From the NCBI GenBank assembly GCA_020861185.1, contig JAJBSV010000002.1, positions 1 through 64,000 on the forward strand: a DNA stretch of 64,000 nt, given 5' to 3'. The translations under genes and the position numbers were made by a program. Source of the stretch: Ruminococcus sp. (GTDB taxonomy: Bacteria; Bacillota; Clostridia; Oscillospirales; Ruminococcaceae). Within the stretch, counting starts at the first letter, position 1; each line of letters starts with the position of its first letter. This document shows, in pieces, positions 1 to 64,000 of this stretch. The notes under the pieces were generated by a model. The model saw nothing but the letters and a program-made list of their open reading frames with translations, searched no databases and was not told where the DNA came from.

Positions 1-20
1 ACACCGCTTTCTGAGCTGCC

Positions 21-54
21 AAAAGGCTAAATAGTTACTTGTCGGTATTTAGCT
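21..54 (-). terminator. possible terminator after the aquaporin gene
   Basis: On the minus strand AGCTAAATA and TATTTAGCC can pair (9-bp, AT-rich stem, 12-nt loop), followed by TTTT. It lies 34 bases past the aquaporin stop. The stem is weak, so confidence is low. The rest of 1-87 shows nothing else. Confidence 0.35.
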
Positions 55-87
55 AATTCGGGGGACTTTTTTTATCTCAAAGAGATT

Positions 88-786
88 TTACTTGGATTCC
101 TTTGAAGAAGCCAAAGCCTTGTAGCAGACGCCTGCCAACGCTCCGCCTACGAGAGGACCTACGATGAAGATCCAGAGCTCCGAGATAGGAGTGGTGTTGC
201 CGGAGATTGCGGCGATGAGGGCGGGACCGAAGCTTCTTGCAGGGTTTACGGAGGTACCGGTCAAGCCGATGCCAAGGATGTGGACGAATGTGAGGGTCAG
301 GCCGATTACGATACCTGTAACGGCTGTGTTCTCGGTCTTGCTTGTTACGCCGTGGATGGCAAGAACGAATACGAATGTAAGGACGATTTCGACCAGGAGT
401 GCCGCAATAGCACTTCCGCCGACACCCGATGTGCCGTTGGAGCCATAACCACCGGTTGCATCAACAACTCCACCGAGGTTCCAGATAAGAGCAAGAATTG
501 CAGCGCCGCATGTTGCTCCGAGAACCTGAGCGATAACATAGCCGACAAAGTCCTTGACGGTCATCTTTCCGGTGACCAACATCGAAAGCGAAACGGCAGG
601 GTTTACATGACAGCCGGAAACATTACCGATGCTGTAAGCCATTGCAACGATTGCAAGTCCGAATGCAAGAGCGGTCAGAATGTATCCGCCGCCTGCTTCA
701 CTACTACAGCCGACGAGCATAGCGGTTCCACATCCGAAGACCACCAATACGCATGTGCCGATAAATTCGGCAATATACTTCTTCAT
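88..786 (-). CDS. aqpZ: MIP-family water channel (AqpZ type)
   Basis: Six-helix membrane channel of 232 residues, the usual length for bacterial aquaporins. Both pore motifs are intact: NPA at about residues 62-64 and NPAR at 181-184. The residues expected at the selectivity filter read as Phe42, His169 and Arg184, the water-selective combination rather than the glycerol-facilitator one (GlpF has Gly in place of the His). It therefore probably carries water or other small neutral solutes across the cytoplasmic membrane. The ATG is preceded by AGGAGG at good spacing. It appears monocistronic; no glycerol genes are adjacent, which also argues against a GlpF role. Confidence 0.9.
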   Translation of the reverse strand: MKKYIAEFIGTCVLVVFGCGTAMLVGCSSEAGGGYILTALAFGLAIVAMAYSIGNVSGCHVNPAVSLSMLVTGKMTVKDFVGYVIAQVLGATCGAAILALIWNLGGVVDATGGYGSNGTSGVGGSAIAALLVEIVLTFVFVLAIHGVTSKTENTAVTGIVIGLTLTFVHILGIGLTGTSVNPARSFGPALIAAISGNTTPISELWIFIVGPLVGGALAGVCYKALASSKESK

Positions 787-853
787 TTGATAAGTACCTC
801 CTAATTAAAGTATAATCCCGTAATTCTGCTTGATTGCAATTTCAGAGATTACT

Positions 854-1753
854 TTAATTATATAGCTCTTTTGGAATCTTGTCAAGTGTTATAACATCGG
901 AATTATTATAAATTTCATTCAGAATATCGGAATTATTGTCCATGAGATACCTCGTGTGCCAGTTCATGAACCAGAGCCAGTTTGTGTTATCTCTCCTGAA
1001 ATCGTCGAAATGCGGAAGATTGCCGATTTCATGATAGCAAAGCGGCTTGTCGCAGACTTTAAGAAGTCTGTCCCAACCGAATTTGTTGGTGGTTCCGTCG
1101 TAGGTGTCCGAGCCGACGATGTCACAGTATTCGTCTCCCGGATACCAACCGGGCTTTACTTCTCCCAAATAGCCTAAGACCCAGATAAGATTATTAAGTC
1201 CGTGATAGTTTGTGTATCTGTCATACATCATTCTCCATAGTCTGATGAACGGCTCAGCACCGCCCTTGCCCCACCAGAACCATTGACCATCAAATTCACG
1301 GAACGGTCTCCAGATTACTGGGACATGCTCGGACTGAAGAATCTTCAGAGCCTCGGCTCCCAAATCCCAATTTTTGAGCATGAGCTCGTTTTCGGGAGTG
1401 CCGTATGTGAGAAGCTTGTCGAAATCGGGGTTATCCGCCTGACTGTCGGGATAGGCACCGCCGTTGACGCCAGTGTGCCAGCAGATAGTGACAATTCCGC
1501 CACGCATACGCCAGTCGATTGCACGGTTGATGACGCCTCTGAAATCGGCGTGCATGAAATCAAGTCCTCTGATTGCGGGGTATTTTCCCGTCTTCTCAAA
1601 GACGTAATTTACCTCCCACTCGGTTGTTCTTCTGTGGGGAAATTCCTGCTGACCGGAAAGCATCAAGCGCTTGTCATAGCAATCGCAAAGATACTGAAAC
1701 AGCTTTTTTGTTTCAGCTGTCGCGTTCTTGTTTACATGTGAATAGGACTGCAT
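854..1753 (-). CDS. GH26 beta-mannanase, intracellular
   Basis: Glycoside hydrolase family 26, 299 residues, cleaving beta-mannan or manno-oligosaccharides. The acid/base Glu lies in RPFREFDGQWFWWG (Glu153) and the likely nucleophile in CYHEIG (Glu242); both are typical GH26 motifs. There is no signal peptide, carbohydrate-binding module or anchor, so it probably acts in the cytoplasm on imported oligosaccharides. The longest frame starts at 1867 inside the upstream gene, but AGGAGA lies just before the ATG at 1753, which leaves 16 bp after the mutase gene; I use that start. It is the last gene of a GH95-mutase-GH26 unit. Substrate is inferred from family only. Confidence 0.88.
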   Translation of the reverse strand: MQSYSHVNKNATAETKKLFQYLCDCYDKRLMLSGQQEFPHRRTTEWEVNYVFEKTGKYPAIRGLDFMHADFRGVINRAIDWRMRGGIVTICWHTGVNGGAYPDSQADNPDFDKLLTYGTPENELMLKNWDLGAEALKILQSEHVPVIWRPFREFDGQWFWWGKGGAEPFIRLWRMMYDRYTNYHGLNNLIWVLGYLGEVKPGWYPGDEYCDIVGSDTYDGTTNKFGWDRLLKVCDKPLCYHEIGNLPHFDDFRRDNTNWLWFMNWHTRYLMDNNSDILNEIYNNSDVITLDKIPKELYN

Positions 1754-1769
1754 GTTTGTCTCCTGATAG

Positions 1770-3284
1770 TTATTTTGCGTAATCTGTAAGCTTTGAAGTA
1801 TCGAGCTTTTCATACTTTGTGAGGAATCCGCAAAGCTCGCTTGCGATAGTCCTGACTCCGCCCTCACTGTCAGACTCGATATTGAGAGGCATCAGCGGCT
1901 CATGAAGGGACATGCGGAGAAGGAACCAACCGTCGCCGTGGTCTTTGTCAAGATTGATTCTGATGCCCTCATAGTTGCTGTCGGCAGGTGTCCAACCGGG
2001 CTGAGACTTCGAATACTCCTTCAGATTCGAAATAATATCGTTGCCATAGGACTTGAAGTCCTCGAGGTCGATATTCATTCTGAATTCCATGCTCTCGGCG
2101 GGCTCTCTTAAGCCGTCGATGAGGGAATGAAGAGTATAACCCTCTTTTACTCCCCTCGAAAGCTCGATTATGAGCCTTGTGACTATATATGCACCGTCAT
2201 CGAGGAAATAGTTATCCTTGAAGGCACCGTGACCGGAAGTTTCGATTGCGAGCTGACTGTCGATACCCTCTTTGTTGAGGCGGATCGACTCGTTGATGAC
2301 GTTGCGGTATCCCCTTCTGAATCTGTGGTGAACGCCGCCCTTGGAGCGGATGAAATCACCCAAACCGGAAGAAGTTACGCTGTCGGTGACGATTGTGGTG
2401 TGCGGATGCTCTCTTAAGAGCATTGCGGAAAGCATTGCAATAAGGCGGTTGCGGTTGAGCTCGCTTCCGTCGGAAAGGACCGCACCCGCTCTGTCGACAT
2501 CTGTATCGAAGATGATGCCGAGATCTGCCTTGGATTCTTTCACTGCTTCCGTAATTGAAGCCATAGCCTCTTTGTTTTCGGGGTTCGGGATATGATTCGG
2601 GAAGCTTCCGTCGGGGTCGAGATATCTCGAGCCGGTGGTGTCAGCACCGAGAGGCTTCAGGACCTTTTCGGCATAGAAGCCGCCTGCGCCGTTTCCGGCA
2701 TCCACCACTATCTTAAGTCCCGTGAGCGGAGTTTCATTACCGCAACTGATTCTAATCATATCGGCAAGACGCTTTGAATAGACATCCATAAACTCGTCCT
2801 TCTTGACTGATGCAGGCTTGATGCCGGTGTGGAGATCTGTCTCGGCGAGTTCAATCATTTCCTTGATATCGCTTGCCTCAACGCCGCCGTCGGGGGTGAA
2901 GAACTTGTAGCCGTTGCGGTTATACGGGAGATGGCTTGCGGTTACCATTACAGCACCGTCAAACATATAGCCATCGGTCTTGGTGGTCATGAACATTGCA
3001 GGAGTGCTGGCAAGCCCCATGTCGGTGACTTCGATTCCCTCTTTTGCGAGTTCGTCCGCCATCCAGCCGAGGAGCTTCTCTCCCGAAAGGCGGGAGTCTC
3101 TGCCGATCGCCACACGAAGACTTGTTTTCTGAGTTCTTCTTACAAGCCAGAGGGCGAAGCCTCTTGCTATATCACGGCAAGCGCCCTCGGTCAGATTTAC
3201 ATCCTGACCGGGTACGCCTGCGATTGCTATTCCTCTTATGTCGCTTTCGTTGCGAAGCTTTGAGTAATCCTTAGTTGTCGTCAT
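1770..3284 (-). CDS. phosphomannomutase/phosphoglucomutase
   Basis: Alpha-D-phosphohexomutase of 504 residues that interconverts hexose-1- and hexose-6-phosphates. Seen directly: the active-site phosphoserine loop TASHLPYNRNGYK (Ser117), the metal loop DTDVDR (260-265) and a sugar-binding ETSGHGA segment. The set of motifs is complete. Bacterial members of this subfamily often act on both mannose and glucose phosphates, so the substrate cannot be fixed from sequence. Placement between a mannanase and a fucosidase suggests it feeds mannose-derived phosphates into metabolism or GDP-sugar synthesis. The ribosome site (AAAGGTG) is moderate. The gene lies 26 bp after GH95 and 16 bp before GH26. 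Confidence 0.85.
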   Translation of the reverse strand: MTTTKDYSKLRNESDIRGIAIAGVPGQDVNLTEGACRDIARGFALWLVRRTQKTSLRVAIGRDSRLSGEKLLGWMADELAKEGIEVTDMGLASTPAMFMTTKTDGYMFDGAVMVTASHLPYNRNGYKFFTPDGGVEASDIKEMIELAETDLHTGIKPASVKKDEFMDVYSKRLADMIRISCGNETPLTGLKIVVDAGNGAGGFYAEKVLKPLGADTTGSRYLDPDGSFPNHIPNPENKEAMASITEAVKESKADLGIIFDTDVDRAGAVLSDGSELNRNRLIAMLSAMLLREHPHTTIVTDSVTSSGLGDFIRSKGGVHHRFRRGYRNVINESIRLNKEGIDSQLAIETSGHGAFKDNYFLDDGAYIVTRLIIELSRGVKEGYTLHSLIDGLREPAESMEFRMNIDLEDFKSYGNDIISNLKEYSKSQPGWTPADSNYEGIRINLDKDHGDGWFLLRMSLHEPLMPLNIESDSEGGVRTIASELCGFLTKYEKLDTSKLTDYAK

Positions 3285-3310
3285 AATAAAGCACCTTTTT
3301 CTTTGAAGTT

Positions 3311-5599
3311 TTATATAAGTTCCATTTTGCCGTTCCGAAGAACAATTTTATACGGTGATTCCTGCTCGAATGTTGCAGTGCCTTCTCCGAAGCCTCCGGG
3401 TACCAAGAGAGCGACTTTTCCGCCCTGATTGACAATGAGCTCAGCTTCGTAAACCTTGCCATCGTGCCAAGTCATATTGACGGTTACATCTCCCCTTGCC
3501 TTCAAGCCGCTGACTGAGCCGCTCTTCCAGTGATTGGGAATTGCGGGAAGAAGTCTTATCAGACCATCCTGTGATTGCAGAAGCATCTCGGCGATTCCGG
3601 CAGTTCCACCGAAATTGCCGTCAATCTGGAACGGTGCGTGCATATCGAAGAAGTTGGGATATGTCGAGCATGCGAGAAGATAATTCAAGTGCTTTCCCGC
3701 TTCATTGCCGTTCCGGAGCCTCGCCCACATGTTGACAATCCACGCTCTGCTCCAACCGGTGCCTCCGCCACCGTGACTGAGGCGCCTTTCGATGGTCGCT
3801 TGCGCCGCCTTCATGAGCTCAGGAGTCTTTTCGTAAGTAAACTGAGATGAAGGATAAAGACCGTAGAGTTGGGAGATGTGGCGGTGTCCTATCTCCGTTT
3901 CGTCATAGTCCTCTGTCCACTCCATTATCTGTCCGTGCTTGCCTATACTGTTTTCGGGAAGCTTCGGGAGAAGTTCACGAAGCGCATCCGTGAGGTTGTC
4001 CTCGTCGTTAAGAACTTCGGAAGCCTTGATGCAATCGGTGAAGAGATCTCTTACAATCATGGTGTCCATTGTGGGACCGACGCAAATCTGTCCCTGCTCG
4101 CCGGACGAATGGATATATGTGTTCTCAGGAGAAAGCGACGGACCTGTCATAAGCTTGCCGTCGTGCTCAAAGAGATAATTCTTCATGAAGACGCAGGCGC
4201 GCTTCATAATCGGGAGATATTCGCGAAGAAAATCTTTATCAAGGGTAAACTCGTAGTGCGTCCAGATGTGGGTGCATAGCCATGCGGCACCACTCGCCCA
4301 GATAGTTGCGGAAATCCAGTTATCCTGCGGGGCACAATCGCCGAACAGGTCGGTGTTGTGATGAGCAACAAACCCCTCGATGCCGTACATATCACGGGCG
4401 ACCTTCTCGCCGTTCGGAAGCATTACCTTCAGGTGCTCCAGGAGCGCCATGTGGCAGTCGGAGAGATTGCAGGGCTCGGCACACCAGTAGTTCATCTCGG
4501 TGTTGATATTAATCGTGTATCTCGAGCCCCAGGCGGGATAAAAGTCTTTATTCCATATTCCCTGAAGGTTTGCAGGCTTGGTCCCCTGACGGGAGCAGGA
4601 AATCATCAGATACCGCCCGAAGTCAAAATAAAGCTCACAGAGATTATTATCGGGTCTGATATAGGTTTCGTGTATTCTCTGGTCGGTCGGCATGCCGTCA
4701 TGGTTCACCTCATCATCAATGGTGAGCCTGACCCTGTCGAAATAGGTCTTATAGTCTTCGATATGGCGGGCTTTTATTGCCTGATAACCGAGACTTGCGG
4801 CGTTTTCAAGAACAGACGAGCACCAAGCATGGAGATCTTCGCCATGGAAGTCGGTTCTGATGGTCAGATAAAGTGTAAGCTCATCAGCATCATAGACATT
4901 AAGCTCCGTTTCAGTGAGCTTCGACATTCCGCCGACATTTTCGCATGTGATTGCGATGATATAATCGCAACCTTCGTCCCGCTCCCTGTAGTGGAGATAA
5001 ACGCCGTTTTCGTCAAGAGATGATTCTATGAAATCTCCCGCTGTGAGACAGGAAAAATCAATCTTCATTGAGGTTTTTCCGCCATCAGATGAGGCTTCGT
5101 GCATACAAAGGACGTTGTCGGGTGCACTTACGAGATATTCTCTCGAAAAAGAGTGACTCTCGGAACTGAAAGTTACGATGCAAACGGCATTAGCAATATC
5201 CAGAACTCTTTTGTAGTCGGAATAACCGTCGTGGTTGAAGCCTATCATCAGGAAGCCAGCGGTGTCGTAGTGGCTCTCGTCCTGAGGATGAGGGTACATA
5301 TCCGAGATTTCAAGCTCAGTCGCCTCACCGATTTTGCCCTCAAGGAGAAGCTCACGGATTTTCTTGTACGAGCCCAAGGATTTGGGGTTATAGCGTTCTT
5401 TGACGCCCTTGCGATTCCATATTGTCTCCTCGTTGAGCTGAATAATGTCGTCCGTCGGGTCGCCGTAAATCATTCCGCCGATGCGACTGTTGCCGATGGG
5501 GTATGCTTGGTTCCAACCTTCGCCGTTATAATCCTTCTCGTCTTTGGTCGGTGCAGGATGGTCGAGCCAGATTTGCTTTTTTTCATATTCGTGTGTCAA
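3311..5599 (-). CDS. GH95 alpha-L-fucosidase family
   Basis: Glycoside hydrolase family 95, about 762 residues. Known members remove alpha-1,2-L-fucose (some alpha-L-galactose) from glycans by inversion. Family marks seen: N-terminal WxxAYPIGNSRIGGMIYG (near 33-49), NINTEMNYW (near 367-375), GPSLSPEN, and DGNFGGTAGIAEML near the C-terminus. There is no signal peptide, so the enzyme is likely cytoplasmic. Start: the longest frame begins with GTG at 5608, but AAGGGAG sits directly on that codon; TTG at 5599 lies 8 nt after AAGGGAG and fits a transcript starting near 5618, so it is preferred. First gene of the GH95-mutase-GH26 unit. Confidence 0.88.
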   Translation of the reverse strand: MTHEYEKKQIWLDHPAPTKDEKDYNGEGWNQAYPIGNSRIGGMIYGDPTDDIIQLNEETIWNRKGVKERYNPKSLGSYKKIRELLLEGKIGEATELEISDMYPHPQDESHYDTAGFLMIGFNHDGYSDYKRVLDIANAVCIVTFSSESHSFSREYLVSAPDNVLCMHEASSDGGKTSMKIDFSCLTAGDFIESSLDENGVYLHYRERDEGCDYIIAITCENVGGMSKLTETELNVYDADELTLYLTIRTDFHGEDLHAWCSSVLENAASLGYQAIKARHIEDYKTYFDRVRLTIDDEVNHDGMPTDQRIHETYIRPDNNLCELYFDFGRYLMISCSRQGTKPANLQGIWNKDFYPAWGSRYTININTEMNYWCAEPCNLSDCHMALLEHLKVMLPNGEKVARDMYGIEGFVAHHNTDLFGDCAPQDNWISATIWASGAAWLCTHIWTHYEFTLDKDFLREYLPIMKRACVFMKNYLFEHDGKLMTGPSLSPENTYIHSSGEQGQICVGPTMDTMIVRDLFTDCIKASEVLNDEDNLTDALRELLPKLPENSIGKHGQIMEWTEDYDETEIGHRHISQLYGLYPSSQFTYEKTPELMKAAQATIERRLSHGGGGTGWSRAWIVNMWARLRNGNEAGKHLNYLLACSTYPNFFDMHAPFQIDGNFGGTAGIAEMLLQSQDGLIRLLPAIPNHWKSGSVSGLKARGDVTVNMTWHDGKVYEAELIVNQGGKVALLVPGGFGEGTATFEQESPYKIVLRNGKMELI

Positions 5600-5624
5600 A
5601 AAGAACACTCCCTTCTATGAATCC

Positions 5625-5653
5625 ATTCTACAGTATTCAGGCGGTCATTTCAA
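5625..5653 (-). promoter_or_regulatory. promoter of the GH95-mutase-GH26 unit
   Basis: Minus strand TTGAAA, 17-bp spacer, TAGAAT. The predicted start of transcription is near 5618, leaving a leader of about 20 nt that supports the TTG start at 5599. Confidence 0.65.
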
Positions 5654-5668
5654 TAGTAAATTACGAAA

Positions 5669-5684
5669 GGATAAAATATTATCC
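5669..5684. promoter_or_regulatory. perfect palindrome upstream of the GH95 promoter
   Basis: GGATAA-AATA-TTATCC, a 6+4+6 perfect inverted repeat whose near edge is 15 bp upstream of the -35 box. Position and symmetry suit a dimeric regulator. No regulator gene is adjacent and the ligand is unknown. Confidence 0.4.
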
Positions 5685-5704
5685 GCTACAAAATCGTATA
5701 GAGA

Positions 5705-5738
5705 AAACTCTCTTCCCGTTGGAAAAGAAAGAGAGTTT
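5705..5738. terminator. hairpin after the aldo/keto reductase gene
   Basis: AAACTCTCTT and AAGAGAGTTT form a 10-bp stem with a 14-nt loop. Minus-strand transcripts from the reductase gene (stop at 5747) run through it and end in TTCTC, so it probably terminates that gene. Confidence 0.55.
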
Positions 5739-5746
5739 ATGTTATT

Positions 5747-6856
5747 TCATTCGAGCTCTGATACACAATCACTCAGAAGTGTCGGGATGTCGAGATTCTG
5801 AGGGCAGTGTTCAGTGCACTGACGACAGGAGATGCAGTCGCTCGCCTTGCCGGTGTTCTTGACCGTCTCGGCATACTTATCCTTTATTTCGCCGAGCTTG
5901 CGGATATCGCGCTTATACTCGTTATAGTGAGCAAACAAATCCGGAATCGGGATGTTCATCGGGCAACCGTCAGTGCAGTAGCGGCAGGCGGTGCAAGGAA
6001 TTGCAAACTTGAGGTTCTCGCTGACATTCGAAATGGCTTCATAGTCCTTATCAGTCAAAGGTTCGAAGTTTTGCATGTAAGAGGTGTTGTCCTCAAGCTG
6101 CTGCATGTCGCTCATACCGCTCAATACCATCATTACATTCGGCAAAGAAGCACAGTAACGGACAGCCCATGAAGCATAAGACTTCGTAGCATCGTAGTCA
6201 TCGAATATCTTTGCCGCGGTCTTCGGAAGTCTTGCCAAAGCTCCGCCCTTGACGGGTTCCATTACGATTACGGGCTTATTGAATGCTGTCGCGACTTCAT
6301 AGCAACGACGGCTTCTTACCCAAGCGTCCTCCCAGTCGAGATAGTTAATCTGAAGCTGGACATACTCAACCTCCGGATGCTCGGTCAAAATCTTCTCGAG
6401 AGTTTCGGGGCTGTCGTGGAAGGAGAAGCCGATGTGCCTGATTTTGCCCTCGTCGCGCTTTCTCTGAATATAGCCGAAAGCGTCGGTCTTCTCGATATAC
6501 TCATAGATGTCCTTGTTGACGGCATGAAGCCAGTAGTAGTCGAGATAGTCGACTCCAAGGCGGGTCATAGACTCGTTGAAGATGTTTTCGCGCTCGTCCT
6601 CGTTCGGCTTTGAGAACAGCGGAAGCTTCGTTGTGATTGTGAAGCTGTCACGAGGGTGACGCTTTACAACTGCCTCTCTGAAAGCGACCTCGCTCTTGCC
6701 GCTGTGATAGGCATAAGCGGTGTCGAAGTATGTAAAGCCGCGCTCAAGGAACTTATCAGCCATCGCCTTGAACTGCTCAAGGTCGATATTCGAATGGTCG
6801 TCCCCTATTATCGGCAATCTCATAAGCCCAAAGCCTAATTTTTTGATATTATTCAT
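5747..6856 (-). CDS. aldo/keto reductase with C-terminal 4Fe-4S clusters
   Basis: Protein of 369 residues: an aldo/keto reductase TIM barrel followed by a ferredoxin-like tail. The catalytic tetrad is visible: Asp45, Tyr50 (FDTAYAY), Lys77 (TTKLP) and His111 (YWLHAV). The tail has CTACRYCTDGCP and CISCRQCTEHCPQ, enough cysteines for two clusters. This architecture is common in anaerobic clostridia; the substrate is unknown, and the clusters suggest electrons may come from ferredoxin or flavoprotein partners rather than only NAD(P)H. It is monocistronic with its own promoter and a good ribosome site (AAGGGAAG). Confidence 0.85.
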   Translation of the reverse strand: MNNIKKLGFGLMRLPIIGDDHSNIDLEQFKAMADKFLERGFTYFDTAYAYHSGKSEVAFREAVVKRHPRDSFTITTKLPLFSKPNEDERENIFNESMTRLGVDYLDYYWLHAVNKDIYEYIEKTDAFGYIQRKRDEGKIRHIGFSFHDSPETLEKILTEHPEVEYVQLQINYLDWEDAWVRSRRCYEVATAFNKPVIVMEPVKGGALARLPKTAAKIFDDYDATKSYASWAVRYCASLPNVMMVLSGMSDMQQLEDNTSYMQNFEPLTDKDYEAISNVSENLKFAIPCTACRYCTDGCPMNIPIPDLFAHYNEYKRDIRKLGEIKDKYAETVKNTGKASDCISCRQCTEHCPQNLDIPTLLSDCVSELE

Positions 6857-6893
6857 TGTGCCACTTCCCTTTTACAAACATTTCTTACCTATA

Positions 6894-6922
6894 ATTATAA
6901 AAGCATTTCCGGCAAAAGTCAA
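6894..6922 (-). promoter_or_regulatory. promoter of the aldo/keto reductase gene
   Basis: Minus strand TTGACT, 17-bp spacer, TATAAT. The -35 box overlaps the stop codon of the upstream gene, so the reductase is separately transcribed despite the short gap. Confidence 0.7.
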
Positions 6923-7830
6923 GAATCCGATAAGAAATCACGAAGCAAATCCAGGTTAATATCGTCGTGCTCGAGCTCTTTTGAAACAAGGCGGACAGTT
7001 TCTGTGAAATTGTCCCCTAATTTACACAATTCATATATAGCTACAATTAGCTTGCACTCGGTCAGAATATCTTCGGTATTGACTGCCTTCAGGAAAAATC
7101 TGAATATGAGATAGTCAAAGAGCGGCTCACTCTCCTGCTCGTAACTTCCCTGTTCGCAGTTTTTGAGAAGCTTCCGCCACTCCGGTGTCAGGATTTCTGT
7201 ATTTCCGAGAATAAATCCGCATAGACTTTTGATATCTATCGGCTCGCTGTCGGGAATTTCTCCCTCTGGGAGCTCCAACGTGCCGAAGTCGATTTCCTCC
7301 TGCAGGAGCTCGCCGTATGCAATAAGCTGTGAAGGCTTTAATCCGAAGGCTTTTGCTCTTGCTTTGAGCAGGAAATCAAGAAGCTCGTCGCCTGTTTTCT
7401 CTTTACAAAGTGCTTCATAATCAGCTTTGCCCGACGAAAGCACGATTCTCGCCGCTTCGGGGCATGAAACGGACAAGCCCGCTTCGGTGAAAGCGAGCTC
7501 ATCGCCTGTGTAATACTCCTCATAAAATCTCGGGTGCTTCGAGCAGACGTCGCCCATCATGCCGGAGCGTATATACATTTCGCATAAGCCTTCCGGATTG
7601 AGATACGGGCAGACGTTGTTCTTGTTTACGCGAAGCACCGTATCGCCGTCCGAACCGGTGCGGATATTCTTGTCTATTTCGAGTGGAGGTATTGCATGGA
7701 GCTTATCTATCGTCTCGTCGTCTATGGGAATCTCCCAACCGGCTTTACAGCAACTGTCGGGACAGGCTCCCATAAGACAGTGGAAGCTGTCGAAATAGGA
7801 CGGCGTAAAAAGCTTGCTACTGTTCATCAT
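6919..7830 (-). CDS. Cys-rich FliB-like (flagellin lysine methylase family) protein
   Basis: Soluble protein of 303 residues. An N-terminal Cys cluster, GACPDSCCKAGWEIPID, is followed by CPYLNPEGLCEMY, DVCSKHPRF and SCPEAAR, the pattern of the Fe/Zn-chelating CxxC-type family usually named flagellin lysine-N-methylase (FliB). Members methylate flagellin in Salmonella, but homologues are common in non-flagellated clostridia and no flagellar gene is present here, so the role is open. Its ATG overlaps the ligase stop by 4 bp (ATGA), so the two genes are translationally coupled. Third gene of a unit starting at 10473. Confidence 0.7.
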   Translation of the reverse strand: MMNSSKLFTPSYFDSFHCLMGACPDSCCKAGWEIPIDDETIDKLHAIPPLEIDKNIRTGSDGDTVLRVNKNNVCPYLNPEGLCEMYIRSGMMGDVCSKHPRFYEEYYTGDELAFTEAGLSVSCPEAARIVLSSGKADYEALCKEKTGDELLDFLLKARAKAFGLKPSQLIAYGELLQEEIDFGTLELPEGEIPDSEPIDIKSLCGFILGNTEILTPEWRKLLKNCEQGSYEQESEPLFDYLIFRFFLKAVNTEDILTECKLIVAIYELCKLGDNFTETVRLVSKELEHDDINLDLLRDFLSDS

Positions 7831-9572
7831 ACTTTTACGGGTTCTTTTTCTTCCGGTTTTGTGATGCCGAGCTTTTCGTACTCCTCCTGCTCAAGGATTC
7901 GATATGCTACCTTTCCTACAAGGGTCTTCGGAAGGGTCACCCTGAACTCGATATCATAAGGCATAGCGTACTTTGCGATGTTCTTCTTGCAGTACGCCAT
8001 TATCAAGCCCTTGGTGGTCTCGTTCGGTTCATAGCCGGGCTTGAGCATGATGAATGCCTTGATTTTCTGCATCTTGTACGGGTCTGGAACGCCGATAACA
8101 CAGCTCATCTGAACAGCTTCGTAGCCATCGAGGACATTCTCGAGCTGAGAGGGATAGACGTTGTAGCCGGATGTTATAATCATGCGTTTGATTCTTTGCT
8201 TGAAGTAGATAAAGCCCTCCTCGTCCATATAGCCGAGGTCTCCTGTGTGAAGCCAGATTCTGCCGTCGCCGTGGAGTCTTAATGTATTTGCGGTTTCCTC
8301 GGGCTGGTCGAGATAGCCAAGCATAACGGTCGGGCCCGAGATGCAGATTTCGCCGTCGGTGCCATAGGGAACTTCAATGTTTGTGCCTACATCGACTATC
8401 TTGTAGTAGTTATCGGGGAGCGGCTGACCGATTGAACCCTCTTTATAGAGGTGAATCGGGGTCAGACAGCTTGCCGTAACGCACTCGGTGGTGCCGTAGC
8501 CTTCACGGACACTGATAGTTGCGCCGTGGTCGGCAAGGAATTTGTCAAAGCGCTTCTTGAGCTCGACAGAAAGCGAATCTCCGCCGGAGAATACGCCCTT
8601 GAGGCAACTGAGGTCTGCGCCGTCCATCGAGGGCTGTCTCAAAAGTGCCTCATAGAGTGTGGGAACGCCGGCAATGAAGTTGCAACGGTGCTTGACGATG
8701 TCCTTGGCGTAAGTTTCAGCCGTGAATCTCGGAACGAGAATGCAGTTACAGCCGTTTGAGAGCATGGCGTGGATGGTGACACCCAAGCCAAAGCCGTGGA
8801 AGATGGGCATTACGGAAAGCATCTTGTCTCCTACTTGCGCCATCGGGTTGGTTTCCATAAGCTGCTTGGAAAGTGCGTTGAAGTTGAGGTTCGAGAGAAG
8901 AATGCCCTTTGTCGTGCCGGTGGTTCCGCCGCTATAGAGGATTACCGCCGGGTCTTCCTTCTGGACATGTGCGATATAATCTCCGACATAGGACTTGCCC
9001 TGCCTCATGAAGTCGTTCCAGATGATTACCGGCGCATCCTTCGGAATTTTTTTGATCTTCTTAGCCTCGGTCAAATCATAGCCGAGGGTCATGGGAAAAG
9101 CAAGAGCGTCACGGGTGCTTGCGATAATAAGATTTGTGACCTCGGTGTGCTTCATTATCTCCTCGAACTTCGGGTAGAACATGTCGAGAGTCAATGTGCA
9201 GACGCTCTTTGAGTGACTGATAAAGAAAGCGATTTCGTTTTCACTCGAAAGGGGGTGAATCATGTTGGCGATTGTGCCGACAACATTGATGGCGTAGAAC
9301 ATGATGACAGCCTGAGGGCAGTTGGGCATGCAGATTGTGATTCTCTGTCCGGGCTTGATGCCGATTGATTTCAGACCCTTGGCGCATATGTAGACCTGCT
9401 TCTCGAAATCGCGATATTTGACCTTGTTGCCCATGAACTGATATGCTATCAGGTCGGGGCATCTGTGGGATGCGTCGCGAACCATCTCCCACATTGAACC
9501 CTCATAATATGAGAGATGGAAATTTACATTTCCGTAATTATTAAGCCAAGGGGCTTTAACTTCTGTAGCCAT
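7827..9572 (-). CDS. AMP-dependent acyl-CoA synthetase/ligase
   Basis: ANL-superfamily adenylating enzyme, 581 residues, which activates a carboxylic acid as acyl-AMP and then a thioester. The phosphate loop YSGGTTGTTKGILLS, the EGYGTTE core motif, the LHTGDLGYMDEEGFIYF hinge and a C-terminal catalytic-Lys segment (LPKTLVGKVAYR) are all present, so it looks fully active. Overall it resembles long-chain fatty acid CoA ligases, but the acid is not predictable. The longest frame begins 7 codons earlier (9593) inside the upstream gene; AAGGAGG just before ATG 9572 decides the start. It follows the E2-like gene by 10 bp. Confidence 0.85.
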   Translation of the reverse strand: MATEVKAPWLNNYGNVNFHLSYYEGSMWEMVRDASHRCPDLIAYQFMGNKVKYRDFEKQVYICAKGLKSIGIKPGQRITICMPNCPQAVIMFYAINVVGTIANMIHPLSSENEIAFFISHSKSVCTLTLDMFYPKFEEIMKHTEVTNLIIASTRDALAFPMTLGYDLTEAKKIKKIPKDAPVIIWNDFMRQGKSYVGDYIAHVQKEDPAVILYSGGTTGTTKGILLSNLNFNALSKQLMETNPMAQVGDKMLSVMPIFHGFGLGVTIHAMLSNGCNCILVPRFTAETYAKDIVKHRCNFIAGVPTLYEALLRQPSMDGADLSCLKGVFSGGDSLSVELKKRFDKFLADHGATISVREGYGTTECVTASCLTPIHLYKEGSIGQPLPDNYYKIVDVGTNIEVPYGTDGEICISGPTVMLGYLDQPEETANTLRLHGDGRIWLHTGDLGYMDEEGFIYFKQRIKRMIITSGYNVYPSQLENVLDGYEAVQMSCVIGVPDPYKMQKIKAFIMLKPGYEPNETTKGLIMAYCKKNIAKYAMPYDIEFRVTLPKTLVGKVAYRILEQEEYEKLGITKPEEKEPVKV

Positions 9573-9582
9573 ATTTTCCTCC

Positions 9583-10473
9583 TTAAAATTCAACCGGAGT
9601 TTCGATGGGAAGCTCCAAAAGCTCGGGATGAGCCAGTAAGTGTCTTATAATCTTGATAGACTGCGAATAATAGTAGCCGTCTGCGATTCTCTCGTCGATT
9701 GTGACGCCGAGGTCGATGCCGTTGTGAACCTCCATGGTGCCGTCAGCCTTGGCGAAGACGGTCGGCTTCTTCTCGCCAATAACGAGGAACAAAGAGTTAG
9801 TTCCCCACTCGGCAAGGTGATGATAGGATGCGTGGAGCTTGATGCTTCCAAGGTTCGTGATAAAGCAGCTCGAATAATAAGGGTCGCCGTTCATGAGAAC
9901 AGACGGATAGCAGCCATGATATTCCATCCAATTGAGAGCCGCAATGACAATCTTGAAGATGAATCTCGGTAGCTTCTGGAGAGTGTCCATGATGTCGCCG
10001 ATTTCGTTGTTCTTGCCCTCTTTTCTTATGTGGGTGACGAACTTCTGGATTTCGTCGCGGACATGCTCGACGGGGATTGTTCCCGTTCTGTCGAACTTGA
10101 CGGTTGCAAGCGCTTCGCCGCCGTCATCAGCAAACTTCTTCTTTGCGGTGAACGAAATACTTACGTCCTTCTTCTCCCAGAGTCTGTGACCCGAGAAGAA
10201 ATAGTTGAGCTTCGGGCGCAGAACTATTGTCTTCGCGATTGCGGCTGTTATGACGTGGAAGAAGGTGTATTTGAACTCAATCCCCTCGTAATTTTTCTTT
10301 GCGAGATATTCCTCAATCGGGGTAATATCGATAGTCTCGTTCAGGACGGCTTCGTTTGCGGTTCTGCCCGGGATGTTATAAGGCATGATGAAATGAATCG
10401 AATCTACGTCCCTTACAAGCCAAGCGTCCTTACGGTCTCCCCTGCGCTTCTTTTCTTTTTTAACTTCTGCCAT
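9583..10473 (-). CDS. free-standing E2-like (CAT-fold) acyltransferase
   Basis: 296 residues matching only the catalytic domain of 2-oxoacid dehydrogenase E2 acyltransferases, the chloramphenicol-acetyltransferase fold. There is no lipoyl domain and no E1-binding domain, and no dehydrogenase genes are nearby. Near the C-terminus, ITIDERIADGYYYSQ stands where E2 proteins carry HRxxDG: Arg, Asp and Gly are kept but the usual catalytic His position reads Glu. The basic N-terminus (KKEKKRRGDRK) is unusual. It is the first gene of a unit with an acyl-CoA ligase, so it probably transfers an acyl group from CoA, but acceptor and activity are unknown. Confidence 0.65.
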   Translation of the reverse strand: MAEVKKEKKRRGDRKDAWLVRDVDSIHFIMPYNIPGRTANEAVLNETIDITPIEEYLAKKNYEGIEFKYTFFHVITAAIAKTIVLRPKLNYFFSGHRLWEKKDVSISFTAKKKFADDGGEALATVKFDRTGTIPVEHVRDEIQKFVTHIRKEGKNNEIGDIMDTLQKLPRFIFKIVIAALNWMEYHGCYPSVLMNGDPYYSSCFITNLGSIKLHASYHHLAEWGTNSLFLVIGEKKPTVFAKADGTMEVHNGIDLGVTIDERIADGYYYSQSIKIIRHLLAHPELLELPIETPVEF

Positions 10474-10502
10474 GGCTCACAGCCCTTTCTTTATGTATTT
10501 CT

Positions 10503-10534
10503 TGTGAACACAATAGGCATAAGTGTGCACACAA
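10503..10534. promoter_or_regulatory. tandem 11-bp operator-like repeats
   Basis: TGTGAACACAA at 10503-10513 and TGTGCACACAA at 10524-10534 differ by one base and start exactly 21 bp apart, two helical turns. Each is nearly palindromic. They lie just downstream of the expected start of transcription (about 10535) of the acyltransferase-ligase unit, a good place for a repressor. Confidence 0.5.
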
Positions 10535-10541
10535 CGTATAA

Positions 10542-10570
10542 ATTATAATACTTTTTCTGAGCGTTGTCAA
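10542..10570 (-). promoter_or_regulatory. consensus promoter of the acyltransferase-ligase-FliB unit
   Basis: Minus strand TTGACA, 17-bp spacer, TATAAT: a full SigA consensus. A promoter this strong in front of an accessory unit fits the idea that a repressor holds it down at the repeats just downstream. Confidence 0.8.
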
Positions 10571-10627
10571 CGAAAATTGTCGAGTTGTCGGGGAATTAAC
10601 ATTTGAAAAATCTATTAGAGATTACTC

Positions 10628-10656
10628 TTGAAAAGCTCTCCGAAATCACTTATAAT
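10628..10656 (+). promoter_or_regulatory. promoter of the GH27 gene
   Basis: TTGAAA, 17-bp spacer, TATAAT. It lies inside the longest open frame, which rules out a start at 10603 and supports the ATG at 10690. Confidence 0.7.
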
Positions 10657-10689
10657 AGCTTCGAAGACATTTTCACTTGGAGGCATATT

Positions 10690-11949
10690 ATGATTACAGC
10701 AAAATACCCGCCTATGGGGTGGAACAGTTGGGACTGCTACGGCGCGGCGGTTGACGAGGCGACCGTTCGGACTAATGTGGACTATATGGCGAAGAATCTC
10801 AAGGAGTACGGTTGGGAGTATATCGTCGTCGACATCGAGTGGTATCAGCCGACGGTCAAGACGCACGAATATCTGCCGTTTGCGGAGCTCGTTATGGACG
10901 AATACGGGAGACTTATGCCGGCGGAGAACCGGTTCCCTTCCGCAAAGGGCGGCAAGGGCTTTGCGCCGCTGGCGGAATATGTCCACAATCTCGGGCTCAA
11001 GTTCGGAATCCACATTATGAGAGGAATCCCGAGGCAAGCGGTTCACGAAAACTGTCCGGTTCTCGGAAGCGAGTTCGCTGCCCGACAGGTTGCCGAATTC
11101 AACGACGTCTGCGAGTGGAATCCGGATATGTACGGGCTCAAGTACGACTGCAAGGGCGCCGCAGACTACTACAACAGCATTTTCAGGCTCTACGCCGAGT
11201 GGGGCGTGGACTTCGTCAAGGTCGACGACATCTGCCGCAACAACGACAACGAGGGCGAAATTATCCTCATTGCAGACGCTATCAGAAACAGCGGCAGAGA
11301 GATGGTCCTGAGCCTTTCCCCGGGACCGGCAAAGGTTTCGCAGGCGGAGTTCCTCAAAAAATACGCCAACATGTGGCGCATCACCGACGACTTCTGGGAC
11401 AAGTGGGAGCTTCTTTACGCGATGTTCGAGCGTGCCGAGGTTTGGTGCAATCACGCGGGACCGGGGCACTTCCCCGACTGCGACATGCTCCCGATAGGTC
11501 CCATCAATCAGGTCTATTCAAAGGACAACCGCACGAACTTCACCCTTGACGAGCAGAAGATGATGATGTCGCTCTGGTGCATGGTGCGCTCTCCCCTGAT
11601 GATTGGCGGCGAGATGAACGGCTTCGACGACTTCACTCTGTCTCTTGTCACCAACCGCGAGCTCCTTGAAATCGAGAAGACGACATTCTGTGCTCACATG
11701 CTCGAGAGAAAGGACGTTGACGGTTGCGAAACGATAACGTGGTTCGCCCCGAGGGTTGACGGAAGCGACTGTTATCTTGCCATGTTCAATGCCGGCGAGA
11801 AGCCTGTCCGAATCAGCGTCCCCCTAGATTCCATCGGCATAAGTGCGACAGAGGCTTATGACATCTGGGAGAAGACGACCGAGGACGTCAAGGACGTTAT
11901 TTCGGGAGTCGTGAATCCGCATGGAGTCAAGCTTGTCAAGCTGAGTTGA
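10690..11949 (+). CDS. GH27 alpha-galactosidase-like enzyme
   Basis: Glycoside hydrolase family 27 (clan GH-D), 419 residues. Seen: PPMGWNSWDCYG at the N-terminus, DIEWYQP, the nucleophile strand DFVKVDDIC (Asp179 is the likely nucleophile) and MWRITDDFWDKW, which should carry the acid/base Asp. There is no signal peptide, so it is likely cytoplasmic. Family members release alpha-galactose, some beta-L-arabinopyranose; the substrate is not fixed by sequence. GGAGG stands 6 nt before ATG 10690. Monocistronic, with its own promoter and terminator, and divergent from the acyltransferase unit. With the GH26 it would suit galactomannan oligosaccharides (inference). Confidence 0.85.
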   Translation: MITAKYPPMGWNSWDCYGAAVDEATVRTNVDYMAKNLKEYGWEYIVVDIEWYQPTVKTHEYLPFAELVMDEYGRLMPAENRFPSAKGGKGFAPLAEYVHNLGLKFGIHIMRGIPRQAVHENCPVLGSEFAARQVAEFNDVCEWNPDMYGLKYDCKGAADYYNSIFRLYAEWGVDFVKVDDICRNNDNEGEIILIADAIRNSGREMVLSLSPGPAKVSQAEFLKKYANMWRITDDFWDKWELLYAMFERAEVWCNHAGPGHFPDCDMLPIGPINQVYSKDNRTNFTLDEQKMMMSLWCMVRSPLMIGGEMNGFDDFTLSLVTNRELLEIEKTTFCAHMLERKDVDGCETITWFAPRVDGSDCYLAMFNAGEKPVRISVPLDSIGISATEAYDIWEKTTEDVKDVISGVVNPHGVKLVKLS

Positions 11950-11954
11950 ATTGA

Positions 11955-11990
11955 AATTCCCGTCCGAATTGCTCCGGGCGGGATTATTTT
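11955..11990 (+). terminator. terminator of the GH27 gene
   Basis: AATTCCCGTCCG and CGGGCGGGATT pair in a GC-rich stem followed by TTATTTTAT. Confidence 0.75.
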
Positions 11991-12027
11991 ATATTAGCTT
12001 ACCCTCATCCTTGAATCAGGCTTTCTG

Positions 12028-12585
12028 TTATTTCTTCTTGCTAAGATACCTTTCTTCCTCGCTGAAAACACAGCCGCAGTATTTTTGCATGTAGTAGCCG
12101 GCTTCACGGGCACGCCTCTGTCCTTCACGGAAATAGGGACGGAAGTCGCGATAGAGGAAGGCGACATTGTACTTCTCGGCTTTTCTCTCGGCGACCTCCC
12201 GGATGAGGTCGTGCTTCTGATAGGGACTGATGAGAAGTGAGGTCGAAAAGCTGTCGAAGCCATTCTCAGCGGCGTATTTTGCCGCACGGTCGAGACGGAT
12301 GTCATAGCACTTCTCGCACCTGTCCTCAAGGTCGGGATAGACAAGGCGGACGAACTCGCGAAGCCCGTAGTCGTCAACGGTCACAAGAGGCATGTTGACG
12401 TTCTGAGCATGTAAAATCAGAGTGTCACGGCGAGCCTTATATTCGGTGTAGGGGTGAATATTCGGGTTATACCAGAAGCCGGTGACGTCGATGTCATCAG
12501 CCCGAAGGGTCTCAATGCACATAAGAGAACAGGGCGCACAGCAGATATGCAAAAGCGTGTTTCTTCGAAAACGCAGCGTACTCAT
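12028..12585 (-). CDS. queH: epoxyqueuosine reductase QueH
   Basis: 185-residue enzyme that reduces epoxyqueuosine to queuosine in the tRNA wobble base; it replaces the B12-dependent QueG in many Firmicutes. The metal/cluster cysteines are present as HICCAPCS (Cys15, Cys16) and CEKCYD (Cys90, Cys93), in line with the QueH pattern (formerly DUF208). Length is normal. Its ATG overlaps the stop of surE by 4 bp, so it is the third gene of an MBL-surE-queH unit. No other queuosine genes are in the window, so the cell may salvage the base or make it from elsewhere. Confidence 0.9.
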   Translation of the reverse strand: MSTLRFRRNTLLHICCAPCSLMCIETLRADDIDVTGFWYNPNIHPYTEYKARRDTLILHAQNVNMPLVTVDDYGLREFVRLVYPDLEDRCEKCYDIRLDRAAKYAAENGFDSFSTSLLISPYQKHDLIREVAERKAEKYNVAFLYRDFRPYFREGQRRAREAGYYMQKYCGCVFSEEERYLSKKK

Positions 12586-13319
12586 TCGAAAACGCCGTCC
12601 TTAAGAACGCCGGAGCGAACCTTGCCGATAGAGATATAGTTGTTGACGACTGCAAGAGTATCGCTTCCCTCTCCCACTTCGAGGCAGGGGTCGCCGGTGA
12701 CAGTGAGGGTAATAGTGCCGTCGGGATTCTCGGATGGAACGAACTCGGTGGTGTAGTAGGACTTGCCCTCGGGGCGTCTGTCCTCAAGAATGCCCTTGAG
12801 TTCATCAAGCGAGCAACCCGGGAAGTTGACATTCCAGAGCTCGTACTTCTCAATAGGACGAGCAAGTAAATCCTTTGCAATGGGGACAAGCTTTTCACGG
12901 ATAACCTCAAAATCTCCGTTCATACTGTTTGAAAAAGCGATTGTGGGAATGCCTCTGACAAGGGCTTCCTTTGTGGCACCGATAGTGCCGGAATACATGA
13001 TGTCGATACCGACATTATAGCCGTTGTTGATTCCGGAGAATACGACATCAGGAGCCTCGGGCATTACATTCATAAGCGCAACCTTGACGCAGTCGGCAGG
13101 TGTGCCCGTAATGGAGTATGCCTTTACGCCTTCAACAGGGAAATCGGTTTCGTGTTTGAGGATCATTTCGCCGAAAACGCTAATTCTCTGGGACATGGCA
13201 GAGCACTGGGTTGCGGGCGCCACCACCCAGACCTCGCCAAGTTCTTTAGCGGCTCTTGCAAGCTCGATAAGTCCTATGGAGCTGATTCCGTCATCATTTG
13301 TAACTAAAATTCGCATCAT
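12582..13319 (-). CDS. surE: 5'/3'-nucleotidase SurE
   Basis: 245-residue metal-dependent nucleoside monophosphate phosphatase. The N-terminal MRILVTNDDGISSIG strand carries the metal Asp pair, followed by VVAPATQCSAMSQ and GTPADCVKVAL, all typical of SurE. The frame could start at TTG 13322, but AAAGGAG lies 8 nt before ATG 13319, which overlaps the upstream stop as TGATG. The position between an MBL hydrolase and queH suggests a nucleotide or RNA housekeeping unit. Intracellular. Confidence 0.92.
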   Translation of the reverse strand: MMRILVTNDDGISSIGLIELARAAKELGEVWVVAPATQCSAMSQRISVFGEMILKHETDFPVEGVKAYSITGTPADCVKVALMNVMPEAPDVVFSGINNGYNVGIDIMYSGTIGATKEALVRGIPTIAFSNSMNGDFEVIREKLVPIAKDLLARPIEKYELWNVNFPGCSLDELKGILEDRRPEGKSYYTTEFVPSENPDGTITLTVTGDPCLEVGEGSDTLAVVNNYISIGKVRSGVLKDGVFE

Positions 13320-14650
13320 CAACGAATCTCCTTTTTATCAAGAAAGATGATTTGTCCCTCTGTGGGGAGTATGCGGCATCCCGCATTGTTGGAATTGACA
13401 TTCTCGGGGCGCTGGCTGTGGATAGGTATAAGGCACTTCGGCGAGACGGTATCAATCATGTGCTTAAGGCACCAGGGGCTGGCATGACCGCCCAAACCGA
13501 GTTTTACATATTCGATTCCGGTTTTTTCAAGAAGCGCCTGCATCTTCGGATAGGACGGGTCGTAGTCGCCCAAGGGATAGCCGTCCATGTGGAGATAACC
13601 CCTGGCAACGCCCGAGAAATCCAACAGCTCGTATGAATCGCGATACGGGAGCTGTAGCGTATAGCCCTGAGGATTTGCGAGGATTTCATCTCTCGAGATG
13701 AGCTCTGCACCGGTCGGGACAGGTCTTTCGCCAACCGTTTCTGCATAGACACAAAGCTTGTCGTCAGGATAGAATTCGCCAAGATAATCGGCTTGAGCAT
13801 TGTCGAGAACGAGCTTTCTTTGGTGCTTTACGCAGAGATTATATAGATTATGGATTCTGCCGACGTTTCTTTCGTAGGGATTTATGATAATAAGGCTGTC
13901 TGAATTTGCGAGAATCCCGTCGACCTCCGAAATCAGAGTATACTCGGTTCTGGGCTTGTCGGCAGGCTTTTCGAGGGTAAGCATGTCGAACTCTTCCCAG
14001 CTTGCATTTGTTCCTTCGGTTATCATTATATCAATTCCGGCTTCGTGGCATGTCTTGCCGAAGCCCTCCGTATATTCGGGATTGAGACCGTGGAAACGAT
14101 AGTCTCCGGTATAGGCGATATTTCCGTCGGGAGTTTCGATGATAAATCCGGTTGCTCCCGTGCAGTCGTGGTCGATGGGAAGAACATTCACTTTGATATC
14201 CCCCACCGTGAAATTGTCACCATAAGAGATACCGATGCAGTTTTTATGGGCACGGTATGTAAATTCGCCCTGATTGCAGAGCTTGCGATAGAGTCTTAAT
14301 GAATCCTCACTCATATAGACCGGAATTTCCGGGTCGAGCATATCGAGTCCGCCCATGTGGTCGATGTGCATGTGTGAGATGATAAAGAAATGAGGCTTTT
14401 CCGTCTTGCCGTATGGCACGCATCCGATTTTCGATGCGACGCTGTTTTCATAAATTCCATCGGCGGCAGGAAGACGACCGATTCTTACAAAGTCTTCGGG
14501 GATATGACCGTCTCGGAGTCTGACATTGCTGTCAATATCACGCATGACGGTGAAGCCGAAGTCGAACATCATTACAGCTTTTTCGGTCTCTACTTTGATA
14601 AATGTTCCGCCGATTACATTAAGTCCTTTATAAAATGTTATCTTTGTCAT
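13319..14650 (-). CDS. MBL-fold hydrolase with RNase J-like C-terminus
   Basis: 443-residue metallo-beta-lactamase-fold protein. The metal motif HMHIDH lies at 93-98, further ligands at PIDHDCTGATG and the YTGDYRFHG segment. The C-terminal GLGGHASPWCLKHMIDTVSPKCLIPIHSQ resembles the closing motif of RNase J/beta-CASP-type enzymes, where it completes the nuclease site. A nucleolytic role is plausible but not proven; the N-terminus is shorter than RNase J. First gene of a coupled unit with surE and queH. No clear promoter is seen; the site before the ATG has only a weak GAAAG ribosome signal. Confidence 0.7.
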   Translation of the reverse strand: MTKITFYKGLNVIGGTFIKVETEKAVMMFDFGFTVMRDIDSNVRLRDGHIPEDFVRIGRLPAADGIYENSVASKIGCVPYGKTEKPHFFIISHMHIDHMGGLDMLDPEIPVYMSEDSLRLYRKLCNQGEFTYRAHKNCIGISYGDNFTVGDIKVNVLPIDHDCTGATGFIIETPDGNIAYTGDYRFHGLNPEYTEGFGKTCHEAGIDIMITEGTNASWEEFDMLTLEKPADKPRTEYTLISEVDGILANSDSLIIINPYERNVGRIHNLYNLCVKHQRKLVLDNAQADYLGEFYPDDKLCVYAETVGERPVPTGAELISRDEILANPQGYTLQLPYRDSYELLDFSGVARGYLHMDGYPLGDYDPSYPKMQALLEKTGIEYVKLGLGGHASPWCLKHMIDTVSPKCLIPIHSQRPENVNSNNAGCRILPTEGQIIFLDKKEIR

Positions 14651-14683
14651 AGTATATATCTTTCAGATTAAGCTTAGGGTTCA

Positions 14684-14719
14684 AAAGGGACTCGCCATTT
14701 GCGGCAAGTCCCTTTTTCG
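14684..14719 (-). terminator. terminator of the sugar ABC operon
   Basis: A strong stem (AAAGGGACTTGCC with GGCGAGTCCCTTT on the minus strand) follows the stop of the binding-protein gene; T-rich tails on both sides let it act in either direction. Confidence 0.8.
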
Positions 14720-14749
14720 TGCTAATGATTACTGTAGACGATTACAGAG

Positions 14750-16045
14750 TTACTGCAAAATGCCGTTTACAAGAACAACAAGTTCATCAAGAGCAGTCTG
14801 CCCATCAGCACCTGCAAGAACCAATTCCTCGAACTTGGAACCGATATCGTTACGGACATCGTAGCTTCCATCGAAGTTGAGCGACGAGAAGTAAGCATCC
14901 TGCTGAGCGTAGCAAGCCTGAGCTGCCTCGCTTGAAGCCATGTATTCCTGATACTCATCAGACTCGAAGCCTGAAGTACGGATAGGCATGTAACCGGTCT
15001 GCATTGCCCAGTAAACAGTGTTCTCAGTGTTGGTAAGGAACTTGAGGTATTCCCAAGCAGCAGCCTGCTTGTTGAGGTCAGTGGTGAACATCATAACGTT
15101 GGTACCAGCAGTGTTAGCAGCCTTGGTGGTGTTGCCAGGAAGAGTGGAAACGCCAAGCTCATAGCCTTCGTTCATGGTGATATAGGTAACACCAGTGGAA
15201 GAGCCGACATAAGCGCCAACGAGACAGTTGCCAAGAGGTCCGGAGAAGTAGAGATCCTCACCTACAAGACGAGCATAGCCGTTGTTGTAGAGGTCCATGA
15301 GGTAAGTGATAGCCTCGAGTCCTTCCTCAGTGTCGAACTCTGCACCGTCTTCGCTGATGTACTCAGCACCATTCTGGAGAAGGGTTGCTTCGATAAGGCC
15401 GGCGAGGTCATCATAACCGAGGGAAACCATGCCAAGCTCACTCTGGAAGGTCTGACCGATGGTGATGAGGTCGTCCCAGGTCTCAGGAGCGGAAAGTCCG
15501 AGCTGATCGAAGAGGGTCTTGTTGTAGAAGTAGAGGTAGGTGGACTTGTTGAACGGCATACCGCTGATAAAGCCAAACTCGCTGTTTTCATCACGGTAGG
15601 ATTCAAGGATATCCTCATAATCCATCTCGTCATAGTCTCTCTCAACATAAGCATCAAGATGAACAAGCTTGTCAATGTAAGAAGTGACGTAGTTGTTATA
15701 AGCCTGTGAGAGATCAGGAAGAGTATCGGATGCTGCGCTTGCGGTGAGCTTGGTTGAAAGGTCGGTGTATGCGCCTTGATTTACAAGGGTAACGGTGATT
15801 CCCCACTCGTTGGTTGCATTAAACTCATCGGTGATGGCAGTAAGAGCTTCTTCCTGCTTGTTCGACATTGCGTGCCAGAAGACGATTTCGCAAGCTTCGA
15901 TATCTGCGCTGTCAATGATCTGATCAGCCGTCGGAGTGGTGGTGCCACTACTGTCGTCGTCGCTAGATGTGCTGCCACAAGCGGTGAATACACTAAGAAA
16001 CATCATAGCAGAGAGAAGCACGCAAAGAATTCTTTTCATTTTCAT
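14750..16045 (-). CDS. sugar ABC importer, solute-binding lipoprotein
   Basis: 431-residue family 1 extracellular solute-binding protein. The signal peptide ends in a lipobox (VFTACGS, Cys23) and is followed by a short Ser/Asp/Thr linker, so it is anchored to the outer face of the membrane. The body shows the binding-protein motif EIVFWHAMSNKQEEAL and later a typical PLGNCLVG and GYMPIR segment. Likely ligands are oligosaccharides. It is the last gene of the ATPase-permease-permease-lipoprotein operon, 90 bp after the second permease with a stem-loop between. AGGAGA precedes ATG 16045. Confidence 0.9.
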   Translation of the reverse strand: MKMKRILCVLLSAMMFLSVFTACGSTSSDDDSSGTTTPTADQIIDSADIEACEIVFWHAMSNKQEEALTAITDEFNATNEWGITVTLVNQGAYTDLSTKLTASAASDTLPDLSQAYNNYVTSYIDKLVHLDAYVERDYDEMDYEDILESYRDENSEFGFISGMPFNKSTYLYFYNKTLFDQLGLSAPETWDDLITIGQTFQSELGMVSLGYDDLAGLIEATLLQNGAEYISEDGAEFDTEEGLEAITYLMDLYNNGYARLVGEDLYFSGPLGNCLVGAYVGSSTGVTYITMNEGYELGVSTLPGNTTKAANTAGTNVMMFTTDLNKQAAAWEYLKFLTNTENTVYWAMQTGYMPIRTSGFESDEYQEYMASSEAAQACYAQQDAYFSSLNFDGSYDVRNDIGSKFEELVLAGADGQTALDELVVLVNGILQ

Positions 16046-16079
16046 GTGATTTTTTCTCCTAACTTAAAGAATTTGTCCT

Positions 16080-16104
16080 GCTCACGTTTTAGGATTCCGT
16101 GAGC
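16080..16104. promoter_or_regulatory. intercistronic stem-loop before the binding-protein gene
   Basis: GCTCACG and CGTGAGC form a 7-bp perfect stem with an 11-nt loop and no T-run. Such a stem between a permease and a binding-protein gene can block 3' decay and raise binding-protein mRNA over the permease mRNA. Confidence 0.45.
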
Positions 16105-16135
16105 GTCGGTTTATATCGTCAACGAGGTTTTGCTA

Positions 16136-17011
16136 TCAGCCTTTAACGCCGCTGAAAGCAACGCCCTCGAGAACGTACTTACGGAGAACCAGGAAGAGGA
16201 TTACAACAGGCATTACGAGCATGCAGGATGCCGCCATTGTCAGCTGATAATCCGCACCGGATTCGGTCTGGAATCTTACGAGTCCGATTGAAAGGACACG
16301 CATATTCGGGTCGTTGGTGACAAGCAAGGGCCAAAGGAAGGCGTTCCACGAGCTGATGAAGTTCAGTATCGCGATGGAAGCCAGACAGCTCTTGTTCATC
16401 GGAACCATTATCTTTGCCATGAACTTGAAATCACTGCACTTATCAACCTTTGCCGCGAGGTAAAGTTCATTCGGAACCTGCTCGAAGAACTGGCTCAGAA
16501 GATAGATATAGAATACGCTCGAGATATAAGGAACAATCATTGAGGCGTAAGAATCTATCCATCCCAAATTACTTACCGTCTGGTAGTTGGTGATGACAAG
16601 CATTTCGCCGGGAATCATAAGTGTTGCCATGAATATGGAGAACACAAGATTCTTTCCGGGGAAGTTAAGTCTCGAGAATGCAAACGCTGAAAGTGTTGAA
16701 GTGATAAGCACTCCGATTGTTGTGCAAACCGCAACGATGATTGTGTTCAGAAGATATCTTGCGAACGGTGCCGAGTTCCACGCCTCAACATAGTTTGACC
16801 ATTGCGGAATTGATGGGAAGAACACCGGCGGAATCGCATTCAGCTCCTGATAGGTCTTGAGACTCGAGAGAATCATGTAGAGGAACGGAAGCAAAGTCAT
16901 TGCGGCTCCCAAGATGAGCACAACATACTCTATAACCTTTGTTATCACAGCCGAAGGCTTCATCTTGATATGCTGTGAATGAGTTTTTTTAGTGGCTTTA
17001 GTCATTGTCAT
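16136..17011 (-). CDS. sugar ABC importer, permease (MalG type)
   Basis: 291-residue inner-membrane permease with six predicted membrane segments. The cytoplasmic coupling loop (NELYLAAKVDKCSDFKFMAKIMVP) fits the EAA loop of CUT1 sugar importers, with Ala-Ala kept but Lys-Val-Asp replacing the usual Ile-Asp-Gly. The C-terminus GVAFSGVKG is the usual MalG-type end. ATG 17011 has AAGGTGA upstream and overlaps the stop of the other permease gene by 4 bp. It pairs with that permease to form the channel. Confidence 0.9.
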   Translation of the reverse strand: MTMTKATKKTHSQHIKMKPSAVITKVIEYVVLILGAAMTLLPFLYMILSSLKTYQELNAIPPVFFPSIPQWSNYVEAWNSAPFARYLLNTIIVAVCTTIGVLITSTLSAFAFSRLNFPGKNLVFSIFMATLMIPGEMLVITNYQTVSNLGWIDSYASMIVPYISSVFYIYLLSQFFEQVPNELYLAAKVDKCSDFKFMAKIMVPMNKSCLASIAILNFISSWNAFLWPLLVTNDPNMRVLSIGLVRFQTESGADYQLTMAASCMLVMPVVILFLVLRKYVLEGVAFSGVKG

Positions 17012-17931
17012 TTGCTCTTCACCTTATCCCTATCTCTCGTGACATATCTTTCAATCATAGTGAAGACGAAGATAATCACGAACAGTACGACTGCTGCCGC
17101 CGCCGCAATACCGTAACGATAACTGTTGTAGAACTTCGAGTAAATGTAGTAAACAACCGTGATTGCGCTGTTTGCCGGTCCCGCACGGGTTCCTCCGAAC
17201 AGAGAGTAGACCTCATTATATACCTTGAATGCACTGATGAATCCCATCATGAATGCGTATACAATGATCGGTTTCATCTGAGGAACAGTGAGTTTGAAGA
17301 ACACACGCATCTTCGGAGTTGAATCCACTCTCGCCGCACGATAGATATCCTGCGGAATTGTCTGAAGCCCTGAGAGGAAGATAAGTATATTGAACGCAAG
17401 GCTCTTCCACACACTGAATATTATCAGAGCAGGCATGGCATATTTTATCTCATTCAGCCACCCTATCGATTCTATTCCAAAAACATTGAGAATACTATTG
17501 ATAAGACCATAGTTAGAGTTGAACATCCATCTCCATACCAAGCCGATAGCGATTACACTCGTTACATAAGGCAGGAAGTAGAGGGTCTGGAAGATTGCTT
17601 TTCCTCTTACTACGTCATTGATGAAAACTGCGATTATAAGAGAGAGAACAACTGAAATCGGAACTACAAAGATAACGTAGATACCGGTATTCTTGAGAGC
17701 CGCCAGGAATGTAGCGTCGGTGAAGAGCTCCTTGTAGTTCTCAAGGTTTATTGCCGTATATGTGCCCTTAACAAGGTTATAATCCTCCATAAAGCTCATC
17801 ATAAATGTCTTTATGAGCGGATAAATTGTGAACACGCACAATATAATGATTGACGGGAGAAGATAAAGGAAGCCTTTAAAGGGTCTCAGCTTTCTTCTGA
17901 CCGCATAAACGGGAGACGAATAATCTTTCAT
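17008..17931 (-). CDS. sugar ABC importer, permease (MalF type)
   Basis: 307-residue inner-membrane permease with six predicted membrane segments after a basic cytoplasmic N-terminus. The EAA-type loop reads IPQDIYRAARVDSTPKMRVF, as in CUT1 importers. It lies 16 bp after the ATPase gene with a strong GGGGAGG site before ATG 17931, and overlaps the next permease by 4 bp. The two permeases, the ATPase and the lipoprotein make a complete importer, so no outside ATPase is needed. Confidence 0.9.
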   Translation of the reverse strand: MKDYSSPVYAVRRKLRPFKGFLYLLPSIIILCVFTIYPLIKTFMMSFMEDYNLVKGTYTAINLENYKELFTDATFLAALKNTGIYVIFVVPISVVLSLIIAVFINDVVRGKAIFQTLYFLPYVTSVIAIGLVWRWMFNSNYGLINSILNVFGIESIGWLNEIKYAMPALIIFSVWKSLAFNILIFLSGLQTIPQDIYRAARVDSTPKMRVFFKLTVPQMKPIIVYAFMMGFISAFKVYNEVYSLFGGTRAGPANSAITVVYYIYSKFYNSYRYGIAAAAAVVLFVIIFVFTMIERYVTRDRDKVKSK

Positions 17932-17947
17932 ACTATCCCTCCCCTAT

Positions 17948-19012
17948 TTAAACTTTAGCGAGCGTCAGATTATCCTCGCCGAAAATCATAAGCTGGGAAG
18001 CTCTTACTCTGAATTTGAACTCACTTCCCTGAGAAAGTCTTTGGTCTGAATGAGTGAGAAGCCTAAACGGAGTTTCGCCCAAGGTGAAGAATACCTGAAG
18101 CTCACGACCCGTCATAAGAACTCTGTCAGCAGTTGCAGGAACGCCATCGTCACAGAGCTCAAAGTGCTCAGGGCGGATACCCATTCTGTATGTACCGTTA
18201 GGTATAGACGTAGTCTTGTCCGCAAAGTCTTCTCTTGCTCTCAGGAGGTTGCCGCCGAGGAAGACACCCTTGTCGGTGACTTCGCCGTCGAACATGTTAA
18301 TCTGAGGAGTGCCAAGGAAGTTCGCAACGAAGGTATTGACAGGATTAAGATACATATCCTGAGGCTTTTCAAACTGCTGAAGGACGCCTGCATCCATAAC
18401 TGCGATACGGTCGGAAATACTCATTGCTTCTTCCTGATCATGGGTTACGAAAATGGTTGTTATCTTGACTTCCTGCTGAATACGGCGGATTTCCTCACGG
18501 GTCTCCACTCTCAGTTTGGCGTCAAGATTCGACAAAGGCTCGTCCAATAAAAGAACCTGAGGCTCCTTGACCAAAGCACGCGCTATCGCAACTCTCTGCT
18601 GCTGACCGCCGGAAAGAGCCTTCGGCTTACGTCCGAGAAGACCTTCGAGGTGGACAACTTTAGCCATTGCCTCTGCACGTTCCTTCGCCTCTTTCTTAGG
18701 AACCTTTCGGTTGATTAGGGGGAACATTATGTTGTCGAGTACGCTCATATGGGGATACAAAGCGTAATTCTGGAATACGAGACCGATTTCTCTGTCCTCC
18801 GGAGGGATTCTCGTGACATCGGTATCGCCGAACAGGATTGTACCCTCCGTCGGGTCGGTAAGACCGGAGAGCATAAACAGCGTTGTTGACTTGCCGCAAC
18901 CGGACGGGCCCAGAAGACCGACCAGCTCGCCGCTCTCAACGTCAAGCGTGAGGCTGTCAACAGCTTTAAAATCACCATACTTTTTGGTTAGACCTTGGAT
19001 TGAAATTTTCAT
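17948..19012 (-). CDS. sugar ABC importer, ATPase (MsmK/UgpC type)
   Basis: 354-residue ATPase that powers the importer. Walker A GPSGCGKST, signature LSGGQQQRVAIARAL, Walker B LLLDEPLSNLDAKLR and H-loop THDQEEAM are intact. The C-terminal 110 residues form the regulatory TOBE-type domain seen in CUT1 ATPases, which in relatives lets one ATPase serve several importers. First gene of the operon; AGAGGTG precedes the ATG. Having the ATPase encoded inside the operon is less common in Firmicutes, where it is often shared and unlinked. Confidence 0.92.
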   Translation of the reverse strand: MKISIQGLTKKYGDFKAVDSLTLDVESGELVGLLGPSGCGKSTTLFMLSGLTDPTEGTILFGDTDVTRIPPEDREIGLVFQNYALYPHMSVLDNIMFPLINRKVPKKEAKERAEAMAKVVHLEGLLGRKPKALSGGQQQRVAIARALVKEPQVLLLDEPLSNLDAKLRVETREEIRRIQQEVKITTIFVTHDQEEAMSISDRIAVMDAGVLQQFEKPQDMYLNPVNTFVANFLGTPQINMFDGEVTDKGVFLGGNLLRAREDFADKTTSIPNGTYRMGIRPEHFELCDDGVPATADRVLMTGRELQVFFTLGETPFRLLTHSDQRLSQGSEFKFRVRASQLMIFGEDNLTLAKV

Positions 19013-19075
19013 TCAAGCACCTCTTATACACCGCTGATTTTTATCATATGTCGGAAACCGGTCATTGACACAATA

Positions 19076-19104
19076 ATAATACTCTTTTGGGGGTTAAATC
19101 TCAA
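19076..19104 (-). promoter_or_regulatory. promoter of the sugar ABC operon
   Basis: Minus strand TTGAGA, 17-bp spacer, TATTAT; expected start of transcription near 19069, a leader of about 57 nt. Confidence 0.6.
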
Positions 19105-19109
19105 CTGCA

Positions 19110-19137
19110 GTCCGGTTAAGAATATGTTAAATCGGAC
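19110..19137. promoter_or_regulatory. imperfect inverted repeat next to the ABC promoter
   Basis: GTCCGGTTAA and TTAAATCGGAC form an imperfect inverted repeat (7-bp gap) ending 5 bp upstream of the -35 box. It could be the site of a sugar-responsive regulator. The rest of the 374-nt gap 19013-19386 holds the leader, the pnp terminator and about 200 nt in which I see nothing. Confidence 0.4.
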
Positions 19138-19340
19138 CGGCAAGTATAAACAACTGTTCCCTGCCAACTGTTATCTTCTTCTGATGATATAATACAGGTT
19201 CCGAAGGAATCCTTCAAACCATGGTGAAATTTAAATGTCGATTTGGTGACTCGATAGGTATATTATATCCCTTATTTCGTCACTTGTCAACCACCGAATT
19301 CTCATTAAATTTTAAAATCCGATTTTTCGTGGAAATCAAG

Positions 19341-19384
19341 AAAAATGCACAGCACTTGTTGCCAAGCACTGTGCATTATTTTAA
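19341..19384 (-). terminator. terminator of pnp
   Basis: ATGCACAGTGCTTG and CAAGTGCTGTGCAT on the minus strand form a 14-nt stem with a 4-nt loop, followed by TTTTTC. Confidence 0.85.
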
Positions 19385-19386
19385 TA

Positions 19387-21528
19387 TCAGTCTTTCTTCT
19401 GAGCTCTCTTTGCGGCGAGGTCGACAAGTGCGTCCTTGCGGCTGAGGTTCAGTCTGCCCTGATCGTCGATTTCGATAACCTTGACGAGGATTTCATCGCC
19501 GATGGAAACAACGTCCTCGACCTTGTTTACTCTCTGCATATCAAGCTTGGAGATGTGAACAAGACCGTCCTTGCCGGGAGCAATCTCGACGAATGCGCCG
19601 AAGTTCATGATTCTTACAACCTTGCCCTTGTAGATAGAGCCGATTTCGGGGTCGAAGGCAATGGTATTGATGACGGAGATAGCCGCCTTTGCCTTGTCGA
19701 GGTCGAGACCGGAGACGAACACGTTGCCGTCGTCGTTGATATCAATCTTGACGTCGTAATCGGCAGAAATCTTCTGGATGACCTTTCCGCCGGAGCCGAT
19801 GACTTCACGAATCTTGTCAACGGGAACCTTGGTGGTAAGCATCTTGGGAGCATACTTCGAAACCTGAGGTCTCGGAGCGTCGATAGCCTTTGCCATAATC
19901 TCATCAAGGATATAATCTCTTGCCTTGTGAGTCTTGGCAAATGCTTCCTCGATAATGTCGTAAGTAAGACCGTCAACCTTGATATCTACCTGGATTGCGG
20001 TTATACCCTTGTGGGTTCCGCCGACCTTGAAGTCCATATCGCCGAAGAAGTCTTCGAGACCCTGAATGTCTACCATAGTAGCGAACGAGCCGTCTTCCTT
20101 GGTGATAAGACCGCAGGAGATACCGGCTACGGGAGCCTTTATCGGAACACCGGCGTCCATAAGCGCCAATGTTGAGCCGCAGATGGAGCCCTGTGAAGTG
20201 GAGCCGTTGGAGGAAAGAACCTCGGAAACCACTCTTATGGCATACGGGAATTCTTCAACGGAAGGAAGAACCGGAACGAGAGCCTTTTCAGCCAAAGCAC
20301 CGTGACCGATTTCACGACGTCCGGGTCCACGGGAAGCCTTGGTCTCGCCTACCGAGTAGGACGGGAAGTTGTACTGGTGCATATATCTCTTCTCGGTCTC
20401 TTCATCAAGACCGTCAAGCTTCTGGCACTCGCTTACGGGAGCCAGAGTTGCGATTGAAAGAACCTGAGTCTGTCCACGGGTGAAGAGTCCTGAGCCGTGA
20501 ACTCTCGGGAGAAGACCGACTTCCGCCGCCAGAGGACGAATCTGGTCGAGGCTTCTTCCGTCGACACGCTTGCCCTCATAGAGCCAGTTACGGACAATCT
20601 TCTTCTGGAGCTTATAGATGCACTCGTCGATCATTGCAATCTGCTCGGGATACTGCTCGTCATACTTTTCATGGATGGCATCCTTGATGGGCTGGAGTCT
20701 TGCTTCTCTTACGTTCTTGTCGTCGGTGTCGAGAGCGACCTTTACGTCCTCAGCCGCCATCTCCTCGATAGCGTCAAAGAGGTCGTGGTCAACCTCCATG
20801 GACTCAAACTCGAACTTCGGCTTGCCGATTTCAGCCTTGATTTCGTTGATGAATGCGACCATCTTCTTGATTTCCTTGTGTCCGGTCTTGATGGCGTTGA
20901 GCATAGTCTCGTCGTCGACCTCGTCGGCGCCGGCTTCAATCATAACGATTTTCTCCATGGTTCCGGCAACAGTGAGGTTAAGATGATTTCTTGAGCGCTG
21001 TTCAAGAGTCGGATTGAGGACGATTTCGCCGTCAACAAGACCTACGCTGATGCCTGCAATCGGTCCTGCCCACGGAATATCCGAGATGGAAAGAGCGATT
21101 GAGGTTGCGAGCATACCTGTGATTTCAGGTGAGCAATCGGGGTCAACCGACATAACGGTCATTACAACGGTTACGTCGTTACGCATGTCCTTCGGGAACA
21201 AAGGACGAATCGGGCGGTCAACCATTCTTGAGGTAAGAATAGCCTTCTCGGAAGGCTTGCCTTCTCTCTTTGTGAAGGAGCCGGGGATTCTTCCTACCGA
21301 ATAGAGCTTCTCCTCGTAATCAACGGAAAGCGGGAAGAAGTCGATGCCGTCTCTCGGCTTGACCGAGGCGGTTACGTTAGCCATGACTACGGTTTCGCCG
21401 TAGGTGACCCAGCAGGAGCCGTTTGCTAATTCGCTGGTCTTGCCTACCTCAACGGTGAGGGGGCGTCCGGCGAATGTGGTTTCGCACTTTCTGTACTTGT
21501 CAAGCTTCTTGAGTTCTGACATTGCCAT
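19387..21528 (-). CDS. pnp: polyribonucleotide nucleotidyltransferase (PNPase)
   Basis: 713-residue 3'-5' phosphorolytic exoribonuclease that degrades mRNA. Two RNase PH-like domains are separated by a helical domain; the second carries SQGSICGSTLALMDAG and the GISCGLI segment, then a KH domain (EVIGSGGKVIQKI, about 570) and a C-terminal S1 domain (GKVVRIMNFGAFVEI). Length and order match trimeric PNPases. AAGGAGG precedes the ATG. It follows rpsO, the classical arrangement, but a terminator and a long leader hairpin separate the two, which suggests expression controlled at the leader. Confidence 0.96.
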   Translation of the reverse strand: MAMSELKKLDKYRKCETTFAGRPLTVEVGKTSELANGSCWVTYGETVVMANVTASVKPRDGIDFFPLSVDYEEKLYSVGRIPGSFTKREGKPSEKAILTSRMVDRPIRPLFPKDMRNDVTVVMTVMSVDPDCSPEITGMLATSIALSISDIPWAGPIAGISVGLVDGEIVLNPTLEQRSRNHLNLTVAGTMEKIVMIEAGADEVDDETMLNAIKTGHKEIKKMVAFINEIKAEIGKPKFEFESMEVDHDLFDAIEEMAAEDVKVALDTDDKNVREARLQPIKDAIHEKYDEQYPEQIAMIDECIYKLQKKIVRNWLYEGKRVDGRSLDQIRPLAAEVGLLPRVHGSGLFTRGQTQVLSIATLAPVSECQKLDGLDEETEKRYMHQYNFPSYSVGETKASRGPGRREIGHGALAEKALVPVLPSVEEFPYAIRVVSEVLSSNGSTSQGSICGSTLALMDAGVPIKAPVAGISCGLITKEDGSFATMVDIQGLEDFFGDMDFKVGGTHKGITAIQVDIKVDGLTYDIIEEAFAKTHKARDYILDEIMAKAIDAPRPQVSKYAPKMLTTKVPVDKIREVIGSGGKVIQKISADYDVKIDINDDGNVFVSGLDLDKAKAAISVINTIAFDPEIGSIYKGKVVRIMNFGAFVEIAPGKDGLVHISKLDMQRVNKVEDVVSIGDEILVKVIEIDDQGRLNLSRKDALVDLAAKRAQKKD

Positions 21529-21572
21529 AGTGTAATATCCTCCTTAAAAATAGGTTTTTATATTTTCAAGCG

Positions 21573-21638
21573 GATGTTTTAGCAATAAGTTAAGGCTTTT
21601 GTTCTCCAAAGGACTTAACTTATTACTAAAAAACATCG
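21573..21638 (-). promoter_or_regulatory. long hairpin in the pnp leader
   Basis: Arms 21573-21594 and 21614-21638 pair over about 22 bp (one G-U pair, a 2-nt bulge), and CTTTTG/CAAAGG inside the 19-nt loop may extend the stem. It lies 45-110 nt upstream of the pnp ATG and lacks a terminal T-run. In E. coli a comparable pnp leader stem is cut by RNase III in PNPase autocontrol; the same use here is inference. Confidence 0.6.
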
Positions 21639-21675
21639 CCTGTCAATACAATTTCATGTTTCTCAAGACTTATTC

Positions 21676-21718
21676 AAAGGGCAGTAAGCCGCTCGAGAAA
21701 GCCGCTACTGCCCTATGA
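21676..21718 (-). terminator. terminator of rpsO
   Basis: AGGGCAGTA and TACTGCCCT pair around a second inner stem (GCGGCT-type), followed by TTTG. It lies 9 bases after the rpsO stop; some readthrough into pnp is possible. Confidence 0.65.
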
Positions 21719-21726
21719 GTCGTGAT

Positions 21727-21993
21727 TTACTTTCTCAAGCCGAGCTTTTCAACGATTTCGCGGTAGCGGTTGACATCCTTCTTCTTGAGATAGTTGAGAA
21801 GGTTACGTCTCTTACCTACCATCTTGAGAAGTCCTCTTCTTGAGTGGTGGTCGTTCTTGTTCGCCTTGAGATGCTCGGTGAGGTCGGCGATTCTCTTGGT
21901 GAGAATTGCAATCTGGACCTCGGGTGAGCCGGTGTCGGTCTCGGACAGTCTGTTAGCCTCAATAATTGCGGCTTTTTCTTCTTTTCTGAGCAT
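21727..21993 (-). CDS. rpsO: 30S ribosomal protein S15
   Basis: 88-residue S15, the normal length, which binds 16S rRNA at an early step of small-subunit assembly. The sequence is typical: [15 protein letters not shown], the [19 protein letters not shown] rRNA-binding segment and [17 protein letters not shown]. The open frame extends 35 codons upstream, but AAGAGGT lies just before ATG 21993, where S15 normally begins. S15 commonly represses its own mRNA through the leader; the leader here is about 130 nt and could serve that purpose, but I cannot assign a known motif. Confidence 0.96.
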
Positions 21994-22126
21994 TTGTAAT
22001 ACCTCTTTCAATTTATTTTTCCGTAAACATAGATAACGGCAGGTATCTCTCCCCTTTGGGGCTGAATCCGCTATCCGAGTCTGCGGTATTGTCCGCACAG
22101 ATTATTTCTCCTGCACAGACTGATAT

Positions 22127-22155
22127 ATGTTATCACAAAATTTCCGATTTGTAAA
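22127..22155 (-). promoter_or_regulatory. possible promoter of rpsO
   Basis: Minus strand TTTACA, 17-bp spacer, TAACAT. The -10 is only a moderate match. Between it and rpsO the leader carries several GC-rich arms. Confidence 0.4.
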
Positions 22156-22218
22156 GGGGTTTGGGGCGAGTTTTGAAAATTTTTTTGGGAACCGGAAGAA
22201 AGTTTTTTCAAAAAAGCC

Positions 22219-22247
22219 TTGACAAATCATCTTGGGTGTGTTATTAT
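22219..22247 (+). promoter_or_regulatory. promoter of the initiator tRNA gene
   Basis: TTGACA, 17-bp spacer, TATTAT. A short leader hairpin GGGGC-GAGA-GCCCC at 22261-22274 precedes the tRNA. Confidence 0.8.
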
Positions 22248-22285
22248 AAGTAACGCATTCGGGGCGAGAGCCCCTTGTGATATAT

Positions 22286-22361
<76 letters not shown>

Positions 22362-22367
22362 GAAAAA

Positions 22368-22400
22368 ATCCCGGATTGATTTCAATCCGGGATTTTTTGT
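22368..22400 (+). terminator. terminator of the tRNA gene
   Basis: ATCCCGGATTGA and TCAATCCGGGAT form a 12-bp perfect stem followed by TTTTTG. Confidence 0.9.
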
Positions 22401-22463
22401 TATTCCCCGAGATTTTGATCTCGTAATATCAGGATAAGTCAATATCCGTCTTTCTATCGGTCA

Positions 22464-22492
22464 TTGAATTTTGGCTTGGCATATAGTATAAT
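22464..22492 (+). promoter_or_regulatory. promoter of the GH43 gene
   Basis: TTGAAT, 17-bp spacer, TATAAT. It overlaps the longest open frame and so supports the ATG at 22524. Confidence 0.7.
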
Positions 22493-22523
22493 TTTACTAT
22501 CACCTTTTGAAAGGAACATCAAA

Positions 22524-24095
22524 ATGAAGAAAAGGATAATCAGCCTTATGACAACAGCTACTATTCTCGGCGCAACCCTTACCGGCTGCGGCAGTGCAAC
22601 AGCATCTGACTTTACTATTTCGAAGAATCTTGTCGACACCGAGGAGCTCGGCTACAGCGTCGGAGACACTTTGGCAGAAGCAAACAAGTATGTCGGCGAG
22701 AACAACCCGACTTCATCGGTCACCTTCTTTGCCGACCCGACCTCGGTTGAGTATAACGGCAGGCTCTATGTCTACGGCACGAACGACAGCGAACAGTACG
22801 AAGCCGGAACCGGAAACGACGAAAACACCTACGGCTCAATCGGCTCACTTGTCTGCTACTCCACCGACGACATGGTGAACTGGACGTATGAGTGCACCAT
22901 CGAGGTCACCGAAATCGCGACGTGGGCGGGATGCAGTTGGGCGCCGTCGATTGTTTCGCGAGAAACTTCGAATGGCAAGACGGAATTCTTCCTCTACTTT
23001 GCGAACGGTGGAAGCGGCATAGGAGTTCTCAAGTCCGACTCCCCCACCGGTCCTTGGGAAGACCCCATCGGCGAGGCTCTGATAAGTCCGACCACAGGCG
23101 CACTTGCCGATGACCCTGTTTACTGGTGCTTTGACCCGGGAGTCGTTATCGACGATGACGGCGTGGGATGGCTCGCATTCGGCGGCGGAAGTGCCATGCA
23201 CGACGACGAGGGCGGAATGTACACCGGCAACTGTCGGATTGTTAGATTAGGTGAGGACATGGTTTCTCTCGACAGCGAGATAACAAAAGTAAACGCTGTA
23301 TACCACTTCGAGGCAAACGAGCTGAATTATATTAACGGCACCTATGTATTGACCTACTGCTCGAACTATGAGGACAGGTACAAATGGGATTCCTACGATT
23401 CGGACGAGGAGGCTCCGACCACCTGCTCGATGGTCTATATGACTTCGACCGATCCTCTCAACCCGGACAGCTGGGTTTACGGCGGCGAATATCTTTTGAA
23501 CCCGTCAAAATACGGCTTCTCGTTCAGCAACAACCACTCCCATCTCCAGAAGTTCGGGAACACATACTATATCTTATATCAGACGGTAATGCTTCTTGAC
23601 AATATGAGTTCCACTGCAAGCGGTTACAGGAGCATCGGAGTTGATGTTATTGAAGTCGACGAGGAAACCGTCACCATCTCCCCTGCCACCATGACAAGAG
23701 AAGGCGTATGCCAGCTCAAAGATTTAGATGCTTTTGAAGTGAATCAAGCGGAGACTGCCGTCACTACCGCGGGAATCACCTATTACACGAGTGAAGACAG
23801 GACGTTTATCACAAATATCTCCGACGGCGATTGGTCTGCAGTATCGTCGGTCGATTTCGGAAACGGTGCCAACGCCTTTGCGGCTACCGTAAGAGGAAAA
23901 GGCATCATCGAGATAAGGCTTGATTCTGTAGATGGCGAGATTGTCGGAAATGTGCAATTCGAGACAGGGAGCGACTTTCAGACGATTGCGTGCAATCTTG
24001 ACAAGACCGTTTCGGGAACACACGATTTATACTTCGTTTTCGGAGGGAGCTTTGTGTTTGACGAATGGCAGTTTGCATATATCGAAGCCGAATAA
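22524..24095 (+). CDS. GH43 lipoprotein with CBM6-like domain
   Basis: 523-residue surface glycosidase. A signal peptide with lipobox LTGCGS (Cys22) anchors it outside. The GH43 five-bladed propeller has its three acidic residues in FFADPTSV (Asp71), WCFDPGVVIDDDG (Asp204) and HFEANELNY (Glu263). The last 125 residues look like a carbohydrate-binding module of family 6 (ending in DLYFVFGGSFVFDEWQFAYIE). Family members act on arabinoxylan or arabinan; the substrate is inferred only at that level. AAAGGA precedes ATG 22524. It stands alone, between tRNA and exporter genes. Confidence 0.88.
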   Translation: MKKRIISLMTTATILGATLTGCGSATASDFTISKNLVDTEELGYSVGDTLAEANKYVGENNPTSSVTFFADPTSVEYNGRLYVYGTNDSEQYEAGTGNDENTYGSIGSLVCYSTDDMVNWTYECTIEVTEIATWAGCSWAPSIVSRETSNGKTEFFLYFANGGSGIGVLKSDSPTGPWEDPIGEALISPTTGALADDPVYWCFDPGVVIDDDGVGWLAFGGGSAMHDDEGGMYTGNCRIVRLGEDMVSLDSEITKVNAVYHFEANELNYINGTYVLTYCSNYEDRYKWDSYDSDEEAPTTCSMVYMTSTDPLNPDSWVYGGEYLLNPSKYGFSFSNNHSHLQKFGNTYYILYQTVMLLDNMSSTASGYRSIGVDVIEVDEETVTISPATMTREGVCQLKDLDAFEVNQAETAVTTAGITYYTSEDRTFITNISDGDWSAVSSVDFGNGANAFAATVRGKGIIEIRLDSVDGEIVGNVQFETGSDFQTIACNLDKTVSGTHDLYFVFGGSFVFDEWQFAYIEAE

Positions 24096-24103
24096 TTTGT
24101 GCA

Positions 24104-24143
24104 AAAAAGCAGGGACACCGCACTATGCGATGTCCCTTTTGCT
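24104..24143. terminator. bidirectional terminator between GH43 and a membrane-protein gene
   Basis: GGGACACCGC and GCGATGTCCC form the stem core, with A- and T-rich flanks on both sides, so convergent transcripts can both end here. Confidence 0.75.
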
Positions 24144-24149
24144 ATGAGC

Positions 24150-24935
24150 TTATTTCTTTTTATTGTCTTTCTTAGCTTTCTTTTTCTTCTGATTCTGATA
24201 AGGATAAGGGCTCATCTGAGCTTTTTCTCTCTTGTCGTCAAGGATGAAGCCGTAAATCGTGAGAACAGCGAAGACGACAAATCCGATTCCCGCAGGGACA
24301 GCTACGCACCAATAAGGAATGGTGTCGGAGGCTTCGGGCAGAGCCTGAATCTTGAGGGTATAGCCGAGAGCTGTGCCGCTCAAGCCCATTGCCGAAAGAC
24401 CTTCGGTGAAGAGCTCCTCCTCGGACGAGGTCATTGTCTTGAAGCGTCCCGTTATCTCGACGATACTGCCCTGATAGCCCGCATCCGGGTCGGCGGCATA
24501 TTCGAGATAGGCGTCTATGACCTCCTGAATCTCATCATCACCGCGCTTGTCAGCCTGGACAAGAGTTGCAACCTGTTCTCCGTCGATATCGAGATACATG
24601 ACATAGTAGTAATAGGTTGCGGCGTCCTCGGTGGCGGCGATATAGCCGATTTGCGCCAGGAACTTATAAGCACTGCCGGTTACATACTGGTCGGTAAGGT
24701 CGTAGGTAAGCGTTACATCCGAAAGAGCTATGACGTTTTCTGCCGTCTTGACATTGCTGTAGATAGTTCCGATGGTTGCCGCAGTCGGCAGAAATGCAAC
24801 AAGGCATATGATAGCCGCAATCAGAAGTATATAGATAGTCTTCCCGGAGAGGAACCGCTTCAGCTTGGTGTCCTCAGTCGGGGCATATTCTTCTTTAACT
24901 TCGTAGGTTTCGTTATTTCCGTCTAAAATACTCAT
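24150..24935 (-). CDS. two-span membrane protein of unknown function
   Basis: Not recognised. 261 residues: an acidic N-terminus of about 40, a membrane segment (IYILLIAAIICLVAFLPTAA), an external domain of about 150 residues containing a Tyr-rich strand (AATYYYYVMYLDIDG), a second membrane segment (WCVAVPAGIGFVVFAVLTIY), and a highly basic cytoplasmic tail rich in Lys. GGAGGAC before ATG 24935 decides the start; the frame could begin 11 codons earlier. It follows the second heterodimeric ABC exporter by 78 bp in the same direction and may be an accessory of it, though that is only positional. Confidence 0.65.
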   Translation of the reverse strand: MSILDGNNETYEVKEEYAPTEDTKLKRFLSGKTIYILLIAAIICLVAFLPTAATIGTIYSNVKTAENVIALSDVTLTYDLTDQYVTGSAYKFLAQIGYIAATEDAATYYYYVMYLDIDGEQVATLVQADKRGDDEIQEVIDAYLEYAADPDAGYQGSIVEITGRFKTMTSSEEELFTEGLSAMGLSGTALGYTLKIQALPEASDTIPYWCVAVPAGIGFVVFAVLTIYGFILDDKREKAQMSPYPYQNQKKKKAKKDNKKK

Positions 24936-25013
24936 TTTATGTCCTCCATGACATGGGTTCTGCGGCAAGCCGCCAACAACTAACGAAAATTATAGCACAT
25001 TACTTCGTCCACG

Positions 25014-26903
25014 TCAATTATTTTGTAATAGGTTTTCTTTTACAAACTGCAACATATAGAGCTCGTAATAGTGACCCTTGAGTGCAATGAGCTCGTCATG
25101 GGTGCCGCTTTCGAGTATTTCACCGTGAGAAAGATAGATGATTCTGTCGGCTTTCCGGATTGTCGAAAGTCTGTGCGCCACTATAAGAAGCGTGCCGATG
25201 TTCATCATCTTTTCGAGTGAATCCTGAATAAGGATTTCCGTTTCGGTGTCGATATTGGCGGTTGCTTCGTCAAGAATCATGACCTCGGGCTTGTGGATGA
25301 TGGTACGGGCAAACGAAAGAAGCTGTCTTTGACCGGCAGAGAAGTTGTTGCCACGCTCCCTTACCTCTTCGTCAAGACCCTTGTCAAGCTTCTCGATTAT
25401 CTTGTCGGCATTGACATAACGGCAGACGTCCATTATCTCCTCATCGGTAAAGCTGTCTTCACGGAGAACTATATTGCTTCGGATAGTACCCGAGAAGAGG
25501 AAAACGTCCTGAAGCATCTGACCGAAGTGTCGACGGAGACTTGAGACAGTGTAGTGCTTGATATCTACACCGTCGATGAGAATTTGACCCTTCTGGATAT
25601 CGTAGTTGCGGCAGATGAGGGAAAGTATCGTCGTCTTGCCGGAGCCGGTTGCTCCGACAAATGCGACCGTTTCGCCGGCATTGACCTTGAACGAAACGTC
25701 TTTAAGAACCCACTCGCCTTCGTTATAGGCAAACCAGACGTGCTTAAATTCGATATTACCCTTGCAGGTTTCGAGATTTACAGCGTCCGGCTCGTCCCGA
25801 ATTCCGGGAACCATGTCGAAAATGGTGAAAATCTTCTCGGCGGAAGCGAATGCCGACTGGAGCCAGTTGAACTGCTCGGCAAGGTTCTGAATCGGGTTAT
25901 AGAACTTTGAGATGTACATGTAGAATGATACTACTGTACCACTCGTGATAGCCTGACCGAGGAAAACAGTTTCCTTTATGTATCCCCTGCCGCCAAGATA
26001 GAAGAGGCAAAGTATAGACGAGACATAGAGCATATAGACGAGAGGACGGAAGACCGCAAATGTGAATATCTGCTGAGTCTGTGCCTTCTCGAGCTTTTTG
26101 TTGCGCTCTTGGAATTCGCCGAGCTTTCTGTCCTCACGGTTGAAAATCTGGATAATCTTCATGCCGGAAAGGTGCTCGGATATAAATGTGTTTATTTCGG
26201 TTGTGCCGTCCTTGACACGTCTGTAAGCACGGCGGGAGAACTTTCTGAATATAACCGTGAAGAGAAGAATAAACGGCACAAAGCAAAGAACCATCAATGT
26301 GAGCTGATAGTTAAGCATCAGCATGGCAACGAGTACTCCAACGATTACGAAGAAGTTCTTTATAAGGTTCACGAGGATATTCGTAAACATGACAGAAATT
26401 GCGTTGGTGTCGTTTGTAACACGGGTTACGAGCTTTCCGACCGGGATGTTATTGAGCTGTGCATGTGAAAGGCTCTCGATATGCTTCATGAGGTCTTCAC
26501 GAAGCGCGGAAAGAATCTTCTGACCGATTTTCTGGAGTACTATCGCCTGAACATAGGTGCATATCATCGAGATGATGAGGATGCTTGCGTAGACTGCGAT
26601 GTAGGCGAAAATTTCATTCATCTCGAAGTCGCCGACAATCATGTCCTCAATTTCGCCGATAATCAACGGGGATATGACGTCGTAGGCAACGGACACAAGC
26701 ATTACAAAGAGAACGAAGATGAACTGTCCCAGATAGGGCTTGGCGTACTTGAGAAGTCTCTTGAGTATTTCGCCGTCTGACATGTTTCTGTCGAAGCCCA
26801 TTGCTTCTTTTCTGTCCTTGACGGAGAGATAAGCGACTATAAAGACGATTGAGACGACGCCGATTACCGCGCCGACCGCCAAAAGAGGATAAAATTCACG
26901 CAT
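25014..26903 (-). CDS. ABC exporter half, consensus catalytic subunit
   Basis: 629-residue half-exporter: six membrane segments then an ATPase domain. Walker A is GATGSGKTT, Walker B VMILDEATANID with the catalytic Glu, H-loop AHRLST. The signature reads NFSAGQRQ instead of LSGGQ. Its partner has the complementary defect (Asp for the catalytic Glu), so together they match asymmetric heterodimeric exporters such as TM287/288, LmrCD or BmrCD, with one active and one degenerate ATP site. The ATG overlaps the partner gene by 8 bp. Exports drugs, lipids or peptides; the substrate is unknown. Confidence 0.9.
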   Translation of the reverse strand: MREFYPLLAVGAVIGVVSIVFIVAYLSVKDRKEAMGFDRNMSDGEILKRLLKYAKPYLGQFIFVLFVMLVSVAYDVISPLIIGEIEDMIVGDFEMNEIFAYIAVYASILIISMICTYVQAIVLQKIGQKILSALREDLMKHIESLSHAQLNNIPVGKLVTRVTNDTNAISVMFTNILVNLIKNFFVIVGVLVAMLMLNYQLTLMVLCFVPFILLFTVIFRKFSRRAYRRVKDGTTEINTFISEHLSGMKIIQIFNREDRKLGEFQERNKKLEKAQTQQIFTFAVFRPLVYMLYVSSILCLFYLGGRGYIKETVFLGQAITSGTVVSFYMYISKFYNPIQNLAEQFNWLQSAFASAEKIFTIFDMVPGIRDEPDAVNLETCKGNIEFKHVWFAYNEGEWVLKDVSFKVNAGETVAFVGATGSGKTTILSLICRNYDIQKGQILIDGVDIKHYTVSSLRRHFGQMLQDVFLFSGTIRSNIVLREDSFTDEEIMDVCRYVNADKIIEKLDKGLDEEVRERGNNFSAGQRQLLSFARTIIHKPEVMILDEATANIDTETEILIQDSLEKMMNIGTLLIVAHRLSTIRKADRIIYLSHGEILESGTHDELIALKGHYYELYMLQFVKENLLQNN

Positions 26904-28680
26904 TTACGACACCCCTTTCGTTTTCAAGACGCTGAAGATCGACTGTCAGCTTGTACTGCGGACAGCTCTTATAGAGCTCTTCATGGTTTCCGACTGCAAG
27001 AATATTGCCGTCGTCAATGAAGATAATCTTGTCCATATGCTCGATGGTGGTGACTCTGTGGGCGATTAGAATCGTTGTCTTGCCCTTGCGTGAAGTCTTA
27101 AGACCGGAAAGGATTTCCTTCTCGGTCTCGATATCTACTGCCGAAACGGAGTCGTCAAGGATGAGAATAGAAGCATCCTTCATAAGTGCTCTTGCAATCG
27201 AGATTCTCTGCTTCTGTCCTCCGGAGACTGTCACGCCGCGCTCGCCCAATACTGTATCATAGCCTTCGGCAAATTCAACGATATTGTCGTCGACCGCCGA
27301 AAGCTTGGCGGCTTCAACGGCTTTTTCGTGTGATACGTCATCAGACGCAAATTCGATATTGTGCTCTATCGTGTCGCTGAACAGGAAGTTATCCTGCGGG
27401 ACATAGGCACAGTATTTTCTTAGAGATGCTATCGAGATTGAATTTACATCCTTGCCGTCGACGAATATTTTACCGTCGGGGACGTTGTAGATTCTTAAAA
27501 TCAGGTCGGCAAGGGTGGTCTTGCCTGCTCCGGTTCTTCCGATTACGCCGACGCTTTCACCGGCATTTACCTTAAACGATGCGTTCTTGAGGACGTCATA
27601 CTCGCCGTCGGGGTATCTGAATGTAAGGTCTCTGAATTCGATATCGCCCTTGACATCTTCGATATCCGTAACGTCTTCCCTGTCCTTTACGTCCACTTCG
27701 GCATCAAGGAGCTCGCTGACTCTCTTAAGGGATGCTGCGCCTTGAGAGTGCATGTTGATAAGCTCGGCGACTGCCATTACAGGCCAGACGATTGAGTTGA
27801 AGTAGCCCATGAATTCGACTAATTGTCCTGCGTTGAAGGTACCCTTATAAACAAGATAGCTTCCGTAGCCCAGGATGACGCAGATTACAGACTCGACAAG
27901 AAGGGTTATGAAAATCGTCATAAGGATTGAAAGACGAGTGTATTCGACATTGGCGTCTTCGTTCTCTTTATTGAGCTTGCGGAACGCCATGAGTTCTTTG
28001 CTCTCTTTGACGAACGCCTTGATTACGGCGATTCCCGAAAAGCTTTCCTGAGAGAAGTCGGAGAGCTTCGAGAATGCCTCCTGGCGGACTTCCCACTTCT
28101 TCTCCATGTACTGCATAAGCGTCAAGCCGACACCGAAAAGAAGGGCTATCGGAATCATACAGAGGAGCGACATGAGTGCATTCATACGGAGCATCTTTAT
28201 AAATGAGAGTATTCCTAAGAATGTGGCATCGCAGGTCATGAGGACTCCGTTTGAATAGCAGTCGCGGATGGTTTCGAGGTCGTTTGTGAAGAGCGACATC
28301 AGATTGCCAACCTTGTTCTTCTGGTAGTACTGCTGAGAGAGGTTCTTGCAGTGGTCGAACATGCGGAATCTCAAATCCGCCGCAACCTTGTTTCCGCTTC
28401 CGTTGAAGCAGACGCGCCAAAGGAATCTTCCGGTGACTATTCCGACTATGATGCCTATCATCGGCAGGCAAACTTTGTCAAGAAGATAGTCGATGTCAAA
28501 CGCCGCCGTTGTGCCGTCATCAAGAGTGACATAGCCCTGATTCAGACCGTTGATGACATCGCGATAAAGCTCGGGAATGACAAGCTGTAGATAGTCGACG
28601 AGAACCAGCGCGGCAATGCCGATTAATAAAAGATAGGCATATTTTATGTAGTAGCGATTTATGTGCTTTCCGAAAAGCAA
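26896..28680 (-). CDS. ABC exporter half, degenerate-site subunit
   Basis: 594-residue half-exporter with six membrane segments and an ATPase domain. Walker A GRTGAGKTT and signature VSGGQKQRISIARAL are normal, but Walker B is ILILDDSVSAVD: Asp stands where the catalytic Glu should be, as in the TM287 half of asymmetric exporters. It therefore forms the degenerate site with the FSAGQ signature of the next gene product. The start is TTG 28680, 5 nt after GGGGGGA. It has its own promoter, separate from the exporter pair upstream. Confidence 0.9.
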   Translation of the reverse strand: MLFGKHINRYYIKYAYLLLIGIAALVLVDYLQLVIPELYRDVINGLNQGYVTLDDGTTAAFDIDYLLDKVCLPMIGIIVGIVTGRFLWRVCFNGSGNKVAADLRFRMFDHCKNLSQQYYQKNKVGNLMSLFTNDLETIRDCYSNGVLMTCDATFLGILSFIKMLRMNALMSLLCMIPIALLFGVGLTLMQYMEKKWEVRQEAFSKLSDFSQESFSGIAVIKAFVKESKELMAFRKLNKENEDANVEYTRLSILMTIFITLLVESVICVILGYGSYLVYKGTFNAGQLVEFMGYFNSIVWPVMAVAELINMHSQGAASLKRVSELLDAEVDVKDREDVTDIEDVKGDIEFRDLTFRYPDGEYDVLKNASFKVNAGESVGVIGRTGAGKTTLADLILRIYNVPDGKIFVDGKDVNSISIASLRKYCAYVPQDNFLFSDTIEHNIEFASDDVSHEKAVEAAKLSAVDDNIVEFAEGYDTVLGERGVTVSGGQKQRISIARALMKDASILILDDSVSAVDIETEKEILSGLKTSRKGKTTILIAHRVTTIEHMDKIIFIDDGNILAVGNHEELYKSCPQYKLTVDLQRLENERGVVNA

Positions 28681-28713
28681 TATAATCCCCCCAAATTACA
28701 AAATTCAAAGGCG

Positions 28714-28742
28714 ATTATAGCACAATGCAAAGCCGAAATCAA
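28714..28742 (-). promoter_or_regulatory. promoter of the second exporter pair
   Basis: Minus strand TTGATT, 17-bp spacer, TATAAT, about 30 nt upstream of the TTG start. Confidence 0.7.
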
Positions 28743-28785
28743 GAGGCAAATTTGCAATATTGTATTTCACAGAAGGACAATATTT

Positions 28786-28810
28786 AAGCCCCGAGAAAAT
28801 CCCGGGGCTT
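28786..28810 (-). terminator. hairpin after the first exporter pair
   Basis: AAGCCCCG and CGGGGCTT form an 8-bp stem directly after the stop of the upstream exporter gene; the tail AAATATT has few T residues, so termination may be partial. Confidence 0.55.
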
Positions 28811-28813
28811 TGT

Positions 28814-30700
28814 TTATGCCTGCTGTTCTTTTGTGCAATACTGAGCCTGTGCGTTCCAGAGCTCACTGTACTTGCCCTCTTGCTCTATAAGCTCGTCGTG
28901 GCTTCCCTTCTGTACGATGGAACCGTGGTCGAAAACTGCGATTTCGTCGCAGAAGCGACAGCTTGAAAGCCTGTGGCTGATATAAATAGCGGTCTTATCC
29001 CCTACTATATCGTTGAACTTCGAATATATCTCCGCTTCCGCCATCGGATCGAGGGCGGCTGTCGGTTCGTCGAGGACGATGAACGGAGAATCCTTATACA
29101 AAGCTCTGGCAAGCGCTATCTTCTGAGCCTCACCTCCGGAGACGTTCACGCCGTTCTGGTCGACTTCGGTATAAAGAGTGGTTTCGAGACCGGAAGGAAG
29201 CTGTCTTAATCTGTCACCGAACCCGGTTTTTACGAGACAGTCGGTGACTTTATTGTTATCGTAGGTCATGCTTGAGGCGACGACTTCGCCGAGTTTGAAT
29301 GCCGGGAGCTTGAAGTCCTGGAATACGACCGAGAAGACGTCGAGATATTCGCGATAGTTATACTTCGTGATGTTGATGCCGTTGAGGAGGATTTCGCCTT
29401 CTGTCGGGTCGTAGAGACGGCAGAGAAGAAGTATGAATGTTGTCTTGCCGGAGCCGTTCTCGCCAACAACTGCAAGGCGTTCGCCGACTCGGAACTTGAC
29501 ATTTACATGTCTGAGAGCATAGTTGTCGCTTCCGGGGTACTTGAACGATACGTCACGGAATTCTATCTCATAGTCACGGTCAAGTCTCTTTTCAACCGTC
29601 AGAGAGCCCTTATACATACTGTGCGGGATGTCGAGGTATTCAAGGGACAATTCGAGAAACGGAGTGTTGGCTTTTAGCTGACCGAGAGTTGAGAGGGTCT
29701 GCGTGAGACCTCCTGAAACACTGGTGATTGCGGCGACGTACTGGGTGACATAGCCGATTCCGAATGCACCGCCGAGAGCTTTCAGGCAGACATAGACATA
29801 GGCAAGTCCTGAGAACATTGTCGCAATTCCGCTTCCGAGAGCGCTGAAGGCTCCCATTCCTCTTCGTGCAAAGTGAGCAAACATGCCATCAGACATGAAT
29901 ATCCCCGATTTGTCGCAGTTGTATTTCTCACTCATCTTGTGCTGATTGTACATTCTCACGTCGAGAGAATATTTTTCTTCAGTTCCTAAGAATGCGTGGT
30001 AAGTGCCGAGTCTGTTGGCTAAGTTGTGGTCACCGACATTTTTCGACCAGTAGCTTGAAGCTTTGTTGGAACACATCGGTGCTAAAAGTGTAACGCCGAG
30101 CATTATTGCAACTACAAGAATTATGCAGATTGGATTATTGAGGAATGCAAGAGATGAGCCGTCGGGGACTCTTGTTGTAAAGAGAGTTACAGTCAGAGCA
30201 ACACCGCCTATGATTGTGAAAACGCCTTTGATGAGGTCATCAACCCAACTGAGAAGATACACGAGTCCCCAGCCCCCGCTGTTGTTATATTGGTAGCTTG
30301 TTGAGTAGATATCTTTTGTCTTCTGGTTGTCGGCATCAGCGAAATCCATGTCGAGCTGCTTCTTGGTGTAGTTGCCCATTCCCCAGCAGAAGTTTGCTAA
30401 GCCGCCGCCATAGGTGTTTTTGTACTTACCTAAGAATGCACTTATGAGCGCAACTGCTGCCGCCAAAGCAAGCGTTACCAGAACAAGCATTGTGAGCTTG
30501 TCCCTATCCCTGTTCCCGGAAAGTTCAGTTATGATGAGAGCCGACATATAGATTCCGATGTAGGGACTAAGAGCAGTCCAGACGGAATTGACTACTGTCG
30601 AGATAACCATGTGAGGACTGTTTTTATAGAGAATCTTAAGACCCTGTATCGTCTTGGATGCCATCCGGCGATAGGTGATTTTGTCATTGTTCTTACTCAT
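28814..30700 (-). CDS. ABC exporter half of the LytTR-linked pair (second gene)
   Basis: 628-residue half-exporter. The N-terminal 330 residues are a membrane domain; the ATPase carries Walker A GENGSGKTT, signature VSGGEAQKIALARAL and Walker B FIVLDEPTAALDPMAE with catalytic Glu. The DEPTAALDP form is typical of peptide or bacteriocin-type and lantibiotic-like exporters. The frame opens with GTG 30709 lying on top of the ribosome site; GGGAGGG is properly spaced for ATG 30700, which overlaps the upstream stop by 8 bp. It pairs with the preceding gene. No precursor peptide is seen nearby, so a resistance or lipid role is equally possible. Confidence 0.88.
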   Translation of the reverse strand: MSKNNDKITYRRMASKTIQGLKILYKNSPHMVISTVVNSVWTALSPYIGIYMSALIITELSGNRDRDKLTMLVLVTLALAAAVALISAFLGKYKNTYGGGLANFCWGMGNYTKKQLDMDFADADNQKTKDIYSTSYQYNNSGGWGLVYLLSWVDDLIKGVFTIIGGVALTVTLFTTRVPDGSSLAFLNNPICIILVVAIMLGVTLLAPMCSNKASSYWSKNVGDHNLANRLGTYHAFLGTEEKYSLDVRMYNQHKMSEKYNCDKSGIFMSDGMFAHFARRGMGAFSALGSGIATMFSGLAYVYVCLKALGGAFGIGYVTQYVAAITSVSGGLTQTLSTLGQLKANTPFLELSLEYLDIPHSMYKGSLTVEKRLDRDYEIEFRDVSFKYPGSDNYALRHVNVKFRVGERLAVVGENGSGKTTFILLLCRLYDPTEGEILLNGINITKYNYREYLDVFSVVFQDFKLPAFKLGEVVASSMTYDNNKVTDCLVKTGFGDRLRQLPSGLETTLYTEVDQNGVNVSGGEAQKIALARALYKDSPFIVLDEPTAALDPMAEAEIYSKFNDIVGDKTAIYISHRLSSCRFCDEIAVFDHGSIVQKGSHDELIEQEGKYSELWNAQAQYCTKEQQA

Positions 30701-32528
30701 TGATGTCACCCTCCCTGTAGTATTTGCTCTGAACTTCGAAGAGTTCGGCGTATTTTCCGCCCTGTTTAAGTAACTGCTCGTGAGTTCCTTCTTCCAGTAT
30801 CTTATGGTCGCCTATCAGGATGATTCTGTCGCAGAATCTGGTCGAGGCGAGACGATGGGAGATATAGACGGAGGAACGCCCTGCGGTCATGTCGTTATAC
30901 TTGTTGTAAAGGTCAGCTTCGGCAATGGGGTCGAGAGCCGCTGTAGGCTCGTCAAGGACGATTACGGGAGCGTCTTTATACAAGGCTCTTGCGAGCATAA
31001 GCCTCTGGGTCTGACCGCCGGAGAGATTGACAGCGTTCTCATAGACTTCACGGTTGAGCTTTTCTTCGAGACCGTCCTTGAAGCCTGCCACCATTTCGGT
31101 GAGTCCGGCTTTTTCGATGCAGGAATTAACCTTATCATAGTCGATGTCGTGGTCGGTCTGGGCAACGTTCTCGGCGACCGAGCCTGCCCAGAGGATGCAA
31201 TTCTGGAATACTGCCGAGAAGACTTTATAGTATTCACGGCGGTTGAATTCACGGATGTCAACGCCATTGAGGAGCACTCGCCCCTCTGTCGGGTCTTCCA
31301 TGCCGGCGATGAGCTTGACGAGGGTTGTCTTTCCTGCGCCGTTGAGTCCGACTACTGCTAACTTTTCGCCGGCGTGAAGGGTCAGGTTGATGTCCTCAAG
31401 AGTGTAGCTGTCGGATGAAGGATACTTGAACCAGACGTGATCAAGAACTATCTCATACTTGCCGTCAGCGGGAACAGGGACATCGGAGCCATCCTCGAAC
31501 TTGAACTGCTCGGGATAGTTGATGACTTCAAGGACATTTGAAAGCTCCAGGCACTGTCTGTGCATAGTGGTGAGGTCTCCCAAAACTCCAGTTACCCAAT
31601 CGGTGAATCCGCCGACGGTTGAAAAGCAGAGGATGAACATTGAGACGTCGATTGAGCCGTCAAGAACGAGCGCTATAAAGTAAGCATAGGCTACAGCGTT
31701 TCTCAAGAAGCTTAAAGCGAGATCGGCAACCCTGCCCCAGATATAGACGTTCTCGCACCTGCGGTGGAAGGCTTCGAGGAGAAGGCACTGCTTGTCGTAA
31801 AGCTCCGTGAACCAGCTCTTGATGCCGAAGATCCGGACGTCCTTTACAAAGCTCGTTTCGGAGGCTGTTTTGCGGACATAGCTCAGAGTCTCATCAATCT
31901 TTGCTTCTTCCTCACGATGATTATAGCCGTAGCTGTTGAGCTTGTTCGTGACGAAATAGCCGACAAGAGCGGTTACCGTCACAAGGAGGAGAATCCAGAC
32001 GTTTGCAGTCGAAAGTATTGCGGCATAGATGATGAGTCCCAGGAGATTGCTCAAGAATGAGCAAATTGTTTTCCAGATAGCCTCGCAAGCCGAAGAGTTA
32101 GAGTATGTGGTTGGCAAGGCTTTATTGAGAATCGTCTGGAACTTTTCGTTGCCCAGGTTCGGGTAGGAGGTCTCGGCACACTTTGTGTTGATGAGGTTTA
32201 TGATTTCCGAACGGGTTGTTATCCTGCCGTAGAGGATGTTAGTGTCGATGTATTGCCTTGCCATGGCGAGAAACACTAAAATCAGCGTGAATCCGATTAT
32301 TGTGATGAGGAGCTCGGACGCCGTCCCATTTCGCTCGAGCACTGCAATTATCGAGGGCGAGATATAGAGTCCCGCAACACTCTGACCTGTCACGACGAGC
32401 AAGAAGAGAAGTCCAAGGATTACAACCTTTTTCTCGCCGTTGGTCCAGGCGCATTTAATCATGAACCAGACACAGCTTAAGATGCCGTACTTTGGTTTTT
32501 CTTTTGTCTTATCTTTGGTATTTATCAT
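30693..32528 (-). CDS. ABC exporter half of the LytTR-linked pair (first gene)
   Basis: 611-residue half-exporter: membrane domain, then ATPase with Walker A GLNGAGKTT, signature LSGGQTQRLMLARAL, Walker B VIVLDEPTAALDP and H-loop SHRLAS, all intact. Unlike the downstream exporter pair, both halves here look catalytically complete. Start: ATG 32546 coincides with the predicted start of transcription, so ATG 32528 (AAAGGCGGTG upstream) is used. The promoter lacks a -35 box and carries direct repeats, implying control by the LytTR regulator encoded at 33.3-34 kb. Confidence 0.88.
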   Translation of the reverse strand: MINTKDKTKEKPKYGILSCVWFMIKCAWTNGEKKVVILGLLFLLVVTGQSVAGLYISPSIIAVLERNGTASELLITIIGFTLILVFLAMARQYIDTNILYGRITTRSEIINLINTKCAETSYPNLGNEKFQTILNKALPTTYSNSSACEAIWKTICSFLSNLLGLIIYAAILSTANVWILLLVTVTALVGYFVTNKLNSYGYNHREEEAKIDETLSYVRKTASETSFVKDVRIFGIKSWFTELYDKQCLLLEAFHRRCENVYIWGRVADLALSFLRNAVAYAYFIALVLDGSIDVSMFILCFSTVGGFTDWVTGVLGDLTTMHRQCLELSNVLEVINYPEQFKFEDGSDVPVPADGKYEIVLDHVWFKYPSSDSYTLEDINLTLHAGEKLAVVGLNGAGKTTLVKLIAGMEDPTEGRVLLNGVDIREFNRREYYKVFSAVFQNCILWAGSVAENVAQTDHDIDYDKVNSCIEKAGLTEMVAGFKDGLEEKLNREVYENAVNLSGGQTQRLMLARALYKDAPVIVLDEPTAALDPIAEADLYNKYNDMTAGRSSVYISHRLASTRFCDRIILIGDHKILEEGTHEQLLKQGGKYAELFEVQSKYYREGDINE

Positions 32529-32552
32529 ATTGGCACCGCCTTTCATGATTTT

Positions 32553-32615
32553 ATTATAGCGGAAATTTTAAAGAGCGCACGTTTTGGGGACGAAACGCTC
32601 TCTGTGGGGGACGAA
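32553..32615 (-). promoter_or_regulatory. activator-type promoter with LytTR-like direct repeats
   Basis: Minus strand TATAAT at 32553-32558 has no recognisable -35 (CGTGCG at the expected place). TTCGTCCCC occurs at 32607-32615 and 32586-32594, 9-bp repeats separated by 12 bp (21-bp period), ending 4 bp before the -35 position. This is the spacing of AgrA/VirR-type LytTR sites; the base match to the AgrA consensus is only partial. Confidence 0.6.
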
Positions 32616-32628
32616 TTGCAAATTTCAG

Positions 32629-33276
32629 CTATTGCGGGAGGAGAATTTCGGTCGAGAATGCTCCGTCCTCGCTGTTGCGGGAGACATAGCCGCCGTATTT
32701 CTTGACAAGAGAATCAATACGGGCAAGCCCCAAGCCGTGACCTTCGCCCTTGGTGGTGTCGAAAATTAAACGCTTCTTGTCGGCGGTGAAATTGGTGAAG
32801 GATATGTAAAACTGACTGTCTCGGACTGCCATATAAACACGAATCATGCGCTTGTCTTCGGGAAGTTTTTTTGATGCTTCGATAGCATTATCAAACAGAT
32901 TTCCGACTATTGAGCAGAGGTCTATATCGGAAACCGAGAGCTTCACGGGGATTTCGGCATCTGCCTTGACGGGGATTTTTGCCGCCTTGGCGAGGGAAAT
33001 CTTGCTGTTTAAAATAGCGTCGCACATGGCGTTGCCGGAATGGATAACAGTGTCGACGGTGTTGAGATCGGTTTCGAGCGCGTTTAAATATTCCATAACG
33101 GAATCCATGTCGCCCGACATGACACGGGTCTTGAGAATCTGGATATGATTGCGATAGTCATGCCGCCAGCCCCGAATCTGCCTGTACATATTGTCGACCT
33201 CGGCATAATGGGTCTTCAGGAGTTCCTGTTGATAGGCATCTATTTTCCTGTTCATTTTCTTTGAAAGCTTGGGCAT
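32629..33276 (-). CDS. membrane-less GHKL histidine kinase
   Basis: 215-residue sensor kinase of the AgrC-like GHKL class. The phosphoacceptor is His39 in WRHDYRNH, the ATP lid has NLFDNAIEASKK (N box) and GHGLGLARID (G box). There is no membrane segment and no sensor domain: only about 30 residues, possibly coiled coil, precede the His. So input must come from a partner or from the cytoplasm. The start ATG 33276 has AAGGAG 8 nt upstream; the frame also opens at GTG 33285. It is 5 bp from the response-regulator stop, so both are made together. Confidence 0.88.
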   Translation of the reverse strand: MPKLSKKMNRKIDAYQQELLKTHYAEVDNMYRQIRGWRHDYRNHIQILKTRVMSGDMDSVMEYLNALETDLNTVDTVIHSGNAMCDAILNSKISLAKAAKIPVKADAEIPVKLSVSDIDLCSIVGNLFDNAIEASKKLPEDKRMIRVYMAVRDSQFYISFTNFTADKKRLIFDTTKGEGHGLGLARIDSLVKKYGGYVSRNSEDGAFSTEILLPQ

Positions 33277-33281
33277 CACAT

Positions 33282-33986
33282 TCACTCCTTCCCTACTCTA
33301 TGAATCAGTGCTCTGTTAAGCGGCTCATATTGCCCGCGAGGCAATGGGATTACGATATTGTCTTTCAGATGGATTTCGGTTTTGGTGACCTTGCGGACGT
33401 ATCGGAGATTTACGATATATGAGCGCCCGGTGCGGTAGAAGTTCTCATCAAGTAAGCTCTCAAATTCGCCGAGAGTTTTCTTGACGGTGTAATCCTCGTC
33501 GGCGTGGACGGTGACATAGTTTTTGATGACTTCAAGGTACTTTATTTCTATGAGAGGGACTTTGACGGTCTCATCTGTCAGTTCAAGTGTAAGCATACGC
33601 TCACTTCTAGCAATCTTAACTACCGCTTTGTCTAAGACTTCAAAAAGCTTTTCCTCTTTCAGAGGCTTCATAAGATAATTCAGGGCGTCGACATCGTAAC
33701 CCTCGGCTATATAGTCAGAGTAGCCGGTGATAAAGACAATCTGTACATAGCGGTTGTCAATTCTCAGTCTCTTTGCAAGGCTGACCCCGTCCATGCCGCC
33801 CATTTCTATGTCCAGAAGAAGTATGTCATAATCTCTGTTCTCGGAATATGAGAACAGGAACGCCTCGGCAGAATCGAAGATATTAATTTCAGTTGTCAGG
33901 TCTCTGGCGGTCGCCCATTTTTGCGTGAGTTCGTGAACAAGACTAGACATGTCCTGCGAATCATCACAGATTGCTATTTTATATAT
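33282..33986 (-). CDS. LytTR response regulator (AgrA/VirR type)
   Basis: 234-residue regulator: receiver domain with acidic pair Asp8-Asp9 and phospho-Asp59 (LLLDIEMGGMDG), Lys in NYLMKP, then a LytTR DNA-binding domain (ending NIVIPLPRGQYEPLNRAL). Start: family alignment puts it at MYKIAICDD. That codon is ATA (33986), 7 nt after AGGGGAGG. The in-frame ATGs at 34013 and 34019 lie at or upstream of the predicted start of transcription and have no ribosome site. It probably activates the exporter genes downstream of the kinase. Confidence 0.88.
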   Translation of the reverse strand: MYKIAICDDSQDMSSLVHELTQKWATARDLTTEINIFDSAEAFLFSYSENRDYDILLLDIEMGGMDGVSLAKRLRIDNRYVQIVFITGYSDYIAEGYDVDALNYLMKPLKEEKLFEVLDKAVVKIARSERMLTLELTDETVKVPLIEIKYLEVIKNYVTVHADEDYTVKKTLGEFESLLDENFYRTGRSYIVNLRYVRKVTKTEIHLKDNIVIPLPRGQYEPLNRALIHRVGKE

Positions 33987-34017
33987 GCCGGTGCCTCCCC
34001 TCTTATAATCCATATCC

Positions 34018-34046
34018 ATTTTATAACACTCAGGCTTAAAAGTCAA
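34018..34046 (-). promoter_or_regulatory. promoter of the regulator-kinase genes
   Basis: Minus strand TTGACT, 17-bp spacer, TAAAAT; transcription would start near 34011, about 25 nt before the ATA start codon. Confidence 0.7.
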
Positions 34047-34051
34047 CATAA

Positions 34052-34085
34052 CAAAAAGAGCCTGCCAATTGGGCAAGCTCTTTCT
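34052..34085 (-). terminator. terminator of rpsB-tsf
   Basis: AAAGAGCTTGCC and GGCAGGCTCTTT pair around CAATT, followed by TTG; it ends 12 bases or so after the tsf stop. Confidence 0.8.
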
Positions 34086-34097
34086 ATAGGCTTTTGA

Positions 34098-35009
34098 TTA
34101 CTTAATCATGGAAGCGATTTCTTCAGCGAAGTTCTCTTCCTTCTTGGCGATGCCCTCGCCTCTCTCATAACGGGCAAACTGCTTGACTGCAATCTTGCCG
34201 CCGAGATCCTTGGCGCACTTCTCGACATACTTGCCGACGGTGTACTCATTATCCTTGACGAACTCCTGCTCTACGAGGCAGTTCTCAGTGTAGTACTTGC
34301 CGAGCTTACCCTCTGCAATCTTTGCAAGGACAGCCTCGGGCTTGTTAGCCATCTTCGGATCCTCAGCCATCTGAGCCATGACAATCTTCTTCTCGCCTTC
34401 AAGAACGTCAGCGGGAACGGAAGCTCTGTCGAGGTATGCGGGGCTCATAGCGGCAATCTGCAAAGCGCAGTCCTTGCCACAGGCATAAGCCTTGTCGCCG
34501 AGGTCGGTGTCGAGCTGTACGAGAACGCCGATTCTACCTTCACCGTGAACATAGGAAACGAGGTCGCCCTCGAGACGGGTGAAGCGTCTGATCTGGATGT
34601 TCTCTCTTATCTTTAAGAAGAGTTCCTGGAGCTCTTCCTGAACGGTCATTTCACTGCCGACAGCCTTGCAAGCCTTGAGTGCTTCGACATCTGCGGGATT
34701 CTCGGCAATAATGGTTTCGGCAACGGTCTTGACGAAAGCCTTGAACTGGTCGGTATTTGCAACGAAGTCGGTCTCGGAGTTGACTTCGACGACTACGCCG
34801 ACGCCATTCTCAACGAAAGCCTCAACCAAGCCTTCGGCGGAAACTCTGCCAGCCTTCTTAGCCTGGGATGCGAGACCCTTTTCTCTTAAGATAACTATTG
34901 CCTGCTCGAAATCGCCGTCAGCCTCTACGAGAGCCTTCTTGCAATCCATCATGCCGACGCCGGTTCTCTCTCTGAGAGATGCAACGTCCTTTGCGGTTAT
35001 ATTAGCCAT
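34098..35009 (-). CDS. tsf: elongation factor Ts
   Basis: 303-residue nucleotide exchange factor that reloads EF-Tu with GTP. N-terminal UBA-like domain (DVASLRERTGVGMMDCKKAL), then the core with the EF-Tu contact motif TDFVANTD, and the long dimerisation domain typical of the full-length form. AAAGGA precedes ATG 35009. It follows rpsB by 36 bp in the usual rpsB-tsf order and ends in a clear terminator. Confidence 0.96.
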   Translation of the reverse strand: MANITAKDVASLRERTGVGMMDCKKALVEADGDFEQAIVILREKGLASQAKKAGRVSAEGLVEAFVENGVGVVVEVNSETDFVANTDQFKAFVKTVAETIIAENPADVEALKACKAVGSEMTVQEELQELFLKIRENIQIRRFTRLEGDLVSYVHGEGRIGVLVQLDTDLGDKAYACGKDCALQIAAMSPAYLDRASVPADVLEGEKKIVMAQMAEDPKMANKPEAVLAKIAEGKLGKYYTENCLVEQEFVKDNEYTVGKYVEKCAKDLGGKIAVKQFARYERGEGIAKKEENFAEEIASMIK

Positions 35010-35045
35010 AGTAAAGATTCCTTTCTTGCTATCGTTATATCTTGA

Positions 35046-35795
35046 TTATTCCTCAACGGGAGTCTCTTCTGCAGGAGCTTCTTCGGATGCTTCTTCAACA
35101 GGAGCATCAGCCTCGCCCTGTCTGCCCTCGATGATTGCGTCTGCCATTGCGCCGGAAATGAGCTTGACAGCTCTTATAGCGTCATCGTTGCCGGGGATTA
35201 CATAATCAACCTCGTCGGGGTCGCAGTTGGTATCTACGATAGCAACTATCGGAATACCGAGCTTTCTTGCTTCGGAAACGGCAATCTTCTCGCGCTTGGG
35301 GTCAACGATGAAGAGCGCTGCGGGAAGCTTCTCCATGGTCTTGATACCGCCGAGATACTTCTCAAGCTTTTCGATTTCGAGAGTGAGCTTTGCAACTTCC
35401 TTCTTCGGGAGAAGCTCGAAGGTGCCGTCGGTCTCTATCTTGTGGAGCTGTTCGAGACGGGCGATTCTGGTCTTGATGGTCTCGAAGTTGGTCATCATAC
35501 CGCCGAGCCAACGGGCATTAACATAATGTGCACCGGCTCTTGTTGCCTCTTCCTTGATGGAATTGCCAGCCTGCTTCTTGGTTCCTACGAAGAGAACCTC
35601 GCCGCCGTTAGCGGAAACGTCTCTCAAGAACATGTAAGCCTCATCGAGCTTCTTTACTGTCTTCTGAAGGTCGATGATATAGATTCCGTTTCTTTCTGTG
35701 AAGATGTAGGGAGCCATCTTCGGGTTCCATCTTCTTGTCTGGTGACCGAAATGCACACCGGCTTCAAGAAGCTGTTTTATTGATACTACTGACAT
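35046..35795 (-). CDS. rpsB: 30S ribosomal protein S2
   Basis: 249-residue S2 of the small subunit. Typical motifs: [37 protein letters not shown], the [29 protein letters not shown] strand and the acidic Glu-rich tail ([16 protein letters not shown]) often found in clostridial S2. The frame extends 14 codons upstream, but AGGAGG is correctly spaced for ATG 35795. The leader is about 100 nt and includes the stem CCCGG-gtt-CCGGG; it may serve S2 autocontrol. Confidence 0.96.
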
Positions 35796-35904
35796 TGTAG
35801 TTCCTCCTAATTTGGTTTTTAATTTAATCCTCCGCACAGGTTACCTTGCCTTCACCCGGAACCCGGGAACCACAGCAAAACCCATGCGTGCGAATTGCGG
35901 TAAT

Positions 35905-35933
35905 ATTATATCACGGGAATTATGAGATTGCAA
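35905..35933 (-). promoter_or_regulatory. promoter of rpsB-tsf
   Basis: Minus strand TTGCAA, 17-bp spacer, TATAAT; transcription would start near 35898. Confidence 0.7.
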
Positions 35934-35987
35934 GGGGTTTTGTAAAAAAAGTTTGAAGCCCCTCACGCTCGCCCTTCGGGCTCGCGA

Positions 35988-36095
35988 ACCTCTCAGTCAG
36001 CTTCGCTGACAGCTCCCCTTATCAAGGGGAGCCATAAGTAACGCAAAAGGCTCCCCTGTCAAGGGGAGCTGGCGCGCGTAGCGCGACTGAGAGGT
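35988..36095. repeat. 108-bp palindromic repeat element
   Basis: The ends ACCTCTCAGTC and GACTGAGAGGT are perfect inverted repeats. Inside are nested hairpins: AGCTTCGCT, GCTCCCCTTATCAAGGGGAGC, GGCTCCCCTGTCAAGGGGAGC and GGCGCGCGTAGCGCG. Flanking CGCCCTT/AAGGGCG extends the symmetry outward. Similar CTCTCAGTC/AGGGGAGC elements are dispersed through many gut clostridial genomes. No coding sequence. It sits between the rpsB promoter and the stop of the repeat-protein gene and accounts for most of the 340-nt gap. Confidence 0.8.
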
Positions 36096-36118
36096 GCCGT
36101 GAGCCAAGGGCGAACGGC

Positions 36119-36133
36119 GTCGGCGAAGCCGAC
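36119..36133 (-). terminator. UUCG-type hairpin after the repeat-protein gene
   Basis: Directly after the stop codon the minus strand reads GTCGGC-TTC-GCCGAC, a compact stem without a T-run. It may protect the 3' end; termination probably relies also on the palindromic element just beyond. Confidence 0.4.
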
Positions 36134-36135
36134 AA

Positions 36136-38505
36136 TTATCTTCTCTTCCCTGCCACAGTTGCCGCCAATGCAATCGCCATCGGCAGAAGCGCCAGTGCAA
36201 TCCCCGTGGTCGGGTTGGTTTCGGGTTCAGTCTCTTCCGGTTCATCGTCCGGTTCGGTTTCGGTGTTGGTGTCCTCTATCGGTTCGTTGATGGTGACCGT
36301 CTCCTCGGTGAGCTCTACCGCCTTGAGGTTCGAGATAGCCGTCTCTATTGCCTCGGCATAGCCGTTGACAGTCGCCTGATTCAGCACATTCAGATTCCAC
36401 TGCACCGCATTTATCGCCGCCGTGACATCCGCAAAGTTCGAATAGTCGCTCGCATTCAGGGCGTTAGCCTTCGCAATAGCCTCATTGACCGCCGTGTAGT
36501 TCGCCTGAATCACCAGAAGGCTTGTGCCGGTGGTCTTGGTAGTCGTATAGGTCTCGTTTTCAAACTCGACCTTCGCCGTATAGGTGACCACCCCAAGGAA
36601 GTTCCTCGAAGTAACCGTCGCGTCAACCGTCTGAACATCGCCACAGGTGCAAGTGAACGTCGCCGTGCAGGTGTTGCCGTTCCAAGTGAACACAGGCTCG
36701 CCATAGGTATGCCCTGTTGCCGTTACAACCGTATCGGCTAAGTCGATTTCCGTCGTTGCGTTCTCATCGCTGAAATACTTCTTGCAGGTCTCGCAGTACC
36801 AATATTCGGTATTGCCATCAGCGGTGCAAGTGGCGTCATTAGCCTTGTAGTAAGTCAGACTATGCCCCGTAGCCCCTATAATAATAGTGCTCGTATCGGT
36901 AATCTCGTTATTGCCGTCCTCATCGCTGAAATACTTATCGCAATTCGCACAGTGCCAATACTCGATATTTCCGTCCTCGGTGCAAGTGGCATCCTTGGCT
37001 TCGACATGAGTCATGCTATGACCGGTTGCGCCAATAACTATGATGCTTGTTTCCTGCTTGACACCGTTGACTTCTATATAGTACCGGTTGCAGGTATCGC
37101 AAAACCAGTATTCATAATAACCATATTCCGTACAAGTCGGGTCTACTGCTTCGTGATGCTCGGTAAAGTTATGCTCAACCTTATCCCCCGTCACCGCCGA
37201 CTTTGTCTCGTCGCAAGGATAAGTCTTTCCGTTGAATGTTACCGATGCGGTGTAATATGTGACCTGAACAGTGATACATGAATCTACAACCCTTGTGGCA
37301 ATATCACAATCCACCGTCTCTACATGACTGCTGTCATTATCACAGGTAAATGTGGCGGTACAGGTGTAATCGCTCGCCCAAGTGAAAACAGGCTCGCCGT
37401 AGTTATGCCCGGTCGCCGCTATAGCCTCGGTCTGGGTATCCGTATATTCGGTTCCATTGAACGTGACCGTCGCAGTATAAGCAATCTCGCCATCCGTTGT
37501 GCAGGTAGCCGCTGTAGTGCCGCTTGTGACTGTAGCGTCCAAAGTCTGCGTATCATCGCCCTCGTCACAGGTAAATGTGGCGGTACAGGTGTAATCGCTC
37601 GCCCAAGTGAAAACAGGGTCGCCATAGCTATGCCCCTTCGCGGAAAGCACCGTATCACTCTGACTGATTTCCGCTGTAGCCGCTGAATCGCTGAAGTACT
37701 TGTCGCAATTCGAGCAGTACCAGTATTCACTGTTTCCTTCTGCCGTGCAGGTCGCTAATTGCGCCTCTACATGCGTCAGAGCGTGACCCTTCGCAGAAAG
37801 CACCGTATCACTCAAGCTGATTTCCGCTGTAGCCGATGAGTTGCTGAAATACTTGTAGCAATTAGAGCAGTACCAATATTCGATATTTCCGTCCGTCGTG
37901 CAAGTAGCATCAACAGCTTCGTAATGCGTCATGTTGTGCCCCGTCGCATCAATCGTCTCGGTTTTGGTTTCGCCACATTCTGTGCAAGTGTAAGTTATTT
38001 CTCCCGCTTCTGTGCAAGTTGCTTCTTTTGTAACTTCCGATGTGTAATCATGATCCACTACGGTAAAAGCAATCGGACCCACTGTTCTCGTGGCAAGCAC
38101 CTCTCCACTGGATTTGTCGGTAACAGTCATAATATAGTAATAATATGTCGTAGTCCCTGCTTCGGCGTCATATTTACCGTTGTTTACTATTACATAATCA
38201 GTATCCGATATAATCCATGTGCCACCCTCCGTACTATCTGTTTGATTCATATACCAATTTACTGTGACGTCAACGCTTACACTATTGATTCTGTAAGACG
38301 CAGCCAATCTTAAATCGGCTGTACCGCTTTTTTTACACAATGCATATGTATAATTATTTATATAGTCACTATAGCTAAAGTTATATGCTACACGAATTCC
38401 AGCCGTAATCTCAAGCTCATCAGCATCGGCTACCGTCGTCATCCCTACAGTTGTAGTTATGAGCAAACATAAACTCAGAATCACTGCTAATAATCTCTTC
38501 CTCAT
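36136..38505 (-). CDS. secreted Cys-rich repeat protein with NPTTG sorting signal
   Basis: 789 residues. Signal peptide (1-28), a unique domain to about 150, then alternating modules: about six TCTxxGxxEYWxCxxCxKYFSD units (near 163, 200, 252, 457, 507, 559), each with a CxxC pair and a following GH, and YGxPVFTWxxDYTCTATFTC units (near 293, 369, 600). Residues 667-730 look like a FIVAR helical bundle. A Glu/Pro/Thr spacer leads to NPTTG (764-768), a hydrophobic stretch and KRR, a cell-wall sorting signal of the (S/N)PxTG kind used by class B sortases. Probably a wall-linked adhesin or scaffold. AAGGAGG decides ATG 38505; the longer frame starts upstream of the promoter. Confidence 0.85.
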   Translation of the reverse strand: MRKRLLAVILSLCLLITTTVGMTTVADADELEITAGIRVAYNFSYSDYINNYTYALCKKSGTADLRLAASYRINSVSVDVTVNWYMNQTDSTEGGTWIISDTDYVIVNNGKYDAEAGTTTYYYYIMTVTDKSSGEVLATRTVGPIAFTVVDHDYTSEVTKEATCTEAGEITYTCTECGETKTETIDATGHNMTHYEAVDATCTTDGNIEYWYCSNCYKYFSNSSATAEISLSDTVLSAKGHALTHVEAQLATCTAEGNSEYWYCSNCDKYFSDSAATAEISQSDTVLSAKGHSYGDPVFTWASDYTCTATFTCDEGDDTQTLDATVTSGTTAATCTTDGEIAYTATVTFNGTEYTDTQTEAIAATGHNYGEPVFTWASDYTCTATFTCDNDSSHVETVDCDIATRVVDSCITVQVTYYTASVTFNGKTYPCDETKSAVTGDKVEHNFTEHHEAVDPTCTEYGYYEYWFCDTCNRYYIEVNGVKQETSIIVIGATGHSMTHVEAKDATCTEDGNIEYWHCANCDKYFSDEDGNNEITDTSTIIIGATGHSLTYYKANDATCTADGNTEYWYCETCKKYFSDENATTEIDLADTVVTATGHTYGEPVFTWNGNTCTATFTCTCGDVQTVDATVTSRNFLGVVTYTAKVEFENETYTTTKTTGTSLLVIQANYTAVNEAIAKANALNASDYSNFADVTAAINAVQWNLNVLNQATVNGYAEAIETAISNLKAVELTEETVTINEPIEDTNTETEPDDEPEETEPETNPTTGIALALLPMAIALAATVAGKRR
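37340..37617. repeat. exact 53-bp direct repeat inside the repeat-protein gene
   Basis: Positions 37340-37392 and 37565-37617 are identical and 225 bp (75 codons) apart, in frame, both encoding the PVFTWASDYTCTATFTCD core. The flanking modules are far more diverged, so this copy is recent or kept alike by conversion. Confidence 0.8.
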
Positions 38506-38513
38506 AAAAAATA

Positions 38514-38564
38514 CCTCCTTACTTTTCGTGAAGGAGGAATTGTTCTGGGTCGCCTCCAAGCACG
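38514..38564 (-). promoter_or_regulatory. leader with alternative hairpins around the ribosome site
   Basis: In the transcript the ribosome site AAGGAGG (38514-38520) can pair with CCUCCUU (38531-38537) over 7 bp with a 10-nt loop. The same CCUCCUU can instead join an upstream arm: CGUG..GGAGG (38553-38564) with CCUCC..CACG. The two folds exclude each other, the layout of a translational switch. It matches no riboswitch class I recognise. Confidence 0.5.
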
Positions 38565-38610
38565 AAGCTTTGTTGGGTGGATGGGGGTTGGGCTCGGTGT
38601 TTCTGGGATT

Positions 38611-38639
38611 ATTGTAACATACAAAAGCATGTTTGTCAA
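38611..38639 (-). promoter_or_regulatory. promoter of the repeat-protein gene
   Basis: Minus strand TTGACA, 17-bp spacer, TACAAT. Transcription would start near 38604, giving a leader of about 100 nt. Confidence 0.8.
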
Positions 38640-38684
38640 GCGGTTTTTGGACGGATTTGCAAATTTTTTGCAAAAATCTGTTTA

Positions 38685-39827
38685 TTAGCCTGCGCTAATT
38701 AGCTTCAGCTTCGGGAGATTGGTGTCCTCGGCGAAGTTCTGGGCGTTGTAGAGGATGAGGACGGCGTCGTATTCGGAGAGGTCGCCGATGGAGGCGGTGG
38801 GGTTCGTGAGATAGCGGAGGTCAAGGACGGTGATGTCGGAATAGTTTTCTGCAAGGAACGGGACGAAGCAGTTGGCATAGGAGTCCTTGATGACGAGGAG
38901 CTTGCCGCCGGTCGCGTCGGAGACGACCTCTGTCTTCCCGACGTTCTCGCCGAGGTAGCAGAGGTATTTGTCTTTTCTTGAGAGATAGCTCTCGTCGAAG
39001 ACGCTTGAATAAACGACGTTCCCCTCTTCGTCGGTCGAAAGCTTCGAAACCGTGCGGGCGTTGCTGAGATAGAACTCGATGGTGTCGGCTTCGATGCCGC
39101 TGTAGAGGACGCTCGAGTGGAGCGAGCCGTAGAAGCTGTGCGAGGCATAACGGACGTCGAACTTGTCGAGGGTCGAGGCGGTGTAGCCCATGACATCTGT
39201 GGCAGAGATATAGGCAAGGTATGCCCCCGTCGAGGTCCAGTGGTGGTCGGTGCGGTAGTAGATGTACTCTTCGCGGGAGGAATAGAGGACGCTGTAGACG
39301 TCTATCGGCTCGGCGGAGGAGTTCTCGTAAAGATAGGAGTAGGCATAGCTGATGAGCTCCCGCTGACTGACTTTCTTCTCGGTGTAGTCGACCTCGTCCG
39401 AATAGATTTCTGCGGCGGTCGGAACAATCATGACATAAACGGGGGTGTCGGAGAGGTCGCTGAGATATGATATAGCTTCGAGGGAATTGTCGACAACGTC
39501 ATAGTCGATTTCCTCGGTGAGCTCGAGGAGGCGGTCGTCGGCGATGTAGACGCCGTTGACCTCGCTTCTCCCCTGGAAGAGCTCGAGGCTTGTGTGGAGC
39601 GAAATCCAGTTTGTGCGCATGGCGAAGTGGTCGTCGAGCCAATCGGTAAGGTCTTCCGTATAGTCCCCCGAGAACCAGTCGGAGGCGGAAAAGTCGGGCA
39701 TGTCGGCAAGGTAGCGGTTTTCCGTTTCGGAGAAGTCGTCCTTGGGCACAGCCAATGAAACCACGGCAAGAATAACCAAGAAGCCGAGGAAAACGACGAT
39801 ATTAAGAATCTGGATGACTTTTTTCAT
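38685..39827 (-). CDS. DHHW-family protein (AlgX/SGNH-like, surface acylation partner)
   Basis: 380 residues: an N-terminal membrane anchor (ILNIVVFLGFLVILAVVSLAV) followed by an external domain. The family motif RTDHHWTSTGAYLAY and the early SETENRYLADMPDFSA segment are clear, as is a KDSYANCFVPFLAENY serine-type loop near the C-terminus. DHHW proteins work with MBOAT acyltransferases to O-acetylate cell-surface polysaccharides, on the outer face of the membrane. It follows the MBOAT gene by 18 bp, which supports that pairing. The polymer is unknown. Confidence 0.85.
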   Translation of the reverse strand: MKKVIQILNIVVFLGFLVILAVVSLAVPKDDFSETENRYLADMPDFSASDWFSGDYTEDLTDWLDDHFAMRTNWISLHTSLELFQGRSEVNGVYIADDRLLELTEEIDYDVVDNSLEAISYLSDLSDTPVYVMIVPTAAEIYSDEVDYTEKKVSQRELISYAYSYLYENSSAEPIDVYSVLYSSREEYIYYRTDHHWTSTGAYLAYISATDVMGYTASTLDKFDVRYASHSFYGSLHSSVLYSGIEADTIEFYLSNARTVSKLSTDEEGNVVYSSVFDESYLSRKDKYLCYLGENVGKTEVVSDATGGKLLVIKDSYANCFVPFLAENYSDITVLDLRYLTNPTASIGDLSEYDAVLILYNAQNFAEDTNLPKLKLISAG

Positions 39828-39845
39828 CGGATGTCGTGCCTTTCT

Positions 39846-41240
39846 CTAAAAGTTGAAGTATAGGAACGGATTGTAGCTCGAGTTGACGAGATATGCCGTG
39901 CAGGCTATGAGAAGAGCGGCGGTCAGAACGGGGGTGATAGCCATGACGACCTTTGAATCCTTGCCGCCGAGGCGGGAGATATAGTTGCCCGTCGCCCCCG
40001 ACGAGAAGAAGAGGCAGAATGCGAGCGGGATTGCCGCCTCGGAGAGGAGCGCCGTCGCCTGCGAGGTGATGAAGCTTCCGCCCGCGCCGAACATGGTGCC
40101 GAGGTACTGCACACTGAGGGCGAGGGAATCCGTATCAAAGAACACCCAGCCGATTACCACGGCAAGCATGGTGTATAGCCACGAAACCGGCTTCGGGAGC
40201 TTCTTAAGTATTTTCGAGAAGCCGAGGTGCTCGATTACGATAAGCACGCCGAACCATAAGCCCCAAAGGACGAAGTTCCAGCTTGCGCCGTGCCAGAGAC
40301 CGGTCAGAAGCCAGACGATGAGAAGGTTGCGGACGGTCTTGAAGGTTCCTTCCCTGCTCCCGCCGAGGGGGAAATAGACATATTTGCGGAACCAGGAGCC
40401 GAGGCTGATGTGCCATCTGCGCCAGAACTCGGAAACGGATTTCGAGAGGTACGGCAGGTTGAAGTTCTCCATAAAGTCGAAGCCAAGCATCTTGCCGAGT
40501 CCGATTGCCATGTCCGAATAGCCGGAGAAGTCGAAGTAAATCTGGAACGTGAAGGAGATGATGCCGACCCACGCCGTGAGCACCGGCATTTCGGAGTAGT
40601 CCATAGCCTTGACCTGCGACCAGATGGTGCCGATGTTGTTGGCAAGGAGGACCTTCTTCGCAAGACCGATGACGAAGATTGTCACGCCCTCGGAGAACTT
40701 CGAAAGGGTTACGGTGCGCTGATTAAGCTGTCCCTCAACGTCCTGATACTTGACGATGGGACCCGCCACTATCTGCGGGAACATGGCGATATAGGCGAAG
40801 AAGCTGACGAAATTGTGCTGAGGCTTGCTCGTGCCGCGATAAACGTCGATAGTATAGGACATGCTCTGGAATGTGAAGAACGAGATGCCTATCGGTAAAG
40901 GCAAACCCGGGTCAGGTATAGAGATATTGAAGATAGAATTAATAGTTGTGATGGCGAAAGATGTGTATTTGAATACGAAAAGAATCGCCAGGTCGAGAAT
41001 TATCGAAAGAACGAGAACGAGCTTGCGCTTTTCCGGAAATTTCGACATCAGAAGACCGGCGACATAGTTGATTATAGAGGTTATTATCAGGACGACGACA
41101 TAAACCGGCTCTCCCCACGCATAGAAAACAAGCCCCGTGAGTGCGAGCATGGGGTTCTTGAACTTCATCGGCACGGCGCAACAGAGAAGAATTGCCACCG
41201 GCAAAAAGTAAAAAAGAAATTCTACGCTTGAGAATACCAT
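39846..41240 (-). CDS. MBOAT-family O-acyltransferase (AlgI/DltB-like)
   Basis: 464-residue polytopic membrane protein, about 10-12 segments. The catalytic His lies in TGLWHGASWNFVLWGLW, and the upstream WRRWHISLGSWFRKYVYFPLGG motif is the usual AlgI/PatA-type signature. It brings an acyl group from the cytoplasm across the membrane for transfer to a surface polymer, working with the DHHW protein downstream. Its gene follows the toprim gene by 6 bp, so it is probably transcribed from the holA promoter. AAAGGAC lies 11 nt before the ATG, slightly far. Confidence 0.88.
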   Translation of the reverse strand: MVFSSVEFLFYFLPVAILLCCAVPMKFKNPMLALTGLVFYAWGEPVYVVVLIITSIINYVAGLLMSKFPEKRKLVLVLSIILDLAILFVFKYTSFAITTINSIFNISIPDPGLPLPIGISFFTFQSMSYTIDVYRGTSKPQHNFVSFFAYIAMFPQIVAGPIVKYQDVEGQLNQRTVTLSKFSEGVTIFVIGLAKKVLLANNIGTIWSQVKAMDYSEMPVLTAWVGIISFTFQIYFDFSGYSDMAIGLGKMLGFDFMENFNLPYLSKSVSEFWRRWHISLGSWFRKYVYFPLGGSREGTFKTVRNLLIVWLLTGLWHGASWNFVLWGLWFGVLIVIEHLGFSKILKKLPKPVSWLYTMLAVVIGWVFFDTDSLALSVQYLGTMFGAGGSFITSQATALLSEAAIPLAFCLFFSSGATGNYISRLGGKDSKVVMAITPVLTAALLIACTAYLVNSSYNPFLYFNF

Positions 41241-41246
41241 TTTCGG

Positions 41247-41834
41247 TTACTGTCCTTTGTTAATTTCGTTCGCTGTTTGACGGTATTTTTCATAGCCGAC
41301 GGTGCGGTTGATTGCTTCGAGTAGCGAATTTACGTTGAGCCTTTCGGGGAGATTAAGCCTGCGCTTGAGCTCGTCCCGACGTGAAGAAGAATCCGGTCGA
41401 CCCGTGAAGCCGTCTTCATAGAAATCCATTTTTGTGACAAGACGGTCGCCTGACGATTCCTGCTCTTCTGAAAATAGCTTCAAGACTTCAAGTAGCACGC
41501 TGTCGGGCATGCCTTCGACGCCCAATTTACCCTCGGCGGACGGCGCAAGCTTGCGCTTTTCCTTGCCATAGATATCGGGGATATAGGCACAACGGACGTC
41601 GCCGTTTTTGATGATGCCTTTTATATGCCCACGGATTCGGAATCCCGCAGAGTCGCTGTCGGTGAGAATTATGAGCCCGCCGTTTTCAGAGTAGTATCTT
41701 AAGAGCTTGACTGTCTCGGTATCCTTGAAAACGCCGAAGCCGTTCACAACGACTATCGGGCAATCAACAAGGCGGGCGACCTTGGCTTTATCATATTTGC
41801 CTTCGACCACTATTGCACCATTTATGTGGAGCAT
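41247..41834 (-). CDS. toprim-domain protein, RNase M5-like
   Basis: 195 residues: a toprim fold with acidic residues Glu11 (IVVEGKYD), Asp59 and Asp61 (LTDSDSAGFRIR), then a helical C-terminus (RRDELKRRLNLPERLNVNSLLEAINR). The order and spacing resemble RNase M5 (rnmV), which matures 5S rRNA, but the C-terminal part matches a diverged subgroup, so the substrate is uncertain. The longer frame begins inside holA; GGCGGTGA favours ATG 41834, 4 bp after the holA stop. Cytoplasmic. Confidence 0.7.
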   Translation of the reverse strand: MLHINGAIVVEGKYDKAKVARLVDCPIVVVNGFGVFKDTETVKLLRYYSENGGLIILTDSDSAGFRIRGHIKGIIKNGDVRCAYIPDIYGKEKRKLAPSAEGKLGVEGMPDSVLLEVLKLFSEEQESSGDRLVTKMDFYEDGFTGRPDSSSRRDELKRRLNLPERLNVNSLLEAINRTVGYEKYRQTANEINKGQ

Positions 41835-41838
41835 TATT

Positions 41839-42891
41839 TCACCGCCTGTAGGAGAGAATTTTGCTGATGGCTTCTTCAAGAAGAATCTTCGGGTCGGCGT
41901 GCTTCGACTTCATGTCGATATCGCACTGGGAGAGAATTCCCAATCCGTAACGAATCTTCTCAAGAGGGATATTCATGCAGTCACGGAAAGCGTTTTTCAC
42001 TGCGAATTCCCTGCCTCGGTATGCAAAGTCACTTACAACATCACTCTGTGAACGGTTGCCTATCACAGCGGTTTTGGCACGGTATAAATCCATGAACGAG
42101 CCGGAAATCACTGAAAGAAGCACAATAGGCTCCGTTTGCCGTGAATATAACTTGTCAAGGATTTTGAAGGCTTCGCTTCCCTTCCCTGACAGGACGGCAC
42201 GGGAGAGCTTATAGGCGTCCGTTTCGAGCTGGTCAGAGACGAGAAGATCAATCATTTCTATCGATATCTCGCCCGAGCCTGCATATGCCGAAAGCTTGTC
42301 AAGCTCGTTGTCTATCATCAAAATACTACAGTTCTGGAGGCTCGCGAGATACTCGGCATTCTTTGGGGACATAAAACAGCCAACGGGGGTGAGTCTGGAA
42401 TTGATATGATTTACGAGCTCGTTCGGCTTCTTCTGCTGGAATTCAGTTACGATTCCGCCGAGCTTGGAGATATGGTCACAGAGTTTCTTGTTCTTCTGAG
42501 TGAGTGCCTTCTTCCCTGCGGCGAGGTCTACGCCGGTTGTGTAGAAGATGAATGTTGTGGTTTCCGGGTCGAGGTCGGAGATGGCTTTGAAAAGTATGTC
42601 CTGCTCGTCTTTTCTGAGATTATCGGCATTGAGGTCGTTGATTAGGGTCACCGTTCTGTCGGCAAATATTGGGAGCGATTCTGCAATATCGGAAAGTTCA
42701 GACGCAGAGAAATCGGCACCGGTTATAAAGTGATAGTTAAGGTCTCTCTGCTCTTTCGGCAGAAGCTTGTCCCGGAGCTTCTTTGCGATGCTTTCAGACG
42801 AGGCGACATCCTTGCCCCAGAAGAAATATACTCCCCGAATATCTCCCTTTCTTATTGACTTTATGAGTTCAGTATCGGATAAATAAGGCAC
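41839..42891 (-). CDS. holA: DNA polymerase III subunit delta
   Basis: 350-residue clamp-loader subunit that opens the sliding clamp. The N-terminus (KGDIRGVYFFWGKD), the middle (LNADNLRKDEQDILFKAI) and the closing helices (ISGSFMDLYRAKTAV) fit HolA. Start: the frame opens at ATG 42933, upstream of the -10 box, so it cannot be transcribed from the promoter found; GTG 42891 lies 5 nt after GGGGGC and gives the usual family N-terminus. First gene of a unit with the toprim, MBOAT and DHHW genes. Confidence 0.88.
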   Translation of the reverse strand: MPYLSDTELIKSIRKGDIRGVYFFWGKDVASSESIAKKLRDKLLPKEQRDLNYHFITGADFSASELSDIAESLPIFADRTVTLINDLNADNLRKDEQDILFKAISDLDPETTTFIFYTTGVDLAAGKKALTQKNKKLCDHISKLGGIVTEFQQKKPNELVNHINSRLTPVGCFMSPKNAEYLASLQNCSILMIDNELDKLSAYAGSGEISIEMIDLLVSDQLETDAYKLSRAVLSGKGSEAFKILDKLYSRQTEPIVLLSVISGSFMDLYRAKTAVIGNRSQSDVVSDFAYRGREFAVKNAFRDCMNIPLEKIRYGLGILSQCDIDMKSKHADPKILLEEAISKILSYRR

Positions 42892-42921
42892 ACAGAAGCC
42901 CCCAATCTCATTGATGCAACC

Positions 42922-42950
42922 ATTATAATACATTATCGCCCGATTTGCAA
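42922..42950 (-). promoter_or_regulatory. promoter of holA unit
   Basis: Minus strand TTGCAA, 17-bp spacer, TATAAT. Its -35 box is separated by a single base from the -35 box of the divergent promoter. Confidence 0.75.
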
Positions 42951-42951
42951 G

Positions 42952-42980
42952 TTGACTTTATCGCAAAAGCGGATTATAAT
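42952..42980 (+). promoter_or_regulatory. promoter of the 43-kb lipoprotein gene
   Basis: TTGACT, 17-bp spacer, TATAAT, divergent and back-to-back with the holA promoter. Confidence 0.75.
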
Positions 42981-43022
42981 GATATGTAGCGCAACTTTTT
43001 ATAGCAAGGATTTGAAAACACT

Positions 43023-44027
43023 ATGAAAATTAAAAATATACTTATCATGATTACGGCGATGGTTCTCGGGCTGTCGCTCTGCGGGTGCTCGATGACAAGC
43101 AACATAAGCACAGACGCAAATATGGACTTTGATCAATACGGCGAGGGCTATCCTCAGATTGCGGATGGCGACGACGCTTACTACTATGCTGACGGCGAAA
43201 ATATCTTCACCTACTACACCGACACGGAAGAAACAGCAGTCTATTGCGAAGGCTTCGGAAGCATAGACTATCTCGGCTACTATGACGGCGGGGTTTATGC
43301 CGTCAGCGACAACACGCTTTATTCCGTCTCCGAGAACATCAAGGTAAAGCAGTTTGAGATTTCCGAAGCCGGGAATCTCAGCGGCAGGCAATATGTCATG
43401 CACTCGGGCTGGCTTATAGTCTGCGGAATTTCGGACGATGCGACCGGAGAGGTGCTGACATATTCTCTTGAATCAGGAGAGTATGAGATGGTCTACGAAC
43501 TTGCAGAAGCCGACTATGTCAAAGTCTGCCCTTACTCGGATGTTTTGTATATACTATCCGGCAATTCCGAGCTGACCGAGCTCTGCGGGTATGATTTGGA
43601 ATCTTCGGAGACGAGCGTGCTCTACAGCTCCGGAGATTACGTGTTTACAGACCCGTTCTTCAGGGTGACCGTTGAGGCGGCATACATGAGCGAAGACGGA
43701 GCGATATATGCTTATGACGTAACGACCGGCGAGATTGCGATATCTTTTGATTTCAATGCGGACGATACGACGGCTTATGAAATCGGCGGAATTGCCGAAT
43801 ATTACGTCTTCGCAGGGTACAGCGACGACAGCGGATATCACCTCTATGTCAAGGACATCTACGGAAACGACAAGATTGTAACCGACATCGCGCTTTCGGA
43901 CGAGATTGAAGCCGTTATTTGCGGAAATGACAGTCAGAGAGTGTTTGTTTGGGTAAATCCCGGTTCAAGTGACGGTTCGGTTATTGCCGTGAACTTCTTA
44001 AACGGCGACTTCCAGACTCTGTGGTAA
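43023..44027 (+). CDS. lipoprotein with probable beta-propeller fold
   Basis: Not recognised as a named family. 334 residues; the signal peptide ends in the lipobox SLCGCS (Cys22), so it is anchored on the outer membrane face. The mature part is acidic and rich in Tyr/Asp with repeated short strands of the kind DGxxYxxxxx(N)xxYxxxxEN, suggesting a WD/PQQ/DUF5050-like propeller. It has its own promoter. The gene after it (prfB) has a separate promoter, so it is monocistronic. The binding partner is unknown. Confidence 0.7.
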   Translation: MKIKNILIMITAMVLGLSLCGCSMTSNISTDANMDFDQYGEGYPQIADGDDAYYYADGENIFTYYTDTEETAVYCEGFGSIDYLGYYDGGVYAVSDNTLYSVSENIKVKQFEISEAGNLSGRQYVMHSGWLIVCGISDDATGEVLTYSLESGEYEMVYELAEADYVKVCPYSDVLYILSGNSELTELCGYDLESSETSVLYSSGDYVFTDPFFRVTVEAAYMSEDGAIYAYDVTTGEIAISFDFNADDTTAYEIGGIAEYYVFAGYSDDSGYHLYVKDIYGNDKIVTDIALSDEIEAVICGNDSQRVFVWVNPGSSDGSVIAVNFLNGDFQTLW

Positions 44028-44057
44028 CCGCGCCGGCGGGAAATGTTGAAATATCCC

Positions 44058-44086
44058 TTGAAATAAGTGCGAAGATATGATACAAT
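44058..44086 (+). promoter_or_regulatory. promoter of prfB
   Basis: TTGAAA, 17-bp spacer, TACAAT, about 35 nt before the start codon. Confidence 0.7.
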
Positions 44087-44127
44087 AACGCACGGACAAA
44101 TTATATTAAAATACCACGGAGGAAAAT

Positions 44128-45246
44128 ATGCTTTTGATAGATGAACTCAGCCGCAGGCTGAACGAATACCGCCCGAAGCTTTCGGAGCTCCACAAGGCCC
44201 TCAACATCGAGGCGGCAAAGGAAGAAATTGAACAGTTACACAACAAAGCGGCGGAGCCCGGCTTCTGGGACGACATGGAGAAGTCACAGAAGATTCTGCA
44301 GAGGACGAAGTCGCTTGAGAATGCAGTTGAGAACGACCGCAAGCTCTTCTCTCAGGCGGACGACATCGAGACCATGATTGAGATGTACACTGAGGACGGC
44401 GACGAGGAGCTTCTTACGGAAATCGAATCGGAGCTTGACGAGTTCTCAAGCAAGATAGATCAGTTGACGCTCTCTACCCTTCTTACCGGCGAATACGACC
44501 ACTCAAACGCAATTCTTAATTTCCATGCGGGAGCAGGCGGAACCGAGGCTCAGGACTGGACAGAGATGTTACTCAGAATGTACACCCGTTGGGGCGAGGC
44601 GCACGGATACAAAGTGTCGGTTCTCGACGTACTTGATGGCACCGACGCGGGAATCAAGAGTGCTTCGGTTATTATCGAGGGCGAGAATGCCTATGGATAC
44701 TTGAAGAGTGAGGCGGGAGTTCATAGGCTTGTCAGAATTTCGCCGTTTGATGCGGCGGGAGCCCGGCACACATCCTTCTCAGCGGTCGAGGTCATGCCGG
44801 AAATCAACGACGACATGAGCGTTGAAATCAGACCCGAGGACATCAAGATGGACGTCTTCCGCTCGAGCGGCGCAGGCGGACAGCATATCAACAAGACGAG
44901 CTCAGCAGTCAGACTGACGCACATCCCGACAGGAATCGTAACGTCATGCCAGACCCAGAGAAGTCAGGTCCAGAACCGCGACTACGCCATGAAGATGCTC
45001 GTTGCGAAGTTGGTTGAAATCAAGGAACGCGAACACCTCGCCAAAATCGAGGACATCAAGGGCGTCCAGAAGGAAATCGCCTGGGGCTCGCAGATTCGCT
45101 CCTACGTCTTCATGCCCTACACCCTCGTCAAAGACCACCGCACCGGCTACGAAAACGGCAACGTTCAGGCAGTCATGGACGGAGAGCTTGACGGGTTCAT
45201 AAACGCTTATCTTAAAGCTCTTTCGAGCGGGACGCTGGAGAAGTAA
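44128..45246 (+). CDS. prfB: peptide chain release factor 2
   Basis: 372 residues; releases peptides at UGA and UAA. The stop-recognition tripeptide SPF is at 205-207, the catalytic GGQ at 250-252 (SSGAGGQHINKTSSAVR). The protein is in one frame from ATG 44128: the CUU-UGA-C programmed frameshift found early in most bacterial prfB genes is missing, so RF2 level is not autoregulated that way. GGAGG precedes the ATG. Monocistronic with promoter and terminator. Confidence 0.95.
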   Translation: MLLIDELSRRLNEYRPKLSELHKALNIEAAKEEIEQLHNKAAEPGFWDDMEKSQKILQRTKSLENAVENDRKLFSQADDIETMIEMYTEDGDEELLTEIESELDEFSSKIDQLTLSTLLTGEYDHSNAILNFHAGAGGTEAQDWTEMLLRMYTRWGEAHGYKVSVLDVLDGTDAGIKSASVIIEGENAYGYLKSEAGVHRLVRISPFDAAGARHTSFSAVEVMPEINDDMSVEIRPEDIKMDVFRSSGAGGQHINKTSSAVRLTHIPTGIVTSCQTQRSQVQNRDYAMKMLVAKLVEIKEREHLAKIEDIKGVQKEIAWGSQIRSYVFMPYTLVKDHRTGYENGNVQAVMDGELDGFINAYLKALSSGTLEK

Positions 45247-45257
45247 TTCGGACATAA

Positions 45258-45296
45258 TAAAAGCACGGCAGAGTTTCGGCTCACCGTGCTTTTTAT
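45258..45296. terminator. bidirectional terminator between prfB and a serine hydrolase gene
   Basis: AAAAGCACGG and CCGTGCTTTT form a 10-bp stem, with T-runs on both strands. Confidence 0.85.
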
Positions 45297-45304
45297 TGCT
45301 TTTA

Positions 45305-46483
45305 TTACAGGTTCAAATCGCTTCTGACGGCATTGATGAGCTTTCTTGTCAAGCCGCAGGTGCCGCAGTCTACTCTTTGCATGCCGATGAGGATTGTGAG
45401 ACCGCTTTCGGGGCTGTTCGAGAAGTAGGGTCCGAGCCATCCATCCCAGCCGTACTCACCTTTTTCGGCGAAGATGAGAGCCTGACCGGGGTCAACGCAG
45501 TTGCGCATCAGGTTGCCGTAGCTGTAGCCGCGGAGCCCGCCCCAGTGCTCGCTTAAGTCCTTCTGTTGCCAAGGCATGAGGCTTGCGGACGTCATGTATT
45601 TAACGGCGGCTTTTGAGAGGATTCTGTGTCCGTTATATTCGCCGCCGTTCTGGAGCATGGTGGCGAACTTGGCGTAGTCGTCGAGGGTCGAGACGAGTCC
45701 CGCACCGCCCGATTCGAACTCAGGCGGCTTTACCATCGAGTATCTGATTCCGAGGTGGTTTCTGTCCTTGTCCTCTTCCTCGATGCGCCATTTTTCGTAG
45801 TTGGTGCGATATATCTTCGAGAGTCTCGGCTGTTTCTCCGGCGGAACCCAGAAGCCGGTGTCGACCATGCCGAGGGACTCAAAAATCTCTTTTTCAAGGA
45901 ATTCGCCGAATTTCATGCCGGAAATAAGCTCGACAACCGCTCCCAAGATATCTGCAGACGAACCGTACATAAACTTTTCGCCCGGGTCGAAGCTCAAATC
46001 GCACTCGGCGATACGCTTTGCAAATTCCATAGTCGTCATCGGGTTGTCGCCGGCGATGCGCTGACCGAGCTCCCAGAAGACCTCCGAGACCTGTTGCTCG
46101 GCGATGCCCTCTCCGGGATAAGGGATTCCCGAGGTCATGTTGAGCAAATCTTTTACCATAATCTCGTTCTGTGTTTTCACGCGCTTGCCATCCTTATAGG
46201 TATAGGCGGGCTTGAAGCCCGGGAAGAACCAGCAGAGGCAGTTCGAGATGTCGAGGAGTCCCCTGTCCGCTAAAATCATGACTGCGGCGGCGGTTATCGG
46301 CTTGCTCATTGAGTAAAGGCGCATTATTGTGTCTCTCGAGAACGGCACCTTGTTTTCCATATCCCTGTAGCCGAAATCCTCGTAGATAAGCTCTTTGCCG
46401 TTCTGCAGGACGAGCATATTCATGCCGGCGGTGAAGCGATTATCCTCGCACTCCTGCCGCATTATTTCTTTATAATTATTCAT
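45305..46483 (-). CDS. beta-lactamase-family serine hydrolase
   Basis: 392 residues, class C beta-lactamase/esterase fold (PF00144 type). The nucleophile motif SMSK is at 58-61 (RLYSMSKPITAAAVM), with YGSSADI as the likely second motif. There is no signal peptide, so it is probably a cytoplasmic esterase or peptidase rather than an antibiotic-degrading enzyme. Monocistronic, with a consensus promoter and a good GGGAGGT ribosome site. The substrate is unknown. Confidence 0.85.
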   Translation of the reverse strand: MNNYKEIMRQECEDNRFTAGMNMLVLQNGKELIYEDFGYRDMENKVPFSRDTIMRLYSMSKPITAAAVMILADRGLLDISNCLCWFFPGFKPAYTYKDGKRVKTQNEIMVKDLLNMTSGIPYPGEGIAEQQVSEVFWELGQRIAGDNPMTTMEFAKRIAECDLSFDPGEKFMYGSSADILGAVVELISGMKFGEFLEKEIFESLGMVDTGFWVPPEKQPRLSKIYRTNYEKWRIEEEDKDRNHLGIRYSMVKPPEFESGGAGLVSTLDDYAKFATMLQNGGEYNGHRILSKAAVKYMTSASLMPWQQKDLSEHWGGLRGYSYGNLMRNCVDPGQALIFAEKGEYGWDGWLGPYFSNSPESGLTILIGMQRVDCGTCGLTRKLINAVRSDLNL

Positions 46484-46517
46484 TCTTTGACCTCCCGGAA
46501 ATATTTAAGCTGTTTCA

Positions 46518-46546
46518 ATTATATACCTGCGGGAGGTTGATGTCAA
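46518..46546 (-). promoter_or_regulatory. promoter of the serine hydrolase gene
   Basis: Minus strand TTGACA, 17-bp spacer, TATAAT: full consensus. Confidence 0.8.
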
Positions 46547-46565
46547 CGAAATTCTCTTAAAATAC

Positions 46566-46594
46566 TTGAACTTGGGAAGATTTTAGAGTACAAT
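46566..46594 (+). promoter_or_regulatory. promoter of rnhA
   Basis: TTGAAC, 17-bp spacer, TACAAT, divergent from the hydrolase promoter 19 bp away. Confidence 0.65.
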
Positions 46595-46620
46595 AGCTCT
46601 TATGAAATGGCGGTGACAAT

Positions 46621-47076
46621 TTGAAAACTGTTAATATATACACCGACGGGGCTTGCTCAGGGAATCCGGGAGCCGGAGGTTGGGGCGCAATACTTGAATA
46701 CAAGGGATTCAAGAAAGAGATGAGCGGTGCTGAGGAATCCACTACAAACAACCGCATGGAGCTTTCTGCGGCGGTCTATGCCCTGGAAGCGTTGAACGAG
46801 CCGTGCAAGGTTATTCTCACGACCGATTCGCAATATCTCGTGAACGGCATGACAAAGGGTTGGGCGAAGTCATGGAAGAAGAACGGCTGGATTAAGTCGG
46901 ACAAAAAGCCCGCTCTCAATTCCGACCTATGGGAGAGGCTTCTTGAGCTCGACGGGATTCATGATATAAAATTCGTCTGGGTCAAGGGGCATGCAGGGCA
47001 CCCAGAAAACGAGCGGTGCGACCGACTGGCGGTCGGAGCATACACCAGGCTGAAAGAAGGGCTCAAGAATGGATAA
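46621..47076 (+). CDS. rnhA: ribonuclease HI
   Basis: 151-residue enzyme that cuts the RNA strand of RNA-DNA hybrids. The four acidic residues are present: [20 protein letters not shown] and ERCDRLA. Length matches E. coli RNase HI. The start codon is TTG 46621, since no in-frame ATG or GTG gives a full N-terminus and GGCGGTGA lies just before it. The stop overlaps the cysteine desulfurase gene by 8 bp. Confidence 0.93.
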
Positions 47077-48235
47077 GCGTTATATCTATGCCGACAACGC
47101 CGCAACAACAAGGGTTTCGGACAGCGTCTTAAATGCGATGATGCCTTGGTTCCAAAATAACTTTGCGAATCCTTCGGGGCTCTACTCCCCCGCCACCGCT
47201 TCCGCAAAAGCCATAAGGCAGGCAAGAGCGGATATTGCGAAGTGCTTGGGTGCAGAGCCGGGCGAAGTGTTCTTCACCTCCTGCGGAACCGAGGCGGACA
47301 ACTGGGCAATTAAGTCGGCGGTTGAGCTCACGGGCAAGAAAAGAATAATCACCTCAAAGCTTGAACACCATGCGGTATTGAAGACATGCGAATATCTGAA
47401 AACCAAGGGCTGTGAGATTACATATCTCCCCTGCCCCGAAAACGGCATTATCGAGCCTGAGGATTTAAGAAAAGCTATCGGAAATGACGTTGCGATTGTG
47501 AGCATCATGCTTGCGAACAACGAAATCGGGACGATTCAGAAGATTTCGGATATGGCGGAGATTTGCCACGAATACGGCGTACTTATCCACACCGACGCCG
47601 TGCAAGCTATCGGGAATATTCCTGTTGATTTCAAGGCTCTGGGCGTGGACATGCTCTCCCTTTCGGGACACAAGATTCACGCTCCAAAGGGCATCGGGGC
47701 TCTTGTTGTCAGGAAAGGCATCAATCTGCCGTCGTTTATCCACGGCGGCAAGCAGGAGGTCGGCAAGCATGCCGGAACGGAGAACGTCCCCTACATAATG
47801 GGGCTCAGGCAGGCTATCTTGGATGCGACTATGGATATACAGAAGCGTTCGGAGTATGTTCTGTCTCTCAGAGAAAGGCTCATCGACGGGCTTCTTAAGA
47901 TTGAGAAGACGAGGCTCAACGGCGACAGAAACAACCGGCTTCCGGGCAATGCAAACATTTCGTTCTATGGGATTGAAGGCGAGAGCCTTGCACTGCTTCT
48001 TGACATGAAGGGTATCTGCGTTTCGTCAGGTTCAGCTTGCACAACAGGCGACACCGAGCCGTCGCATGTTCTCAAGGCTATCGGGATGACGGACGAATGG
48101 GCGAAGGGTGCGCTCAGGATTACATTTTCGGAAGACAATACCGTAGAAGATGTCGACTATATTGTCGAGATGATTACTGAGATAGTGGAGAAGCTGAGAG
48201 CTTCGAGCACGCTCTGGAAGAAAACAGCCCTGTAA
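47069..48235 (+). CDS. cysteine desulfurase (NifS/IscS family)
   Basis: 388-residue PLP enzyme that takes sulfur from cysteine for Fe-S clusters or thio-modification. PLP Lys202 lies in [12 protein letters not shown], and the catalytic Cys324 in SSGSACTTG on the mobile loop. It overlaps rnhA and ends in a clear terminator; no scaffold gene (iscU) or regulator (iscR) is adjacent, so its target is not shown by context. The window contains a second desulfurase at 52.4 kb that is more clearly tied to tRNA thiolation, so this one may serve Fe-S assembly. Confidence 0.9.
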
Positions 48236-48242
48236 CTTTAAA

Positions 48243-48276
48243 AGCCCCTGCATTTTCATGCAAGGGCTTTTTGCTA
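48243..48276 (+). terminator. terminator of rnhA-desulfurase
   Basis: AAAGCCCCTGCA and TGCAAGGGCTTT form the stem, followed by TTGC. Confidence 0.85.
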
Positions 48277-48289
48277 CCGAATTATCATT

Positions 48290-50005
48290 TTATGTATTTG
48301 AAAGAGTATACAAAGAGTAAAACAGTCCGTTTTCCTGCATGAGAGACGCAAAGTCGCCCTGCTCTTCGATTCTGCCTTCCCTTAAGACAAAGATTTCGTC
48401 GTATAACTTCAATATGCTTTCTTCGAGACGATGAGTAACTGTTACGCTGGTGACGTCATCAAGATTAAGTATAGATTCGTTGACGCTCTTGGCGGTTTCG
48501 GCGTCGAGAGCGGCGGTGGCTTCGTCGACGAGAAGAACCGGAGTGCCTTTGAGGAGGCATCTTGCAATCGAGATTCTCTGGCGTTCACCACCGGAGAGAC
48601 CGTTGCCGTTTTCGCCACAGATGTAGTCATAGCTCTTTTCTGAAATAAGCTTGTCGAGACCCGCACGCTCGGCGGCTGTCTTAACATCTTTCTCGGGGAA
48701 ATCACCAAACATAGTGATATTGTTCTTGATGGTGTCGTTGAAGCAGAAAACGTCCTGACCGATAAGGCTCATGACATCATAGAGGCTGTCGGCATTGACA
48801 TCTCTGAGCTCATGACCGTCAATGGTGATGGAGCCGGTATAGGTGGAATTTGCACCCATCAGGAGATTGAGAAGCGTTGACTTGCCGCTTCCCGACATTC
48901 CGACAATGGCGTATCTGCCGCCTTTTCTGAGATTCAGATTGATGCCGTTGAGAATAGTATCATCGCCGTAGCCGAAGGATACATCTTTGAGGGCGATTTC
49001 GTTTTTGAGGTCTGCATCTATCTTCAAGCCATCATTGCGGACATTTTCTTCGGCGACCTCGGACATCTTAACAACCAGAGCCTTAGCGGATTTGATTCCG
49101 GCGAAAAGCTGAGGGAGCTCACGAATCGGGCTGACGAGGTAGTTCGCACCGTTTGCGAATATGAGAACCGTACCGACGGTAATGTTGCCTCTGAGCGCCA
49201 AGAAAGTCGCTACTGAAAACAGTCCCATTTGCATGAAGAGCGATGCGGCTATCGCAGAGACATACATAAGTCTTTGGTACCAGCGGCGGGAGAATTTCTT
49301 GTCCTCAAGCTGTTCGTTCTCGCTTGAAAATACAGTTTTGACTCTCGATTCCGCCTTGAAGCTCTTGATGACTGAGAAGCCTCGAAGCAAGTCCTGAAGC
49401 GAACCGACAAACTTCTCGTTCTGTTCACTGACAGCTTTTTCGTTTTCCGCCATCTTCCCTCCCATTGAGATTGCGACTACCAAAGGCAGTATGCAAAGAA
49501 CAATAGAAACCACCGTCAGAACAGGGCTATAGTACATCAGCAAACAGAGCGTTGCGACGAAAAGGAACAGGTCAAAGACGACATCGAAGATATTGGCAAG
49601 ATACTTATCTTCGATTGCAGTCACGTCATTCGTGAGAACTGAGAGATATCTGCCGGTGTTTTCTTTTGAGAATGCCGAGATTGCTTTTGCAGTGAGCTTG
49701 CCATAGCAGAAATTGCGATAATTCCTGACGGCTTTCTGGATGAAACGGGCTTTCAATCTTCCCTCTAAAATACCAAGGATGAAGTAAGCTGCTATTGCGA
49801 CAAGAATCAGAAGCGCTACCCTCAGAAGCTGGGCTTCGGTTCCGTCAGTGATTATGTCCAAGAGCTGTCCTATGAGTACTGTAATAGAGAGATATGCGGC
49901 GGTTAAAAACGGCGTTATTAGTAGCACCAATGCGAATAATAGCTTGTTTCCCTTGTAGAAAGAGCGAAAGTAATCTTTGCTCTTTGGGACTGTTTTGTTT
50001 TCCAT
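48290..50005 (-). CDS. ABC exporter half linked to an XRE regulator
   Basis: 571-residue exporter half: six membrane segments and an ATPase domain. Walker A GMSGSGKST, signature LSGGERQRISIARCL, Walker B VLLVDEATAALDAE and H-loop THRLEE are intact, so it probably acts as a homodimer. The substrate is unknown. GGGAGG precedes ATG 50005. A palindrome overlaps the start of transcription, and an XRE-type regulator is encoded immediately upstream, so controlled expression is likely. Confidence 0.9.
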   Translation of the reverse strand: MENKTVPKSKDYFRSFYKGNKLLFALVLLITPFLTAAYLSITVLIGQLLDIITDGTEAQLLRVALLILVAIAAYFILGILEGRLKARFIQKAVRNYRNFCYGKLTAKAISAFSKENTGRYLSVLTNDVTAIEDKYLANIFDVVFDLFLFVATLCLLMYYSPVLTVVSIVLCILPLVVAISMGGKMAENEKAVSEQNEKFVGSLQDLLRGFSVIKSFKAESRVKTVFSSENEQLEDKKFSRRWYQRLMYVSAIAASLFMQMGLFSVATFLALRGNITVGTVLIFANGANYLVSPIRELPQLFAGIKSAKALVVKMSEVAEENVRNDGLKIDADLKNEIALKDVSFGYGDDTILNGINLNLRKGGRYAIVGMSGSGKSTLLNLLMGANSTYTGSITIDGHELRDVNADSLYDVMSLIGQDVFCFNDTIKNNITMFGDFPEKDVKTAAERAGLDKLISEKSYDYICGENGNGLSGGERQRISIARCLLKGTPVLLVDEATAALDAETAKSVNESILNLDDVTSVTVTHRLEESILKLYDEIFVLREGRIEEQGDFASLMQENGLFYSLYTLSNT

Positions 50006-50027
50006 GATAATTCCTCCCGAGATTTCA

Positions 50028-50043
50028 GTTAGCTTATGCTAAC
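50028..50043. promoter_or_regulatory. palindrome at the start of ABC exporter transcription
   Basis: GTTAGC-TTAT-GCTAAC, a 6+4+6 perfect inverted repeat directly downstream of the -10 box and covering the expected start (about 50041). A bound repressor would block initiation. Confidence 0.55.
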
Positions 50044-50047
50044 CTGT

Positions 50048-50075
50048 ATTATACACTACTTTTTTCTGGTGTCAA
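50048..50075 (-). promoter_or_regulatory. promoter of the ABC exporter gene
   Basis: Minus strand TTGACA, 16-bp spacer, TATAAT. Confidence 0.75.
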
Positions 50076-50082
50076 TAGGTTA

Positions 50083-50961
50083 TTAAATATTTTTAAGGTA
50101 CGGCTTTTTGCGGTTGCAGATGGCACAGTACATGGCACTGTTGCGAAGCAAAATCCATCTGGCTAAGTAAAGAAACGGCACGAGACCGCAATAATCATTC
50201 AAAGAATAAGCCCGGATAGTTTTTGATTCGTACCCAATGTTCATTGCGCCTAACAGTCCGGCGGATTCGAGGTCAGAAAGAATTTCTTCGGCTTCGTCCT
50301 GAGAAATCCCTACTCCTTGCGAAACGGTTGAAGCGTGGATATAGTTGCCACCATCGGAATCACCCGAAGCGAGCCAGAGAACCACCTTCATGGCGTTCTT
50401 TCTGCCGAGTGCCGCAAAAAGCTTGGTGTATTCCTCCTCAGTGGCAAGATTATGCTTGTAACCGCACTCAGGCTCCGGCAGAATCAAGGTCATCGGGCAA
50501 TCCTCTGCGAAGACTGAAAGCATGATGCCGCTATCGTCCGCAACGACTGTGCGGAGCCATGAAATATCGTCGCCGAAGCCCACATTGGCATATGCTGACG
50601 GACGAATCTGGAAGACGGTTTTGTCGGCATCGTCTATAAAGTTCGCCATCGGTTCAAGTCCCGAAAACATTGCCAGAGAGAGCGAAAACAGCTCGTAAAG
50701 CCGCTTATCGCCCGGGATGCTTGAAAGATAGTCCTTTATGGTGTCCGACATGGGTTTTGAATCGTGGGCACTTCTGCCGAAGAGCTCATCTATGGTGACA
50801 CCGAGCTTGTCCGCCAGAATCGGCAGGAGCATAACGTCAGGCGTGCCGCCATTCTCCCACTTGCTCACAGCCTGTGCCGAAACACCAACGGCGTCGCCAA
50901 GCTGTTCCTGAGTGAGTCCCACGCTCCTACGGAGCTTCGAAATCCTTTCGCCTATTGTCAT
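50083..50961 (-). CDS. XRE-family regulator with a second winged-helix region
   Basis: 292 residues. An N-terminal HTH_3 domain (IGERISKLRRSVGLTQEQLGDAVGVSAQAVSKWENG) binds DNA. A middle domain of about 110 residues is unassigned; residues near 180-250 (FAALGRKNAMKVVLWLASGD...DLESAGLL) look like an ArsR-type winged helix. The C-terminus is hydrophobic then CAICNRKK. It probably represses the ABC exporter gene just downstream and its own promoter, both of which have palindromes. AAAGGCGG precedes the ATG. Ligand unknown. Confidence 0.85.
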   Translation of the reverse strand: MTIGERISKLRRSVGLTQEQLGDAVGVSAQAVSKWENGGTPDVMLLPILADKLGVTIDELFGRSAHDSKPMSDTIKDYLSSIPGDKRLYELFSLSLAMFSGLEPMANFIDDADKTVFQIRPSAYANVGFGDDISWLRTVVADDSGIMLSVFAEDCPMTLILPEPECGYKHNLATEEEYTKLFAALGRKNAMKVVLWLASGDSDGGNYIHASTVSQGVGISQDEAEEILSDLESAGLLGAMNIGYESKTIRAYSLNDYCGLVPFLYLARWILLRNSAMYCAICNRKKPYLKNI

Positions 50962-50983
50962 GATTGTAGCCGCCTTTCATGTT

Positions 50984-51011
50984 ACGCATTTATGCGTGTG
51001 CATTTATGCAC
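50984..51011. promoter_or_regulatory. tandem palindromes in the XRE gene leader
   Basis: ACGCATTTATGCGT and GTGCATTTATGCAC are abutting 14-bp perfect inverted repeats sharing GCATTTATGC. A third palindrome, ATCTCGAGAT, lies at 51017-51026. All fall between the -10 box and the start codon, as expected for autoregulation. Confidence 0.55.
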
Positions 51012-51032
51012 ATGTTATCTCGAGATGGTTGT

Positions 51033-51061
51033 ATTATATCACAATCGTTGGTTGAGCGCAA
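51033..51061 (-). promoter_or_regulatory. promoter of the XRE regulator gene
   Basis: Minus strand TTGCGC, 17-bp spacer, TATAAT. Confidence 0.65.
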
Positions 51062-51111
51062 CGGAGTTGATTTTGCATTAATTCAACTGTTGGTTGTACT
51101 CATGCAAATAA

Positions 51112-51138
51112 AAATCCCCGCCACTTCGGCAGGGATTA
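51112..51138 (-). terminator. terminator of hemW
   Basis: AATCCCTGCC and GGCGGGGATT pair on the minus strand, followed by TTTATTT. Confidence 0.8.
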
Positions 51139-51141
51139 AAT

Positions 51142-52254
51142 TCACTCGCCTGTTGCGGCGGAGTAGAGCTCAAATATTATGCTGTTCGACACCAGTGCGC
51201 CCTTGTCGGTCAGGGTGATGCGGTTGTCGGTGAGGCTGAGGAATCCGGCATCGGCATAGGGCTTGGCTTTTTCGGTTACGGCGTGGGCATTGCCGCCGAG
51301 ATCGTTTACTCTTTCGAGGGACATGCCGTCACTCAGCCGAAGCGAAAGCATGATGTATTCTTCGAGACGGTCGGGAGATTCGTCCTCAATTAGCTCCGGT
51401 TGAGCTTCAGAAGAGATATAGGCTTTCAGGTCGTTTGGAACATAGAAGCGTTTGCCTTGGAAGAAGGAGTGCGCCGAAGAACCGAAGCCGAGGTAATCCT
51501 CGCCTGTCCAGTATTTCATGTTGTGACGGGAGCGGAGTCCGCTCTTCGCGAAATTCGAGATTTCGTAGCGTTCGTAGCCCATGGTTCTGAGCTCGTCGCA
51601 GAGGGCGAGGTACATATCGCAGACGGCGTCTTCATCGGCTACGGAATTGCGAATCTCGTTGCAATCATAGGGCGTGCCATCCTCGATTTTAAGCATGTAG
51701 GAGGAAATATGCGGGATGCCGAGGTTTGTCAGCTGCCAGCAGGAATTAAGAAGGCTGTCTATAGTCTGATAAGGCGTGCCTATCATCAGGTCGCAGGAGA
51801 TGTTTTCAAAGCCGGCTCCCCTCGCCATGTCTATTGCATTAAGAGCTGTTTTTGAATCATGAAGTCTGCCGAGAGCCTTAAGCTCGTTGTCGTTAAGGGA
51901 TTGCACGCCGAAGGAAAGGCGATTTACTCCCACTCTATAGTAGCCGGAAAGGCTGTCCGCTGTTACCGAGCATGGATTTGCTTCCATGGTAATCTCACTT
52001 GATGGAGAGAGGTTGAAGCTCGAACGGATTGCTTCCATAACGGTATTTACGTCTCCGGGAGTCAGGAGAGAGGGTGTTCCGCCACCGAAATAGACGGTGT
52101 CGCACGGCAAACGCATGTCGGAATATCTGCGAATATTTCTCGAGATAGCGTTGACGTAATCGTCCTTGAGGCTTTCGCTGTAGGTTACCGAATAGAAAGC
52201 GCAATAGGGGCACTTTCTGAGGCAAAACGGAACGTGGATATAAATTCCGAGCAT
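51142..52254 (-). CDS. hemW: radical SAM heme chaperone HemW
   Basis: 370-residue radical SAM protein of the HemN-like group. The cluster motif is CLRKCPYCAFYS and the SAM motif YFGGGTPS. The length and the lack of an extended N-terminus point to HemW, a heme-binding chaperone, rather than coproporphyrinogen oxidase HemN. No heme genes are adjacent. The frame opens 20 codons earlier, but GGAGGG lies just before ATG 52254. Monocistronic. Confidence 0.85.
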   Translation of the reverse strand: MLGIYIHVPFCLRKCPYCAFYSVTYSESLKDDYVNAISRNIRRYSDMRLPCDTVYFGGGTPSLLTPGDVNTVMEAIRSSFNLSPSSEITMEANPCSVTADSLSGYYRVGVNRLSFGVQSLNDNELKALGRLHDSKTALNAIDMARGAGFENISCDLMIGTPYQTIDSLLNSCWQLTNLGIPHISSYMLKIEDGTPYDCNEIRNSVADEDAVCDMYLALCDELRTMGYERYEISNFAKSGLRSRHNMKYWTGEDYLGFGSSAHSFFQGKRFYVPNDLKAYISSEAQPELIEDESPDRLEEYIMLSLRLSDGMSLERVNDLGGNAHAVTEKAKPYADAGFLSLTDNRITLTDKGALVSNSIIFELYSAATGE

Positions 52255-52285
52255 GTCTTCCCTCCTCCATAGGTTCTTTATGACG

Positions 52286-52314
52286 ATTTTAGCACAATAC
52301 CCGGGAATAATCAA
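52286..52314 (-). promoter_or_regulatory. promoter of hemW
   Basis: Minus strand TTGATT, 17-bp spacer, TAAAAT. Confidence 0.65.
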
Positions 52315-52354
52315 GCAACAAGACGATGGTTTTGTGAAACTTCAGCATCAAGAA

Positions 52355-52383
52355 TTGATTTTTTTCGCAAGATGCGTTATAAT
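52355..52383 (+). promoter_or_regulatory. promoter of the desulfurase-thiI unit
   Basis: TTGATT, 17-bp spacer, TATAAT. It lies across the longest open frame and supports the ATG at 52447. Confidence 0.65.
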
Positions 52384-52446
52384 ACAAAAAGCTATGGATT
52401 TTTTGCGACTCCATGCAATAATTCGGGAGACAGAATTGTATTACAT

Positions 52447-53601
52447 ATGAGTGACAACAGATGTATTTATCTTGACAACGCCGCCACTACAAAAGTTATG
52501 AATGAAGTGAGCGAGGCGGCTGTATATGCGATGACGGAGGTTTACGGAAATCCGTCAAGCCTGCACCGCTTGGGAATTGATGCGGAAAGGCTTATCGCAT
52601 ACTCGAAAAAGCAAATCATGTCGGCTCTCGGGGTTACTTCCGAGCAGGGCGAGATTATATTCACATCGGGTGCAACCGAGGGCAACAACACGGCTATCTT
52701 CGGAATTACCGAGACCTACGGTAAGCGCAGAAAAAGGGTTGTGACAACCACAGTTGAGCATCCTTCGGTCGAGAAGGCTTTTGACAGGCTCGAAGAAAAA
52801 GGATTCGAAGTGGTTCGGATTAGCCCCGACGAGAACGGCGAAATTACGGCTGAATCGCTTTTCGAAGCTGTAAACGAAAACACCTGTCTGATAAGTGCAA
52901 TGCTTGTCAATAATGAAAACGGATATATACTTCCGATTGACGAGGCGTTTTCGAAAATCAAGAAGCGTTATCCCGATTGCTTCACCCACTGCGACTGTGT
53001 GCAGGGGTTCGAAAAGATACCGTTTTCTCAGAAGAAGCTGAACGCAGACATAATCACCGTGAGTGGGCACAAGATTCATGCTCCCAAGGGCATCGGGGCG
53101 ATGTTTATAAGAAAAGGCGTCCGCCTCAGTCCCCTGATGGTCGGCGGTGGACAGCAGAAGGGAATCCGTTCGGGAACAGAGCCGGTGCCAATGATTTACG
53201 CCTTCGGTAAGGCGGTTGAAATTCTGAATGCAAATCTTACCGAAAGGTTCGGTCACGCCACCGAAATCAACAATTACGCAAGAGAAAAGCTTTCAGGAAT
53301 AGGTGCGGTGATTCTCTCCGGTGTTTCGGCAAGCCCGTATGTATTAAGCATTGCTGTGCCAAACATCAAGAGCGAGACGATGCTTCATTTCCTCGAAGAA
53401 AAGAATATCTTCGTTTCGAGCGGGTCTGCCTGTTCCAAGGGAAAAACGAGCGATGTGCCGACGGAGTTCAGAGTTTCGGAAAAGTATCTTGACAGCATCA
53501 TAAGGCTGAGCTTTTCCTACGAAACGTGTGAAGCTGATATTGATACACTTTGTGAAACCGTTTCGATTGGAATGAAAAATCTTGCGAAAATAAGGAAGTA
53601 A
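52447..53601 (+). CDS. cysteine desulfurase paired with ThiI (NifZ-like)
   Basis: 384-residue PLP enzyme of the NifS family. The N-terminal YLDNAATTKV, the PLP Lys segment [14 protein letters not shown] and the catalytic Cys loop SSGSACSKG are all present. It lies 4 bp before thiI, as does NifZ in Bacillus subtilis, where the desulfurase hands sulfur directly to ThiI for 4-thiouridine. ThiI here lacks a rhodanese domain, which fits. The ribosome site before ATG 52447 is weak, which may keep expression low. First gene of a long unit running to 59.8 kb. Confidence 0.88.
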   Translation: MSDNRCIYLDNAATTKVMNEVSEAAVYAMTEVYGNPSSLHRLGIDAERLIAYSKKQIMSALGVTSEQGEIIFTSGATEGNNTAIFGITETYGKRRKRVVTTTVEHPSVEKAFDRLEEKGFEVVRISPDENGEITAESLFEAVNENTCLISAMLVNNENGYILPIDEAFSKIKKRYPDCFTHCDCVQGFEKIPFSQKKLNADIITVSGHKIHAPKGIGAMFIRKGVRLSPLMVGGGQQKGIRSGTEPVPMIYAFGKAVEILNANLTERFGHATEINNYAREKLSGIGAVILSGVSASPYVLSIAVPNIKSETMLHFLEEKNIFVSSGSACSKGKTSDVPTEFRVSEKYLDSIIRLSFSYETCEADIDTLCETVSIGMKNLAKIRK

Positions 53602-53605
53602 AAAT

Positions 53606-54796
53606 ATGCAGAAGATTATACTGTGCAAATACGGCGAAATAGTCCTGAAGGGCTTGAACCGCCAGACATTCGAGCAGACACTGATGAGAAACGTTAAAAG
53701 AAGGCTTGCGCCGCTCGGTGAATTCGAATGCCGGCAGATTCAGTCAACACTATTTATCGAGCCGAAGAACGACGACATCGACTTTGACGAGGCTTTTGAC
53801 AGGATAAGAAAAGTCTACGGCTTCTCAAAGATTTGCGTGGCGATTCCGGCAGAGAAAAACTTAGATGCCATATTCAAGGCTGTGGAAGAAAACCTGTCGG
53901 ACGAGCTAATAAAGGCAAAGACCTTCAAGGTTATAGCGAAGCGTTCGGACAAGAGCTTCCCGATGAACTCGGTGCAGATTATGGCAGAGCTCGGCGGGAT
54001 GATACTCGAGAAGTTCCCGCACCTCAAGGTCGACGTAAAGAAACCTGAGCTCACGGTAATTTGTGAAGTCAGAGACAGATCGGCTTATGTTCACCTGCCG
54101 GATATTGACGCCGCGGGAGGACTTCCGGTCGGAACCTCGGGAAGAGCATTACTGCTTCTTTCGGGAGGAATCGACTCCCCTATTGCGGGAATCATGATGG
54201 CGAAGCGTGGCGTCGTTATCGGAGGAATCCACTTCCAGTCGCCGCCTTATACATCCGAAAGAGCACTCATAAAAGTAAAGAGACTCGCCTGTAAGATGAC
54301 GGAATACTGCGGAACCATGTCGGTGTTCGTTGTGCCGTTTACGAAGATTCAGGAGGCTATCAGGGACAACTGCCCCGAGGAACTTTTCACTATCATTATG
54401 CGAAGACTCATGATGGAGATAGCACAAAGAGTCGCCGAAAAGTACGAGTATCAGGCGCTTGTCACCGGCGAGAGCATCGGTCAGGTTGCCTCGCAGACGA
54501 CCGCCGCTATGGTCACGACCGACGCCGTTTGCAGGATGCCGGTCTTCCGCCCCTGCATCGGGCTTGACAAGCAGGAGATTATCGACAGGGCTTACAAAGC
54601 CGACACCTTCGACATTTCTATTGAGCCCTACGAGGACTGTTGCACAGTGTTCACCCCGAAGCACCCGAAGACCAAGCCGGTTCTTAAAGATGTTGAAGAG
54701 GCGCAGAACGCTTTCGACTTCGAGCCGCTGATCTGTGAGGCTGTTGATGGAATTACTGTCGAGACCTACAAGCCCTATATTGAGTACGATTTTTGA
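53606..54796 (+). CDS. thiI: tRNA 4-thiouridine synthase ThiI
   Basis: 396 residues. Order: N-terminal ferredoxin-like domain, THUMP domain (to about 165), then a PP-loop ATPase with SGGIDS at 186-191. The enzyme adenylates U8 of tRNA and inserts sulfur, a UV-sensor modification; it can also supply thiamine thiazole sulfur. The C-terminal rhodanese domain found in E. coli is missing, as in B. subtilis, so sulfur transfer relies on the adjacent desulfurase. Followed by the cinA-type gene after 12 bp. Confidence 0.93.
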   Translation: MQKIILCKYGEIVLKGLNRQTFEQTLMRNVKRRLAPLGEFECRQIQSTLFIEPKNDDIDFDEAFDRIRKVYGFSKICVAIPAEKNLDAIFKAVEENLSDELIKAKTFKVIAKRSDKSFPMNSVQIMAELGGMILEKFPHLKVDVKKPELTVICEVRDRSAYVHLPDIDAAGGLPVGTSGRALLLLSGGIDSPIAGIMMAKRGVVIGGIHFQSPPYTSERALIKVKRLACKMTEYCGTMSVFVVPFTKIQEAIRDNCPEELFTIIMRRLMMEIAQRVAEKYEYQALVTGESIGQVASQTTAAMVTTDAVCRMPVFRPCIGLDKQEIIDRAYKADTFDISIEPYEDCCTVFTPKHPKTKPVLKDVEEAQNAFDFEPLICEAVDGITVETYKPYIEYDF

Positions 54797-54808
54797 GGCG
54801 AAAAGAGT

Positions 54809-55357
54809 ATGCTTTCATGTGAATTAAGACGAATTTCCGGGCTTAACCTTGCCGAAATTCCGACATATATTGACAAAGCGGCACAAAATGTAGTACAATA
54901 TTATATTGCGAACAAGCTTCATGTCGCCACGGCGGAAAGCTGTACAGGCGGAATGCTTGCCGAAAGTATCACCTCCGTCTCGGGAGCTTCCGAAATGTTC
55001 GAATGCGGGCTTGTGACCTATTCGGAACGAATAAAATCCGAACTTCTTGGGATTCCACAGGATTTCATCACAGAGCACGGCGTTGTTTCGAAAGAAGTTG
55101 CCCTCGCGATGGCGAAAGGCGTTCTTGAGAAGTCCGGGGCGGACGTCGGAATCGGGATAACCGGAATTGCGGGACCGACCGGTGGCACCAAAGATCAACC
55201 CGTCGGGACTGTATATGTTTCCGTTGTTACCAAAGACAAAGAAATCACCGAAAACCTCGCCTTAAGCGAGCCTGCGGCAGACGTGGATGTAAGGCTCAGA
55301 AACCGCCTTATGGCTGTTCTGTATTCGCTCGAAACGGCTGTTGAAATTCTGAAATAG
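54809..55357 (+). CDS. pncC: NMN deamidase, CinA C-terminal domain protein
   Basis: 182 residues, matching only the C-terminal half of CinA: ATAESCTGGMLAESITSVSGASEMF, VSKEVALAMAKGV and GIAGPTGGTKDQPVGTVYV. Stand-alone forms hydrolyse nicotinamide mononucleotide to nicotinate mononucleotide for NAD recycling. The first 35 residues are an extra N-terminal stretch of unknown role. There is no terminator before the sortase gene 40 bp downstream, so transcription likely continues. Confidence 0.88.
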   Translation: MLSCELRRISGLNLAEIPTYIDKAAQNVVQYYIANKLHVATAESCTGGMLAESITSVSGASEMFECGLVTYSERIKSELLGIPQDFITEHGVVSKEVALAMAKGVLEKSGADVGIGITGIAGPTGGTKDQPVGTVYVSVVTKDKEITENLALSEPAADVDVRLRNRLMAVLYSLETAVEILK

Positions 55358-55397
55358 CTTATCCGGGCGTGTCTCTTAGAAGGAGAATCGAATTATA

Positions 55398-56513
55398 ATG
55401 TCAATGCTCAACGAGGTTCGCCCTGCCGAAGCGCAGGAACGGGACCGTTCCTTCAAGGGAAGAATCAAAGAGCTTCTTCCGTGGAAGGGCGACAGCATTA
55501 AGGAAATAGTAAGAAAAGTCGTGTATTTGGGCTCTGTCTGTGCGCTTATTTATTGCGGCTATACCGTCTATGTCTATGAGTTCGGAACAAGCGACATGTA
55601 TGAGAATCAGGAGTATCTCTCGAACCTCTACCACTCTTCCGACACTACTGAAGAGACCGAAAGCACCGATGATGTCCTGACCTCGGACGTGACTGTTGAC
55701 GTTACAGACGATACGAGCACCGACAGCGACACCACAGCTACTGTCTCGAAGTACCCTGCAGGGATGCTTTCGAGCTTTGAGGCCATATACGATATAAACC
55801 CGGACGTTGTAGGCTGGCTTTCGATTGACACGCTCACCGACAGCGACGGAAACGCATATATCGACTACCCTGTCATGCAGACAACCGACAACGACTATTA
55901 TCTCACTCACGATGTTTTCGGAAGTGAGGCGACCTACGGTGCACTCTTTGTCGACTATAACGAGGAAATCACCGCAGAAGGCAATTCGCAGAACATCATT
56001 ATCTACGGGCACAGCATGGCGAGCGGAACATATTTCAGGCACCTGCTGGACTATAAAGAAAGCATTTCGACCGTTTCCAACAACAGGGTTATCACCTTCT
56101 CCACTTTGTATGAAGAGAGCCAGTATATCGTGGTTGCGTGCTTCATAATCGGAATCTACGATTATCAGGACGACAATCCCCTCTTCGCTTATCATACAAT
56201 CTATGATTTCGATACCATCGAGGATTTTGACTATTGGTACCAGAATATCCTCTATCGCAATTACTACACCACCGACATCGAGTGCACGATGGATGATGAA
56301 TATATCACCCTCTCCACCTGCTCCTACGAGATTTCGGATTTGCGTTGCGTAATTGTTGCGAGAAAGCTTCATGACGGCGAAGACCCGAGCGTTTACACCT
56401 ACAAATCGAATCCGAACGCCAGAAAGCCGGCGGCTTACTACATTGCATATGGCATGAGCGTGCCGGATGACGACGGACCGGACTATCAATATTACACGGA
56501 AGACGACGAATAA
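55398..56513 (+). CDS. class B sortase, membrane-anchored
   Basis: 371 residues. A cytoplasmic N-terminus of about 40, a membrane segment at 40-58, a Thr/Asp-rich linker (80-118), then the sortase beta-barrel. The catalytic triad reads His205 (IIYGHSMASG), Cys308 (TLSTCSYE) and Arg316. The YPVMQ and DNDYYLTHDVFG segments mark class B. It cleaves a surface protein at a sorting motif and attaches it to peptidoglycan or a polymer. The likely local substrate is the NPTTG protein at 36-38 kb, but other substrates may exist. AAGGAGA lies 11 nt before ATG. Confidence 0.9.
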   Translation: MSMLNEVRPAEAQERDRSFKGRIKELLPWKGDSIKEIVRKVVYLGSVCALIYCGYTVYVYEFGTSDMYENQEYLSNLYHSSDTTEETESTDDVLTSDVTVDVTDDTSTDSDTTATVSKYPAGMLSSFEAIYDINPDVVGWLSIDTLTDSDGNAYIDYPVMQTTDNDYYLTHDVFGSEATYGALFVDYNEEITAEGNSQNIIIYGHSMASGTYFRHLLDYKESISTVSNNRVITFSTLYEESQYIVVACFIIGIYDYQDDNPLFAYHTIYDFDTIEDFDYWYQNILYRNYYTTDIECTMDDEYITLSTCSYEISDLRCVIVARKLHDGEDPSVYTYKSNPNARKPAAYYIAYGMSVPDDDGPDYQYYTEDDE

Positions 56514-56540
56514 ATCACAACCCATAAGGAGTATAATTGA

Positions 56541-57425
56541 ATGAATCAGGCAAAACCAATCAACAAGACAGCACTTTTTCTTGCCGCAGTGATGGCAATC
56601 AGCATCTTTACAGGGTGCTCAAAGCAGATTGAAGAGCCGGAGGTCACCGAAGGGACAACCACCGCTGTCACCGAGGCTACCACCGTTCCGACAACCACCA
56701 CGGAGGCTACCACCGAGCCGGAGCCCGAACCCGAAATGCTCGAAAAATACGTTGAGTACTATGAGCAGAACAACGACTTCGTTGGTTGGATTTGCATCCC
56801 GACACTGACCGATTCGAGCGGAGACCCGTACATAGATTACCCCGTCGTTCAGGCGGACGACAATTCGGAATATCTTGAGCTTTCGTTTGAGCGGACAAAG
56901 TCCTCCGCAGGCTGTATTTACGCCGACTATAAAGTTCCGATAACAGCAACAAGTCATGCGGACAACATCACCCTCTATGGACACAGCATGGCGAACGGCA
57001 CGTTCTTCCGCCATCTTCTCGACTATAAAGACGGCGTAAGCGTTGTTCAGAACAACTACGTTATAAACTTCGACACACTCTGGGAAGAAAACGAGTATGT
57101 CATCGTCGCCTGCTTCCTTATCGGCATTTACGAATGGCAGGACAGCGAGCCACTATTCGAATACTATAAGTGCCGCAATTTCGATTCGGAAGAAGATTAC
57201 AACTACTTCTATGAAAACATCATGCTCAGAACCTACTACACGAGCAATATCGAATGTGAGTACGGCGATGAGTTCCTGACCCTCTCCACTTGTGCCTACG
57301 ATTTCAGCGATTCACGTTGGGTCGTCGTTGCAAGAAAGGTCAGAGACGGCGAGGATATATCCGGCTATACATATGAGAAGAACTCTTCAAGACACAAGCC
57401 GGACAGCGTAAGCTACAACTATTGA
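56541..57425 (+). CDS. class B sortase with lipoprotein-type signal
   Basis: 294 residues. The N-terminus is a signal peptide ending in FTGCSKQ (Cys26), followed by a Thr/Glu/Pro linker (30-66). The barrel has His148 (LYGHSMANG), Cys251 (TLSTCAYD) and Arg259 (SRWVVVARK), so it looks active. A lipid anchor instead of a membrane helix is unusual for a sortase; Phe at the lipobox -3 site is not ideal, so an uncleaved signal anchor is the alternative. About half its barrel is close to the sortase 28 bp upstream, suggesting duplication followed by a change of anchor. Confidence 0.85.
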   Translation: MNQAKPINKTALFLAAVMAISIFTGCSKQIEEPEVTEGTTTAVTEATTVPTTTTEATTEPEPEPEMLEKYVEYYEQNNDFVGWICIPTLTDSSGDPYIDYPVVQADDNSEYLELSFERTKSSAGCIYADYKVPITATSHADNITLYGHSMANGTFFRHLLDYKDGVSVVQNNYVINFDTLWEENEYVIVACFLIGIYEWQDSEPLFEYYKCRNFDSEEDYNYFYENIMLRTYYTSNIECEYGDEFLTLSTCAYDFSDSRWVVVARKVRDGEDISGYTYEKNSSRHKPDSVSYNY

Positions 57426-57482
57426 TCCTGAATAAACACGGAAATTATTGGCAAGAATCTTTGACAGAAAGGAGCTGACGCT

Positions 57483-58877
57483 TTGAAGAAAAGATTTACT
57501 CTGAAACGGGTCATAATCATTCTGAGTCTGGTGCTCGTTTATTCCGCCGCTTTGAACTATATAAGAGTCCTGGCTGAGAGCACAGTCTTAAACGACATAA
57601 CCTTCGACAGCGATTCCGCTTCGGCGCTGTCAGATGAAGCGGAAGATGTGGCTGAAGCCGAAAACTTGACGGAAGAAGTCGCAGAAGTCGTCAAATACTA
57701 CGACTCCCAGATACAGAAAGCGGACATAGACTCATACGAGATATTTGCGCCGATAACAACAGAGGTAACCGCAGTCACGACGGTTTCCGAAACAACCGAG
57801 GTCGCTACGACAACGGCTCCCGAGGAAACATCAGCAACGACAGCCGGCACTACCGTTACCACAACCACTGCGGCGACCACTACGGTCACTACCACAACCG
57901 AGGAAACCACCACGGAAGAGGACATTGATATCGACGAAGATGTTGACCTTGACGAGGATGTCGATGTTGACGAAGGCGAAGAATCCACCGACAGCGACTC
58001 ATCGAGTAACATCTGGTATGTTTCTTCAAGCTCGACGAGCAGTTATGCAAACGACAATCTGAACAACGGCAAGAGCTACAAGGACGACACCGTCACCGTA
58101 TATGACAGCAGCTCGGGAAGATACGTCACCGACAACGCCTTTGACATCGTATGTCAGGTCACCTACAGTGAGGTCGGAACCTCGATGGAGGAAGAGACGA
58201 TAAAGGCTCAGGCAGTCGCTGTCTACACCTACATCAAGTATTACGAGGCGAAGGGCGAATATGCTTCCGTTCCCCTCAAATCAGGTGTACCCGACAAGAT
58301 TATCCAGTGCGTAGAGGCTGTCGACGGACTGGCTATGTACTATGACGGCGAATATATCCTGTCGGTTTATTGTGCTGCTACCGCAGGTGTCACCTGCTCG
58401 AGCGAAAACGTCTGGGGCGGAGACAGAGAATATCTCCAGTCGGTCGTGAGCGAATATGATTTCCTCGACACCGACAACTATGGAAGAGTCACCACCTACA
58501 CCGCAGAAGAGCTCAAGAAGAAGATTGAATCGAAGACAAACATCACTCTTTCGGACAATTACGAAAACTGGATTCAGATTCTCTCCTATACCGACGGCGG
58601 ATATGTCGGAAATATCGCGATTGACGGTCACACAACGGCTGTCGTTTCGGGAACGGAAAGAACTCTGACAGCGTATGTATTCAGGACCTACATTCTGAAT
58701 ATCCGCTCGGCTTGCTTCACCGTCAGCTATTCGAACGGCGTATTCACCTTCGTTACCTACGGCTACGGTCACGGAGTCGGAATGTCTCAGGAAGGAGCAA
58801 ATCTTTATGCCATCTATGCAGGGTACAGCTTCGACCAGATTCTGCACCACTACTATACCGGCATAACGATTGCGTAA
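57483..58877 (+). CDS. SpoIID/LytB-domain cell-wall protein
   Basis: 464 residues. A signal peptide or anchor at 10-30, a Thr-rich (about 100-138) then Asp/Glu-rich linker (140-168), and a SpoIID/LytB domain from about 215 to the end (NAFDIVCQVTYSEVGTSMEEETIKAQAVAVYTYIKYY ... GYGHGVGMSQEGANLYA). The Glu in YSEVG is at the position of the catalytic Glu in SpoIID, a lytic transglycosylase that cuts denuded glycan. Not in a spore context, so probably vegetative wall remodelling. The start is TTG 57483 after AAAGGAG. Confidence 0.85.
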   Translation: MKKRFTLKRVIIILSLVLVYSAALNYIRVLAESTVLNDITFDSDSASALSDEAEDVAEAENLTEEVAEVVKYYDSQIQKADIDSYEIFAPITTEVTAVTTVSETTEVATTTAPEETSATTAGTTVTTTTAATTTVTTTTEETTTEEDIDIDEDVDLDEDVDVDEGEESTDSDSSSNIWYVSSSSTSSYANDNLNNGKSYKDDTVTVYDSSSGRYVTDNAFDIVCQVTYSEVGTSMEEETIKAQAVAVYTYIKYYEAKGEYASVPLKSGVPDKIIQCVEAVDGLAMYYDGEYILSVYCAATAGVTCSSENVWGGDREYLQSVVSEYDFLDTDNYGRVTTYTAEELKKKIESKTNITLSDNYENWIQILSYTDGGYVGNIAIDGHTTAVVSGTERTLTAYVFRTYILNIRSACFTVSYSNGVFTFVTYGYGHGVGMSQEGANLYAIYAGYSFDQILHHYYTGITIA

Positions 58878-58881
58878 GACT

Positions 58882-59817
58882 ATGAAAAGAATTATTGCAA
58901 TACTGCTGGTCTCGGCTGTCTCGCTCTCGATGTTCACATCCTGCGGAGAAGAAGACGCTTTTGCGGACGTCACCACCGACGTGGCGGATTATACCTACTC
59001 TTCGGAAGAGACCGAAGAAGAGCCCGAAGAGAGCACGGAAGAACCGGAAAGCGAATCCGGAATTTATGACAACACTGCTGTTGTCGAGTCCTATAAGACC
59101 GGCGATACGAGTGCGCTTTCAAGCGATGACCTGCTTATTTTACAGGCGGCCTCGGACGCTATAGCCGTATTCTATACTGACGGGATGAGTGACTATGAGA
59201 TTGTCCTGGCGGCTCATGACTACATCACTACACACGTTACCTACGACCTCGACGAGCTCAACCTCATCGGCTCGGCGAAATCGGATTCAAGCACACCGTT
59301 CGGCGCGCTTATCTATGGCGAAGCAATCTGCATGGGTTACACGACCACATTTCAGCTCATGATGGACATGCTCGGAGTTGAGTCGATAATCGTCAGCGGC
59401 TCCTCAGACGGCGAGGACCACGCATGGAATATGGTCTGCCTGGATGACAAGTGGTACCACGTCGACTGCACATGGGACGACTTTGTCCCCGACTATGAAG
59501 GAAGAAGAGCGTTTCACACCTATTTCATGGTGACCGACGGCGTTATGGCTATCGACCATGTATGGGATATGGATTCTACTCCCACAGCTGATTCGGAAGA
59601 CTGCGTCTATTTCTTCACACAAGGTCTGTATGCCGAGACAATCGAAGAACTGAAAACGATTATTGAAAGCGAGACTGCCTCGGGAGATTTGAGAGCAGAG
59701 GCTGCGGTTCCTCTCGGCGAGGACCTTGGTATTCCCTCTTTGGAAAACGCGTCTATCTATGCCTACTGGCAGAACGATTTCGACACATATTCGGTGGTTA
59801 TCTACTATCTTGAATAG
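58882..59817 (+). CDS. transglutaminase-like lipoprotein
   Basis: 311 residues. Lipobox FTSCGE (Cys21), an acidic Glu/Pro linker to about 60, then a transglutaminase-like domain with Cys150 (GEAICMGYTTTF), His180 (GEDHAWNMV) and Asp195 (WYHVDCTWDD), the full triad. Such domains in bacteria are usually proteases or amide-bond ligases on the surface. Start: ATG 58882, 4 bp after the SpoIID stop; an earlier in-frame TTG (58870) overlaps it. The ribosome site is poor, so coupling to the upstream gene is likely. Last gene of the surface unit. Confidence 0.85.
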   Translation: MKRIIAILLVSAVSLSMFTSCGEEDAFADVTTDVADYTYSSEETEEEPEESTEEPESESGIYDNTAVVESYKTGDTSALSSDDLLILQAASDAIAVFYTDGMSDYEIVLAAHDYITTHVTYDLDELNLIGSAKSDSSTPFGALIYGEAICMGYTTTFQLMMDMLGVESIIVSGSSDGEDHAWNMVCLDDKWYHVDCTWDDFVPDYEGRRAFHTYFMVTDGVMAIDHVWDMDSTPTADSEDCVYFFTQGLYAETIEELKTIIESETASGDLRAEAAVPLGEDLGIPSLENASIYAYWQNDFDTYSVVIYYLE

Positions 59818-59827
59818 CAATCTCAAG

Positions 59828-59850
59828 CGGCGCAATATTGCGCCGTTTTT
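59828..59850 (+). terminator. terminator of the desulfurase-sortase-transglutaminase unit
   Basis: CGGCGCAAT and ATTGCGCCG form a 9-bp perfect palindromic stem, followed by TTTTT. Confidence 0.85.
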
Positions 59851-59855
59851 CATAC

Positions 59856-59884
59856 TTGCAAACCGTGAGTAAATACGTTATAAT
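59856..59884 (+). promoter_or_regulatory. promoter of the SDR-acpS-nnrD unit
   Basis: TTGCAA, 17-bp spacer, TATAAT. Confidence 0.7.
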
Positions 59885-59903
59885 AATATGAAGAGGTGAT
59901 TGG

Positions 59904-60632
59904 ATGAAGGTAGCTCTTGTTACAGGTGGTTCAAGAGGCATCGGTGCGGCGGCATCCGTGGAGCTTGCAAAGCTTGGGTATGCCGTGGCTGTGAACTATA
60001 AATCAAACAGCGAAGCGGCTGAGAAAGTTTGCGAAGAGATACAAGGCTTCAGCGGAGTTGCAGAGGCATTCAAGGCGGATATTTCGGACTCGGATGCACT
60101 TGATAAGATATTTGAGGACATTCATAACGACCTCGGTGAGATTTCGGTGCTCGTGAATAACGCAGGTGTGGCTTATATCGGGCTGTTGCAGGATATGAGC
60201 GACGAAGAAATCAGGAATTTAAGCGACGTGAACCTCCTGGGAGCGATGCTTAGCACCAAGCGAGCCGTGCCCGACATGATAAGACGGCACGACGGCGTGA
60301 TTATAAATATAGCCTCGATGTGGGGCGAAGTGGGAGCAAGCTGTGAAGTTGTATACTCCGCCTGCAAGGCAGGAATTATCGGGTTTACGAAGGCTCTTGC
60401 GAAGGAACTCGGTCCATCCGGAATCAGAGTAAACTGCGTTTCCCCGGGAGTTATCGATACGGACATGAACTCGGAGCTTACAGACGAAACAATCAGCGAG
60501 CTCTGCGAGGAGACTCCCCTCCTCCGGATTGGCAAGCCATCGGACGTGGGAAAGACGATAGCATTTTTGGCGAGTGATAAAGCCGAATTCATCACGGGAC
60601 AGGTTATCTCGGTGAACGGCGGCATAATTTGA
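59904..60632 (+). CDS. SDR-family reductase (FabG-like)
   Basis: 242-residue short-chain dehydrogenase. NAD(P) motif TGGSRGIG at the N-terminus, NNAGVA, and catalytic Tyr-Lys in YSACKAG. The overall form is that of 3-oxoacyl-ACP reductases. Linkage to acpS, two genes on, fits a fatty-acid or polyketide role, but substrate specificity in this family cannot be read from sequence. AGAGGTGATT precedes the ATG. Confidence 0.85.
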   Translation: MKVALVTGGSRGIGAAASVELAKLGYAVAVNYKSNSEAAEKVCEEIQGFSGVAEAFKADISDSDALDKIFEDIHNDLGEISVLVNNAGVAYIGLLQDMSDEEIRNLSDVNLLGAMLSTKRAVPDMIRRHDGVIINIASMWGEVGASCEVVYSACKAGIIGFTKALAKELGPSGIRVNCVSPGVIDTDMNSELTDETISELCEETPLLRIGKPSDVGKTIAFLASDKAEFITGQVISVNGGII

Positions 60633-60646
60633 AAGGACTATAAACT

Positions 60647-61153
60647 ATGGAGACTATAAGAGAGCAGTTGGTTTCAAGACCATTCACAAAATCGGACAGA
60701 ACAAAACAGTATCTTATTACCATTCTTTCGTTTGTATTGGGACTGGCGGTGCTGTTACTTATGATAAACATATTCACCAGCGTATATTTTCTTGTCGGGC
60801 TTGTGTTGGGAATCCTTCTGGCTGTGGGAATAATCTATCTCGGATATTATCTCATCGGCAGGCTCAACGTTGAGTATGAATACTGCGTTGCGGGAACAGA
60901 TATCTCCGTCGACAAGATTATCGACAGAAAGAAGAGAAAATCCCTTTGCAGTTTTGATCTTAGGGACGCCACCGGCTTCTATCATTCAAGAAAAGATCAG
61001 GGCGACGCTGTTGCCTATAGCGTTGAGGGCGATGAGGGCGATGTTTACACAATCGAATTCAATGACCAACAGAACGGAAAGATTTATCTCTACTTCACCC
61101 CCGACGAGAAAACCCTTCAGATGGTTTCCGTCTATCTTCCGAGGCTGTCATGA
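60647..61153 (+). CDS. small membrane protein (DUF6106-like)
   Basis: 168 residues. Two close hydrophobic stretches (YLITILSFVLGLAVLLLMINIF and VYFLVGLVLGILLAVGIIYLGYYLI) form a hairpin anchor near the N-terminus, followed by a soluble domain of about 95 residues. It resembles the family I recall as DUF6106; no function is known. It lies between an SDR gene and acpS with a 4-bp overlap to acpS, so it is made together with them. Confidence 0.65.
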   Translation: METIREQLVSRPFTKSDRTKQYLITILSFVLGLAVLLLMINIFTSVYFLVGLVLGILLAVGIIYLGYYLIGRLNVEYEYCVAGTDISVDKIIDRKKRKSLCSFDLRDATGFYHSRKDQGDAVAYSVEGDEGDVYTIEFNDQQNGKIYLYFTPDEKTLQMVSVYLPRLS

Positions 61154-61500
61154 AAGTAGGAATTGATTGCATAGACATCTCGCGGATTGAGAAAAGCATC
61201 GGGATTCCGACATTTCTTGAGAGGATTTTTTCCGAAAGCGAGCTTGCTATGTTCGCTAAAAAGAAGATGAATCCCCAGACGATTGCCGGGAACTTCGCCG
61301 CAAAAGAGGCGTTTTCGAAATCTTTGGGAACCGGCATAAGGGGCTTCAAATTAAAAGAAGTGTCTGTGCTTCGGGACGATTTGGGAGCTCCATACATAGA
61401 ACTTACCGGCAAGGCGGCTGAACTGGCGGGAGATACGCAGTTCACCGTAAGCATCACCCACACCGACACCGTTGCGACCGCGATTGTTATCGCATACTGA
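61150..61500 (+). CDS. acpS: holo-ACP synthase
   Basis: 116-residue phosphopantetheinyl transferase that activates acyl carrier protein. Motifs IDCIDISRIEKSI and FAAKEAFSKSLGTGI are the two metal/CoA sites of AcpS; length is normal. ATGA overlap with the upstream gene. The acpS-nnrD neighbourhood is common in Firmicutes. Confidence 0.93.
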   Translation: MKVGIDCIDISRIEKSIGIPTFLERIFSESELAMFAKKKMNPQTIAGNFAAKEAFSKSLGTGIRGFKLKEVSVLRDDLGAPYIELTGKAAELAGDTQFTVSITHTDTVATAIVIAY

Positions 61501-61503
61501 ATT

Positions 61504-62502
61504 ATGAACACTACCTCAACAATTTCATGGGAAGCCCTGTATCAGGCAGAGCTTTCAGCAAAAGAAAATAACGTCCACATCTCTGCCGTTTTGGAACCGG
61601 ACGGCGGAGATATTAAAGTTGTCGACAAATACGTCGCCGAAGCTCTGATGCGTGAAAATATCGGGAGCCGTCCCGTGAACTCCCATAAGGGCACTTTCGG
61701 AAGACTTTTGTCTGTAGTCGGTTCGGACAGATACCCCGGAGCGGTTGCTATTTCGACCATGTCGGCTCTCCGTTCCGGCGTCGGGCTTATGAGTGTCTGC
61801 ACAACAGAGCGGTCGGCGATTTCGCTTGCTTCGAACGTCATGGAATGCACCCTGTTCCCCTGTCATTCGGGCGAGGACGGGTTTATAAATCCCACCGAGC
61901 ATGAGTTTGAGGGAATTCTCGAATTACTCAAGGCTCCGGATGCTGTTTTAATCGGCTGTGGGCTCGGGCAATCAGAGAGCACTATGACTGTCCTCGAAGC
62001 TATTATCGAAAATGCAAATTGTCCCATAATTATAGACGCCGATGGCATAAACCTTGTCTCAAGAAGCATAGAATGCCTTAGAAAAGCAAAGACAGATGTC
62101 ATCCTAACACCCCATCCTGCGGAGCTTTCAAGGCTCGCCGGGGTCGACACAAGAACTGCCGTCAGCAATCGTTACGAGATAGCGAAGAAATTGGCTTCCG
62201 ACTATGGCGTGACCGTCGTCTCGAAATCCTGCTCGACTTTGGTTGTCAATTCGGAAGAATCGTATGTCACGATGTTCGGGAACAACGGGCTTTCAAAAGG
62301 CGGGAGCGGCGACCTGCTGGCGGGGCTGATCGCTTCGTTTACGGCTCAAAGAAAGTCGCCCGTGATTGCCGGAATACTCGGAACATACGCCATGGGAGCT
62401 TCCTGCGAAGAGGTTTCAAAGCGGCTGTCAAGAACAGGGATGCTTGCAAGCGACATTATTTCCTATCTGCCTGAGCTTTTCAAGAACTTCGAGAGGGCTT
62501 GA
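61504..62502 (+). CDS. nnrD: NAD(P)H-hydrate dehydratase
   Basis: 332 residues. Ribokinase-like fold with HKGTFGRLLSVVGS, the ADP/Mg site NNGLSKGGSGDLLAG and TPHPAELSRL. It dehydrates damaged NAD(P)H-hydrate using ATP or ADP. Only the dehydratase half is present: there is no N-terminal epimerase domain (NnrE) as in fused forms, but an extra 45 residues precede the domain. No ribosome site is seen before ATG, so it probably depends on coupling from acpS, 3 bp away. Confidence 0.88.
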   Translation: MNTTSTISWEALYQAELSAKENNVHISAVLEPDGGDIKVVDKYVAEALMRENIGSRPVNSHKGTFGRLLSVVGSDRYPGAVAISTMSALRSGVGLMSVCTTERSAISLASNVMECTLFPCHSGEDGFINPTEHEFEGILELLKAPDAVLIGCGLGQSESTMTVLEAIIENANCPIIIDADGINLVSRSIECLRKAKTDVILTPHPAELSRLAGVDTRTAVSNRYEIAKKLASDYGVTVVSKSCSTLVVNSEESYVTMFGNNGLSKGGSGDLLAGLIASFTAQRKSPVIAGILGTYAMGASCEEVSKRLSRTGMLASDIISYLPELFKNFERA

Positions 62503-63117
62503 TTGAGTTTGAGGCAAAATCTAAGAAAAATAACTGTAGTATTTTTATCGGTAATTCTGGTGATGGGGCTGAGCGGATGCTCGCTTAAATCGGTCGTGAC
62601 AAACGAGAAGTCGCTTCCGACCGCATTCACTGCGACCGCTGAGGTCGACTTTGACGACACCATTTATGAAATGCTCCTGACGCGTTGGAGCGACGGCTGG
62701 TGGAATATTGAGCTCACCTCCCCTGCCATAGTCAGCGGACTTATTTTTGACGTCAAGGGCGAGGAGACGACCATTTCCTTCAAGGGGCTGAACTTCACCT
62801 TCGACAGCTCTAAGTTCCCTGTCGGCTCGGTTGTGGCGCTCGTGACAAAGTCGTTCGACAAGCTTGTGCCGCTTGAGCTTGACGTCACCGAGGGCACTGA
62901 GTCCGACTACTGCTCCGGAGAGACGAACGGCACCGTTTATACGCTGACGTTCTCTAAAACCGGAATCCCGCAAATCCTGGAGCTCGGCGATAGCGACGAC
63001 GAGAACTACATGCGGATTACGTTTGTTGATTTTGAGCTTATCACTTCCGAAAGCGAAGGTGAAAACGAAACTACGGAAGAGACTACCGAGTATGATATAA
63101 TTATCGACGAAGAATAA
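62503..63117 (+). CDS. lipoprotein of unknown function
   Basis: Not recognised. 204 residues; signal peptide with lipobox GLSGCS (Cys26), a body of about 150 residues with alternating strands (DDTIYEMLLTRWSDGWWNIELTSP), and an acidic C-terminal tail (ESEGENETTEETTEYD). The start is TTG 62503, directly after the nnrD stop, with GAGAGGG 5 nt upstream. Last gene of the SDR-acpS-nnrD unit. Confidence 0.65.
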   Translation: MSLRQNLRKITVVFLSVILVMGLSGCSLKSVVTNEKSLPTAFTATAEVDFDDTIYEMLLTRWSDGWWNIELTSPAIVSGLIFDVKGEETTISFKGLNFTFDSSKFPVGSVVALVTKSFDKLVPLELDVTEGTESDYCSGETNGTVYTLTFSKTGIPQILELGDSDDENYMRITFVDFELITSESEGENETTEETTEYDIIIDEE

Positions 63118-63120
63118 GAT

Positions 63121-63152
63121 TAATGCCCTGCCGAGTGTGGGGCATTTTTGTA
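63121..63152 (+). terminator. terminator of the SDR-acpS-nnrD unit
   Basis: AATGCCC and GGGGCATT pair with a loop of about 10 nt, followed by TTTG. Confidence 0.7.
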
Positions 63153-63191
63153 TTCCGGCGAAATCTTAATAAAATCTTAAGAATTGAACTG

Positions 63192-63220
63192 TTGACTTGA
63201 GGCTTAATCGGCATTAAAAT
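63192..63220 (+). promoter_or_regulatory. promoter of the C39-like peptidase gene
   Basis: TTGACT, 17-bp spacer, TAAAAT. Confidence 0.7.
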
Positions 63221-63242
63221 TATATTAATGGAGATGAGACCT

Positions 63243-63935
63243 ATGGCAACAGTTAAGAAAAAACATCTACTCAGGAATTTATTTATACTTGTCGTAGTTA
63301 TCTTGGCGGGAGTGTATATCTACGAGAATACGAAGCCGCAGAATATGATATATCTTGACGTTATAGATTACAATCAGCATCCCGACTACCCTACCGGTTG
63401 TGAAAGCGCATCACTTTACATACTTCTGCAATACTACGGCGTTGACGTGACTATGGAGGAGATAGTCGAAGCCCTGCCGAAGGGTCCGACACCCTACGAA
63501 GTTGACGGCGTTCTTTACGGCACTAACCCCGAAAGAGAGTTTGTCGGCGACCCGCGAGACTCGAGCTCATACGGTGTATTCAACGAGCCGATAAGAGAAA
63601 CCGCCGAGCAGTTCAAGTCGGGTGCCATTGCCAAGAGCGGCACAACTCTTGAGGAAATCAAAGAGATTATTGCAAGCGGCAACCCGGTTGAAGCATGGTA
63701 CACGACCAACATCGAAGGCGGCATTCAGTACCGCAGAGAATGGATTGACTACGAAACCGGCGAGACCGTCCGCTGGCCCGCCTACGAGCACGCCGTCGTC
63801 ATCTACGGCTTCGACAACTACAACAACGTCCTCTATAAAGACCCGAACACCGGAAGTTCCCATGCTATGGGTTGGGACACCTTCAAGGAAGCGTTTGAGG
63901 AGCTGGGTGGGATGATTGTTTATTATGAGGGATGA
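63243..63935 (+). CDS. C39-like cysteine peptidase, membrane-anchored
   Basis: 230 residues. A basic N-terminus and one membrane segment (LLRNLFILVVVILAGVYIY) place the domain outside the cell. The papain-like domain of the C39-like group has Cys53 (DYPTGCESASLY), His183 (EHAVVIYGFD) and a likely Asp199 (YKDPNTG). Known relatives cut leader peptides or remodel the surface; the substrate is unknown. GGAGATGA favours ATG 63243 over the one at 63228. The next gene starts 5 bp after the stop. Confidence 0.8.
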   Translation: MATVKKKHLLRNLFILVVVILAGVYIYENTKPQNMIYLDVIDYNQHPDYPTGCESASLYILLQYYGVDVTMEEIVEALPKGPTPYEVDGVLYGTNPEREFVGDPRDSSSYGVFNEPIRETAEQFKSGAIAKSGTTLEEIKEIIASGNPVEAWYTTNIEGGIQYRREWIDYETGETVRWPAYEHAVVIYGFDNYNNVLYKDPNTGSSHAMGWDTFKEAFEELGGMIVYYEG

Positions 63936-63939
63936 AAAA

Positions 63940-64000
63940 ATGCCAAAGAAAAAGAAAAGAAAAAGAAGAATAAGATACGACCGACTGTTTGCAATATTTA
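63940..64000 (+). CDS. partial gene, very basic N-terminus
   Basis: The first 20 codons of a gene cut by the window end. It reads MPKKKKRKRRIRYDRLFAIF: nine Lys/Arg in the first eleven residues and then the start of a possible membrane segment, suggesting a signal-anchored surface protein. GAGGG is 10 nt upstream. The product cannot be assigned. Confidence 0.5.
   Translation, partial: MPKKKKRKRRIRYDRLFAIF

Follow-up and report, generated by a model that had tools for sequence, protein, structure and literature searches.

A conserved repeat pair and an embedded hairpin at an ABC exporter promoter of Ruminococcus point to a predicted self-contained LytTR export switch

What would a response regulator control, and what could it respond to, when the histidine kinase encoded beside it has no recognisable sensor and the next two genes encode ABC exporters? 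The question is raised by a locus in a stretch of 64,000 nucleotides from a Ruminococcus sp. contig (the window). A first-pass annotation of this DNA had proposed that a LytTR regulator switches on the exporters from a repeated word in front of them. On the evidence of comparative sequence analysis, we consider it very probable that the locus is a self-contained four-gene export switch, in which the regulator would act on a pair of TTCGTCCCC words to activate the exporters and a hairpin would insulate their promoter.

The four-gene cassette and its repeat pair

All four genes lie on the minus strand. The LytTR response regulator (34019..33282) has a receiver domain (PF00072, E 3e-17) and a LytTR domain (PF04397, E 2e-17), and its stop codon is overlapped by the GTG start of a 218-residue GHKL histidine kinase (33285..32629; HATPase_c_5, PF14501, E 4e-22). 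Next come ABC exporter A, a permease-ATPase assigned by Pfam and by its orthologues (32546..30693), and, overlapping its end, ABC exporter B (30709..28814, Pfam). The Pfam hits thus bear out the order given earlier, a LytTR regulator and a GHKL kinase before two ABC exporter genes. The likely start of exporter A, read from the sequence, is the ATG at 32528 behind AAGGCGG; it is preferred because transcription is expected to start at the ATG at 32546. Further downstream, a second pair of ABC genes (28680..25014) comes with a promoter-like site of its own and was left out of the four-gene unit, and behind it lies a membrane protein matching DUF6709 in Pfam (24150-24968, minus strand). The regulator and kinase genes are preceded by a site that is promoter-like in its consensus match only (TTGACT-17-TAAAAT, 34018..34046, minus strand), from which the operator repeats are absent.

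At the position homologous to the start codon of related regulators (33986-33984, minus strand), the window has ATA, 7 nt below GGGGAGG; close relatives (L062/L026 and L063) have ATG there. The in-frame ATGs upstream (34019 and 34013) are at or upstream of the point where transcription is expected to begin. The ATA might be a rare start, a mark of a leaderless start, a sequence error or a sign of a weakened regulator. Elsewhere in the window, an inverted-repeat element of the GCTCCCCTTATCAAGGGGAGC type (35955-36110) adjoins rpsB, and similar letters occur in L133, a locus whose contig stops after the kinase. A predicted surface protein (36136-38673, minus strand) has CT..G...Y.C..CG repeat units and a hydrophobic C-terminal tail.

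The gap between the kinase and exporter A is 82 bp long and reads TGCAATTCGTCCCC-N12-TTCGTCCCC-N27-TATAAT. Repeat 1 (32615..32607, minus strand) and repeat 2 (32594..32586, minus strand), both read from the sequence and conserved in relatives, are identical 9-mers with a 12-nt spacer. The annotated arrangement, TTCGTCCCC twice at a 21-bp period just above the -35 position, is therefore exact over 32615..32586. One pair match at up to 3 mismatches was found in the window versus 0.04 expected. In the 1.97-Mb genome, the window pair is the sole exact copy and one further site has 3 mismatches, with one match for the reversed control as well. The window expectation, together with a gene-blind pattern search and a shuffle comparison (see below), ruled out a chance repeat.

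Conservation of the pair and its link to the regulator

The gene-blind search used the pair alone, at no more than 1 mismatch, against 394 genomes of the order, and returned 31 places in 29 genomes versus 3 for the reversed pattern. An exporter A homologue lies downstream of the pair in 26 of 30 pattern loci (the window's own locus included), and in 24 of them homologues of the regulator, kinase and exporter A surround the pair in the same order within the 3-kb locus. At L022 the regulator and kinase are about 1.5 kb from the pair on the same contig. At L003 (genome G340) they are on a different contig, where the 1.5 kb past the kinase contains no exporter, and the L003 exporter is likely a target in trans. 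No exporter homologue accompanies the pair at L006, L010, L017 and L030. At the first of these (genome G267), an exact pair with a correctly spaced TATAAT stands before an unrelated gene, which we take to encode a TldD/PmbA-type peptidase and which is perhaps a second target of the operator; the same genome has a normal cassette (L031). Because the search led mostly back to this operon, the prediction of a dedicated local regulator for the exporter pair is well supported. A broad regulon was rejected, since what the order-wide search returned was mostly this exporter.

Two further searches started from the proteins. The first-pass annotation had suggested looking for the repeats upstream of orthologous exporters, and such a search with exporter A (60 relatives, 40 with a match, 30 loci kept, one per genome) found the pair at 0-4 mismatches out of 18 in all 26 loci with at least 40% identity, so that it is kept down to that level of divergence; in the four loci at 27-31% identity it is absent (9-11 mismatches). 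The kinase alignment gave at least 592 candidate stretches in named genomes, of which 478 were confirmed and the best 80 kept, so that the counts below describe the closest homologues. According to their record titles, these best 80 of 478 belong to Oscillospiraceae, Lachnospiraceae, Faecalibacterium, Gemmiger, Roseburia, Butyrivibrio and other groups, and many of the titles give the gut or rumen as the source. Exporter A is downstream of the kinase in 75 of the 80, exporter B follows it in 69 of the 75, and the pair (at most 4 of 18 mismatches) is upstream of exporter A in 72 of the 75. The stretch scored for pairs ran from 170 nt upstream to 45 nt downstream of the aligned start of the exporter, and first-order Markov resamples contained one in 2 of 1500 cases. 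The three exceptions have an exact pair displaced to 262 nt below the kinase stop (L077), a pair with 2 mismatches (L137) and two copies of a variant word, CTCAGCCCC, with the period unchanged (L086). A lack of conservation, which the annotation had named as the outcome that would speak against it, was thus not what we found.

Within the same best 80 of 478 kinase loci, the pair was seen at none of 69 sites upstream of exporter B. It is upstream of the regulator in 2 of 72 loci, one of which (L126) is probably spurious, as its contig begins inside the regulator gene. Five of the 80 kinase genes have no exporter, two of them at contig ends, and the pair was not found below the three with enough contig (L071, L087 and L114; best 5-8 mismatches). 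With the spacing left free and plain shuffles for comparison, the period is 21 bp in 72 of the 75 loci and 20 bp in one. The distance from the kinase stop to the pair is 0-40 nt in 53 of the 75 and more than 40 nt in 14, and in the remaining 8 the pair starts inside the kinase reading frame; seven of these eight kinases have a tail ending xSSP-N3-xSSPx, which is the operator read as protein. The comparison thus shows the pair, its phase and its bond to the exporter to be real.

Some records raise questions of provenance. One cassette (L066) is in a record titled Gorillibacterium timonense, presumably a genus outside Clostridia, and possibly reflects transfer, contamination or misnaming. Kinase homologues were also found in 1 plasmid-collection and 42 phage-collection records, all below 60% identity. 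One of them, MT837636.1 (Bacteriophage sp., human faeces), encodes a 45% identical kinase and is possibly mislabelled bacterial DNA or a mobile copy.

To what extent might the regulator itself specify the word? Its receiver D70 is among the invariant columns in an alignment of 21 homologues, and across paralogues covariation with the operator word is strongest for N167 (codon 33521-33519) and G198 (33428-33426). Paralogous cassettes can be numerous. Genome G048 (contamination 7%) has seven kinase paralogues with the same geometry and different words; the pair is clear in L145, L147, L149, L150 and L152 and weak in L148, and L151 has neither exporter nor pair. In L140 (7296-16198), two complete tandem cassettes have different words, TTCGTCCCC/TTCATCCCC and TTGGTGCAA/TTCGTGCAG. 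From the best 80 of 478 kinase loci and further loci we assembled 144 modules, of which 112 had a score of at least 19, an exporter and a regulator; 92 were left at 90% identity. The score is biased towards TTCGT at positions 1-5 of the word but not towards any letter at base 6. In the 92 modules, N167 goes with C at base 6 in 73 of 73 cases, and the others are H-G (17), H-A (1) and Q-A (1), with both kinds in tandem on contig L140; on copy 2 this is the strongest link between any regulator column and operator position (0.77 bits). Residue 198 comes second (G-C 67, H-G 13, ten other combinations in 12 rows). In a profile alignment to 3bs1, residues 167 and 198 align with AgrA H169 and H200, and the part of PMC4227749 available to us, whose numbering we use, describes impaired DNA binding for H200A. 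Residue 167 and base 6 divide all 92 rows in the same way, but on the tree their link needs only 3 changes, with only one independent pair on well-supported branches. Significance is out of reach of the test, and the code may be inherited history. For the CAGCCCC variant (L086 and L105), no clear covariation with regulator residues was apparent by eye.

The exporter promoter, its hairpin and the sign of control

The -10 hexamer TATAAT (32558..32553, minus strand) begins 27 nt below repeat 2, and the hexamer at the -35 position (32581..32576, minus strand) is CGTGCG, in agreement with the earlier description of a promoter with TATAAT and no -35. For the logo and the hairpin analysis, L089 (11-bp spacer) was excluded, and dereplication at 85% identity left 60 of 74 promoters. 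In these 60, the -10 is 27-29 nt below repeat 2 in 59 and is preceded by TG (extended -10) in 55, and a conserved -35 was not found; in the window's genus the TG is missing, but the TATAAT is perfect. The logo reads TGCAATTC(G/A)TC(C/A)CC for copy 1 and (A/G)C(A/G)ATTCGTCCCCgaA for copy 2. The operator has a 9-12-9 geometry and ends 4 bp above the -35 position. This geometry and the extended -10 of most relatives are those of the LytTR-activated promoters described in the available part of PMC6193735. Since there is no -35, the promoter looks dependent on help.

The promoter also has an element that is absent from the first-pass description. Between the operator and the -10, a hairpin is predicted (32602..32571, minus strand), followed by TTTAAAATTT; the 75-nt segment folds at z -3.4. 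In the window it contains repeat 2, 3 of whose 9 bases are paired, and the T-run behind the stem is weak, as elsewhere in the genus (e.g. 3 T of 10 in L062). Over the 60 promoters, T occupies each of the positions +20 to +24 below repeat 2 in 73-88%. The fold has z below -2 (dinucleotide shuffles, 60 each) in 46 of them and is weak or absent (z above -2) in 14. Its 5' arm is repeat 2 in 42 promoters, the spacer in 9 (including the window's genus) and downstream sequence in 5, with none in 4. Within the 42, the variable word position 4 is paired as G-C in 28, A-U in 9 and G-U in 4 and is unpaired in 1. Pairing is kept, and the two sides of the hairpin therefore change together, through compensatory changes. 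A fold of -12 kcal/mol or lower is retained in 11 of the 14 loci (best 80 of 478) whose pair stands over 40 nt downstream of the kinase stop, and also in L003 and L022, where the 3-kb locus has the exporter without the regulator genes. As the hairpin stays when the kinase is displaced or on another contig, it belongs to the exporter promoter, and a plain terminator of the kinase gene was rejected on the same ground. We infer that it acts as an insulator halting upstream transcription, and a role in DNA is also possible.

Could the repeats act in RNA instead? Pairing of repeat 2 (or 1) with the downstream arm would then conditionally terminate a transcript running from the regulator through the kinase to the exporter, and a DNA operator would not exist. 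The T-run hairpin in most promoters, its compensatory changes and the identity of the two repeats, either of which could pair with the same arm, all fit this view. However, the strict 21-bp period and the fixed 27-29 nt to the extended -10 are features of DNA, the 5' arm is something other than repeat 2 in 18 of 60 promoters, and the word varies with a LytTR residue that aligns with the DNA interface of AgrA. Moreover, the 14 of 75 pairs (best 80 of 478) farther than 40 nt from the kinase stop, 11 of which keep the fold, and L003, which retains pair and hairpin with its kinase on another contig, count against this reading, and we regard an RNA switch as very improbable. It is about equally improbable that the regulator binds the pair and represses the exporter promoter until the kinase relieves it. 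The sign of control is not readable from sequence, and the LytTR protein CoxC is a repressor (available part of PMC11347149). Yet the CoxC repeats overlap the -35, whereas the operator here stops upstream of it, with the core promoter left clear, and a promoter without a -35 looks dependent on help. In addition, LytTR sites at this place activate in the promoters covered by the available part of PMC6193735, as do most LytTR regulators according to that of PMC11347149.

Kinase input, cargo and related systems

Activation of the exporters by the regulator being the preferred reading, the nature of the signal comes into question. The whole kinase consists of a DHp and an ATPase part, and its 218 residues include no N-terminal polytopic membrane sensor. 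Its phosphoacceptor by analogy, H42 in RHDYRNH, is invariant in an alignment of 20 homologues. Among solved structures, the AgrC kinase module 6e52 is the nearest relative (E 9e-17), matched from kinase residue 14. The maximum of 19-residue hydropathy is 1.12, versus 2.72 for the genome's other kinase. The one other LytTR protein found in the genome adjoins a kinase of 388 residues whose N-terminal half is strongly hydrophobic. Among the best 80 of 478 kinase loci, the stop-to-stop length has a median of 232 codons and is at most 300 in 76, and six homologues have hydropathy maxima of 1.6 or more, none above 1.72. The missing sensor is therefore a family trait. The kinase was thus rightly called soluble, having no recognisable membrane or sensor part, and for the same reason the earlier suggestion of a cell-envelope state as signal loses ground, direct sensing of the envelope being less likely. 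Two options for the signal are left to such a kinase, namely a cytosolic ligand or the exporter itself. In Bce-type modules, a sensor-poor kinase adjoins an ABC transporter under its control, and by this likeness the transporter could be the sensor here too. The likeness has its limits, because the window kinase has no membrane part, the regulator is of the LytTR type and the exporters are permease-ATPase fusions.

What the exporters carry is approached through their domains and neighbours. Of the two domains of type IV exporters (MsbA/P-gp fold), both proteins match the ATPase domain PF00005 and neither matches the six-helix exporter domain PF00664; exporter A aligns with P-gp and MsbA from the later part of the membrane domain onward; and PADLOC gave matches on the exporters alone, in their ATPase part. 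The first-pass annotation had seen no peptide precursor, and this agrees with our comparison of 56 loci with at least 6 kb past the exporter start, where no neighbour besides the exporters recurs (ORFs of at least 35 aa). Other frequent ORFs overlie exporter B and look like its shadow frames, and the next family off exporter B occurs in 6 of the 56. A linked precursor or maturation gene therefore seems unlikely, which makes a protective pump likelier than an exporter dedicated to a peptide; the pump would remove a toxic compound rather than export a home-made one. The main competitor is a circuit of the agr, com or blp kind built on a peptide pheromone or bacteriocin, with an unlinked peptide gene and a pump that exports the peptide, and such a circuit would be compatible with the operator as we read it. 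It gains something from the AgrC-like kinase, from the AgrA-like regulator and from the L006 pair, whose gene we assume to encode a TldD/PmbA-type peptidase. It loses more to the want of a membrane receptor, of a C39 peptidase in the Pfam results for the exporters and of any recurrent neighbour except the exporters in the 56 loci. We consider it unlikely, although less so than the repression and RNA alternatives.

Each of the parts has known counterparts. In having a receiver and a LytTR domain and tandem 9-bp repeats above the -35 position of its target, the regulator has the layout of AgrA/ComE-type response regulators. In the agr system of S. aureus, AgrA likewise acts on tandem direct repeats upstream of a promoter, according to the available part of PMC4227749, and the AgrC module is the closest solved relative of the kinase. 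The window cassette differs in having no membrane sensor or linked peptide gene, another word and an exporter pair as the target. LytTR regulatory systems (Zou et al. 2018, PMC6193735, again as far as available) resemble it in their 9-bp repeats, mostly with a 12-bp spacer, a few bp above the -35; their words are off the old consensus, and some have an extended -10 or linked ABC transporter genes. However, they have a membrane inhibitor instead of a kinase and no receiver, and they control their own operon, whereas here no pair was seen above 70 of 72 regulator genes (best 80 of 478). The GTCCC word does not occur in the main text of that paper. RcoM1 reads TTCNNGCA repeats at 12-13 bp (PMC11347149, in part), which fits the word TTCGTGCAC of one class of paralogous cassettes but not TTCGTCCCC. 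From the same source, RcoM and CoxC, with three repeats, a single-protein carbon monoxide sensor and, for CoxC, repression, are unlike the cassette. BlpRH of Streptococcus gallolyticus shares a LytTR regulator and a motif just above a poor -35, but its kinase has 5 membrane segments, its signal is a peptide and it has 12 putative regulated operons (available part of PMC8545106). C. difficile RR_1586 is, in the text available, an OmpR-family regulator. The word string also occurs in the accessible parts of PMC11347149, as a PCR primer, and of PMC4847170, as a deliberately mutated site; neither is this operator. In a literature search that covered few subscription papers, partly in excerpt, no report of TTCGTCCCC as a LytTR site or of the cassette came up. 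The parts are thus of known kinds, and it is the combination of a sensor-less kinase, a dedicated operator and an embedded hairpin that appears new.

The following sequence of events would account for these features. The regulator and the sensor-less kinase would be made from their own promoter, and a signal reaching the kinase inside the cell or at the exporter would lead to phosphorylation of the regulator. A regulator dimer would then bind both TTCGTCCCC words on one helix face, at about -69 to -40, and would recruit RNA polymerase to the -10-only promoter, switching on exporters A and B. The T-run hairpin between operator and -10 would halt transcription arriving from upstream, and, by stopping read-through, it would let the pump be made only when the operator is in use. 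It is tempting to go further, if only tentatively, and to speculate that the AgrC kinase core takes its input from the exporter it controls (or from a cytosolic pump substrate) in a transport-sensing loop, that the promoter-side half of the operator doubles as a terminator stem and that paralogous cassettes are kept apart by an N167-GTC / H167-GTG code.

If the switch works as proposed, a target, an operator and a promoter layout would be defined for a large family of LytTR/GHKL/ABC cassettes, whose targets and potential cross-talk could then be predicted from sequence. The overlap of operator and hairpin and the residue-to-base link are both testable and bear on how LytTR proteins choose their DNA. 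Finally, the sensor-less kinase would make the question of how a signal reaches a kinase that lacks a sensor directly accessible to experiment.
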